This document shows positions 1 to 33,229 of a stretch of DNA of 33,229 bases, piece after piece. Numbering within the stretch: the stretch's first letter is position 1; every line of letters begins with the position of its first letter. Made by a program: the position numbers and the translations under genes. The notes beneath the pieces were generated by a model. It searched no databases. It was not told the DNA's origin and saw only the letters and a program-made list of their open reading frames with translations. Origin of the DNA: Rhizobiales bacterium CCH3-A5. Its GTDB lineage: Bacteria; Pseudomonadota; Alphaproteobacteria; Rhizobiales; Beijerinckiaceae. The stretch covers positions 1-33,229 of the forward strand of contig LSIB01000118.1 in assembly GCA_001556025.1 (NCBI GenBank), read 5' to 3'.

Positions 1-166
1 AGGGGTTGGGGGTGGGGGGCGGACAGGCAAAGCGCGACGGTCATCGCTCGGACGCCTGCGTCGCTCCAATGCGCTGCTCTTGGCTGCGCGCTCGCCCGGT
101 CGTTCGCCCCCACCCCAACCCCTCCCCACGAGGGGGAGGGGCTCGCGTCGAGGATCCGCGCCTTAT
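1..166. other. Non-coding left edge with G-rich/C-rich inverted repeat
   Basis: I see no convincing gene here. A G-rich stretch at 2-19 is a near-perfect inverse of the C-rich stretch at 106-122, and a tight hairpin follows at 119-141. The open frames crossing the region have no recognisable family and read through the antisense of the neighbouring oxidase gene. It is probably intergenic sequence downstream of the minus-strand oxidase gene ending at 167, carrying a dispersed repeat. Confidence 0.5.
119..141. repeat. Short perfect hairpin repeat (9-bp stem, 5-nt loop)
   Basis: CCCCTCCCC at 119-127 pairs with GGGGAGGGG at 133-141 around the loop ACGAG. It lies 26 bp past the stop of the minus-strand DprE1-like gene. 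Neither strand has a T-run after it, so it is unlikely to be an intrinsic terminator. C-rich/G-rich hairpins of this kind are common dispersed intergenic repeats in high-GC alphaproteobacteria (general knowledge, not tested here). Confidence 0.6.
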
Positions 167-1480
167 CTACCCCGCCGTCACCCTGCGCCAGAAGCTCGAC
201 GAGAAGCCCGGATCGACATGGCGGGCGAAGTCGCGCCAGTGCGGGAAGGAGGCCTCGAAGGTCGCGGGCGACATGCGCGCATCCTTATACGGATTGACGC
301 GGCCGCCGGCGGCCAACGTCACCCTGTCGAGGTCGGCGAGAAGACGCTCGGTGCGCGGCCCGCGATTTGGGAAGTCGAGCGTCAGCGTCGCGCCGGGGAT
401 CGGGAAGGACATCAGTCCGGGCGAGGGCACGTCGCCAAACAGCTTCAGCACGGTCAGGAACGAGGCCTCGCCGGAGGCGAGCGTCAGCCGCAGCATCTCC
501 TCCACCGCCGCGCGCGCATCCGCGATCGGGATCGCGCACTGGAACTGGCGCAGGCCTTTCGGCCCGTAGGCGCGGTTCCAGTCGCGGACCCGGTCGAGCG
601 GGTAGAAGAAGGGGCGGTAGGCGATGCGGCGCGGCGCGGGATCGCGGGCTTGCGCGTTGCGATAGAGCCAGTTGAAGGCGCGCAGGGTCAGCCCATTGAT
701 CAGCGGCACGGGCGGCGTGAGCGGGAAGGGCAGGGTACGGCTTGGCTGCGACGGCTCACCGCCCGAGGCCGGGGCGTGGTTGGCGCGGAAAAAGACGCCC
801 CGGCCGAAATCCGCCCCGCTTGCGAGCGAATCGATCCAGGCCACGGTGTAGTCATGCGTCGCGTCCGATTCCGCCGCGATCGCGAAGAAACGGTCTAGCC
901 TGTCGAAATGCAGCACCTCCTGCATCATCTCGGATGAGGCGACCGGCATGAGCTGCAGCGTGACCTGCGTGATCAGGCCGGTAAGGCCGAAGCCGCCGAT
1001 CGTGGCCGCGTAAAGCTCAGGGTTGAGATCGGGCGCGCAGGTCAGGCGGGTTCCGTACGAGCGCACGAGTTCGAAGGCCCGGACATGGCGGCCGAAGGTG
1101 CCGGCGCGGTGATGGTTCTTGCCGTGGACGTCGTTGGCGAGCGCGCCCGCCACGGTGACGAGGCTGGTGCCCGGCGTCACCGGCGGAAACCAGCCGGCCG
1201 GCACGACGAGCTTCAGCAGATCGTCGAGCAGCACGCCGGCTTCGCAGGTGACGAGCCCGGTCTCGCGGTCGAAGGTCAAAACCCTGTCGAGCTTGCGCCC
1301 GAGGATCAGCGCGCCGCCGTCGTTGAGGCAGGAATCGCCATAGGAGCGGCCATTGCCATAGGCGAGGGCGGGCGAAGGCTGGCCTTCGGGGCCGGCGCAC
1401 CAGTCCTGCGGCGTCACGAGGCTCGTGTTCCGGGCGACGAGCCCGCCCCAGGAGCGGCAATCGGCGGCGGTTGCGCTCAC
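167..1480 (-). CDS. DprE1-like FAD-dependent decaprenylphosphoryl-ribose oxidase homologue
   Basis: A 437-residue FAD-linked oxidase of the vanillyl-alcohol-oxidase fold. It starts at a GTG whose last two bases lie within the TGA stop of the UbiA gene (GTGA), indicating translational coupling. The N-terminal FAD domain has YGNGRSYGD (about 41-49) and the HGKNHH block (119-124) that is highly characteristic of DprE1. The C-terminal half has RAYGPKGLRQFQ, SFLTVLKLFG and SFPIP blocks also shared with DprE1. In mycobacteria DprE1 oxidises the 2' position of decaprenylphosphoryl-ribose during D-arabinose donor synthesis. Here the partner reductase DprE2 is not visible and may lie beyond the left edge. 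The residue aligned with the mycobacterial benzothiazinone-target Cys387 is Thr367. Family assignment is confident; the exact lipid substrate is inferred. Confidence 0.85.
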   Translation of the reverse strand: MSATAADCRSWGGLVARNTSLVTPQDWCAGPEGQPSPALAYGNGRSYGDSCLNDGGALILGRKLDRVLTFDRETGLVTCEAGVLLDDLLKLVVPAGWFPPVTPGTSLVTVAGALANDVHGKNHHRAGTFGRHVRAFELVRSYGTRLTCAPDLNPELYAATIGGFGLTGLITQVTLQLMPVASSEMMQEVLHFDRLDRFFAIAAESDATHDYTVAWIDSLASGADFGRGVFFRANHAPASGGEPSQPSRTLPFPLTPPVPLINGLTLRAFNWLYRNAQARDPAPRRIAYRPFFYPLDRVRDWNRAYGPKGLRQFQCAIPIADARAAVEEMLRLTLASGEASFLTVLKLFGDVPSPGLMSFPIPGATLTLDFPNRGPRTERLLADLDRVTLAAGGRVNPYKDARMSPATFEASFPHWRDFARHVDPGFSSSFWRRVTAG

Positions 1481-2367
1481 GGCAGGACCGTCGCCACGAC
1501 CATGATCGCGACGACCAGCACGCCCATGAGCTGGCTGCGCCAGTCGCGGATCATGAAGACCAGCGGGTCGTCCGGCATCTGGCCGCGCCGCGCCAGGAAC
1601 CAGACGCGGGCCATCTGGTAGAGGATGATCGGGCAGATCAGCCAGATCACCTCGGGATGGCGGTAGAGTTCCTTGACCGCGGCCGAGTCGACATAGAGCG
1701 CCATGATCAGCGCGCAGGTGCAGCCCGACGCCATGCCGAGCTGCGATAGCGCCTCGATATCCTCGGCGTGGTAGCCGCGCCCGGCCTTCTTGAGGCCCGA
1801 CTGGTCCTGCGTGATGCGCAGCTCCGCATAACGCTTCACCAGCGCCAGCGACAGGAACAGGAACATCGAGAAGGCGAGCAGCCAGGAGGAGAGCGTGATC
1901 GCGGCGGCGGCATTGCCCGCGAGAATGCGCAGCGTGTGCAGCGCGGCCAGGCCGAGCACGTCCACCAGGAGCTTGCGCTTGAGATAGAACAGATAGAGCA
2001 GCGCCAGAGCGAGATAGGCGCCCAGCGTCAGCAGGAAGAGCTGCGGCTTCGGCAGCAGGGCCGAGAGGCCGAAGGCCGCCACCAGCAGGGCCGGAACCGC
2101 CATATAGGCCTGGCGCTCCGTGATCTCGCCGGCTGCGAGCGGGCGCTTGCATTTGGTCGGGTGACGCCGGTCGGCCTCGACATCGACGATGTCGTTGAGC
2201 AGGTAGATCGACGAGGCGATCAGGCTGAAGGCGACGAAGGCAATGAGCCCATGGCCGATCGCGGCCAGATCGAAGACATCATGGTTGAGCAGGATCGGTA
2301 CGAAGACCAGCCCGTTCTTGAGCCAGTGATGAGGTCGCATCGCCCTGATCATCGCGGTCGGTGACAT
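1477..2367 (-). CDS. UbiA-family prenyltransferase (decaprenyl-phosphate phosphoribosyltransferase-like)
   Basis: A 296-residue polytopic membrane protein of the UbiA superfamily. The polyprenyl-phosphate/Mg-binding motif NDIVDVEADRRHP is at residues 58-70, with a KRPLAAG continuation, followed by multiple hydrophobic helices and a KRYAEL motif. This pattern is closer to mycobacterial Rv3806c (transfer of phosphoribosyl to decaprenyl phosphate) than to quinone-pathway UbiA. The immediately coupled DprE1-like oxidase supports that reading. Some alphaproteobacterial relatives carry an N-terminal HAD domain; this one does not. The start at 2367 has GGGAAGAG upstream. The pair likely makes a polyprenyl-linked pentose donor for a surface glycan. 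NoeC, used in arabinosylation of Azorhizobium Nod factors, is a known relative. Confidence 0.85.
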   Translation of the reverse strand: MSPTAMIRAMRPHHWLKNGLVFVPILLNHDVFDLAAIGHGLIAFVAFSLIASSIYLLNDIVDVEADRRHPTKCKRPLAAGEITERQAYMAVPALLVAAFGLSALLPKPQLFLLTLGAYLALALLYLFYLKRKLLVDVLGLAALHTLRILAGNAAAAITLSSWLLAFSMFLFLSLALVKRYAELRITQDQSGLKKAGRGYHAEDIEALSQLGMASGCTCALIMALYVDSAAVKELYRHPEVIWLICPIILYQMARVWFLARRGQMPDDPLVFMIRDWRSQLMGVLVVAIMVVATVLP

Positions 2368-2814
2368 CGCAGAACTCTTCCCGTCCCCAGTTTTGCCTGC
2401 CTCAGCCGGCTGCTTCGACGTCGAGTCGAGCCGCGATCGACATGCATCGGCGCTCCGGCGCGGCTGTCTTACTGGAGAAATTGCTAAATCCGGGTGGATG
2501 GCGGCCTTGAGAGGCCTTCCCTTCGCCCGCCATGCTTAACGATTGCCTGCGACCGGCGGAAACCGGGCGGGACCGTCCGTAATGCCCTCTTTCCGTGAAC
2601 GTCCATCTACAGATCGCCGGGCGATCGCTTGCAATGACCGGCTCTCCGTCCGATCCTGATCTCCGCCTTCCAGGGCAGGTTCCCGCCTGCGCGACGCGGT
2701 CAGACCGCCCCGATGCCTCCGTTGCGCGCCGGGCCGTGCAAGCCGATCGATGCAATCCAAGCCGTCCAGTTCAAGCCGTCCAATCCGAGTCATGCCAGAC
2801 ACGCCATGCAAGCG
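2368..2814. other. 447-bp divergent intergenic region
   Basis: This separates the minus-strand UbiA gene from the plus-strand response regulator. I see no credible gene; the open frames here lack family similarity and are continuations of antisense frames. It must hold both promoters, but I cannot place -35/-10 elements with confidence. The last 80 bp contain a repeated AAGCCGTCCA motif, listed separately. Confidence 0.55.
2758..2782 (+). repeat. Direct repeat CAAGCCGTCCA x2 upstream of response regulator
   Basis: The 11-mer CAAGCCGTCCA occurs at 2758-2768 and 2772-2782, 14 bp apart. A weaker copy (CAAGCCGATCG) is at 2739-2749. They lie 33-76 bp before the proposed start of the OmpR-family regulator. 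OmpR-family proteins bind direct repeats, so this may be an autoregulatory site. If translation began at the alternative ATG 2713 the repeats would be coding. Confidence 0.35.
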
Positions 2815-3543
2815 ATGAACGAGACGGCGGCAGCGAACCGCGAGCGGCTTCTTGTGGTCGAGGACGACCCCGTCACGCGCGCGATGATCGCCGGCTATTT
2901 CAGCGATCAGGGGTTTCGCGTCGAAGAGGCCGACAGCGTCGCAGGCGCGCGGCGGGCAGTGAGACGGGTCAAGCCCGAGCTGGTCTTCCTCGACGTCGTG
3001 CTGCCCGACGGCGACGGCTTCGATTTCGCCAAGGAGCTGCAGGGCGTTTCGGATGCCGGCATCATCTTCGTGACGCGGCGCGACACCGACATCGACCGCA
3101 TCGTCGGGCTCGAACTGGCGGGAGACCATTACGTCTCCAAGCCGGTCAACCTGCGCGACCTGCTGGCGCGGGCGCGCTCGCTGCTGCGCCGGCGCAGGAT
3201 CGAACGCGAGACGGCGCGCCGCTCGACCACGATCACGTTCGGCCCGTTCATGATCGACCTGCTCAGACGCGAACTCGCGACCGTCAACGGCGATCCGATC
3301 CGGCTGACGCGCGGCGAGTTCGATCTGCTGGCGGCGCTCGTCGACAGCAATGGCCGGCCGCTGAGCCGGGATTATCTGATCGAGGTCGTCAGCAACCGCC
3401 ATGGCGAGGTCGACGCCCGCACCGTCGATGCGCTGGTCGCCCGGCTGCGGCGCAAGCTGACCGGAGCCGGCGAACCCGGCGTGATCGCGACCGTCAGCGG
3501 CATCGGCTACAAGCTCGGGATCTTCGCCGAGCGCAACGCCTGA
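2815..3543 (+). CDS. OmpR/PhoB-family response regulator, TorR-like
   Basis: A 242-residue two-domain regulator. The receiver domain (about 11-128) has the acidic pair in VVEDDPVTR, the phospho-acceptor Asp60 in LVFLDVVLPD and Lys109 in YVSKPVNLRDLL. The stretch GIIFVTRRDTDIDRIVGLEL closely resembles E. coli TorR. A winged-helix DNA-binding domain follows (about 140-238; RLTRGEFDLLAAL, RTVDALVARLRRKL). The start at 2815 places the receiver domain at the usual distance. ATG 2806 is nearly equivalent, and ATG 2713 would add 34 residues without domain similarity; none has a strong ribosome-binding site. The gene is convergent with its presumed kinase and their 3' ends overlap by 37 bp, which is unusual for a cognate pair. 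Confidence 0.85.
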   Translation: MNETAAANRERLLVVEDDPVTRAMIAGYFSDQGFRVEEADSVAGARRAVRRVKPELVFLDVVLPDGDGFDFAKELQGVSDAGIIFVTRRDTDIDRIVGLELAGDHYVSKPVNLRDLLARARSLLRRRRIERETARRSTTITFGPFMIDLLRRELATVNGDPIRLTRGEFDLLAALVDSNGRPLSRDYLIEVVSNRHGEVDARTVDALVARLRRKLTGAGEPGVIATVSGIGYKLGIFAERNA

Positions 3544-6230
3544 GCCGGCCGGGCGGCTGCCGCCGGCCGCCCGGCCCGCAGGCTCTCCAGCGCGTCGGTG
3601 CGCGCCTGAGCCAGACGCGCCACCGAGTCCGACAACTCGTCGAGGGGCGCGCTGGCTGCGGCGGTCTCGATCGCAGTGGCCTGCGACACCGCCTGCCCCA
3701 GCCCCAGCGCCGAGGCCGAGCTGGCGAACTGGTGGGCGGCGCGCTCCACGCCCTTGCGGTCGGCCGCGCCCAGCGCCTCGCGCAGGGAGGCGATCTGCGC
3801 CTCCGACACCGTCGCGAACAATGCGAACAACTCGCCCAGCCGCGAACCGCCGATCAGACGCTCCTGCTGGTCGAGAAAGCCGCGATCGACCGCGCTGTCG
3901 GTCATGAGCGTCACGCCATGAACCCGGCCCCTGCGCTTGCGGCCGCGTCCGAGCGCCTGCAGCAGCGAAGCCGAGGTCGCGGGCTTGGACAGGATCGTCC
4001 CAAGTCCCGCCTGGCGCAGGCGGCGCATGGTCTCGGGCGAGACGTCCGCGGTCAGCGCCACGATCTCGGGCTGCGCGATTGCGGCCATGGCGCGGATCGT
4101 CTGGGCTGTCTCGATGCCGTTAATGCCGGTCATATGCATGTCGAGCAGCACGACATCGACGCGCTGGCGGGCCAGCAAAGCCAACGCCGCCTCGCCCGAG
4201 GCCGCCGTCAGTGCGCGGTGGCCGGCCTTGCCGATCATGATGCGCGCGACCTCGCGCGTCACCGGCTCGTCGTCCACGACCAGAACGGTCAGAGGCTCGT
4301 CGATCTCCTTGCCGGTCTCGGCCGAGGCCGAGGCGCGCGCGGCCTCGGCCGGCAGCCGCACCGTGAAGGCGCTGCCCTCGCCCGGCGCGCTCTCAAGCGA
4401 CAGGGTTCCGCCCATCAGCGCCACCAGCTTGCTGCAGATCGCGAGACCAAGCCCGACGCCGCCCGACCGCCGGCCGGTTTCCGGATCGACCTGAACGAAA
4501 TCCTGGAAGATGCGGCCCTGCATGGTGGGCTCGATGCCGATGCCTGTGTCGCGCACGGTGATGAAAAGGTTCGGCGGCTGCTCCGGCCCCGCCGACGCGA
4601 ATTCGGCGCGGAGCGTGATCTCGCCCGCATCGGTGAAGGCCACGGCATTGCTCAGAAGATTGAGCACGACCCGGTTGATTCTGGCCGGGTCGCCATGGAG
4701 CCTGGCTTTGGCGACGCCATCCAGCTCCAGCTTCAGCTCGAGGCTCTTGCGCTCGGCGGACGGGCGCAGCAAGGCGGCGGCGGCCGCGAGCAGCGGGCCC
4801 GGCTCGTAGTCGCGCAGGTCGAGCGCCTCGGTGCCGGCCTCCAGCCGCGACAGGTCGAGGGTGGCGTTGGCGAGGTTGATCAGCGTCTCGCCCGAAACCG
4901 CCGCCATCTCGACCAGGCGTCGATCGCGCTGGCTCATGCGCTTGCGGTCGAGGATTTCGAGCACGCCGAGCACGCCGGACAGAGGCGTGCGGATGTCGTG
5001 CCCGACGACCGCGAGGAAGCGAGATTTCGCCCTGGTCGCTTCTTCGGCGACCATGCGCGCCTGATCGGCTGCGCGCTGGCCCGCCGAGGCCTGGTCGAGC
5101 GCCAGCGCCAGCGCGGCCGTTCGCTGCGCGACCTTGTCCTCCAGCGCGGCGCGGCCCTCCTCCAGACGCTCCGCCATCAGGTTGAACTGCGCACCAAGTT
5201 CCTCCAGTTCGTCGCCCGTGTCGATCGCGATGCGCTCTTCGAGCCGGCCTTCGCCGATCCGCGCCGCGCCTTCGCTCAGCGCGCGGACGGGTGCGACGAG
5301 CCGCCGGCTCAGCAGGACGGCGCCGATCACCGCCAGCAGCAGCGCCGCGGCCAGCACGCCGACAGAGCGGATGATCGAGGCGTAAATCGGCGCGAAGGCC
5401 TCCCACCGGGGCAGATCGACGACAACGAACCAGTCGAGATCGGGCACAGCCGCGAGCACGGACAGGACCGGCCGGCCCTCCATGTCGATTGTGGAAAGGC
5501 CGGGGCTTTGCGCGCCGCGCGACGCATCGCCGCCGGCATGGGCCCTGAGCAGCGGCGAGAGATCGGTGTTGCGCAGGACGAAGCGCAGGTCGGGATGGGC
5601 GATCAGACGGCCGGAGCGCTGCACCGCGTAGGCCCGCCCCGCCTCGCCGACCTTCAGCCGTGTCACCAGTTCGCGGATGAAGGTCAGATTGACCGTGGCG
5701 AGCGCGACGCCGCCGCTGGCGGAGCGCCTGGCGAGCCGCATGTGAGGCTCGGAGCCGCGCCTGAACTCGATCGCGCCATGGGCGGATCCATCGCGCAGCG
5801 CCTCCCTGAAGAGCGCATCGCTCGACCAGTCACGGCCCGAGCCGATGCTGTCCCGTTCCGAGCGCGACAGCGCGATGATCTCGCGCCCGTTCCGATCGAC
5901 CTGCCTCAGCTCGATAATGGACGAAATCTGCCGCAGGAGGCGCAGCCCGTCGAGCCGCGCCTCCTCGCCAGGCGAGCCGGTCTCGCTGGATGCGGCCGCC
6001 CAGTCGAGCTGCCGGACGATGTCGCCGATGAAGCCGCCGATGCGCTGGGCCGCCGACTGCGCCTGTTCCTGCTGGACGCGCACGACGAGGGCGCGCTGAT
6101 CGGAAAACGCGAAGAAGGTGCCGATGAGCCCGTTCAGCCCGAGCGCCAGCGCCAGCGCCGAGGCGACGAAGACCGTGTACTTCCGGGCAAGCGGCCCGCG
6201 CCGCCGCGCCGCCTGAGCCGGCGGGCTCAC
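3507..6230 (-). CDS. Hybrid sensor histidine kinase with dCache, HAMP, HisKA, ATPase, receiver and HPt domains (TorS-like)
   Basis: A 907-residue inner-membrane phosphorelay kinase. Order: TM1 about 18-40; periplasmic dCache-like sensor about 41-285 (with VGEAGRAYAVQRSGRLIAHPD); TM2 about 287-307; HAMP about 308-358; coiled coil; HisKA with phospho-acceptor His411 in GHDIRTPL; ATPase domain with N box (LNLLSNA), G1 DTGIGIEP and G2 GVGLGLAI; receiver domain with Asp697 in VVLLDMHM; C-terminal HPt with His833 in AAHQFASSASALG. This is the full His-Asp-His relay needed to phosphorylate a separate regulator, presumably the adjacent OmpR-type protein. It starts at GTG 6230, overlapping the stop of the upstream binding-protein gene (GTGA). 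The size and order match TorS (about 914 residues), but the sensor domain differs. Confidence 0.9.
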   Translation of the reverse strand: MSPPAQAARRRGPLARKYTVFVASALALALGLNGLIGTFFAFSDQRALVVRVQQEQAQSAAQRIGGFIGDIVRQLDWAAASSETGSPGEEARLDGLRLLRQISSIIELRQVDRNGREIIALSRSERDSIGSGRDWSSDALFREALRDGSAHGAIEFRRGSEPHMRLARRSASGGVALATVNLTFIRELVTRLKVGEAGRAYAVQRSGRLIAHPDLRFVLRNTDLSPLLRAHAGGDASRGAQSPGLSTIDMEGRPVLSVLAAVPDLDWFVVVDLPRWEAFAPIYASIIRSVGVLAAALLLAVIGAVLLSRRLVAPVRALSEGAARIGEGRLEERIAIDTGDELEELGAQFNLMAERLEEGRAALEDKVAQRTAALALALDQASAGQRAADQARMVAEEATRAKSRFLAVVGHDIRTPLSGVLGVLEILDRKRMSQRDRRLVEMAAVSGETLINLANATLDLSRLEAGTEALDLRDYEPGPLLAAAAALLRPSAERKSLELKLELDGVAKARLHGDPARINRVVLNLLSNAVAFTDAGEITLRAEFASAGPEQPPNLFITVRDTGIGIEPTMQGRIFQDFVQVDPETGRRSGGVGLGLAICSKLVALMGGTLSLESAPGEGSAFTVRLPAEAARASASAETGKEIDEPLTVLVVDDEPVTREVARIMIGKAGHRALTAASGEAALALLARQRVDVVLLDMHMTGINGIETAQTIRAMAAIAQPEIVALTADVSPETMRRLRQAGLGTILSKPATSASLLQALGRGRKRRGRVHGVTLMTDSAVDRGFLDQQERLIGGSRLGELFALFATVSEAQIASLREALGAADRKGVERAAHQFASSASALGLGQAVSQATAIETAAASAPLDELSDSVARLAQARTDALESLRAGRPAAAARPAQALRSAKIPSL

Positions 6231-7213
6231 GAAACGATCCGCGCCGCGCGCACGCGCATCGAGAACGGGATCGTGAGGCCGAGCGAGGCCGCGACGCGCT
6301 CGTTAACGACGAGTTCGAAGGAGCGCGAGAACTGCACCGGCAGTTCGGCGATGCTCGCGCCGCGGAAGATCAGATCGACATAGCCGGCGACCATCTCGTC
6401 GGTGTCGGTGCGCCCGCCGGTATAGGACATCAGGCCGCCATTGAGCGGAAAGGTCTCGTAGCAGTACATCGCCGGCATGCGATGGGCGGTTACGCCAGCG
6501 ATGAAGGCCTTCGCGGCACGAAAGGTGAAGCTGTCGGGCGGGAAGAACAGCCCGGTCCCCGGGATGCGCGCGAGCTCGCCGAGAACGGCGTCGATCCGGC
6601 CGGCGTCGGACACCGGCGCGCCGACGATCGCGACGCCGACCTCGGCGCCATGACGGCGCAGGGCCTCCAGATAGGTCTCGCCGGCCGCCGGCGCCGTCGC
6701 CGGATTGAAGACGACCCCGATCCGCCCGACGGACGGGGCCAGTTCCTTCAGCAGCTCGATCCATTTTCCGGCGATGCCTGGCTCGTTGTTGCTGAAGCCC
6801 GTGGCGTTGCCGTCGGGCCGCTCCAGCGAGCGCACGAAGCCGCTGCCGACGGGGTCAGAGGCGGTGGTGAACAGGACCGGGATGGTCTTCGTCGCTGCGA
6901 GGACGGCGGCGGTTTCCGTGCTCGAGCCTGCGACGATCAGGTCCGGCGCCAGCGCGACGGCCTCCGTGACGGCCCTTTCCAGTGAGCCGGGCTCCGCCGT
7001 CACCACCCGAAACTCGAAACGCAGGTTCCTGCCTTCGGCCCAGCCGCGCTCCAGCAGATTGCGGCGAAGAGCCGCCATGCGCGACGCCGCGACGGGATGG
7101 TCGAGCGGGATGCCGAGCACAAAGGCGATCAGCTTCCCGCGACCTGCGGCCGACAGCGGCCCGCGCCAGAACGGGAGCGATGCGAGCGACAGCAGGGCTG
7201 AACGGCGCAGCAT
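6227..7213 (-). CDS. Periplasmic ABC-type substrate-binding protein (ABC_sub_bind family), probable kinase co-sensor
   Basis: A 328-residue protein with an N-terminal signal-type sequence (MLRRSALLSLASLPFW, cleavage near residues 22-25) and the fold and motifs of the PF04392 binding-protein family (PDLIVAGSSTETAAVLAATK, IPVLFTTASDPVGSGFV, NATGFSNNEPGIAGKWIELLKEL, RIGVVFNP). No permease or ATPase gene lies nearby. Instead its stop overlaps the start of the hybrid kinase. By analogy with TorT-TorS, it probably binds a ligand in the periplasm and signals through the kinase instead of feeding a transporter (inference). The ATG at 7213 begins directly at the signal sequence. The ligand is unknown. 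Confidence 0.8.
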   Translation of the reverse strand: MLRRSALLSLASLPFWRGPLSAAGRGKLIAFVLGIPLDHPVAASRMAALRRNLLERGWAEGRNLRFEFRVVTAEPGSLERAVTEAVALAPDLIVAGSSTETAAVLAATKTIPVLFTTASDPVGSGFVRSLERPDGNATGFSNNEPGIAGKWIELLKELAPSVGRIGVVFNPATAPAAGETYLEALRRHGAEVGVAIVGAPVSDAGRIDAVLGELARIPGTGLFFPPDSFTFRAAKAFIAGVTAHRMPAMYCYETFPLNGGLMSYTGGRTDTDEMVAGYVDLIFRGASIAELPVQFSRSFELVVNERVAASLGLTIPFSMRVRAARIVS

Positions 7214-7322
7214 GAAGGGGCCGGGACGACGCGCCGGCGCGATGGCCGCGCTGGCAGGACCATAACGGTGCCATGTTCGCGGCAGGGCGTCGAGAGCGCT
7301 GTCGGCGTCGGTGTCGCCGCCG

Positions 7323-8504
7323 TCAGCGTTGTGCGGTGAGCGCTTTCATACGTTCCAACGCAGCATCGACATCGCCTGCGTTCAGCGCGACGCCGAAGCC
7401 GAAGCGCAGCACGTCGCCGCGATGGTCGCTGGCGATGCCGAGCGCGGCCAGCGCCGTCTCCAGCGCGCCGGCATGCGGCGTGCGGAAGGCGAGGAAATTG
7501 CCGTGCGCGGCGGCGTGATCGAGCGGCGTGATCAGGCGATCGCGACTCAGATCGTCACGGCCGAGCCCATCGAGGCCGGCGAGAAACCGCTCCATCAACG
7601 CGGTCGCATGACGATGGACGACGCCTGCGTCGAGCCCCTGCCCGTCGAGCCAGCCGAGGACGGCGCGCATCCTGTAGAGGCCCGAGGGATCGAAGGTCGC
7701 CCCGAGGAAGCGCCCGCCATCGGCCGGATAGCCGATGCTGCTGCCGGCCGGCGCGGCAAGCGCCCCGAAGGCGGCGAACCAGCCGGTGTCGCGGGGGCGC
7801 GGGCCGTAGCCCGGCGGGCAGTGCATGAAGCAGCAGCCCTCGCCGGACATGGCGTATTTGTAGCCGCCGGAGATGTAGAAGGCGCGGTCGGCGATGGCGG
7901 ACAGGTCGGTCGGCAGCGCCAGGTAGCCGTGATAGCCGTCGATGGCGACCAGCGTGTCGCGCGACGGGACGGCTGCGACAAGCGCCGCGAGATCGCCCGT
8001 CGTCGCGCCCGACGAAAACAGCACCTGGCTAATGAAGACCAGATCGTGCCCGCCAGCCGCGATCGCCGCCGCGAGCCGGTCATGCAGGGTCGCCAAGGGT
8101 TCGGCCGCGACCTCGTCCACGATCACGAGACCGTCCTCCGCCAGCCGCGTCAGTTGTCGCCGGGCGGTGTGGAACTCGGCGCCGGTGACCAGGACGTGCG
8201 GGATGCGGTCATGGGAAACGCAGGAGAGCAGCCGGCGCAGGAATTCGTGGGTGTTGGGCGCAAACGCGATCGTTGCGGCGCCGGGCAGGGCGAGATGGCG
8301 CGCGATGCCAGACTGGACGGCGGGAATGATCTCGCCGAACACGACGCTCCATTTGTCGCCCGCGAGCCGGGCCGCGTCGCTCCAGGCCGCCTCCTGCGCC
8401 GCGAACGTAACGTCCGGCCAGTCGTGATGGCTGTGGGCCGCGAGGTTAATGCGCTCCGGCGCAGCCTGGCGGAAGCGCGCGAAATGACCCGTCCAGTCGC
8501 CCAT
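7323..8504 (-). CDS. kynU: Kynureninase-like PLP-dependent enzyme (class V aminotransferase fold)
   Basis: A 393-residue type-I-fold PLP enzyme. The predicted Schiff-base lysine is Lys216 in SGGYKYAMSGEG, and the preceding DGYHGYLALP supplies the cofactor-binding Asp. Kynureninase cleaves kynurenine to anthranilate and alanine. The assignment rests on fold and on strict coupling to tryptophan 2,3-dioxygenase: the dioxygenase TGA overlaps this ATG (TGATG). A GTG one codon upstream (8507) is an equally coupled alternative. The sequence departs from well-known KynU proteins in places, so it could be a divergent relative acting on another 3-hydroxy or keto-aryl amino acid. No kynurenine formamidase gene is present in the window. 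Confidence 0.7.
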   Translation of the reverse strand: MGDWTGHFARFRQAAPERINLAAHSHHDWPDVTFAAQEAAWSDAARLAGDKWSVVFGEIIPAVQSGIARHLALPGAATIAFAPNTHEFLRRLLSCVSHDRIPHVLVTGAEFHTARRQLTRLAEDGLVIVDEVAAEPLATLHDRLAAAIAAGGHDLVFISQVLFSSGATTGDLAALVAAVPSRDTLVAIDGYHGYLALPTDLSAIADRAFYISGGYKYAMSGEGCCFMHCPPGYGPRPRDTGWFAAFGALAAPAGSSIGYPADGGRFLGATFDPSGLYRMRAVLGWLDGQGLDAGVVHRHATALMERFLAGLDGLGRDDLSRDRLITPLDHAAAHGNFLAFRTPHAGALETALAALGIASDHRGDVLRFGFGVALNAGDVDAALERMKALTAQR

Positions 8505-9583
8505 CACACCGCCCCATAGCTGAAGCCCATCCGCGCCCTGACGGCGTCCGGCAGCGCCGGCAGATCGCGCCGGCTGAGCAGATAGGTCGAGAGATGGAAC
8601 AGGTCGATGAAGATGCGGTGCTTCTCGGCGGTGGCCTTGAGATAGCCATGGCCCGACGAGCCGCCGGTTCCCGGCCTGATGCCGATCATGCGCTCGACCA
8701 TCAGCGCATGGCGCAGCCGCCAGAGCGTCAGGCTTTCGTCGATGTCCATCAGCGCCTGCAGCAGCCGGAACGGCAGTTGCAGCACCGGCATGTCGCGATA
8801 GAGCGAGATGAAGATCGCGGCTTCGATGGCGCGCGGCGACATGCGCCAGCTCGAGCTTGCGGCGGAGGGCTCGAACAGCGCCTCGAAGCGGGCGAGCGCC
8901 TTCTCGATCGCGGCCGCGTCCTGCCGGCGCTGCTCTTCCGGCAGCGAGGCGTCCGCGCCGACCTGGCCGGCGTCGCGCCTGAGCGCGGCGACGACCGCCG
9001 CGCGGTAGCTTTCGCGGAAACTATAGTCGCCGAGCGCCACGAAAGGCGTTCGCGCCAGCCATGCGTCGAGTTGGGTCAGGAGCGAAACATGGGCGTTGGC
9101 GTCGAGTTTGGCCCGGTCCGCCGGGGCCAGCCGCTCGCGCATGCTTTGCTCGTCGATGCGCAGGCGGCGCTCGTCATGGAGGCCGAGCCGCGCCTCGATC
9201 AGCCTGAACTGGACCGACTGGAAGCCAGAGGCCGGGGTCAGCAAATCGCGGAAATCGAGGAAGCCCGCCGGCGTCATCGTCTCCAGCACGTCGAGCTGGC
9301 CGACGAGCAGCTTCAGGATTTCATGGATGCGGGCGAGTCCGGCGACGATGCGGCCAAGATGCTCGTCGGCCACGCTCTCGTCGGCGAAATCGGCCTGGAT
9401 GCGGTCGAGCTCGTGCAGGATCTGCCGGAACCAGAGCTCATAGGCCTGATGGACAATGATGAAGAGCATCTCGTCATGGGCGGGTGCGCCCACCCTGTCG
9501 CTCTCGGGCGCCTGGCAGGAGAGCAGCCGGTCGACCTGAAGATAGTCACCATAGGACAATCTGCGCGCCGCATTCGCCATCAT
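8504..9583 (-). CDS. kynA: Tryptophan 2,3-dioxygenase
   Basis: A 359-residue cytosolic heme enzyme that converts L-tryptophan to N-formylkynurenine. The family motif HDEMLFIIVHQAYELWF is at about 36-52. The heme ligand aligns with His292 (RLRHALMVERM). The substrate-loop GTGGSSG follows, with Thr306 exactly 14 residues after the histidine as in human and Xanthomonas enzymes. The C-terminal block IDLFHLSTYLL is also conserved. Start is ATG 9583 (ATG 9580 equally possible) with GGGACGG just upstream; a longer open frame to 10201 has no similarity. The A/T-rich stretch just upstream (9608-9626) is the likely promoter area. It forms an operon with the kynureninase-like gene. Confidence 0.93.
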   Translation of the reverse strand: MMANAARRLSYGDYLQVDRLLSCQAPESDRVGAPAHDEMLFIIVHQAYELWFRQILHELDRIQADFADESVADEHLGRIVAGLARIHEILKLLVGQLDVLETMTPAGFLDFRDLLTPASGFQSVQFRLIEARLGLHDERRLRIDEQSMRERLAPADRAKLDANAHVSLLTQLDAWLARTPFVALGDYSFRESYRAAVVAALRRDAGQVGADASLPEEQRRQDAAAIEKALARFEALFEPSAASSSWRMSPRAIEAAIFISLYRDMPVLQLPFRLLQALMDIDESLTLWRLRHALMVERMIGIRPGTGGSSGHGYLKATAEKHRIFIDLFHLSTYLLSRRDLPALPDAVRARMGFSYGAV

Positions 9584-9750
9584 CGCCGTCCCGCTGCCGA
9601 GCCCGAATTGTTTCAAGTTTAAAATAACGTCTCCGCCCCGACAAGCGGCGGCGATAACGCGCCGCTCGCGACCTCGTGACGCCGCCACGGGCCATCTCGT
9701 CTTGCGACCCCTGACAGGCTCTGTCGGAACTGTCGGCGATGGCAGTCCGT

Positions 9751-9775
9751 GGAACGCGGCCTGGCCCGGCGCGTT
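9751..9775 (+). promoter_or_regulatory. EcfG-type general stress promoter upstream of DUF1684 gene
   Basis: GGAAC at 9751-9755 and CGTT at 9772-9775 are separated by exactly 16 bp, matching the EcfG consensus GGAAC-N16/17-CGTT known from alphaproteobacteria. The -10 element is 69 bp before the DUF1684 start codon. A weaker overlapping candidate (GGAAC 9726-9730, N17, CGTG 9748-9751) lies just upstream. Confidence 0.55.
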
Positions 9776-9844
9776 GGCGCAGTGGCGAAGGGTTTCCGCC
9801 ATGGCGTGTGAACGACGCCACGACGGCGCGACGAGGATCCGGCG

Positions 9845-10507
9845 ATGCGGCACAGCGTGATCACCAAGGCAGACGCCGTCCCGGCGGGAACGCTGCAGCG
9901 TTTCGCGTCCCTGCAGGACTGGCGTCGCCAGATCGCCGATCTGTACGCTGCGGTTCGTGCCCTGCCGCCCGAGGAGGGGTTCGGACATTGGCGCGGCGTC
10001 CGCGACCGGCTCTTCCGCGAGCATGCGCAGTCGCCGCTCGCCGCAACGCGCCGCAGCCAGTTTTCCGGCATCAGCTACTACCCCTACGATCCGGCCCTGC
10101 GTTTCGAGGTGGCGTTGGAGCCGGCGCATGGCCGAGAGACGATCCGCGTAGAAGCCGGCAAGGACGGGCTGATGACGCTCCTGCCCTACGCCATCACCCA
10201 CGGGCTGGAAGGCCCGCTCGGCAGGGAGCTGACGCTGTACTGGATCGAGGGATATGGCGGCGGCACTTTCCTGCCTTTCGGCGACGCGACCAATGGCGAG
10301 GAAACCTTCTCCGGCGGGCGCTATCTGCTCGACACGATCAAGAGCGCCGATCTCGGCGCGACGCCGGCGGGCCGGACGATCCTGGATTTCAACTTCTCCT
10401 ACTATCCGTCCTGCGCCTATTCGGAGGCCTGGGTCTGCCCGCTCTCGCCCTTCGAGAACCGTTTGCCGGTCGCTGTACGCGGCGGCGAGCGCGATCCGCT
10501 GTCGTGA
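9845..10507 (+). CDS. DUF1684 family protein
   Basis: A 220-residue protein with the conserved C-terminal core of the DUF1684 family: TFLPFGDATNGEETFSGGRYLL, then ILDFNFSYYPSCAYSEAWVCPL and a final ENRLPVAVRGGE. The N-terminal half resembles family members with a helical lead and a beta-rich FSGISYYPYDPALRF block. No signal peptide is visible, so it is probably cytosolic. The biochemical function of the family is not established to my knowledge. Start ATG 9845 has GAGGA eight bases upstream. It is divergent from the tryptophan dioxygenase and single-gene. An EcfG-type promoter upstream suggests stress or stationary-phase expression. Confidence 0.85.
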   Translation: MRHSVITKADAVPAGTLQRFASLQDWRRQIADLYAAVRALPPEEGFGHWRGVRDRLFREHAQSPLAATRRSQFSGISYYPYDPALRFEVALEPAHGRETIRVEAGKDGLMTLLPYAITHGLEGPLGRELTLYWIEGYGGGTFLPFGDATNGEETFSGGRYLLDTIKSADLGATPAGRTILDFNFSYYPSCAYSEAWVCPLSPFENRLPVAVRGGERDPLS

Positions 10508-10519
10508 GCGGCGTTGGAC

Positions 10520-10562
10520 GACGTTTCATCCACGGCACGCCGCTTGCGTGGACGTTTCAACC
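10520..10562 (+). repeat. 12-bp direct repeat upstream of quaternary-amine ABC operon
   Basis: GACGTTTCATCC (10520-10531) and GACGTTTCAACC (10551-10562) differ at one base and are 31 bp apart, about three helical turns. They sit just upstream of a possible promoter for the importer/lyase operon and may be an operator. Confidence 0.4.
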
Positions 10563-10578
10563 TTTCCCGCCGGGCTCG

Positions 10579-10606
10579 CTTGCGCCGTCCGGCACAGCCG
10601 CTAGCC
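10579..10606 (+). promoter_or_regulatory. Possible housekeeping promoter of the ABC/lyase operon
   Basis: CTTGCG (10579-10584) and CTAGCC (10601-10606) are 16 bp apart, resembling the alphaproteobacterial housekeeping pattern. The site precedes the binding-protein gene by about 35 bp. The -10 match is weak, so this is tentative. Confidence 0.3.
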
Positions 10607-10640
10607 TGACCGTCAGATCGACCCGAGAAGGATGAGACCC

Positions 10641-11525
10641 ATGCGCCTCGCCAGAACGTTTTTCGTCGCCGCCGCGCTGATCGCGGCGGGGCTCTCCACC
10701 GCCGCCGCGCAGACGATCAAGATCGGCTCGAAGAATTTTACCGAGCAGTTCGTCGTCGCCGAGCTTTATGCTGCCGCGCTGGAAGGCGCGGGCTTCAAGG
10801 TCGAGCGCAAGATCAATCTCGGCGGCACGCTCGTTGCCCATGAGGCGCTGAAGAGCGGCGCGATCGACCTCTATCCCGAATATACCGGCACCGGGCTGAA
10901 CGCCGTGATGAAGGCGCAGGGCGTGACCGAGACCGACCCGGAAAAGGTCCGTTCCATGGTCAAGGCCTTCTACGAGAAAGAGTTCAATCTGACCTGGCTC
11001 AAGCCGTCGGGCATCAACAACGGCTACGCCATCGCGGTGCGCCCCGAAACGGCCAAGGAATACAACCTCAAGACTCTCTCCGATCTCGGCAAGGTCGCCG
11101 GCAAGCTCCGGCTTGGCGCAGGCACCGAATTCGTCGACCGCCGCGACGGCATCAAGGGGCTGGAGGAGGTCTACGGCATCAAATTCGCCGAGTTCAAGCA
11201 GTTCGCCGCCCTGCGCCTGCGCTATGAGGCGCTGAACCAGAAGCAGATCGAGGTCGCCAACGGCTTTTCGACCGACTGGCAGATCGCGGCGGAGAAGTTC
11301 GTCGCGCTCGACGACGACAAGTCGCTGTTCCCGCCCTATTTCCTCGCTCCCGTGGTGCGTCGCGAGATCGAGGCCAACCCGAAGATCGTCGCGATCCTCG
11401 AAAAGGTCGGGGCGGCGCTGGACAATCCGACGATGCAGGAGCTGAACCGGCAGGTCGAGGTCGACAAGAAGGAGCCGCGCACCGTGGCGGCGGCCTTCCT
11501 CAAGGCCAAGGGGCTGGTGAACTGA
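10641..11525 (+). CDS. OsmF/OpuCC-type quaternary-amine ABC substrate-binding protein
   Basis: A 294-residue periplasmic binding protein of the glycine betaine/choline (OpuAC) family. A signal peptide (about 1-23, ending STAAAQ) precedes the hallmark start of mature family members, IKIGSKNFTEQFVVAELYA. Other family blocks are INLGGTLVAHEALKSGAIDLYPEYTGTG and VANGFSTDWQIA. I chose ATG 10641 over ATG 10632 because AAGGA ends eight bases before 10641 and would overlap the earlier codon. It is the first gene of a five-gene operon including two permeases and an ATPase. Family members bind betaines through aromatic cages. The co-operonic lyase homologue suggests an aromatic betaine such as ergothioneine (inference). 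Confidence 0.88.
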   Translation: MRLARTFFVAAALIAAGLSTAAAQTIKIGSKNFTEQFVVAELYAAALEGAGFKVERKINLGGTLVAHEALKSGAIDLYPEYTGTGLNAVMKAQGVTETDPEKVRSMVKAFYEKEFNLTWLKPSGINNGYAIAVRPETAKEYNLKTLSDLGKVAGKLRLGAGTEFVDRRDGIKGLEEVYGIKFAEFKQFAALRLRYEALNQKQIEVANGFSTDWQIAAEKFVALDDDKSLFPPYFLAPVVRREIEANPKIVAILEKVGAALDNPTMQELNRQVEVDKKEPRTVAAAFLKAKGLVN

Positions 11526-13087
11526 GCGCGGCTGCGGAGGCGGCCGGGAATGCGGAACGCCACCCCGAGGTCGTCATCGGCGGCGACGCGACCGGCCACG
11601 AGACCATCTTCGCGATCGCACTCGATTTCGCGCCCGTTCGTCTGCATGAATCGCTCGGCCCGCGTCTGGCGGCCGCGCGGGCCGTCGTGCTGCGCGCGCT
11701 GGCGCGCGGCGAGAGCGTCTATGGACTGACGACGGGGCTGGGCGCGGCGGTCGATACGCGGCTCGACGCCGACGTCATCCCGGCCTTTCAGGCGCGTGCG
11801 ATCCGGGCGCGGGCCGTGGGCGTCGGTGAGCCGTTTTCGACCGCCGAGGTGCGCGCAACGCTGGCGGCGCGCCTCGTCGCCATCTGCCACGGCGCGTCCG
11901 GCCTTTCGCCTGAACTGGCCGCGACGATCGCCGCCATGCTGAACGCCGGCGTCCATCCGGTGGTCCGGCGCATCGGCTCTCTCGGAGAGGCCGACCTAAG
12001 CCCGCTCGCGCAGGCTTTTCTGCCGCTCATCGGCGAGGGCGAGGCGGAGTTCAGGGGCGCGGTCATGCAAGGCAGCGAGGCCATGCGTGCGGCGGGCATC
12101 GCACTGCCGGCGCTCGGCCCCAAGGATGGACTGGCCTTGCTCAACGCCAATGCCCAGAGCGTCGGGCTAGCCGCGTTGGCGGTCGACGCCATGCAGAAGG
12201 CGCGGCATGCCGCCCTGATGGCCGGCGCGCTGTCGTTGGAAGGTTTTCGCGCCAATCTGTCGCCGCTCGACGACGATCTTGCCGTCTTGCGGGCCATGCC
12301 CAGCCACAAGGTCGGGGTCAGGTTCCTGCACAACCTTATGTCCGGCAGCGATCTGTTCGAGCCGGGCCGCGCACGACGGCTGCAGGATCCGATCTCCTTT
12401 CGCTGCCTCGCCCCCGTGGCGGGACATGCCATCAACGCAATCGGGGCCGCGAGCCTTGCCGTCGACAACGAACTCGCCAGCGCGCCCGATAGCCCGGCCG
12501 TGCTGGTCGAGCGCGACGCGATCCTCTCCAGCGTCAATTTCGATACGACCGAGCTCGCCCTTACCTTCGAGGCGGCTGGGCTCGCGCTCTCGCATCTCGC
12601 CGCGACCTCGGCGGCGCGGATCATGAAGCTGATGTCACCGGCATCCTCCGACCTGCCGCGCTTTCTCACCCGCCATGGCGGCACGCATGCAGGTTTCGCA
12701 ACCTCGCAAAAGACGGCTGCCGCGCTGGAGGCCGAAATCCGCCACCTCGCCTTGCCTCTGGGCGCGATGACGCTGCCGGTTGCAGACGGCGTCGAGGATT
12801 ATGCGCCGATGACGCCGGCCATCGTCGAGAAGACGCGTGCCATTGCGCTGCGCATGACGCGGCTTGCTGCGATCGAGTTGGTCGTCGCGGCGCAAGCCGT
12901 CGATCTGCGCGGCGGGATCACGCTCGGCCGCGGCACGGCCGCCGCGCACGGCTTCGTGCGCCGCCATGTCGCCCGCCTCGACGACGACCGGCCGATGGGG
13001 CGCGACTACGAGGCGCTGGCGCTGGCGATCGAGGAAGGCGGGCTCATGCCGGCCGAGATGGCGGCCGGCGATGGTGCCGGAGCATGA
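11522..13087 (+). CDS. MIO-less aromatic ammonia-lyase homologue, candidate ergothionase
   Basis: A protein of about 521 residues of the histidine/phenylalanine ammonia-lyase fold (PF00221). Family motifs seen: catalytic-loop Tyr67 in VYGLTTGLG, LLNANAQSVGLAAL, LQDPISFRC with the carboxylate-binding Arg, and VEDY with Glu425. The MIO-forming Ala-Ser-Gly is absent: residues 155-158 are GEAD within GSLGEADLSPLAQ. Lys397 (SQKTAAAL) occupies a position that is usually hydrophobic in HAL. Ergothionase, which eliminates trimethylamine from ergothioneine, is a HAL-fold enzyme reported to work without MIO. Coding similarity (VVIGG...VRLHESLGPRLAAARAVV) extends upstream of the first GTG (11687). The only plausible start there is CTG 11522, sharing bases with the preceding TGA and with AAGGGG eight bases upstream. 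It overlaps the next gene by ATGA. Confidence 0.7.
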   Translation: MSAAAEAAGNAERHPEVVIGGDATGHETIFAIALDFAPVRLHESLGPRLAAARAVVLRALARGESVYGLTTGLGAAVDTRLDADVIPAFQARAIRARAVGVGEPFSTAEVRATLAARLVAICHGASGLSPELAATIAAMLNAGVHPVVRRIGSLGEADLSPLAQAFLPLIGEGEAEFRGAVMQGSEAMRAAGIALPALGPKDGLALLNANAQSVGLAALAVDAMQKARHAALMAGALSLEGFRANLSPLDDDLAVLRAMPSHKVGVRFLHNLMSGSDLFEPGRARRLQDPISFRCLAPVAGHAINAIGAASLAVDNELASAPDSPAVLVERDAILSSVNFDTTELALTFEAAGLALSHLAATSAARIMKLMSPASSDLPRFLTRHGGTHAGFATSQKTAAALEAEIRHLALPLGAMTLPVADGVEDYAPMTPAIVEKTRAIALRMTRLAAIELVVAAQAVDLRGGITLGRGTAAAHGFVRRHVARLDDDRPMGRDYEALALAIEEGGLMPAEMAAGDGAGA

Positions 13088-13713
13088 GCTGGGCGATCGA
13101 GAACTGGGATCGGCTGCTGATCGCGCTCTGGGAGCATGTCCGGCTGGTCGGCGCGGGGCTTCTGATCTCGCTCGTCATCGGCCTGCCGCTCGGCGTGCTC
13201 TCGGCGCGCAAGCCGCGGTTCTATCTCGCCGTGCTGCTGGTCTCCGGCGCGCTCTACACCGTGCCTGCGCTGGCGATCTTTGCGCTGCTGATCCCGGTGC
13301 TGGGGCTCGGCTTCGGCCCGGCGGTGGTCGCGCTGGTGATGTATGCGCTGCTGATCATCATCCGAAACGTCGCGACCGGCCTGCGCGAGATCTCGCCCGA
13401 CATCCTCGACGCCGCCGACGGCATGGGCTTCGGCCGCTGGCGCAGGTTGTTTGCCGTCGAATTGCCGCTGGCCCTGCCGGTGATCATCGCGGGCATCCGC
13501 ATCACCGTGGTGACGCAGGTGTCGGTCGCGACGGTGGCCGCCTTCATCAATGCCGGCGGGCTCGGCGACATCATCTTTCAGGGCATCACGCAGGATTTCG
13601 GCGAGAAGGTCGTCATCGGTGCGCTCGCGACCTCGGCGCTGGCCATCGCCTGCGACGAGAGCCTGCGCCGGGTCGAGGTGGCCTTGCGCGCCGCACAGGC
13701 GGAGAGCGCCTGA
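13084..13713 (+). CDS. OpuCB-type ABC permease, quaternary-amine transporter
   Basis: A 209-residue inner-membrane permease of the betaine/choline ABC family with about five to six hydrophobic helices. The EAA-type cytoplasmic loop is in DAADGMGFGRWRRLFAVELPLALPVIIAGI, and AAFINAGGLGDIIFQGI is typical of OpuCB/OsmW/OsmY proteins. Its ATG overlaps the lyase TGA (ATGA), which places the lyase firmly inside the transporter operon. It pairs with the next permease to form the transmembrane channel. The binding protein is separate, unlike some Gram-positive homologues where it is fused to the permease. Confidence 0.9.
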   Translation: MSWAIENWDRLLIALWEHVRLVGAGLLISLVIGLPLGVLSARKPRFYLAVLLVSGALYTVPALAIFALLIPVLGLGFGPAVVALVMYALLIIIRNVATGLREISPDILDAADGMGFGRWRRLFAVELPLALPVIIAGIRITVVTQVSVATVAAFINAGGLGDIIFQGITQDFGEKVVIGALATSALAIACDESLRRVEVALRAAQAESA

Positions 13714-14348
13714 TGTGGCAATGGATCGGCGACAACCCCGGCATCTTCGGCACGGCGGTCAGCAACCATCTCCAGCTTTCGGGCGTGGCGCTCGCCGCCG
13801 TGATCCTGATCGCGCTGCCGCTCGGGCTCGCCCTGACACGCCGGCGCGGCCTGGCGAATGCCGCCATCGCCATCGTCAACATCCTGCGCACCGTGCCCTC
13901 GCTGGCGCTGCTGGTGATCATGCTGCCGCTGCTGGGGACGGGCTTCCTGCCGTCCGCCGTCGCGCTCGTGCTCTACGGGCTTCCGGCGCTGCTGCTCAAC
14001 ACCTATACCGGCCTTGTCGAGGTCGACGCCGACATCGTCGAGGCGGCGCGCGGGCAAGGCTTGTCCGACCGGCAGGTGATGACCCGGATCGAGATCCCGC
14101 TCGCCTTGCCGGTGATCTTCGCCGGCATCCGCACGGCCGCGGTGCAGATCGTCTCGGCCGCTACGCTGGCCGCCTTTATCGGCGGCGGCGGTCTGGGCGA
14201 ACTGATCACCGCCGGCATGGCGAATTTCAACTTCCCGCAACTCGTCGCCGGCGCGGTCGCCGTCGCCCTGCTGGCGCTGTTGGTCGAGCTCGCTTTTGCG
14301 GGGCTCGAACGGCTGCTGACGCGGCAACTGCGCATGGGTGCTGCATGA
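13713..14348 (+). CDS. Second OpuC-type ABC permease, quaternary-amine transporter
   Basis: A 211-residue permease paralogous to its upstream neighbour. It shares NILRTVPSLALLVIMLPLLGTGF, the EAA loop EAARGQGLSDRQVMTRIEIPLALPVIFAGI and the AAFIGGGGLGELI block. The start ATG overlaps the previous stop (TGATG). Two non-identical permeases imply a heterodimeric channel, as in OsmY/OsmW and OpuCB/OpuCD. No extra domain is visible. Confidence 0.9.
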   Translation: MWQWIGDNPGIFGTAVSNHLQLSGVALAAVILIALPLGLALTRRRGLANAAIAIVNILRTVPSLALLVIMLPLLGTGFLPSAVALVLYGLPALLLNTYTGLVEVDADIVEAARGQGLSDRQVMTRIEIPLALPVIFAGIRTAAVQIVSAATLAAFIGGGGLGELITAGMANFNFPQLVAGAVAVALLALLVELAFAGLERLLTRQLRMGAA

Positions 14349-15289
14349 CGATCCGGTTCGAAGCCGTCACCAAGCTCTTTCCCGGCGTCGCGCGCCCGGC
14401 CGTCGATGCGCTCGATCTGACGGTCGACAAGGGCAATATCTGCGTGCTGATCGGCCCGTCCGGCTGCGGCAAGACCACGACGATGCGGATGGTCAACCGG
14501 CTGATCGAGCCGACGTCGGGCCGCATCCTCGTCGGCGACCGCGACGTCACCCAAGGCGACCCGGTCGAACTGCGCCGTCATATCGGCTACGTCATCCAGC
14601 AGATCGGCCTGTTCCCGCATATGACGATCGCGGAGAACGTCGCGACGGTGCCGAAGCTGCTCGGCTGGCCGGAGGCCCGCATCACGGCGCGCGTCGCGGA
14701 GATGCTGGCGCTGGTCGGGCTCGATCCCGGCCAGTTCCTGAGCCGTTATCCGCGCCATCTTTCGGGCGGGCAGCGCCAGCGCGTCGGCGTGGCGCGCGCG
14801 CTGGCCGCCGATCCGCCTGTCATGCTGATGGACGAGCCGTTCGGGGCGGTGGATCCCGTGGTGCGTGGCCGGCTGCAGGACGAATTCCTCGCCATTCTGA
14901 AGCGGCTGGAGAAGACCGTGATCCTGGTCACGCACGATATCGACGAGGCGATCCGCATGGGCGACGTCGTTGCGATCATGCGCGACGGCAAGCTCGTGCA
15001 GTACGATACGCCTGACCGGCTGCTGGCGGCGCCCGTCAACGGTTTCGTCGCGGATTTCGTCGGGGCCGACCGCGCGTTGCGGCGGCTCTCGCTGGTCAGG
15101 GCCGGCGACCTCGCCGAGCCCGGCGAGGCGAGCGCCGGGCCGCGCCTGCCGGCGGAGGCCAATCTGCGCGAGGCGCTCGCTGTTCTGCTCGCAAACGGCG
15201 CGGACGAAGCGACACTCACCGGCGCGGACGGCACGGCGATCGGCAAGGTGACGCTGGCGGCGATCCGCGCGCGCGGCGCCGCCGCCTGA
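14345..15289 (+). CDS. ABC transporter ATPase, quaternary-amine (OpuCA/OsmV type)
   Basis: A 314-residue ATPase. Walker A GPSGCGKTT is at 37-45, followed by Q-loop YVIQQIGLFPHMTI, signature LSGGQRQRVGVARAL, Walker B VMLMDEPFGAVDP and the H-loop VTHDIDEA. The C-terminal extension after about residue 240 (FVGADRALRRLSL, then a short CBS-like segment) is typical of OpuCA/ProV-type proteins and may be regulatory, though it is shorter than a full CBS pair. Start ATG overlaps the permease stop (ATGA). It ends the operon, with only four bases before the convergent antiporter gene. Confidence 0.92.
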   Translation: MTIRFEAVTKLFPGVARPAVDALDLTVDKGNICVLIGPSGCGKTTTMRMVNRLIEPTSGRILVGDRDVTQGDPVELRRHIGYVIQQIGLFPHMTIAENVATVPKLLGWPEARITARVAEMLALVGLDPGQFLSRYPRHLSGGQRQRVGVARALAADPPVMLMDEPFGAVDPVVRGRLQDEFLAILKRLEKTVILVTHDIDEAIRMGDVVAIMRDGKLVQYDTPDRLLAAPVNGFVADFVGADRALRRLSLVRAGDLAEPGEASAGPRLPAEANLREALAVLLANGADEATLTGADGTAIGKVTLAAIRARGAAA

Positions 15290-15293
15290 CGCG

Positions 15294-17000
15294 TTACGCC
15301 GGCGCGGGATCGGGCGCGGCGCATTGCGCCAGCATGGCGCGGGCGATTTCGGCCTCGCCCATGATCGTCAGCGTCGCGCCGCACTTGGCGAGGTGCTCGA
15401 CGGCCGCGTCGGAATGGGCGCGCGCGATGATCGGCAGGTCGGGGTTGTTCGCCCTCGCCTGCTCGCAGACCTGTCCGGCTTCGAAACTCTCCGGGATCGC
15501 CACGAAGAGCCGCGTCGCCCGCGCGAGGCCAGCAGCTGCGAGCACAGCCGGATCGGCCGCGTTGCCCGCCAGCACCTCGGCACCGTCGCGCCTGGCGGCG
15601 GCGATCGCCTCCGGTTGCTCCTCGATGACGAGCACGGCATGGCCCTGGCCCGTCAGGCCCGCGCCGAGCAGCGCGCCGACGCGCCCGTAGCCGACGACGA
15701 CCATATGGCCGGACAGCGTCGTCGGCACGATATCGCGCTCGGGCTCGGGCTCCGGCTCGGGCCGGGCGGCGCTCGGCTTCGGCTTGACCGGCGTCGCCTC
15801 GGAGGCGAAGCGGTCGACCAGAGCAAACAGCACCGGGTTCAAGAGGATCGAGAGGATGGCGCCGGCCAGGATCAGGTCGCGGCCCTGCTCGGGCAGGATC
15901 TTCAGCGAGACGCCGAGACCGGCGAGGATGAAGGAGAACTCGCCGATCTGCGCGAGGCTGGCCGAGATCGTCAGCGCGACCGCGTCCGAGCGGCCGAAGG
16001 CACGCATGATCAGCCAGGCGGCGAGCGACTTGCCGATCAGGATGATCGCCAGCGTCGCGATCAGCGGCAAGGGCGCGCGCAGCAGGATCGCGGGGTCGAA
16101 CAACATGCCGACCGAGACGAAGAACAGGACGGCGAAGGCGTCGCGCAGCGGCAGCGATTCCTCCGCCGCGCGCTGGCTCAGCGGCGATTCGCTCAGGATC
16201 ATCCCGGCGAAGAAGGCCCCGAGCGCAAACGAGACGCCGAACAGGCTCGCCGCCATGAAGGCGACGCCAAGCGCGATCGCCAGCACCGCCAGCCGGAACA
16301 GCTCGCGGGAGCCGGTATGGGCGACCCAGTGCAGGATCCAGGGGATGATCCGGCGGCCGACGATGAGCATGAAAGCGACGAAGGCCCCGACCTTGGCGAG
16401 CGTCAGCCCGAGAACGCCCCATAGGCCGAGGTCGAAACGGCCCGCCAGCGGCACGGGCGAGCCGGGACTGGAGCCGTTCAGCGCGTCGGCCAGCGCCGGG
16501 ATCATCACCAGCGCCAGCACCATGGCGAGGTCCTCGACGATCAGCCAGCCGACCGCGATCTTGCCCTTCTCGGTCTGGACGAGGCGGCGCTCCTGCAGCG
16601 CGCGCAGCAGCACGACGGTGCTGGCGACCGAGAGCGCCAGACCGAAGACGAGGCCCGCGATCACGCTCCAGCCGAGCGACAGCGCCAACCCCAGCCCCAG
16701 CAGCGTCGCGGCCGCGATCTGGACAAGCGCGCCCGGGACCGCGATGGCGCGCACCGAGAGCAGGTCCTTCAGCGAGAAATGCAGGCCGACGCCGAACATC
16801 AGCAGGATGACGCCGATCTCGGCGAGTTCGTTGGCCAGCCCCTGATCGGCGACGAAACCCGGCGTGAACGGGCCGACCGCGACGCCGGCCAGCAGATAGC
16901 CGACAAGCGGCGAGATCTTCAGCTTCTGCGCCAGGGCACCGAAGACGAAGGCGAGGCAGAGACCCGCGACGAGAATGGCGATGAGCGGGCCGTGATGCAT
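15294..17000 (-). CDS. ybaL: YbaL-type CPA2 cation/proton antiporter with TrkA-N domain
   Basis: A 568-residue membrane protein. Residues 1 to about 390 form the CPA2 antiporter domain of roughly 12 helices, with the N-terminal block KLKISPLVGYLLAGVAVGPF and VILLMFGVGLHFSLKDLL characteristic of YbaL/KefB. A charged linker (about 395-425) leads to a cytosolic TrkA-N (Rossmann) domain with VVVGYGRVGALLG. These proteins exchange K+ (or other cations) for protons under nucleotide or thiol control. Length agrees with E. coli YbaL (558). Start ATG 17000 is supported by GGAG five bases upstream; upstream open frame to 17210 is not conserved. No ancillary KefG/F-like gene is adjacent. Confidence 0.9.
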   Translation of the reverse strand: MHHGPLIAILVAGLCLAFVFGALAQKLKISPLVGYLLAGVAVGPFTPGFVADQGLANELAEIGVILLMFGVGLHFSLKDLLSVRAIAVPGALVQIAAATLLGLGLALSLGWSVIAGLVFGLALSVASTVVLLRALQERRLVQTEKGKIAVGWLIVEDLAMVLALVMIPALADALNGSSPGSPVPLAGRFDLGLWGVLGLTLAKVGAFVAFMLIVGRRIIPWILHWVAHTGSRELFRLAVLAIALGVAFMAASLFGVSFALGAFFAGMILSESPLSQRAAEESLPLRDAFAVLFFVSVGMLFDPAILLRAPLPLIATLAIILIGKSLAAWLIMRAFGRSDAVALTISASLAQIGEFSFILAGLGVSLKILPEQGRDLILAGAILSILLNPVLFALVDRFASEATPVKPKPSAARPEPEPEPERDIVPTTLSGHMVVVGYGRVGALLGAGLTGQGHAVLVIEEQPEAIAAARRDGAEVLAGNAADPAVLAAAGLARATRLFVAIPESFEAGQVCEQARANNPDLPIIARAHSDAAVEHLAKCGATLTIMGEAEIARAMLAQCAAPDPAPA

Positions 17001-17164
17001 CTGGTCTCCGGGCTGGGCGAGGAAGCTGGCGGCCTTCGAATCTTGCGGTGTGGGGGCTGTGATTTCAACCTTTGCGCTTCGCGGTTTTGCGCGCGCACGG
17101 TGACGCTCTCGCGAAAATGGGCGAGACTGCCGCATCGGCGCGACAGGCAGAGGAAGGCAGCGAG

Positions 17165-17659
17165 ATGACGGCGAAGATCCGAGCGCTTTGCGCCGCAACC
17201 CTGCTCTCATCGGTCGCGGGAGCCGCGCTCGCCGCCGAGCCGGCCTGCGAGCCGATTGTCAAGGCGAGCCTGGCCGGCCCGCAGCAAAGTGCGCGCCACC
17301 GCGTGACGATGGAGGGGACGGTGATCGAAAGCGTCATGCTCAAGGATGCGATGTTCATGCGGGAGTCGCCGACCTCGTCCTGGCGTCGCGTGCCGATGGA
17401 CGGCGCCAAGCGCCGCGCGATGGCCGAGCAGGCGCTTGTGATGCTGCCCTTCAGCCAATGCACCGGGCCGGTCTTCGAGACGCGCGGCGGCGTCGCGATG
17501 GCGGTCTATTCCTACAAGCAGAGCAATCCGCTGACGCCGGGCAAGCTCGATTCGAGCCGCATCTGGATCGGCCGCGACGACGGGCTGCCGCGAAGGCTCG
17601 AATCCGATGGCGGCGTCGTCGCCGAGATCGAGTACGGGGATTTCAAAGCGCCGCAGTAG
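17165..17659 (+). CDS. Secreted protein of unknown function
   Basis: A 164-residue protein with a clear signal peptide (MTAKIRALCAATLLSSVAGAALA, cleavage before AEPAC). Start ATG 17165 has GAGGAAGG about seven bases upstream; the longer frame from 17072 would destroy the signal peptide. Two cysteines (ACEP and SQCTGP) could form a disulfide. The C-terminal RIWIGRDDGLPRRLESDG resembles the substrate-groove strands of LolA-like periplasmic proteins, but I cannot place it in a family. It is divergent from ybaL and ends 13 bp before the convergent PHA-region gene. Confidence 0.75.
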   Translation: MTAKIRALCAATLLSSVAGAALAAEPACEPIVKASLAGPQQSARHRVTMEGTVIESVMLKDAMFMRESPTSSWRRVPMDGAKRRAMAEQALVMLPFSQCTGPVFETRGGVAMAVYSYKQSNPLTPGKLDSSRIWIGRDDGLPRRLESDGGVVAEIEYGDFKAPQ

Positions 17660-17672
17660 CGGAAAGTCCCGA

Positions 17673-17993
17673 TCAGGCCCTCGGCTTCTCCAGCAGGATC
17701 TGGCCCTGCTTCTCGACGCCGAGCTTGAGTTTTTCCGCAAAGGCGGCGAGCAGCCAGGGCAGCATCATCTCGACGCGGACCAGCGTCTCCTCGACGGTGA
17801 GCGTGCCGCGCACCGTGTAGCCTAGCGCGGCGACGCCGAAGCTGAGCTCGTTGTCGCTCCAGCTTTCCTCGACGAGCTGCATCTTGAGCAGGCCGAGCCT
17901 GTCGCGGATGCGGTCGACGCCTTCGCGTAGCCGTGCGATCGCCGCCTCGCGGCCGAGTTCGTGGGAAACGGTGATGCTGACGGGTTTTGCCAT
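17673..17993 (-). CDS. Polyhydroxyalkanoic acid system (PHA granule region) family protein
   Basis: A small 106-residue protein. The start MAKPVSITVSHELGREAAIARL and the central VAALGYTVRGTLTVEETLVRVEMMLPWLLAAFAEKLK match the PHA_gran_rgn family (PF09650), small proteins often encoded near PHA storage genes. No PHA synthase or phasin is visible here. GTG 17996 directly precedes ATG 17993, so the start could be one codon earlier. It lies 61 bp downstream of the small winged-helix-like gene on the same strand and may be co-transcribed with it. Confidence 0.75.
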   Translation of the reverse strand: MAKPVSITVSHELGREAAIARLREGVDRIRDRLGLLKMQLVEESWSDNELSFGVAALGYTVRGTLTVEETLVRVEMMLPWLLAAFAEKLKLGVEKQGQILLEKPRA

Positions 17994-18054
17994 CACTGAT
18001 GAGTGGTGACGCGACCGCGCGATGTCCAGCGCGGCCGCGCAATTTTCTCAAAGC

Positions 18055-18267
18055 TCAGACCACTCGCTCCGTCAAAGCGCGCTGGCCATGGGCGGTCACG
18101 CGCCAGCGGCCGCCCTGCGGCTCGACGAGGCCGCGATCCTTCAGACTGATCAGCATGCAATCGTCGAAGATGAAGTGCTTGGTCTGCTCGTCCAGGCTTT
18201 CGAGCGCGATCCATTCGGGATCGGACATGATGCCGGGAACGTCGATCTGGAGGTGCTGCGTATCCAT
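18055..18267 (-). CDS. Small winged-helix-like protein of unknown function
   Basis: A 70-residue protein (start MDTQHLQIDVPGIM). The strong ribosome-binding site AAGGAGA six bases upstream fixes the ATG at 18267; a longer frame to 18315 lacks support. The segment LKDRGLVEPQGGRWRVTAHG reads like the recognition-helix and wing part of a small winged-helix domain, so a DNA-binding or modulatory role is possible, but there is no clear family. It is divergent from the FrhB-like gene and upstream of the PHA-region gene. Confidence 0.7.
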   Translation of the reverse strand: MDTQHLQIDVPGIMSDPEWIALESLDEQTKHFIFDDCMLISLKDRGLVEPQGGRWRVTAHGQRALTERVV

Positions 18268-18466
18268 GCGCGTCTCCTTCCACTTCCAATGTCTGCTCGA
18301 ATCCCCTTGTGTCAAAAGACATTGCAGCGAATCTTGACTTCGGCGTGGCGGGAATGGCTCGCCAATAAGCTTTTGCCGGCTTCGCGATCCCGCGCCGCTT
18401 GTGCCGAAGGCCGACCGGGGCGATGCTGGCGGCCGTCATCGCAGCTGCGATGCGGCCTGAAGGACG

Positions 18467-19732
18467 ATGCGCGTGGCGACAGCGCCGGCACCAAGACATG
18501 GCCCGCCGGCCACGCCGGAGCTGAACCCGCCCGCGCCGCGCGGTCTCTGCACCGATTGCGGCGTGTCGCGCATGGCCGACCCCAAGAGGTGCGGAACGGC
18601 CTGCCAGTTCATCAAACCGGACTATCCCGCGCTGGAACGCCAAGTGCATGGCCGCATGCGCGACGAAGCGCGGCCCGATGAGCGCTTCTTCGGCCCGTTC
18701 CGCAGCATGCACCGCGCTGCGCTGAAGGCGCCGCGCGAGGGCGCGCAATGGACCGGAATCACCACGCGGCTGGCCGAACGCCTGCTGGAGGAGGGCCTGA
18801 TCGACGCAGTGCTGACCATGGCGCCCGACCCGAACGATCGCTGGAAGCCCGTGCCCGTGATCGTCACCCGGGCGCAGGACATGGCGCAATGCCGGGGCAT
18901 GCGCATGGGGTATGCGCCGCTTCTGGCGCTGCTGGAGCCGGCGCGCGCGGCCGGCCACAGGCGCATCGCGCTGATCGGCATTCCGTGTCAGGTCTATGCG
19001 CTGCGGGCGCTGGAGCGCGAACTCGGCTTCGAGCGCATTTATGTGATCGGGACGCCCTGCTCGGACAACACCACGACCGAGCGTTTTCACGAATTCCTGG
19101 CGCTGCTCAGCGATGCTCCCGACACGATCAGTTACCTGGAATTCCGCGCCGACTACCATGTCGAGCTGCGCTTCGACGACGGGCGCGTCAAAACGATTCC
19201 GTTCCTGCGGCTGCCGCTGTCGAAGCTGCCGGGCGATTTCTTCCCGCTGACCTGCCGCACCTGCGTCGATTACAGCAACACGCTGGCCGACATCACGGTC
19301 GGCTACATGGCGGGCGAGGGGCGGCAATGGCTGATCGTGCGCAACGCGCGCGGGCAGGAGCTGCTCGATCTCCTGGGCGAGGAGGTGACGCTCGAAGCGC
19401 CCGGCAGCGCCGGCAAGCGCCATGCCTCGGTGCAAGGCTTCGCCGGCAATGTTGCGCGCGCGGCCGGCGGCCTGCCGCTCAGGGCGATGCCTGACTGGCT
19501 CAGGCCGCTGATGGGCTGGCTGATGCCGAAGATCGGCCCGCGCGGGCTCGAATTCGCCCGAACCCGCATCGAGATGAAGGCGATCGAGACCGTGCTGCAT
19601 CTGCGCCGCGCGCAGCCGCGCAAGCTGCGCGCCATGGTGCCGGCCCATATCTGGCCGCTGGTCGCGCCCTATGGCCTGTCGCCGGCGGAAGACGAGACAC
19701 CGCGCCAGCCTCCGCCCGCCGCGCCGGACTGA
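18467..19732 (+). CDS. FrhB-family iron-sulfur flavoprotein (coenzyme F420 hydrogenase beta-subunit/BciB-like)
   Basis: A 421-residue protein with the FrhB N- and C-terminal domains. Cysteines suited to iron-sulfur clusters are C28, C31, C42 and C46 (CTDCG...CGTAC), C174 (GIPCQ), C198 (GTPCSD) and C263/C266 (LTCRTC), followed by DYSNTLADITVGYMAG. Family members use ferredoxin and FAD, for example F420 hydrogenase beta subunit, divinyl chlorophyllide reductase BciB and plant hydroxymethyl-chlorophyll reductase. No F420 or bacteriochlorophyll genes are visible here, so the substrate is unknown. The start has AAGGA very close upstream. It is divergent from the small winged-helix-like gene and not in an obvious operon. 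Confidence 0.85.
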   Translation: MRVATAPAPRHGPPATPELNPPAPRGLCTDCGVSRMADPKRCGTACQFIKPDYPALERQVHGRMRDEARPDERFFGPFRSMHRAALKAPREGAQWTGITTRLAERLLEEGLIDAVLTMAPDPNDRWKPVPVIVTRAQDMAQCRGMRMGYAPLLALLEPARAAGHRRIALIGIPCQVYALRALERELGFERIYVIGTPCSDNTTTERFHEFLALLSDAPDTISYLEFRADYHVELRFDDGRVKTIPFLRLPLSKLPGDFFPLTCRTCVDYSNTLADITVGYMAGEGRQWLIVRNARGQELLDLLGEEVTLEAPGSAGKRHASVQGFAGNVARAAGGLPLRAMPDWLRPLMGWLMPKIGPRGLEFARTRIEMKAIETVLHLRRAQPRKLRAMVPAHIWPLVAPYGLSPAEDETPRQPPPAAPD

Positions 19733-19773
19733 CCGGCTCGCGTATCGTCAGCGGATTTTTCGGGCCATCCACC

Positions 19774-19798
19774 GGAACTCTGTCGCCGGCCCGCCGTT
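19774..19798 (+). promoter_or_regulatory. EcfG-type general stress promoter upstream of DUF883-like gene
   Basis: GGAAC at 19774-19778 and CGTT at 19795-19798 are separated by 16 bp, an exact match to the EcfG consensus. The -10 element is 39 bp before the start codon of the DUF883-like membrane protein, a family often stress-induced. Confidence 0.65.
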
Positions 19799-19837
19799 CT
19801 ATGGGCTCGACACGGATTTCAGCGATGGAGGTTCGCA

Positions 19838-20476
19838 ATGGCGACCATGAACAAGTTCCCGCCCGACGTGCCCAAGGATTGGGACGAGGCCTCCGACGAG
19901 ATCGACAATGCGACCTCAGGCCTGCGCGCCAAGGCCTCGAACCTCGCCGAAAAGGCGACCGAGACGGTCAAGGACGGCTATGAGCGCGCCAAGGACGCCA
20001 TGACGGATATGGACCCCGTCGAAAGCGCGCGGGAGGGCGGCAGGGCTCTGATCGACGCCGTGGAGCGCAATCCCGTCGTGGCATTCGGGCTGGGCGCGTT
20101 GAGCGTCGGCCTCGTGGCCTGGGCGGCACTTCGCGAGCCGCCGCGATCGAGCTGGTCGCGCTACGAGCCCGATTACGGCCGCCTGCGCAGCCTGTTCAAC
20201 AGCTTTTCCAGCGATGCGGCATCGACCGGCGAAAGCGCCCTGAAGAGCGGCGAGAAATGGTTGCGTGGCTATGGCGGCCAGGCGCGCGACTATGCCGAGC
20301 ACGCCCGCGACTATGCCGGCGAAGGTGGCCGCATAATCGCCCATCGTGCCCAGAAGGAGCCGGTCGCAGCCCTGCTCGGCATCGGCATCGCGGTCTATGT
20401 GCTCGGCTCGCTGCTGACCAGCGGTAGCCAGCCCGAGCCTGCTGCGCGCAAGCGCACGGCTGCCAAGCGGTCCTGA
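19838..20476 (+). CDS. DUF883/ElaB-YqjD-like membrane-anchored stress protein
   Basis: A 212-residue protein. A long charged amphipathic helix (about 15-75, with repeats such as AKASNLAEKATETVKDGYERAK) precedes a hydrophobic segment NPVVAFGLGALSVGLVAWAAL (about 78-98). A second helical stretch with YAEHARDYAGEGG repeats and a second hydrophobic segment (EPVAALLGIGIAVYVLGSLL) follow, then a basic tail (RKRTAAKRS). The pattern resembles ElaB/YqjD proteins, which anchor ribosomes to the membrane in stationary phase, but here it appears duplicated. Start ATG 19838 has GGAGG six bases upstream. An EcfG-type promoter lies upstream and a bidirectional terminator downstream. Confidence 0.75.
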   Translation: MATMNKFPPDVPKDWDEASDEIDNATSGLRAKASNLAEKATETVKDGYERAKDAMTDMDPVESAREGGRALIDAVERNPVVAFGLGALSVGLVAWAALREPPRSSWSRYEPDYGRLRSLFNSFSSDAASTGESALKSGEKWLRGYGGQARDYAEHARDYAGEGGRIIAHRAQKEPVAALLGIGIAVYVLGSLLTSGSQPEPAARKRTAAKRS

Positions 20477-20516
20477 CGCCAGCGCTTCGGACGTTACCAC
20501 ACGTGAAAAATGAAAA

Positions 20517-20543
20517 CGGGCCCGGCGCGACGCGCCGGGCCCG
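20517..20543. terminator. Bidirectional intrinsic terminator
   Basis: A perfect 12-bp stem (CGGGCCCGGCGC / GCGCCGGGCCCG) closes a 3-nt loop. On the minus strand it is followed by a T-rich run (TTTTCATTTTTCAC), giving a strong terminator for the lipoprotein gene. On the plus strand it is followed by AATTGTTCT, a weaker terminator for the DUF883-like gene. The two genes converge on it. Confidence 0.85.
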
Positions 20544-20585
20544 AATTGTTCTCCCGAACAACGAGGCGGTCAGGCCTCGTCGCTC

Positions 20586-20879
20586 TCACCACCAGCCGCG
20601 ACGATAGTAGCCACGGCCGTAATAGGCCCGGTTGTCGGCCGCGATCAGCGCGCCGCCGATCACGCCGGCCGCGACGCCAGCGGCGACCGCGCTGCCGGCC
20701 TCGTTGGAGGCGCGGCGGTTCTCGACATAATTCGCCGAACGGCACTGCTGGTAGGCGCGGGTGCCCGGACGGAAGCCCTGCGATTCGCAGGTCACCTCGG
20801 CGTCAGCCAGCGATTCCTGCGCGGTCTGGCAGCCCCCCAGGACGGCGGCCAGGGCGCCGACGATCAAGATAGTACGCAT
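20586..20879 (-). CDS. Small glycine-zipper lipoprotein
   Basis: A 97-residue protein with a lipoprotein signal peptide and lipobox (AVLGGC, Cys17). After a short soluble part with two further cysteines comes a small-residue hydrophobic stretch (GSAVAAGVAAGVIGGALIAAD) typical of glycine-zipper membrane segments, then a Tyr/Arg/Gly-rich tail (YYGRGYYRRGWW). It is probably an outer-membrane-associated lipoprotein of unknown role. The start at 20879 has AAAGGAAAA upstream. A good housekeeping promoter lies upstream and a strong terminator downstream, so it is monocistronic. Confidence 0.85.
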   Translation of the reverse strand: MRTILIVGALAAVLGGCQTAQESLADAEVTCESQGFRPGTRAYQQCRSANYVENRRASNEAGSAVAAGVAAGVIGGALIAADNRAYYGRGYYRRGWW

Positions 20880-20915
20880 TGTGTTTTCCTTTCAGCCTCC
20901 CAAGATACGGCCGGA

Positions 20916-20944
20916 CTAAAATCCAACTGTACCGCGAGGTCAAG
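20916..20944 (-). promoter_or_regulatory. Housekeeping sigma promoter of the lipoprotein gene
   Basis: On the minus strand CTTGAC (20944-20939) and TTTTAG (20921-20916) are 17 bp apart, a good match to the alphaproteobacterial CTTGAC-N17-CTATAT pattern at the -35. It ends 37 bp before the ATG at 20879. Confidence 0.6.
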
Positions 20945-21019
20945 GATCGCTTGCTTGGCGAGGTTAAGAGCAGGGCGTTCGACCTGTGCGTAACCTTGCG
21001 CCGGATCAGGATCGCCGCA

Positions 21020-21277
21020 TCAGCCCGCCTTGCGCGCCGGCTTTTCGACCGCCTTGCCCGAGCGCACGATCGTCTCGATCTCCAGCATCGACTTGCCGGA
21101 CTTCTCGGCGATGATCCTGTCCTGCTCCATGATGGCGTCGCGCGCCGGTTCGTCGCCGTCCAGGCCGCCGAGCAGCGCGGTGGGCACGCGCCGGTTCGAG
21201 GTGCGCGAACCATCGGCGTAGAACACGTCGAACATCACGAACTCGGCCTCGAGCGGTTTGGATTTCTTGCGGGCCAT
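21020..21277 (-). CDS. Small conserved-type hypothetical protein, basic
   Basis: An 85-residue protein beginning MARKKSKPLEAEFVMFDVFYADGSRTSNRRVP and ending in a basic tail (KAVEKPARKAG). The start ATG 21277 has AAAGGAC seven bases upstream; an upstream continuation of the frame to 21454 is not credible. The middle (DEPARDAIMEQDRIIAEKSGK) is charged and helical. I do not recognise a family and see no signal peptide or membrane segment. It is divergent from the epimerase gene. Confidence 0.7.
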   Translation of the reverse strand: MARKKSKPLEAEFVMFDVFYADGSRTSNRRVPTALLGGLDGDEPARDAIMEQDRIIAEKSGKSMLEIETIVRSGKAVEKPARKAG

Positions 21278-21467
21278 GGTCTGTCCTTTCGCATATGAGC
21301 GCTGCCGGCCGATGTCCGGCTGAGGACATGGCGAAGGCGCAAGGCCCGGTCTGGTCTGAACCGACAGCCGGGCTCGGGATGACGGGTCGCGGGGAGGCCT
21401 AGACCATGGCTGTCCGCGAGGCAATGCGGCGCGGCGACGGCCGCATGGGCGCATGGCTGCGGCGCAC

Positions 21468-21496
21468 TTGTTGAACGCAGGCCAAACCGTTTAGCT
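21468..21496 (+). promoter_or_regulatory. Possible promoter of the epimerase-led cluster
   Basis: TTGTTG (21468-21473) and TTAGCT (21491-21496) are 17 bp apart, 42 bp before the GTG start of the epimerase gene. Both hexamers are imperfect, so this is a weak call. Confidence 0.3.
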
Positions 21497-21538
21497 CACC
21501 ACGGCTCGCGGCGGGCGGGCGCAAGGGGCATCGCGCCA

Positions 21539-22528
21539 GTGAAAGTGCTGATCGTCGGCGGCTGCGGGTTCGTCGGGTTGAACATCGCCGAGCATCTGCT
21601 GGAGCAGGGCGACGAGGTCGTGCTGTTCGACCGGGCGGCGTTGCCGGAGGGTGCAGCGCGCGCCTTTTCGGGCCTGCCCGGCAGCCTTCGCATGATCGGC
21701 GGCGACGTCACTGATCGCGAGGCGATCGCGCAAGCGGTCGCGCCGGGCTTCGACGCCGTGGTTATGGGCGCGGCCATCACCGCCGGCTCGGCTCGCGACG
21801 CCAGCGACCCCGAGACGATCCTGCAGGTCAATCTTCTGACGCAGATACCGCTGATCGCGGCAGCGCGGGACGCGGGCGTGCGCCGCGTGATCAATCTGAG
21901 TTCGGCTGCGGCTTTCGGCGCGGCCGGCGAGCGCGAACCCGTCCTCGACGAGACGACGCCGGGCGACCCCGTCGGGCTCTACGCCGTGACCAAATGGGCG
22001 AGCGAGCGCGTCGGCCGCAGGCTCGGCTCGCTCTGGGGCGTGGATCTGGTCTCGCTGCGGCTGAGCGGCGTGTTCGGCCCATGGGAGCGGGCGACCGGCG
22101 TGCGCGACACGCTGAGCCCGCAATGCCAGATTCTCAGCGCCGCCGTCGCGGGCAAACCGGCGCTGCTGCAGCGGCCGGGCCTGCGCGACTGGATCTTTGC
22201 GCCCGATGTGGCGCAGGCCGTGCGGGCGGTCGCGGCGGCCCCGGCGCTGGCGCATGACCTCTACAACGTGTCCAACGCCGAACGCAGCTCGGCGCTCGCC
22301 TTCGGGCAGGCGCTGGCGGATCACTATCCGGGCTTCGTCTGCCGGCTGGCGGAGTCGGGCGAGGCGGCGACGATCGACCTGCACGCCGCCACCGACCGCG
22401 CTCCGCTTTCGACCACGCGGCTGGCGGACGATCTCGGCTGGCAGGCGCGGACCAGCCTCGCCGAATCCGCTGCCGGGCTCGCCGCGTGGCAGCGCGAGCA
22501 TGGCGGCGAACCGGAGACGGCGCGATGA
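21539..22528 (+). CDS. NAD-dependent epimerase/dehydratase (extended SDR)
   Basis: A 329-residue Rossmann-fold protein. The NAD-binding motif GGCGFVG is at 7-13, the catalytic pair is Tyr148/Lys152 (YAVTK), and LSSAAAFG supplies the usual Ser. The C-terminal part holds RDWIFAPDVAQAV, typical of sugar-nucleotide epimerases and related dehydrogenases. It starts at GTG 21539; GTG 21545 is an alternative and ribosome-binding support is weak (AAGGGG 12 bases upstream). Its stop overlaps the start of a classical SDR gene, so the two probably act in one pathway, perhaps oxidation of a sugar acid or hydroxy acid delivered by the downstream importer (inference). Confidence 0.85.
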   Translation: MKVLIVGGCGFVGLNIAEHLLEQGDEVVLFDRAALPEGAARAFSGLPGSLRMIGGDVTDREAIAQAVAPGFDAVVMGAAITAGSARDASDPETILQVNLLTQIPLIAAARDAGVRRVINLSSAAAFGAAGEREPVLDETTPGDPVGLYAVTKWASERVGRRLGSLWGVDLVSLRLSGVFGPWERATGVRDTLSPQCQILSAAVAGKPALLQRPGLRDWIFAPDVAQAVRAVAAAPALAHDLYNVSNAERSSALAFGQALADHYPGFVCRLAESGEAATIDLHAATDRAPLSTTRLADDLGWQARTSLAESAAGLAAWQREHGGEPETAR

Positions 22529-23286
22529 GGCTTCAGGGCAAGGTCGCGGTCATCACCGGCGGCGGTTCCGGCATCGGCCGAGCCACCGCGCTGCTCTTCG
22601 CCCGCGAGGGCGCACGGATCGCCGTCGTCGACCGGGACGAGACGGGCGCAAGCGAGACGGTGGCGCAGATCGCCGCGGCTGGCGGCGCGGCGCTCGCCCA
22701 GACCGGCGATGTCGGCGAGCCCGGCTTCGCCGACGGGGTGGTCGAGACGGTGATGGCGCGCTTCGGGCGAATCGACAGCCTGGTCACGGCGGCCGGCTTC
22801 TCCTGCGGCGGCACGGTGACGACGACCGCGCCCGAGGATTGGGACGCCGTTTTCCGCGCCAATGTCGGCGGCACATTCCTGTTCGCGAAGGCCGCGATCC
22901 CCGCAATGCAGCGCCAGGGCGGTGGAGCGATCGTGACCTTCGCCTCGCAACTGGCGCTCGCCGGCGGGCGCGGCAACTCAGCCTACATCGCCGCCAAGGG
23001 CGCGATCCTGAGCCTGACCCGAACGATGGCGGTGGACTATGCGGGCGACGGCATCCGGGTGAACGCGGTCGCGCCGGGTGCTATCGACACGCCCATGCTG
23101 CGCCGCAGCTTCGCCCGCCATGCCGAGCCGGAGCTGGTCCGCGAGGCCTCGCGCAACCGCCATGCGATGAGGCGCTTCGGCGTCGCGGAAGAGGTTGCAA
23201 ACGCGGTGCTCTATCTGGCGAGCGACGAGGCGTCCTTCGTCACCGGCACAGTGCTGCCCGTCGATGGCGGCTGGCTTGCGGCGTGA
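22525..23286 (+). CDS. Classical short-chain dehydrogenase/reductase
   Basis: A 253-residue SDR. The cofactor motif TGGGSGIG is at 11-18, Asp36 at the end of strand 2 suggests NAD(H) preference, and the catalytic set is Ser141, Tyr154 and Lys158 (YIAAK). VNAVAPGAIDTPML and the C-terminal SFVTGTVLPVDGGW are typical of the FabG-like branch. The ATG overlaps the epimerase TGA (ATGA), indicating coupling. The substrate is unknown. A short gap of 37 bp separates it from the flavin oxidoreductase. Confidence 0.9.
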   Translation: MRLQGKVAVITGGGSGIGRATALLFAREGARIAVVDRDETGASETVAQIAAAGGAALAQTGDVGEPGFADGVVETVMARFGRIDSLVTAAGFSCGGTVTTTAPEDWDAVFRANVGGTFLFAKAAIPAMQRQGGGAIVTFASQLALAGGRGNSAYIAAKGAILSLTRTMAVDYAGDGIRVNAVAPGAIDTPMLRRSFARHAEPELVREASRNRHAMRRFGVAEEVANAVLYLASDEASFVTGTVLPVDGGWLAA

Positions 23287-23323
23287 CCAAAAGCCGGCAT
23301 GATCGCTGCATGGGCCCGCCACG

Positions 23324-24736
23324 ATGAAACATGACGGCCTCTCCGTTCTCGAAAGCCGGATCGCGAGCGACCTCGCCCGGATCGCGCATCCGCGCGCGCC
23401 TTGGCTCGCGCCAGTGCAGGGGCCGGACGGGAAACCCGCCTTCGACGTCATCGTGGTCGGCGGCGGCCAGTCGGGGCTCGCCACCGCCTTCGGGCTGCTG
23501 CGCTCGCAGGTGCAGAACATTCTGGTGCTGGACAAGGCGGCGGCCGGGCAGGAGGGGCCGTGGCGCTCCTATGCGCGCATGCATACCCTGCGCAGCCCGA
23601 AAGACTTCACCGGTCCCGATCTCGACGTTCCCAGCCTGACCTACCAGTCCTGGCATGAGGCTAAGTTCGGCAGCGAAAGCTGGCAGGCGCTCGGTCTGAT
23701 CGACAAGGACCATTGGGCCGACTACCTCGCCTGGTTCCGCCATGTCGTCGGCGTTCCGGTTCGCAATGGTTGCGAGGTCGTCGATCTCGCGCCGGCTTCC
23801 GGGCTGATCGCGGTCACGGTCAGGACTGCCGAGGGCACTGAGACGCTGCATGCCCGCAAGGTGGTGCTTGCCACAGGGCAGGAAGGCATGGGCGACTGGA
23901 CGCTGCCACAAGCGATCGCGGCGCTGCCGCCGCACAGGCGCGCGCATTCCGCCCAACCCATCGACTTCACCGCGCTCGCCGGCAAGCGCGTCGCCGTGAT
24001 CGGGGCGGGCGCATCCGCCTTCGACAACGCCGCGACCGCGCTGGAGGCGGGCGCGGCCCATGTTCACCTGCTTTGCCGGCGTTCGGAGCCGCAGGTGATC
24101 CAGCCCTATCGCTGGCTGACGTTTCGCGGCTTCCTGCGTCATTTCAGCGATCTCGACGATGCCTGGCGCTGGCGCTTCATGAGCGCCATTCTCGCCATGC
24201 GCGAGGGCTTTCCGCAGGCGACCTATGATCGCTGCGCCAGCCACGCGGCTTTCACCCTGCATCTTGGCGCTCCGGTCGTCAGCGCGATGCATGCACCCGA
24301 GGGCGTCGAGCTTGCGACCCCGGCCGGGCCTGTTCTGGTCGATTTCGTGATCGGCGCGACCGGCATCGACATCGACCCAGGCGTGCGGCCTGAACTCGCC
24401 CGCGCGGCGGGCAACATCGCCGCCTGGGCCGACCGCTACCAGCCGCCCGAAGCGGAGCGCGACGAGCGCCTCGGCCGCTTCCCCTATCTCGCCGACGATT
24501 ACGCGCTGACCGAGAAGACGCCCGGCCTGACGCCATGGCTCGCCGACATCCACCTCTTCACCATCGCCTCGACCATGAGCTTCGGCGCGTCGGGATCCTC
24601 GATCAACGCGATGACGACGGCCGTGCCCAAGCTAGTCTCGGGCATCACGCGCGGATTGTTTCGCGCCGATGTCGAGGCGCATTGGGCCGCGTTTCAGGCC
24701 TATGACGTGCCGCAGGCCGTGCTGCGGAAGCCGTGA
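23324..24736 (+). CDS. FAD/NAD(P)-dependent oxidoreductase, flavin monooxygenase-like
   Basis: A 470-residue protein with two dinucleotide-binding motifs: VIVVGGGQSGLATAFGLL (about 43-60, FAD) and RVAVIGAGASAFDNAA (about 223-238, NADPH). The spacing and the LPPHRRAHSAQPIDF segment before the second motif resemble flavin-containing and Baeyer-Villiger-type monooxygenases, although the exact family fingerprint is altered. It starts at ATG 23324. It lies between two dehydrogenase genes and a complete dipeptide-type importer, all on one strand, so it may oxidise the imported compound (inference). Confidence 0.82.
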   Translation: MKHDGLSVLESRIASDLARIAHPRAPWLAPVQGPDGKPAFDVIVVGGGQSGLATAFGLLRSQVQNILVLDKAAAGQEGPWRSYARMHTLRSPKDFTGPDLDVPSLTYQSWHEAKFGSESWQALGLIDKDHWADYLAWFRHVVGVPVRNGCEVVDLAPASGLIAVTVRTAEGTETLHARKVVLATGQEGMGDWTLPQAIAALPPHRRAHSAQPIDFTALAGKRVAVIGAGASAFDNAATALEAGAAHVHLLCRRSEPQVIQPYRWLTFRGFLRHFSDLDDAWRWRFMSAILAMREGFPQATYDRCASHAAFTLHLGAPVVSAMHAPEGVELATPAGPVLVDFVIGATGIDIDPGVRPELARAAGNIAAWADRYQPPEAERDERLGRFPYLADDYALTEKTPGLTPWLADIHLFTIASTMSFGASGSSINAMTTAVPKLVSGITRGLFRADVEAHWAAFQAYDVPQAVLRKP

Positions 24737-24825
24737 ATTGTATGCAGTCTGTATGGCATTACGCTTGCATCCTGTTCCGTCCGGAACCAATCTGGCCTGA
24801 AGGCCATGACAACAGGGGAACGACC

Positions 24826-26433
24826 ATGACAACCGCAAGGACGAGCCTTCTCGCTGCCGCGCTTTTGGCCTCCACGGCGCTTCCGGCGCTGGCCCAGACC
24901 CGCGCGGAGACGCTGCGCCATGTCACCGGCGCGGCGATCAACACGCTCGACCCCAACATACCCGGCTCGACGCGCGAGGCCTTCGGCCTTTCGCTGCTGA
25001 CCTATGACCGGCTGCTCTCCTTCGGCAAGAAGCAGCTCGACGGGAAATGGGTCTTCGATCTCGACAAGTTTCAGCCCGAACTCGCCGAGAGCTACACCGT
25101 CAGCCCCGACGGGCTGAAGATCACCTTCAAGCTGCGCAAGGACGCCAAATTCCACGATGGGACGCCGGTGACGGCCGAGGACGTGAAATGGTCGCTCGAT
25201 CGCGCAGTGACCGCCAACGTCCTCGGCAAGGGCCAGTTGCTCACCGGCTCGCTGACGAGTGCCGACCAGTTCAAGGTCGTCGACGCCCACACCTTCGAGG
25301 TGACGCTGCCCAAGCCCGACAAGCTGGCGCTCGCCAACCTCGCCGTGGTCTATCCGGTGATCTTCAACTCCAAGCTCGCCAAGTCGAAAGCGACCGCCGA
25401 GGACCCCTGGGCGCTGGCCTGGCTGAAGGAGAATACCGCCGGCTCCGGCGCCTACATCATCGAGAGCTACAAGCCCGGCGAGACCACCATCCTGCGCAGG
25501 AACCCGGACTGGAACCGTGGCTCGGCCGACAAGCCGGCCGGCTTCAAGCGCATCATCACCCAGACCATCCCGGAAGCGGCCACCCGCGCCAACCTCGTCG
25601 AGAAGGGCGACGCCGACATCGTCATCGACCTGCAGGCGACAGACGCCGCCGATCTGGAGAAGAAGGGCAAGCTCAAGGTCGTCTCGACACCGCAATACAA
25701 CGCCATCACCTTCGTCTCGTTCAACAACCAGATCCCGCCCTTCGATAAGATCGAGGTGCGCAAGGCGATCGCCGCCGCGCTGCCCTATGAGGACATGTTC
25801 AAGGCGGCGCTGTTCGGCCGCGGCAAGCCGCTCTACGGCGCGACCTGGGCGGACGGCAAGGCGCCGAGCGGCGACACCTTCCCGATCGTTCAGCCGGTGA
25901 AGACCGACATCGAGGCCGCCAAGAAGCTGCTGGCGGCCGCAGGCATGCCCGACGGCTTCTCCACGACCTTCTCCTTCAATGTCGGACAGGCCGGCACGGC
26001 CGAGCCGATGGCGGCGCTGCTGAAGGAATCGCTCGCCAAGATCGGCATCAAGGTCGATATCCAGAAGCTGCCCGACGCGCAGATGTCGACGCTGATCAAC
26101 GAGAAGAAGGTGCCGTTCTTCACAGAGGGCATCGTCGCCTGGCTGCCCTCGATGGACTACTTCTACCGCAATTTCTACATCGGCCCGATCCGCTGGAACT
26201 ACTCCTCGCTGAACGACCCGCAGATCACCGAATGGGCGCAGGCCGCCCGCTTCGAGCCCGATGCGGCGAAGTATGCGGCCTATGGCAAGGATCTGAACAC
26301 GCGGCATTTCGAGCTGATGCCGCAGATCCCGCTCTGGCAGCCCTCGCAGGACGCGGTGATGCAGCCCTCGGTCGAGGGCTATGTCTACCAGTTCCACCGC
26401 CAGATCGATTTTCGGGATTTGAGCCGGAAGTGA
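24826..26433 (+). CDS. Dipeptide/oligopeptide-type ABC substrate-binding protein (SBP_bac_5)
   Basis: A 535-residue periplasmic protein. A signal peptide (MTTARTSLLAAALLASTALPALA) precedes QTRAETLRHVTG, then typical family blocks: LAESYTVSPDGLKITFKLRKDAKFHDGTPVTAEDVKWSLDR, GSGAYIIESYKPGE, VRKAIAAALPYE and PLWQPSQDAVM. The start ATG 24826 follows GGGGAA; an upstream ATG at 24741-24743 region would spoil the signal peptide. It heads the importer genes and has its own 89-bp leader with short repeats, so it may have a promoter separate from the oxidoreductase genes. The ligand could be a peptide, opine, glycoside or similar. Confidence 0.9.
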   Translation: MTTARTSLLAAALLASTALPALAQTRAETLRHVTGAAINTLDPNIPGSTREAFGLSLLTYDRLLSFGKKQLDGKWVFDLDKFQPELAESYTVSPDGLKITFKLRKDAKFHDGTPVTAEDVKWSLDRAVTANVLGKGQLLTGSLTSADQFKVVDAHTFEVTLPKPDKLALANLAVVYPVIFNSKLAKSKATAEDPWALAWLKENTAGSGAYIIESYKPGETTILRRNPDWNRGSADKPAGFKRIITQTIPEAATRANLVEKGDADIVIDLQATDAADLEKKGKLKVVSTPQYNAITFVSFNNQIPPFDKIEVRKAIAAALPYEDMFKAALFGRGKPLYGATWADGKAPSGDTFPIVQPVKTDIEAAKKLLAAAGMPDGFSTTFSFNVGQAGTAEPMAALLKESLAKIGIKVDIQKLPDAQMSTLINEKKVPFFTEGIVAWLPSMDYFYRNFYIGPIRWNYSSLNDPQITEWAQAARFEPDAAKYAAYGKDLNTRHFELMPQIPLWQPSQDAVMQPSVEGYVYQFHRQIDFRDLSRK

Positions 26434-26455
26434 GGGTGGGCCGCGCTTCCTCCCT

Positions 26456-26550
26456 CCGTCATGGTCGGCCTTGTGCCGACCATCCACGTCTTTCGTCGTC
26501 GAGTTCTACGTCCAAGACGTGGATGCTCGCCACACGGGCGAGCATGACGG
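26456..26550. repeat. 95-bp multi-hairpin palindromic element between binding-protein and permease genes
   Basis: Four nested or adjacent perfect inverted repeats: outer CCGTCATG/CATGACGG (26456-26463/26543-26550), ATGGTCGGC/GCCGACCAT (26461-26469/26475-26483), an 11-bp stem (26482-26492/26514-26524) and ATGCTCGCC/GGCGAGCAT (26523-26531/26537-26545). The RNA or extruded DNA could form a cloverleaf-like structure. It fills the gap between the abundant binding-protein gene and its permease, where such elements can stabilise the upstream mRNA or attenuate downstream expression, as described for REP elements. It is likely a dispersed genomic repeat. Confidence 0.8.
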
Positions 26551-26569
26551 GCGGGGGACGCTGAGCCCT

Positions 26570-27604
26570 ATGTCCTCCCAACTCGCCACCACCGCCAAGC
26601 GCGCCGGGCGACGCTTCCTGTCGTCGCTTCCGGCGCTGTTTGGCGTGCTCGTCTTCACCTTCCTGCTGATGCGGGTGCTGCCGGGCGATCCGGCGGTGTT
26701 CTTCGCGTCTGGCCCCACCGCCGGCAAGGAGGAGATCGAGCTGATCCGCAAGTCGATGGGGCTCGACAGGCCGGTGCCCGAGCAACTCGTGCGCTATCTC
26801 GGCGATGTCGGGACCGGCAATCTCGGCCGCTCGCTCACCACCGGCCAGCCGGTGCTCAGCGATCTGCGCAACCGGCTGCCGGCCTCGCTGGAGCTGACGT
26901 TCTCGGCCCTGCTGATTGCGCTTCTCACCGCGATCCCGCTCGGCGTGGCGGCGGCGCTCCGGCAGGGTTCGGCGGTCGATCATCTCGTGCGCTTCATCTG
27001 CGCGCTCGGCGTCTGCGTGCCGACCTTCGTCTCGGGGCTGCTGCTGATCTACGCCTTCTACTACCTGCTCGGCCTCGCGCCGGACCCGACCGGCCGCGTC
27101 GACATCTTCACCTCGCCGCCGCCTCTCGTGACCGGCTTCCTGCTGGTCGACTTCGCGCTGGCTGGCGACTGGGAGGGCTGGCGCGCCGCCGCGCGGCAAC
27201 TCGTCCTGCCGGCCTTCACCATGGCGCTGTTCGTGGTCGCGCCGCTCGCCCGCATCACGAGGGCCGCGATGCTGGCCTCGCTCGGCAGCGATTTCGTCCG
27301 CACCGCGAAATCGCTCGGCCTGCCGCGCCGCAAGATCATCGTCACCTACGCCCTGCGCAACGCGATCCTGCCGGTGCTCACCATCGCCGGCATCGTGTTC
27401 TCGACCATGCTGGGGGCGAATGTGCTGGTCGAAAAGGTGTTCTCCTGGCCGGGCGTAGCCTCCTACGCGCTCGACGCGCTGCTCTCGTCGGACTATGCGC
27501 CGGTGCAGGGCTTCGTGCTGCTGATGGCGTCGATCTTCGTGATCGTGAACCTGACCGTGGACGTGCTCTACGGCATCGCCGATCCCAGGGTGTCGGTGGA
27601 ATGA
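26570..27604 (+). CDS. DppB-type ABC permease
   Basis: A 344-residue inner-membrane permease of the dipeptide/nickel family with about six helices. The N-terminal FLLMRVLPGDPAVFF motif is diagnostic for DppB/OppB proteins. The cytoplasmic coupling loop is in RTAKSLGLPRRKIIVTYALRNAILPVL. It follows the repeat element by 19 bp, and its stop overlaps the start of the second permease (ATGA). With that permease it forms the channel of the importer. Confidence 0.92.
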   Translation: MSSQLATTAKRAGRRFLSSLPALFGVLVFTFLLMRVLPGDPAVFFASGPTAGKEEIELIRKSMGLDRPVPEQLVRYLGDVGTGNLGRSLTTGQPVLSDLRNRLPASLELTFSALLIALLTAIPLGVAAALRQGSAVDHLVRFICALGVCVPTFVSGLLLIYAFYYLLGLAPDPTGRVDIFTSPPPLVTGFLLVDFALAGDWEGWRAAARQLVLPAFTMALFVVAPLARITRAAMLASLGSDFVRTAKSLGLPRRKIIVTYALRNAILPVLTIAGIVFSTMLGANVLVEKVFSWPGVASYALDALLSSDYAPVQGFVLLMASIFVIVNLTVDVLYGIADPRVSVE

Positions 27605-28449
27605 CGTCCGCGACCCTCCGCCACACCGTCTGGATCCTGCGCGGCAATCCGGTCACGGCCGTTGCCGCCGCAGGGGCGCTGATCCTGTGCATCCTCGCCG
27701 TCATCGGCCCCTCGATCGTGCCCTATGACCCGATCGCGTCGGACGTGCCCAATGCACTGCAGCCGCCAAGCGCCAAGTACTGGGCCGGAACGGATCAGCT
27801 CGGGCGCGACGTCTTCAGCCGGCTCATCGTGGCGGCGCGGCTCGACCTCGCCATCGCCGCCTCGGCCGTGACGCTGTCCTTCGCGCTGGGTGCGGTGATC
27901 GGCTCGCTCTGCGGCTATATCGGCGGCCGGCTCGACCGCTATGTCGGCCGCTTCGTCGATGTGCTGATGGCGTTTCCGCTCTTCGTGCTCGCCATGGCGA
28001 TGGTGGCGGCGCTCGGCAACCGGGTCGAGAACATCGTCATCGCGACCGCGATCATCAACCTGCCCTTCTATATCCGCTTTGCCCGGGCCGAGGTGAACGT
28101 CCGGCGCAACGCCGGCTGGGTCGAGGCGGCGCGCGCCTGCGGCGACTCGCATCTCTCCGTCGTGCTGCGCTTCCTGTTGCCGAACGTGCTCCCGGCTATG
28201 GCGGTGCAGGTCTCGCTCAATCTCGGCTGGGCGATCCTGAATGCGGCCGGCCTTTCCTTCATCGGGCTTGGCGTCTCGGCGCCGACGCCGGAATGGGGCA
28301 TCATGGTCGCGGAGGGCGCACGCTTCATCTCGACCGGCAAATGGTGGCTCGTCGCCTTTCCGGGGCTCGCGCTGATGCTGACCGTTCTCTGCTTCAACCT
28401 GCTCGGCGACGGATTGCGCGACATCCTCGATCCGCGCATGCGCACATGA
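27601..28449 (+). CDS. DppC-type ABC permease
   Basis: A 282-residue permease with an N-terminal helix, the periplasmic WAGTDQLGRDVFSRLIVAARLDL block diagnostic for DppC/OppC, and the coupling loop EAARACGDSHLSVVLRFLLPNVLPAM. The C-terminal LSFIGLGVSAPTPEWGIMVAEG is also typical. Start and stop both overlap neighbours by ATGA, so it is tightly coupled to the DppB-type permease upstream and the ATPase downstream. Confidence 0.92.
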   Translation: MTSATLRHTVWILRGNPVTAVAAAGALILCILAVIGPSIVPYDPIASDVPNALQPPSAKYWAGTDQLGRDVFSRLIVAARLDLAIAASAVTLSFALGAVIGSLCGYIGGRLDRYVGRFVDVLMAFPLFVLAMAMVAALGNRVENIVIATAIINLPFYIRFARAEVNVRRNAGWVEAARACGDSHLSVVLRFLLPNVLPAMAVQVSLNLGWAILNAAGLSFIGLGVSAPTPEWGIMVAEGARFISTGKWWLVAFPGLALMLTVLCFNLLGDGLRDILDPRMRT

Positions 28450-30194
28450 ACGCCTTCGCGAACCCGCAGGGCGCACCCCTGCTATCGATCGAGGATCTGC
28501 ACGTCTCGTTCTCGACGCGGCGGGGCGTGGTCGAGGCCGTGCGCGGCGTTACGCTGCATGTCGCGGCTGGCGAAACGCTGGGCATCGTCGGCGAGAGCGG
28601 CTCGGGCAAGTCGGTCACGGCGTTTGCGGTGACGCGCCTGCTCGACGCCTCGGGTCGGATCGCGGCAGGCAAGGTTCGCTTCAAGGGGCAGGACATTACC
28701 TCGGCCTCGTCGAAACAGCTGCGCTCCCTGCACGGCGCGGCGATCTCGATGATCTTCCAGAACCCGCGCGGCGCGCTGAATCCGATCCGCACCGTCGCGC
28801 TGCAGATCGCGGATGCGGTCGGCGCGCATGAGCGCATTTCCGCGAGCGAAGGTCGCGAGCGCGCGCTCGATCTGCTGAAGGCGGTGCTGATCCGCGATCC
28901 CGAAAAGCGTCTCGACGCCTATCCGCACGAGCTTTCGGGCGGCATGTGCCAGCGCATCATGATCGCGATGGCGATCGCCAGCCGGCCGGCGCTGCTGATC
29001 GCCGACGAGCCGACGACGGGGCTCGACGTGACCACCCAGAAGACGGTGATGGACCTGCTGGCTAGGATCACCGCCGAGCGCGGCATGGCGATGATCCTGA
29101 TCACCCATGATCTCGGGCTGGCGGCCCGCTATTGCGACCGCGTCGCGGTGATGCAGCATGGCAAGGTGGTCGAGGAGGCGCAGCCGCGCGGCCTGTTTAG
29201 TGCGCCCCGGCACGACTACACCAAGCGCCTCGTCGCGGCCTCGCCGACCGCGACCTCGACGATCGCGGATCTGGCGCCTTCGTCATTGCGAGGAGGCGCA
29301 GCCGACGAAGCAATCCAGCGGGGTGGCGCGAACCCTGCTGGATTGCTTCGCTCCGCTCGCAATGACGGAGAGGACAAGCCCGCTCCCGGCACGCCACTGC
29401 TGCTCGAGGTCCAGAACCTCGTGAAACGCTATGATGGCGGGGTCGTCGCGGTGAACGACGTGTCGTTCGACATCAAGCCGGGCGAGAGTCTCGGCCTCGT
29501 CGGCGAGTCCGGCTCCGGCAAGAGCACGATCTCGCGGTTGGTCTGCCGGCTGATCGACGCCAGCGAGGGCGAGATCCTGTTCGACGGCCAGCCGATCGGC
29601 CAGCAGGCGGCGCGAGACTTCCACCGGTCGCCGCTGCGCAAGGACATCCAGATCGTCTTCCAGGATCCGACCGACTCGCTCAATCCGCGCTTCAACGCGT
29701 TCGACTGCATCGCCCACCCGCTGCGCCGGCTGCTGGCGATGAACGACGGCGCGGCGCTGACCGGGCGCGTGCGCGAATGCGCGGCGCGCGCAGGTCTGCC
29801 GGCCGAGCTGCTGGAGCGCTTTCCGCATCAGCTTTCCGGCGGACAGAAGGCGCGCGTCGGCATCGCGCGCGCCATCGCCTGCCGGCCGCGGCTCCTGGTG
29901 CTCGACGAGCCGACGGCGGCGCTCGACGTCTCTGTGCAGGCGGTGATCCTGCAGCTGCTCGACTCGCTTCGCCGGCAGGACGGCATGGCGCTGCTCTTCG
30001 TCAGCCACGACCTCAACGTCGTCCGGATGATGTGCGACCGCACGGTCGTGCTGCAGAACGGCGCGATCGTCGAGCAGGGCGAGAGCCTGGCGCTGTTTCG
30101 CGCTCCGCAAGCCGCCTACACGCGGCAACTGCTCGACGCCGTGCTGCATCTCGACGGCCCCGGCCAGCGCGAGGCGGCGATGGCTGGCGACTGA
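28446..30194 (+). CDS. Fused double ABC ATPase (DppD-DppF) for peptide-type importer
   Basis: A 582-residue protein with two ABC domains. Domain 1 has Walker A GESGSGKSVTA (about 50-60), signature LSGGMCQR and Walker B LLIADEPTTGLD. Domain 2 has Walker A GESGSGKSTIS (about 352-362), signature LSGGQKARVG and Walker B LLVLDEPTAALD. Such fusions serve as both motor subunits of Dpp/Opp systems. The signature of domain 1 has Cys where Gln is common, probably tolerated. The linker (about residues 279-308) is encoded by an in-frame palindromic repeat, listed separately. Start ATG overlaps the DppC stop. No typical C-terminal oligopeptide-transporter extension is visible beyond the second domain. Confidence 0.92.
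   Translation: MNAFANPQGAPLLSIEDLHVSFSTRRGVVEAVRGVTLHVAAGETLGIVGESGSGKSVTAFAVTRLLDASGRIAAGKVRFKGQDITSASSKQLRSLHGAAISMIFQNPRGALNPIRTVALQIADAVGAHERISASEGRERALDLLKAVLIRDPEKRLDAYPHELSGGMCQRIMIAMAIASRPALLIADEPTTGLDVTTQKTVMDLLARITAERGMAMILITHDLGLAARYCDRVAVMQHGKVVEEAQPRGLFSAPRHDYTKRLVAASPTATSTIADLAPSSLRGGAADEAIQRGGANPAGLLRSARNDGEDKPAPGTPLLLEVQNLVKRYDGGVVAVNDVSFDIKPGESLGLVGESGSGKSTISRLVCRLIDASEGEILFDGQPIGQQAARDFHRSPLRKDIQIVFQDPTDSLNPRFNAFDCIAHPLRRLLAMNDGAALTGRVRECAARAGLPAELLERFPHQLSGGQKARVGIARAIACRPRLLVLDEPTAALDVSVQAVILQLLDSLRRQDGMALLFVSHDLNVVRMMCDRTVVLQNGAIVEQGESLALFRAPQAAYTRQLLDAVLHLDGPGQREAAMAGD
29281..29367. repeat. 87-bp palindromic repeat inserted in frame within the double ATPase gene
   Basis: Outer arms CGTCATTGCGAG (29281-29292) and CTCGCAATGACG (29356-29367) and inner arms CGAAGCAATCCAG (29306-29318) and CTGGATTGCTTCG (29338-29350) are perfect inverted repeats. 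The 87-bp length is a multiple of three and adds 29 codons to the linker between the two ABC domains without a stop. The arm sequence resembles a dispersed palindrome normally found between genes in several Hyphomicrobiales genomes (recalled, not searched). Confidence 0.85.
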
Positions 30195-30211
30195 GCGCGC
30201 CGTCGCGCCTC

Positions 30212-30241
30212 GATCTCGCAACCGGGCCTTGATCTCGCAAC
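30212..30241 (+). repeat. Short direct repeat GATCTCGCAAC x2
   Basis: GATCTCGCAAC is found at 30212-30222 and 30231-30241, with a 19-bp period, in the gap between the ATPase gene and the lipoprotein gene. It may be a regulatory site or a simple duplication. Confidence 0.4.
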
Positions 30242-30296
30242 ATTGCCGGCGATCATGCGTTCCCGATGCGGCTGCCCGTGCCGCGAGGAGTGTTCG

Positions 30297-30605
30297 ATGC
30301 CGCGTATCCTGTTCGCCCTGCCGTTGCTGGCGCTCGCCGCCTGCGCCATCCCTTCGTCGCGCTCCAACATCGTCGTCGTGACCGACAACAAGGCGGTGGT
30401 CGAACCGTGCAAGAAGGTCGGCGATGTCGATGGCGGCTCGGGCCTGAGCGGCGTGCTTCTGCTCGATCAGGCGCGCGATTCGGCGCTGGCGCGGCTAAAG
30501 ATCAGGACCGCCGAAATCGGCGGCACCCATGTGCTGAGCCCGGTCGCCGCGCTGAACTGGAAGGGGGCGAGCACGGCGGGCATCGCCTATGCCTGCCCCA
30601 ACTGA
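30297..30605 (+). CDS. Small lipoprotein, DUF4156-like
   Basis: A 102-residue lipoprotein. The signal peptide MPRILFALPLLALAAC ends at lipobox Cys16. The mature part reads VVVTDNKAVVEPCKKVGDVDGG...ARDSALARLKIRTAEIGGTHVLSP, the pattern of DUF4156/YjeI-like proteins. Two or three further cysteines could pair. ATG 30297 has GAGGAG six bases upstream; the longer frame from 30243 is not supported. Its stop overlaps the 3' end of the convergent LysR gene by 19 bp. Function unknown. Confidence 0.75.
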   Translation: MPRILFALPLLALAACAIPSSRSNIVVVTDNKAVVEPCKKVGDVDGGSGLSGVLLLDQARDSALARLKIRTAEIGGTHVLSPVAALNWKGASTAGIAYACPN

Positions 30606-31525
30606 GCGCCTGAGCCGCTGTCCCCTTCGATCAGCGGCTTCATCCGCCCCAGTTCCGCAGCGACGAAATCGAGGAACAGGCGCACGCGCGGCGAATGCCT
30701 GAGATCGGGATGCGTCAGGAGCCAGAGATCGGCTGAAAATCCGGGATCGGGCGCGGCAAGCCTGACCAGACCCGGCCGCCTGTCGGCGATGAAGCAGGGC
30801 GCGAAGCCGATGCCGATGCCGGCCTCGACCGCCTCGGCCAGCCCGAGCACGGTGTTGACCCGGTAGACGATGCGCTCGGGCGCGACATGGCCGGCGAGAT
30901 AGCGCACCGCCTTCAGGCCGGCGAACTGGTCCCCGAGCGAAACCCAGTTATGCGACCACAGGGTCTCGATCGCGATGTCGCCGGCCTGCGGAAAATCGCT
31001 CGCCCGGCCGTAGAGCGCCCAGGCGATGCGGGCGGCGCGCCGGCCGACCAGCGTCTCGGGCGGGTTGTCGGTGGCGCGGATGGCGACGTCGGCATCGCGC
31101 TTCGACAAATTCAGCGCCTGATTGCTCAAGAGCACATCGAGCCGGATGTCGGGACACTGCGCCAGAAAGCCGGCGAAGACCGGCGTGAGCAGATCGACCA
31201 GCAGCGTGTCGTTGGTGGTGACGCGCAACTCGCCGGCGGGCTTGATCTCCTGCCCGGCAAGACGGATCGCAAAGGCGCTGATGTCATCGTCGAGACGGAC
31301 GGCGAGCTGCGCCATCTCCTCGCCGGCGGGCGTCGCGACATAGCCGCTGCGATGGCGCTCGAACAGTTTGAGACCCAGCGCCGCCTCGATCTGCCCGAGG
31401 CGGCGGAAGACGGTGGAGTGGTTGAGGCCGAGCGCGCCGGCGGCGGCCGGCAGCGTCCTCGTTTCGGCGATCGCCTTGATCAGGCGGAAATCGTCCCAGG
31501 CCAGCAGCTTGCTCGCATCGCTCAT
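30587..31525 (-). CDS. LysR-family transcriptional regulator
   Basis: A 312-residue regulator. The N-terminal winged helix-turn-helix (about 9-67) includes TLPAAAGALGLNHSTVFRRLGQIEAALGLKLFERH. The effector domain (about 95-300) follows, with ELRVTTNDTLLVDLL and VEAGIGIGFAPCFIA. I chose ATG 31525 because GAGAG lies eight bases upstream and the HTH begins at the usual distance. ATG 31543 and ATG 31603 are in frame but add non-conserved residues. It lies directly after doxX on the same strand and probably controls doxX and the divergent dioxygenase, whose shared promoter region has repeated half-sites. Confidence 0.87.
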   Translation of the reverse strand: MSDASKLLAWDDFRLIKAIAETRTLPAAAGALGLNHSTVFRRLGQIEAALGLKLFERHRSGYVATPAGEEMAQLAVRLDDDISAFAIRLAGQEIKPAGELRVTTNDTLLVDLLTPVFAGFLAQCPDIRLDVLLSNQALNLSKRDADVAIRATDNPPETLVGRRAARIAWALYGRASDFPQAGDIAIETLWSHNWVSLGDQFAGLKAVRYLAGHVAPERIVYRVNTVLGLAEAVEAGIGIGFAPCFIADRRPGLVRLAAPDPGFSADLWLLTHPDLRHSPRVRLFLDFVAAELGRMKPLIEGDSGSGAQLGQA

Positions 31526-31546
31526 CCGGGCACTCTCGGGCATGGC

Positions 31547-31585
31547 TTCGCCACCAGCAAGGCTGGGGGCCTCGCTGGTGGCGAA
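31547..31585. repeat. 12-bp inverted repeat between doxX and LysR genes
   Basis: TTCGCCACCAGC (31547-31558) and GCTGGTGGCGAA (31574-31585) are perfect inverted repeats around a 15-nt spacer, upstream of the chosen LysR start. It may be an operator or an mRNA hairpin limiting LysR expression. There is no T-run, so it is not a clear terminator. Confidence 0.5.
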
Positions 31586-31606
31586 AAGGGGGCGCGGCGG
31601 CATGGA

Positions 31607-32032
31607 TCAGGCGGCGACGGGCGTCCCGCCGAAAGCGGGCCGGTCCGACTTAAGCGCCAGCGCGCCGTCGCCGATCAGGCCATGGGCGAGCGCGGACAGC
31701 GCCAGGAAGGCGGGGTATTCCCAGCCGCCATTGGCCGCCGTGAAGAGCCAGCCATTGGGAGCATGGACCGCCAGCGCGCCGAGCAGGACCGGCAGCAGCG
31801 CCAGCGAGACATAGCGGCCGTAGAAGCCGGCCAGGATGGCCAGTCCGCCGAGCAGCTCGGCCAGAATGATCGGCCAGGCGAGGAAGGCCGGCAGGCCGAC
31901 CTGTCCCAGAAATCCGGCGAAACCGGCCGGGGTGAAGACGACGAGCTTCAGATAGGCATGGGCGATGAACATCAGGCCGAGCGCGACGCGCAGGCCAAGA
32001 GCGCCATAGGGGGCGAGGCGGGCATCAATCAT
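31607..32032 (-). CDS. DoxX-family membrane protein (MhqP-like)
   Basis: A 141-residue integral membrane protein of about four helices. The N-terminal LGLRVALGLMFIAHAYLKL and the central AWPIILAELLGGLAILAGFYGRY are typical of DoxX proteins. In Bacillus the DoxX protein MhqP is encoded with the ring-cleaving dioxygenase MhqO in a quinone-responsive operon. Here the two genes are divergent and share a 194-bp control region. Start ATG 32032 has GGAG eight bases upstream. It is followed closely by the LysR gene on the same strand. Confidence 0.87.
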   Translation of the reverse strand: MIDARLAPYGALGLRVALGLMFIAHAYLKLVVFTPAGFAGFLGQVGLPAFLAWPIILAELLGGLAILAGFYGRYVSLALLPVLLGALAVHAPNGWLFTAANGGWEYPAFLALSALAHGLIGDGALALKSDRPAFGGTPVAA

Positions 32033-32091
32033 GGGAGCATCTCCAAAAGGGACCGGTTCGGTCTCGGCCCAGAAGATTGGCCGTGATCATT

Positions 32092-32139
32092 CGCAATGCA
32101 AATTGGGATTTGCCAAGCTGGACATTGCGCCATCGCAAT
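32092..32139. promoter_or_regulatory. Candidate LysR operator region with repeated CGCAAT/ATTGCG half-sites
   Basis: The hexamer CGCAAT occurs at 32092-32097 and 32134-32139, and its inverse ATTGCG at 32124-32129. The last two form ATTGCG-N4-CGCAAT, containing T-N11-A. A second dyad GCAAAT-N4-ATTTGC lies at 32098-32113. The sites are central in the divergent doxX/dioxygenase intergenic region, where a LysR regulator would bind. Confidence 0.5.
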
Positions 32140-32226
32140 CATTCGGCTCTGGCGCGAGCGCCGCCTCATCCCGATCTTGGACACCATCGGGGCTCGCCCT
32201 CTCACCCCCTTCCAGGAGGCGTCACC

Positions 32227-33159
32227 ATGCAGACCAACGGCATCCACCATGTCACCGCCATTTCCGGCCATGCCGCCCGCAATCTCGATTTCTACGATCG
32301 CGTGCTTGGTCTGCGGCTGGTCAAGAAGACGGTCAATTTCGACGATCCCGGCACATATCACCTGTATTACGGTGATGCGGATGCGGCTCCCGGTTCGATC
32401 GTGACCTTCTTCCCCTGGGAGCATGCCGCGCCTGGCCGGCTCGGCGTCGGCGAGACGCAGGAGACTGTGTTCCGGGTTCCCCAAGGCGCGATCGGCTACT
32501 GGACGCACAGGCTCGTCGCGCATGGCGTGCCGCATGACCAGCCGGTCAGGCGCTTCGGCGAAACCGTGCTCGCCTTCCGCGATCCCGACGGGATGCGGCT
32601 CGCGCTCGTCGGCGTTGCCGGCATCGAGGCGGAGAAGGCGTGGGTGGGCGGCGACGTTCCCGCCGAGCATGCGATCCGTGGCTTCCAAAGCGTCAGCCTG
32701 CTCGTCGCCGACGCCGCGCCGACGGGCGCGATCCTGAGCGATGTGTTCGGCTTCCGCGAGATCGGGCGCGAGGACACGCTGATCCGCTACCAGGCGGAGG
32801 GCGAGGGTCTTGGAAAGATCGTCGATCTGCGCGTCGCCGGCGGCTTCCTGCCGGCGCGGCAGGGCGCGGGCTCGGTGCATCATATCGCGTTTCGCGCCGC
32901 TGACGATGCGGCGCAGAGCGAGATGGTGCGCAGGCTCGCCGAACATCATGGCATCCGCACGACGGAACAGCGCGACCGGAACTATTTCCGCTCGGTCTAT
33001 TTCCGCGAGCCGGGCCATGTCCTGTTCGAGATCGCGACCGATATGCCCGGCTTTGCCGTCGACGAACCCGTCGAGAGCCTCGGGCAGGCGCTCAAGCTTC
33101 CGGCCGGGCTGGAAAGCCAGCGCGCCCGGATCGAGGCGCTGCTGCCCGCGCTGAACTGA
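32227..33159 (+). CDS. VOC-family ring-cleaving dioxygenase (MhqO-like)
   Basis: A 310-residue protein made of two vicinal-oxygen-chelate modules. The first begins GIHHVTAISGHAARNLDFYDRVLGLRLVKKTVNFDDP, a hallmark of the MhqO/LinE-like hydroquinone dioxygenase group. The second contains GSVHHIAFRA and HVLFEIATD, which supply the expected metal-binding His and Glu. These enzymes open hydroquinone or catechol rings, or detoxify quinone-type electrophiles. The start ATG 32227 has a perfect AGGAGG eight bases upstream, implying strong translation. It is divergent from doxX and probably controlled by the nearby LysR protein. Confidence 0.88.
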   Translation: MQTNGIHHVTAISGHAARNLDFYDRVLGLRLVKKTVNFDDPGTYHLYYGDADAAPGSIVTFFPWEHAAPGRLGVGETQETVFRVPQGAIGYWTHRLVAHGVPHDQPVRRFGETVLAFRDPDGMRLALVGVAGIEAEKAWVGGDVPAEHAIRGFQSVSLLVADAAPTGAILSDVFGFREIGREDTLIRYQAEGEGLGKIVDLRVAGGFLPARQGAGSVHHIAFRAADDAAQSEMVRRLAEHHGIRTTEQRDRNYFRSVYFREPGHVLFEIATDMPGFAVDEPVESLGQALKLPAGLESQRARIEALLPALN

Positions 33160-33180
33160 GATGAAGGTCCCTCCCTGCGG

Positions 33181-33229
33181 ATTCCGATTCCGACCGGCCA
33201 TCATTCCGATAATTGACCGGCCGGGATTC
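33181..33229. repeat. Tandem direct repeat of about 22 bp at right edge
   Basis: Unit 1 (33181-33199) and unit 2 (33203-33222) both start ATTCCGAT and end GACCGGCC, with period 22. A third unit seems to start at 33226 (ATTC) and is cut by the window end. It lies 22 bp past the dioxygenase stop codon. It may be part of a longer iterated array or the promoter of the next gene. Confidence 0.45.

Follow-up and report, generated by a model that had tools for sequence, protein, structure and literature searches.

The DNA analyzed here (33,229 nucleotides of Rhizobiales bacterium CCH3-A5, contig LSIB01000118.1; hereafter the window) contains a compact cluster of five genes, encoding a binding protein, a lyase homologue, two permeases and an ATPase, preceded by a gene for a DUF1684 protein. 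The predicted features are:

9845..10507, + strand: upstream neighbour, DUF1684 protein (PF07920, 124 bits)
10632..11525, + strand: periplasmic binding protein of the OpuC/ProX type, quaternary-amine SBP (PF04069 OpuAC, 223 bits)
11522..13087, + strand: MIO-free aromatic-lyase homologue, predicted trimethylamine-lyase (PF00221, 388 bits)
13084..13713, + strand: ABC permease 1 (PF00528)
13713..14348, + strand: ABC permease 2 (PF00528)
14345..15289, + strand: ABC ATPase of the ProV/OpuCA type (PF00005)

The gene junctions, read directly from the sequence, are CTGA (11522-11525), ATGA (13084-13087), TGATG (13711-13715) and ATGA (14345-14348). The binding protein gene has a second possible start (ATG at 10641). 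The lyase frame contains no ATG, GTG or TTG between the preceding stop codon (ending at 11227) and a GTG at 11687, which falls within the conserved lyase fold; the probable start is a CUG codon (CTG at 11522) that overlaps the stop codon of the binding protein gene. A homologue search, of which the best 120 of 2017 proteins were used, provided names and start sites. The ATPase scored 308 bits against the proV model TIGR01186, i.e. below its cut-off of 327.

An earlier note on this DNA had interpreted these five genes as an operon, which is confirmed by the gene overlaps and the domain matches. The survey of homologues that it suggested revealed the same order (binding protein, lyase, permease, permease, ATPase) in loci of Bosea, Alsobacter, Enterovirga, NC10 and Burkholderiales, and this recurrence indicates that the arrangement is not due to chance. 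The association of a betaine-type importer with the lyase in one operon is kept from NC10 to Rhizobium, and the DUF1684 gene occupies an equivalent position in the Bosea-type and Alsobacter loci (L001-L012, L016, L017, L038).

The window encodes the full set of SBP, permease and ATPase components of an OpuC-type importer. Its binding protein retains the aromatic cage for betaines and the carboxylate ligands K242, T296 and R379, and the assignment of the transporter to the OpuC-type quaternary-amine importers thus stands. However, the specificity residues of EgtU are replaced (G244F, F293Y, Y337I), so the earlier note's reading of the transporter as an EgtU-type ergothioneine importer is not supported. 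Two further changes relative to EgtU are I243N and T274G.

The HAL fold spans the full length of the lyase. In the alignment, the Ala-Ser-Gly tripeptide, the precursor of MIO, is absent, and its place is taken by GE-AD, which is one residue shorter. The best PDB sequence match is ergothionase 6s7j (E 2.9e-73; best HAL, 8e-56), the Treponema enzyme (TdErg) that also ranks first in Foldseek, and the score against the NCBIfam hutH model (335 bits) lies below the cut-off of 539. These results bear out the suggestion of an MIO-free lyase whose best solved relative is ergothionase. TdErg, for which four catalytic residues have reportedly been described, shares the QKT lysine and the ED(Y/H) glutamate with the window lyase. 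Related MIO-free lyases were also observed in L171, L177 and an actinobacterial group, and some members of the clade lie beside apparently peptide-type transporters, as judged by eye from the gene calls.

A tree was built from 67 hand-picked sequences, with broken or partial sequences (L037, L070, L076) and near copies excluded. The window lyase falls outside the MIO-dependent HALs but within a clade of its own (98/93) that is separate from both the MIO enzymes and TdErg; the latter joins the ert lyases (90/95), but its branch and that of L061 are long, which makes this placement unsafe. HAL position 83, which we take to be a member of the ring-selectivity pair, is occupied by Arg in 49 of the 52 aligned lyases. 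Since the remaining three (L182, L190, L197) carry His, this Arg was rejected as a strict marker of the partnership with OCD, an ornithine-cyclodeaminase-family protein, and is regarded as a hint. His89 of RsTAL, which may correspond to HAL position 83, is discussed in the literature in this context.

OCD is a near-constant companion of the lyase. Among 61 genomes of the nearest genus examined (a set that does not include the window's own assembly), it is encoded in 24 of the 26 with the MIO-free lyase and in none of the 35 without it, an association whose Fisher p values ignore relatedness among genomes. The loss of MIO was verified in all 26 genomes, and five ASG-bearing matches with 32-34% identity (G026, G031, G034, G047, G055) were excluded from the count. 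At the class level, OCD is present in all 11 genomes with a lyase-model match of at least 464 bits, this call being based on a score gap (≥464 versus ≤430 bits; G533, with 430, scored as lyase-negative) and MIO loss having been checked in some of the 11 only. The OCD and lyase genes overlap or abut in Rhizobium, Sinorhizobium and Rhodobacteraceae, and they also occur together when unlinked (contigs 38 and 18 of G001); in L003 the OCD gene spans 14627-15634. An OCD partner gene of the window lyase would lie outside the window. A PhnD-like protein with no evident signal peptide is often encoded alongside OCD.

Eight loci from different lineages (L019, L022, L062, L172, L184, L191, L197, L198) have hutH and/or hutU next to the lyase and/or OCD genes or no more than 8 kb away from them, and in L191 the OCD and PhnD-like genes are placed within the hut operon. 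A HutC-type repressor is encoded near the lyase or OCD in L189 (the pRL12 cluster of Rhizobium johnstonii 3841), L193, L195 and L197. HutH-like PF00221 matches of at least 567 bits were found in 59 of the 61 genus genomes (pieces only in G030 and G060). The yeiH gene abuts the lyase gene in L160, L164 and L190 and is situated 4-10 kb away in L189 and L196; a LysR gene accompanies it in all of these loci but L196. According to PMC12423496, YeiH and its LysR are a probable sulfite exporter and sensor. TauE/SafE is encoded near the lyase or OCD in two loci only, L012 (Pfam match) and L021 (35% identity). The presence of YeiH was rejected as a marker: family matches occur in 59 of the 61 genus genomes, none above the cut-off.

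Thiourocanate hydratase was detected above the cut-off in none of these 61 genomes, among which the window's own assembly is not represented; all 61 have a urocanate-hydratase-family match, none at the thiourocanate level, in a scoring that did not use the HutU model. Four ert clusters of the same taxonomic order (L149-L152), comprising genes for the hydratase and for hydantoinase-like, carbamoylase-like and DUF917 proteins, contain a distant MIO-free lyase, no OCD, and no match to an OpuC-type binding protein or permease. Because no hydratase passes the cut-off in the 61 genomes and the ert clusters have a distant lyase without OCD, ergothioneine as the direct substrate, the first candidate of the earlier note, is not supported, and a plain ergothioneine route fits the data less well than an alternative one; in favour of ergothioneine, L061 (Deinococcales) combines an ert-like cluster, an MIO-free lyase and an OpuC-like transporter.

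We infer, with modest confidence, that the operon imports an imidazole betaine and removes trimethylamine from it, ergothioneine sulfonate being the likeliest substrate; OCD would then yield urocanate and sulfite. In the predicted pathway, (i) the binding protein and ABC transporter would import the betaine (ergothioneine sulfonate being an oxidised form of ergothioneine), (ii) the MIO-free lyase would eliminate trimethylamine to give a 2-substituted urocanate (2-sulfourocanate), (iii) the separately encoded OCD-family enzyme, using NAD(P)H, would transfer a hydride to C2 and expel sulfite, leaving urocanate, a step in which the PhnD-like protein may often join, (iv) the ordinary Hut pathway would degrade urocanate, and (v) sulfite would leave the cell via YeiH or TauE-type exporters. 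The pathway begun by the operon thus probably ends in ordinary histidine breakdown.

Hercynine (histidine betaine) would give urocanate and trimethylamine directly, with Hut degradation following. The urocanate-hydratase-family matches in all 61 genomes (none at the thiourocanate level; HutU model not scored) and the hut genes in eight loci would suit this substrate, which is plentiful in oyster mushrooms according to PMC12785439, but the near-obligate OCD partner and the sulfite-exporter neighbours would be unexplained, and we regard hercynine as unlikely. Ergothioneine itself could be used if OCD reductively desulfurised thiourocanate, with release of sulfide, in place of the hydratase route. 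Ergothionase as the closest relative of the lyase, the OCD partner, the lack of a hydratase above the cut-off and the L061 cluster are all consistent with this; the missing EgtU-specific residues, the ert lyases found in this taxonomic order (a distant group with its own pathway and no OCD) and nearby exporters better suited to sulfite argue against it, and its probability appears low.

A non-histidine aromatic betaine, e.g. hypaphorine or tyrosine betaine, is suggested by the tryptophan-dioxygenase and kynureninase-like genes directly upstream in the window and G001, and Bosea includes legume-nodule isolates. This adjacency is, however, limited to the window and L001/G001: the tryptophan genes lie several kb farther away in L010, L011, L017 and L038, and none were seen in the other compared loci. 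The link was therefore rejected, and since the partner genes (including hut genes in other loci) indicate histidine/urocanate metabolism, hypaphorine, which the earlier note had listed as a possible substrate, is not supported; we consider such a betaine very improbable. There is likewise only a slight chance that the group removed by the lyase is not trimethylamine and that the importer brings in an unrelated compound. Sequence is the sole evidence for the lyase reaction, the related lyases L171, L177 and the actinobacterial group are without known reactions, and the apparently peptide-type transporters noted above point the same way; against this stand the betaine-type importer, retained in the operon from NC10 to Rhizobium, and ergothionase as the nearest solved relative.

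For the sulfonate pathway, we tentatively propose a widespread aerobic route, possible rather than probable, that would convert oxidised ergothioneine to trimethylamine, sulfite and urocanate and would include three unrecognised parts: an MIO-free lyase annotated as hutH, OCD as a C2-desulfonating reductase, and the PhnD-like protein. Its genes were found in Bosea, Rhizobium plasmids, Burkholderiales, NC10 and actinobacteria. A literature search pairing ergothioneine with ornithine cyclodeaminase, with subscription journals outside its scope, returned nothing beyond one cyanobacteria review.

In a recent paper (PMC13405746, 2026), ergothionase is described as confined to a few genera, and a BLAST search gave only HAL/PAL/TAL annotations. 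MIO-free lyases of the window's clade are nevertheless present in 26 of 61 genomes of a single genus, and 67 Rhizobium plasmid records match a clade lyase at E ≤1e-80 (MIO loss verified only for plasmid loci L189, L192 and L193). Many of the matches listed are annotated as hutH or histidine ammonia-lyase, and databases appear to mislabel the window-type lyase in this way. A hutH homologue lacking Ala-Ser-Gly, in a genome carrying the OCD partner, would serve as an annotation test. If the proposal is true, the turnover by bacteria of the fungal antioxidant ergothioneine and of its oxidation product would be far commoner than thought, would yield trimethylamine, sulfite and Hut intermediates, and would not need the thiourocanate step; the expulsion of sulfite from an imidazole ring, catalysed by an OCD-fold enzyme, would be a reaction new to that family, unless already in Yan 2022.

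Several known systems share parts of this arrangement. HutH, the database name of the lyase's relatives, has the same fold, but the window lyase lacks ASG/MIO. The ergothionase of Treponema denticola (6s7j, 6s7q) resembles it in the HAL fold, the missing MIO tripeptide, the NAQ and QKT segments and the FRC motif; it differs in identity (approximately 31%) and clade; in the window lyase the Arg of NRG is replaced by Thr and the His at HAL position 83 by Arg, and no thiourocanate hydratase exceeds the cut-off in the window's nearest genus. EgtU/EgtUV belongs to the same quaternary-amine binding-domain family, with the cage and carboxylate residues kept, but EgtUV is a fused protein, whereas the window encodes a separate binding protein and two permeases. 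The ert degradation cluster (thiourocanate hydratase NF058530, ErtD, ErtE) likewise has an MIO-free lyase (L149-L152), accompanied by the hydratase and not OCD; the window-type system shows the reverse, OCD without the hydratase. Finally, an ergothioneine-sulfonate catabolic pathway of Agrobacterium radiobacter is the reported subject of Yan 2022 (10.1021/acscatal.2c00169), which is cited in PMC13405746. The chemistry of that pathway is probably the same as that proposed here.

The five genes of the window operon, as read from the sequence, are contiguous and overlapping, and their Pfam and NCBIfam matches are to (i) an OpuAC binding protein (SBP), (ii) Lyase_aromatic, (iii) two BPD_transp_1 permeases and (iv) a ProV-type ATPase. 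It is likely that this operon is responsible for imidazole-betaine import and trimethylamine elimination. The earlier note had proposed uptake and cleavage of ergothioneine or another aromatic betaine; its core idea is upheld, but the assigned substrate has to be revised, as has the pathway, and we lean slightly towards ergothioneine sulfonate as the betaine, with a partner enzyme of the ornithine cyclodeaminase family (OCD) as the next enzyme. The binding-protein start chosen there (10641) is an in-frame ATG, but the second of two. The gene of a YbaL-type efflux protein (NCBIfam), located downstream of the ATPase gene on the opposite strand, is outside the operon. The window contains:

3507-7213, minus strand: hybrid sensor kinase resembling the TMAO sensor TorS (TIGR02956, 369 bits, under the cut-off of 676); its gene overlaps that of an ABC_sub_bind protein, and the predicted trimethylamine-producing operon is a few kb away
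7323-9436, minus strand: tryptophan 2,3-dioxygenase (PF03301) and a weakly kynureninase-like gene, a pair that adjoins the operon here and in locus L001 and is more distant from it in L010, L011, L017 and L038
10632-15289, plus strand: the operon, from the first ATG of the binding-protein gene
11522-11525, plus strand: probable conserved CUG start of the lyase

The lyase gene overlaps the binding-protein stop codon as aaCTGA in 10 of the 14 loci inspected, seven of which (the window, L001, L002, L004, L005, L006 and L016) have no ATG, GTG or TTG ahead of the conserved APVRL segment. AAGGGG is placed 8 bases 5′ of CTG 11522 in the window.

The SBP was aligned to EgtUC, with residue roles in the ligand site mapped as given in the published account (PMC9732360). 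K242, T296, N339, Y341, E375, R379 and Y443 are retained, while Phe replaces Y419 and G244, Tyr replaces F293 and Ile replaces Y337. Six other aligned relatives (L012, L018, L022, L184, L189 and L193) have the same residues at positions 244 (Phe) and 293 (Tyr); the cage is not kept in the Streptomyces SBP (L196). The predicted ligand is a betaine with a carboxylate.

A contig scan of genomes yielded 79 loci, from which 76 lyases were aligned; the MIO tripeptide Ala-Ser-Gly (ASG) is absent in 39 and present in 37. The order SBP-lyase-permease-permease-ATPase is kept in Bosea, Alsobacter, Enterovirga, other alphaproteobacterial MAGs, NC10 and Burkholderiales. Several Rhizobium-type loci have a transporter of this type upstream of the lyase, with a pair of luciferase-type monooxygenase genes and OCD intervening. 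The order hutC-lyase-SBP-OCD-PhnD-permease-permease-ATPase is found in R. johnstonii pRL12 and in Martelella. Of the 69 plasmid records that match a Rhizobium lyase with E values of 1e-80 or better, 67 belong to Rhizobium. Other PF00221 lyases without ASG occur in L171 (13441-16505), L177 (7279-8841), L068, L071, L074 and L077-L079; three, two in L171 and one in L177, lie within 5 kb of OCD. An MttB-family methyltransferase gene adjoins the lyase in L021 (Pfam), L062, L162 and L163 (49-71% identity), and loci of several lineages (L174, L178, L182, L021, with PF00487, and L062) have a fatty-acid-desaturase-family gene close to the lyase or OCD.

In loci outside the window, an OCD gene (PF02423) is a recurrent neighbor of the operon, often alongside a PhnD-like gene (PF12974). 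The closest solved structures are archaeal alanine dehydrogenase and pyrroline-2-carboxylate reductase for OCD, and AioX/ArrX binding proteins for the PhnD-like protein. Among 61 genomes of the genus of the nearest relative in the genome set covered, 26 encode a MIO-free lyase (ASG absence checked in all 26; five weaker matches carrying ASG omitted). OCD is present in 24 of these 26 versus 0 of the 35 others (Fisher p 5e-15, kinship ignored); the two exceptions are G030 (about 160 contigs) and G060 (about 520 contigs). In G001, the window's nearest relative, lyase and OCD are on separate contigs, so linkage alone is insufficient to explain the co-occurrence. At class level (385 genomes), OCD was found in all 11 genomes with a lyase-model match of at least 464 bits, and also in 16 outside those 11. 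In Rhodococcus (L198:9001-9789), an OCD match spanning only query residues 70-332, where no gene is listed, adjoins a PhnD-like gene and a MIO-type HutH gene. EgtD (hercynine synthase) exceeded its cut-off in one of the 61 genomes, lyase-bearing G001 (contig 25).

In two genus genomes (G048 and G005) and in Polaromonas, a gene of the YeiH family directly adjoins the lyase; in R. johnstonii and Streptomyces the distance is 4 to 10 kb. A LysR gene accompanies YeiH in all of these but Streptomyces. Of two YeiH proteins scored, that of Polaromonas passes the TIGR00698 cut-off and that of L189 (R. johnstonii) fails; the L160 protein matches PF03601. No further YeiH match above 50 bits was found at the other loci scanned. 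TauE/SafE-type genes occur in Alsobacter and Rhodospirillaceae loci. YeiH with LysR has been described in Hyphomicrobium as a probable sulfite exporter and sensor (PMC12423496), and TauE is taken as a sulfite exporter of sulfonate catabolism (PMC12421959). Since 59 of the 61 genus genomes have YeiH-family matches, the sulfonate argument from YeiH rests on adjacency only. Enzymes of the OCD type act by reducing a C=N carbon that carries an anionic group. A 2-sulfoimidazole would suit this pattern, with sulfite as the putative leaving group; such a pathway was reportedly described in A. radiobacter by Yan in 2022.

In the ergothioneine route, the next enzyme is thiourocanate hydratase. None of the 61 genus genomes has a match over its cut-off, and each has a weaker urocanate-hydratase-family match. 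hutH or hutU is beside, or at most 8 kb away, in 8 of 74 long loci with lyase and/or OCD (31 + 13 + 20 + 10, many of them close relatives), in different lineages. A complete hut operon encloses OCD and PhnD in L191, the order in L197 is OCD-hutU-MIO-free lyase, and in L172 hutU and a more distant OCD (57% identity) stand in that order, about 200 bases apart. HutU of L022, L172, L191 and L197 scores 876-967 bits with TIGR01228, and under both thiourocanate cut-offs; HutH of L019 is over its own cut-off. The hut assignment was by identity in L062 and L184, and by identity and the ASG motif in L198.

Thiourocanate hydratase exceeded the cut-off in 5 of 398 phylum genomes, and four of the five neighborhoods hold genes for a lyase, ErtD-like, ErtE-like and DUF917 proteins and the hydratase. 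Unlike in the window-type system, OCD was not seen in these four ert-type neighborhoods. L061 (Deinococcales) runs counter to this contrast: its MIO-free lyase is found together with an OpuC-like transporter and an ert-like cluster, all three ert-like enzymes being under their cut-offs. The lyase of the four ert-type neighborhoods is also MIO-free, yet distant from the window-type lyase.
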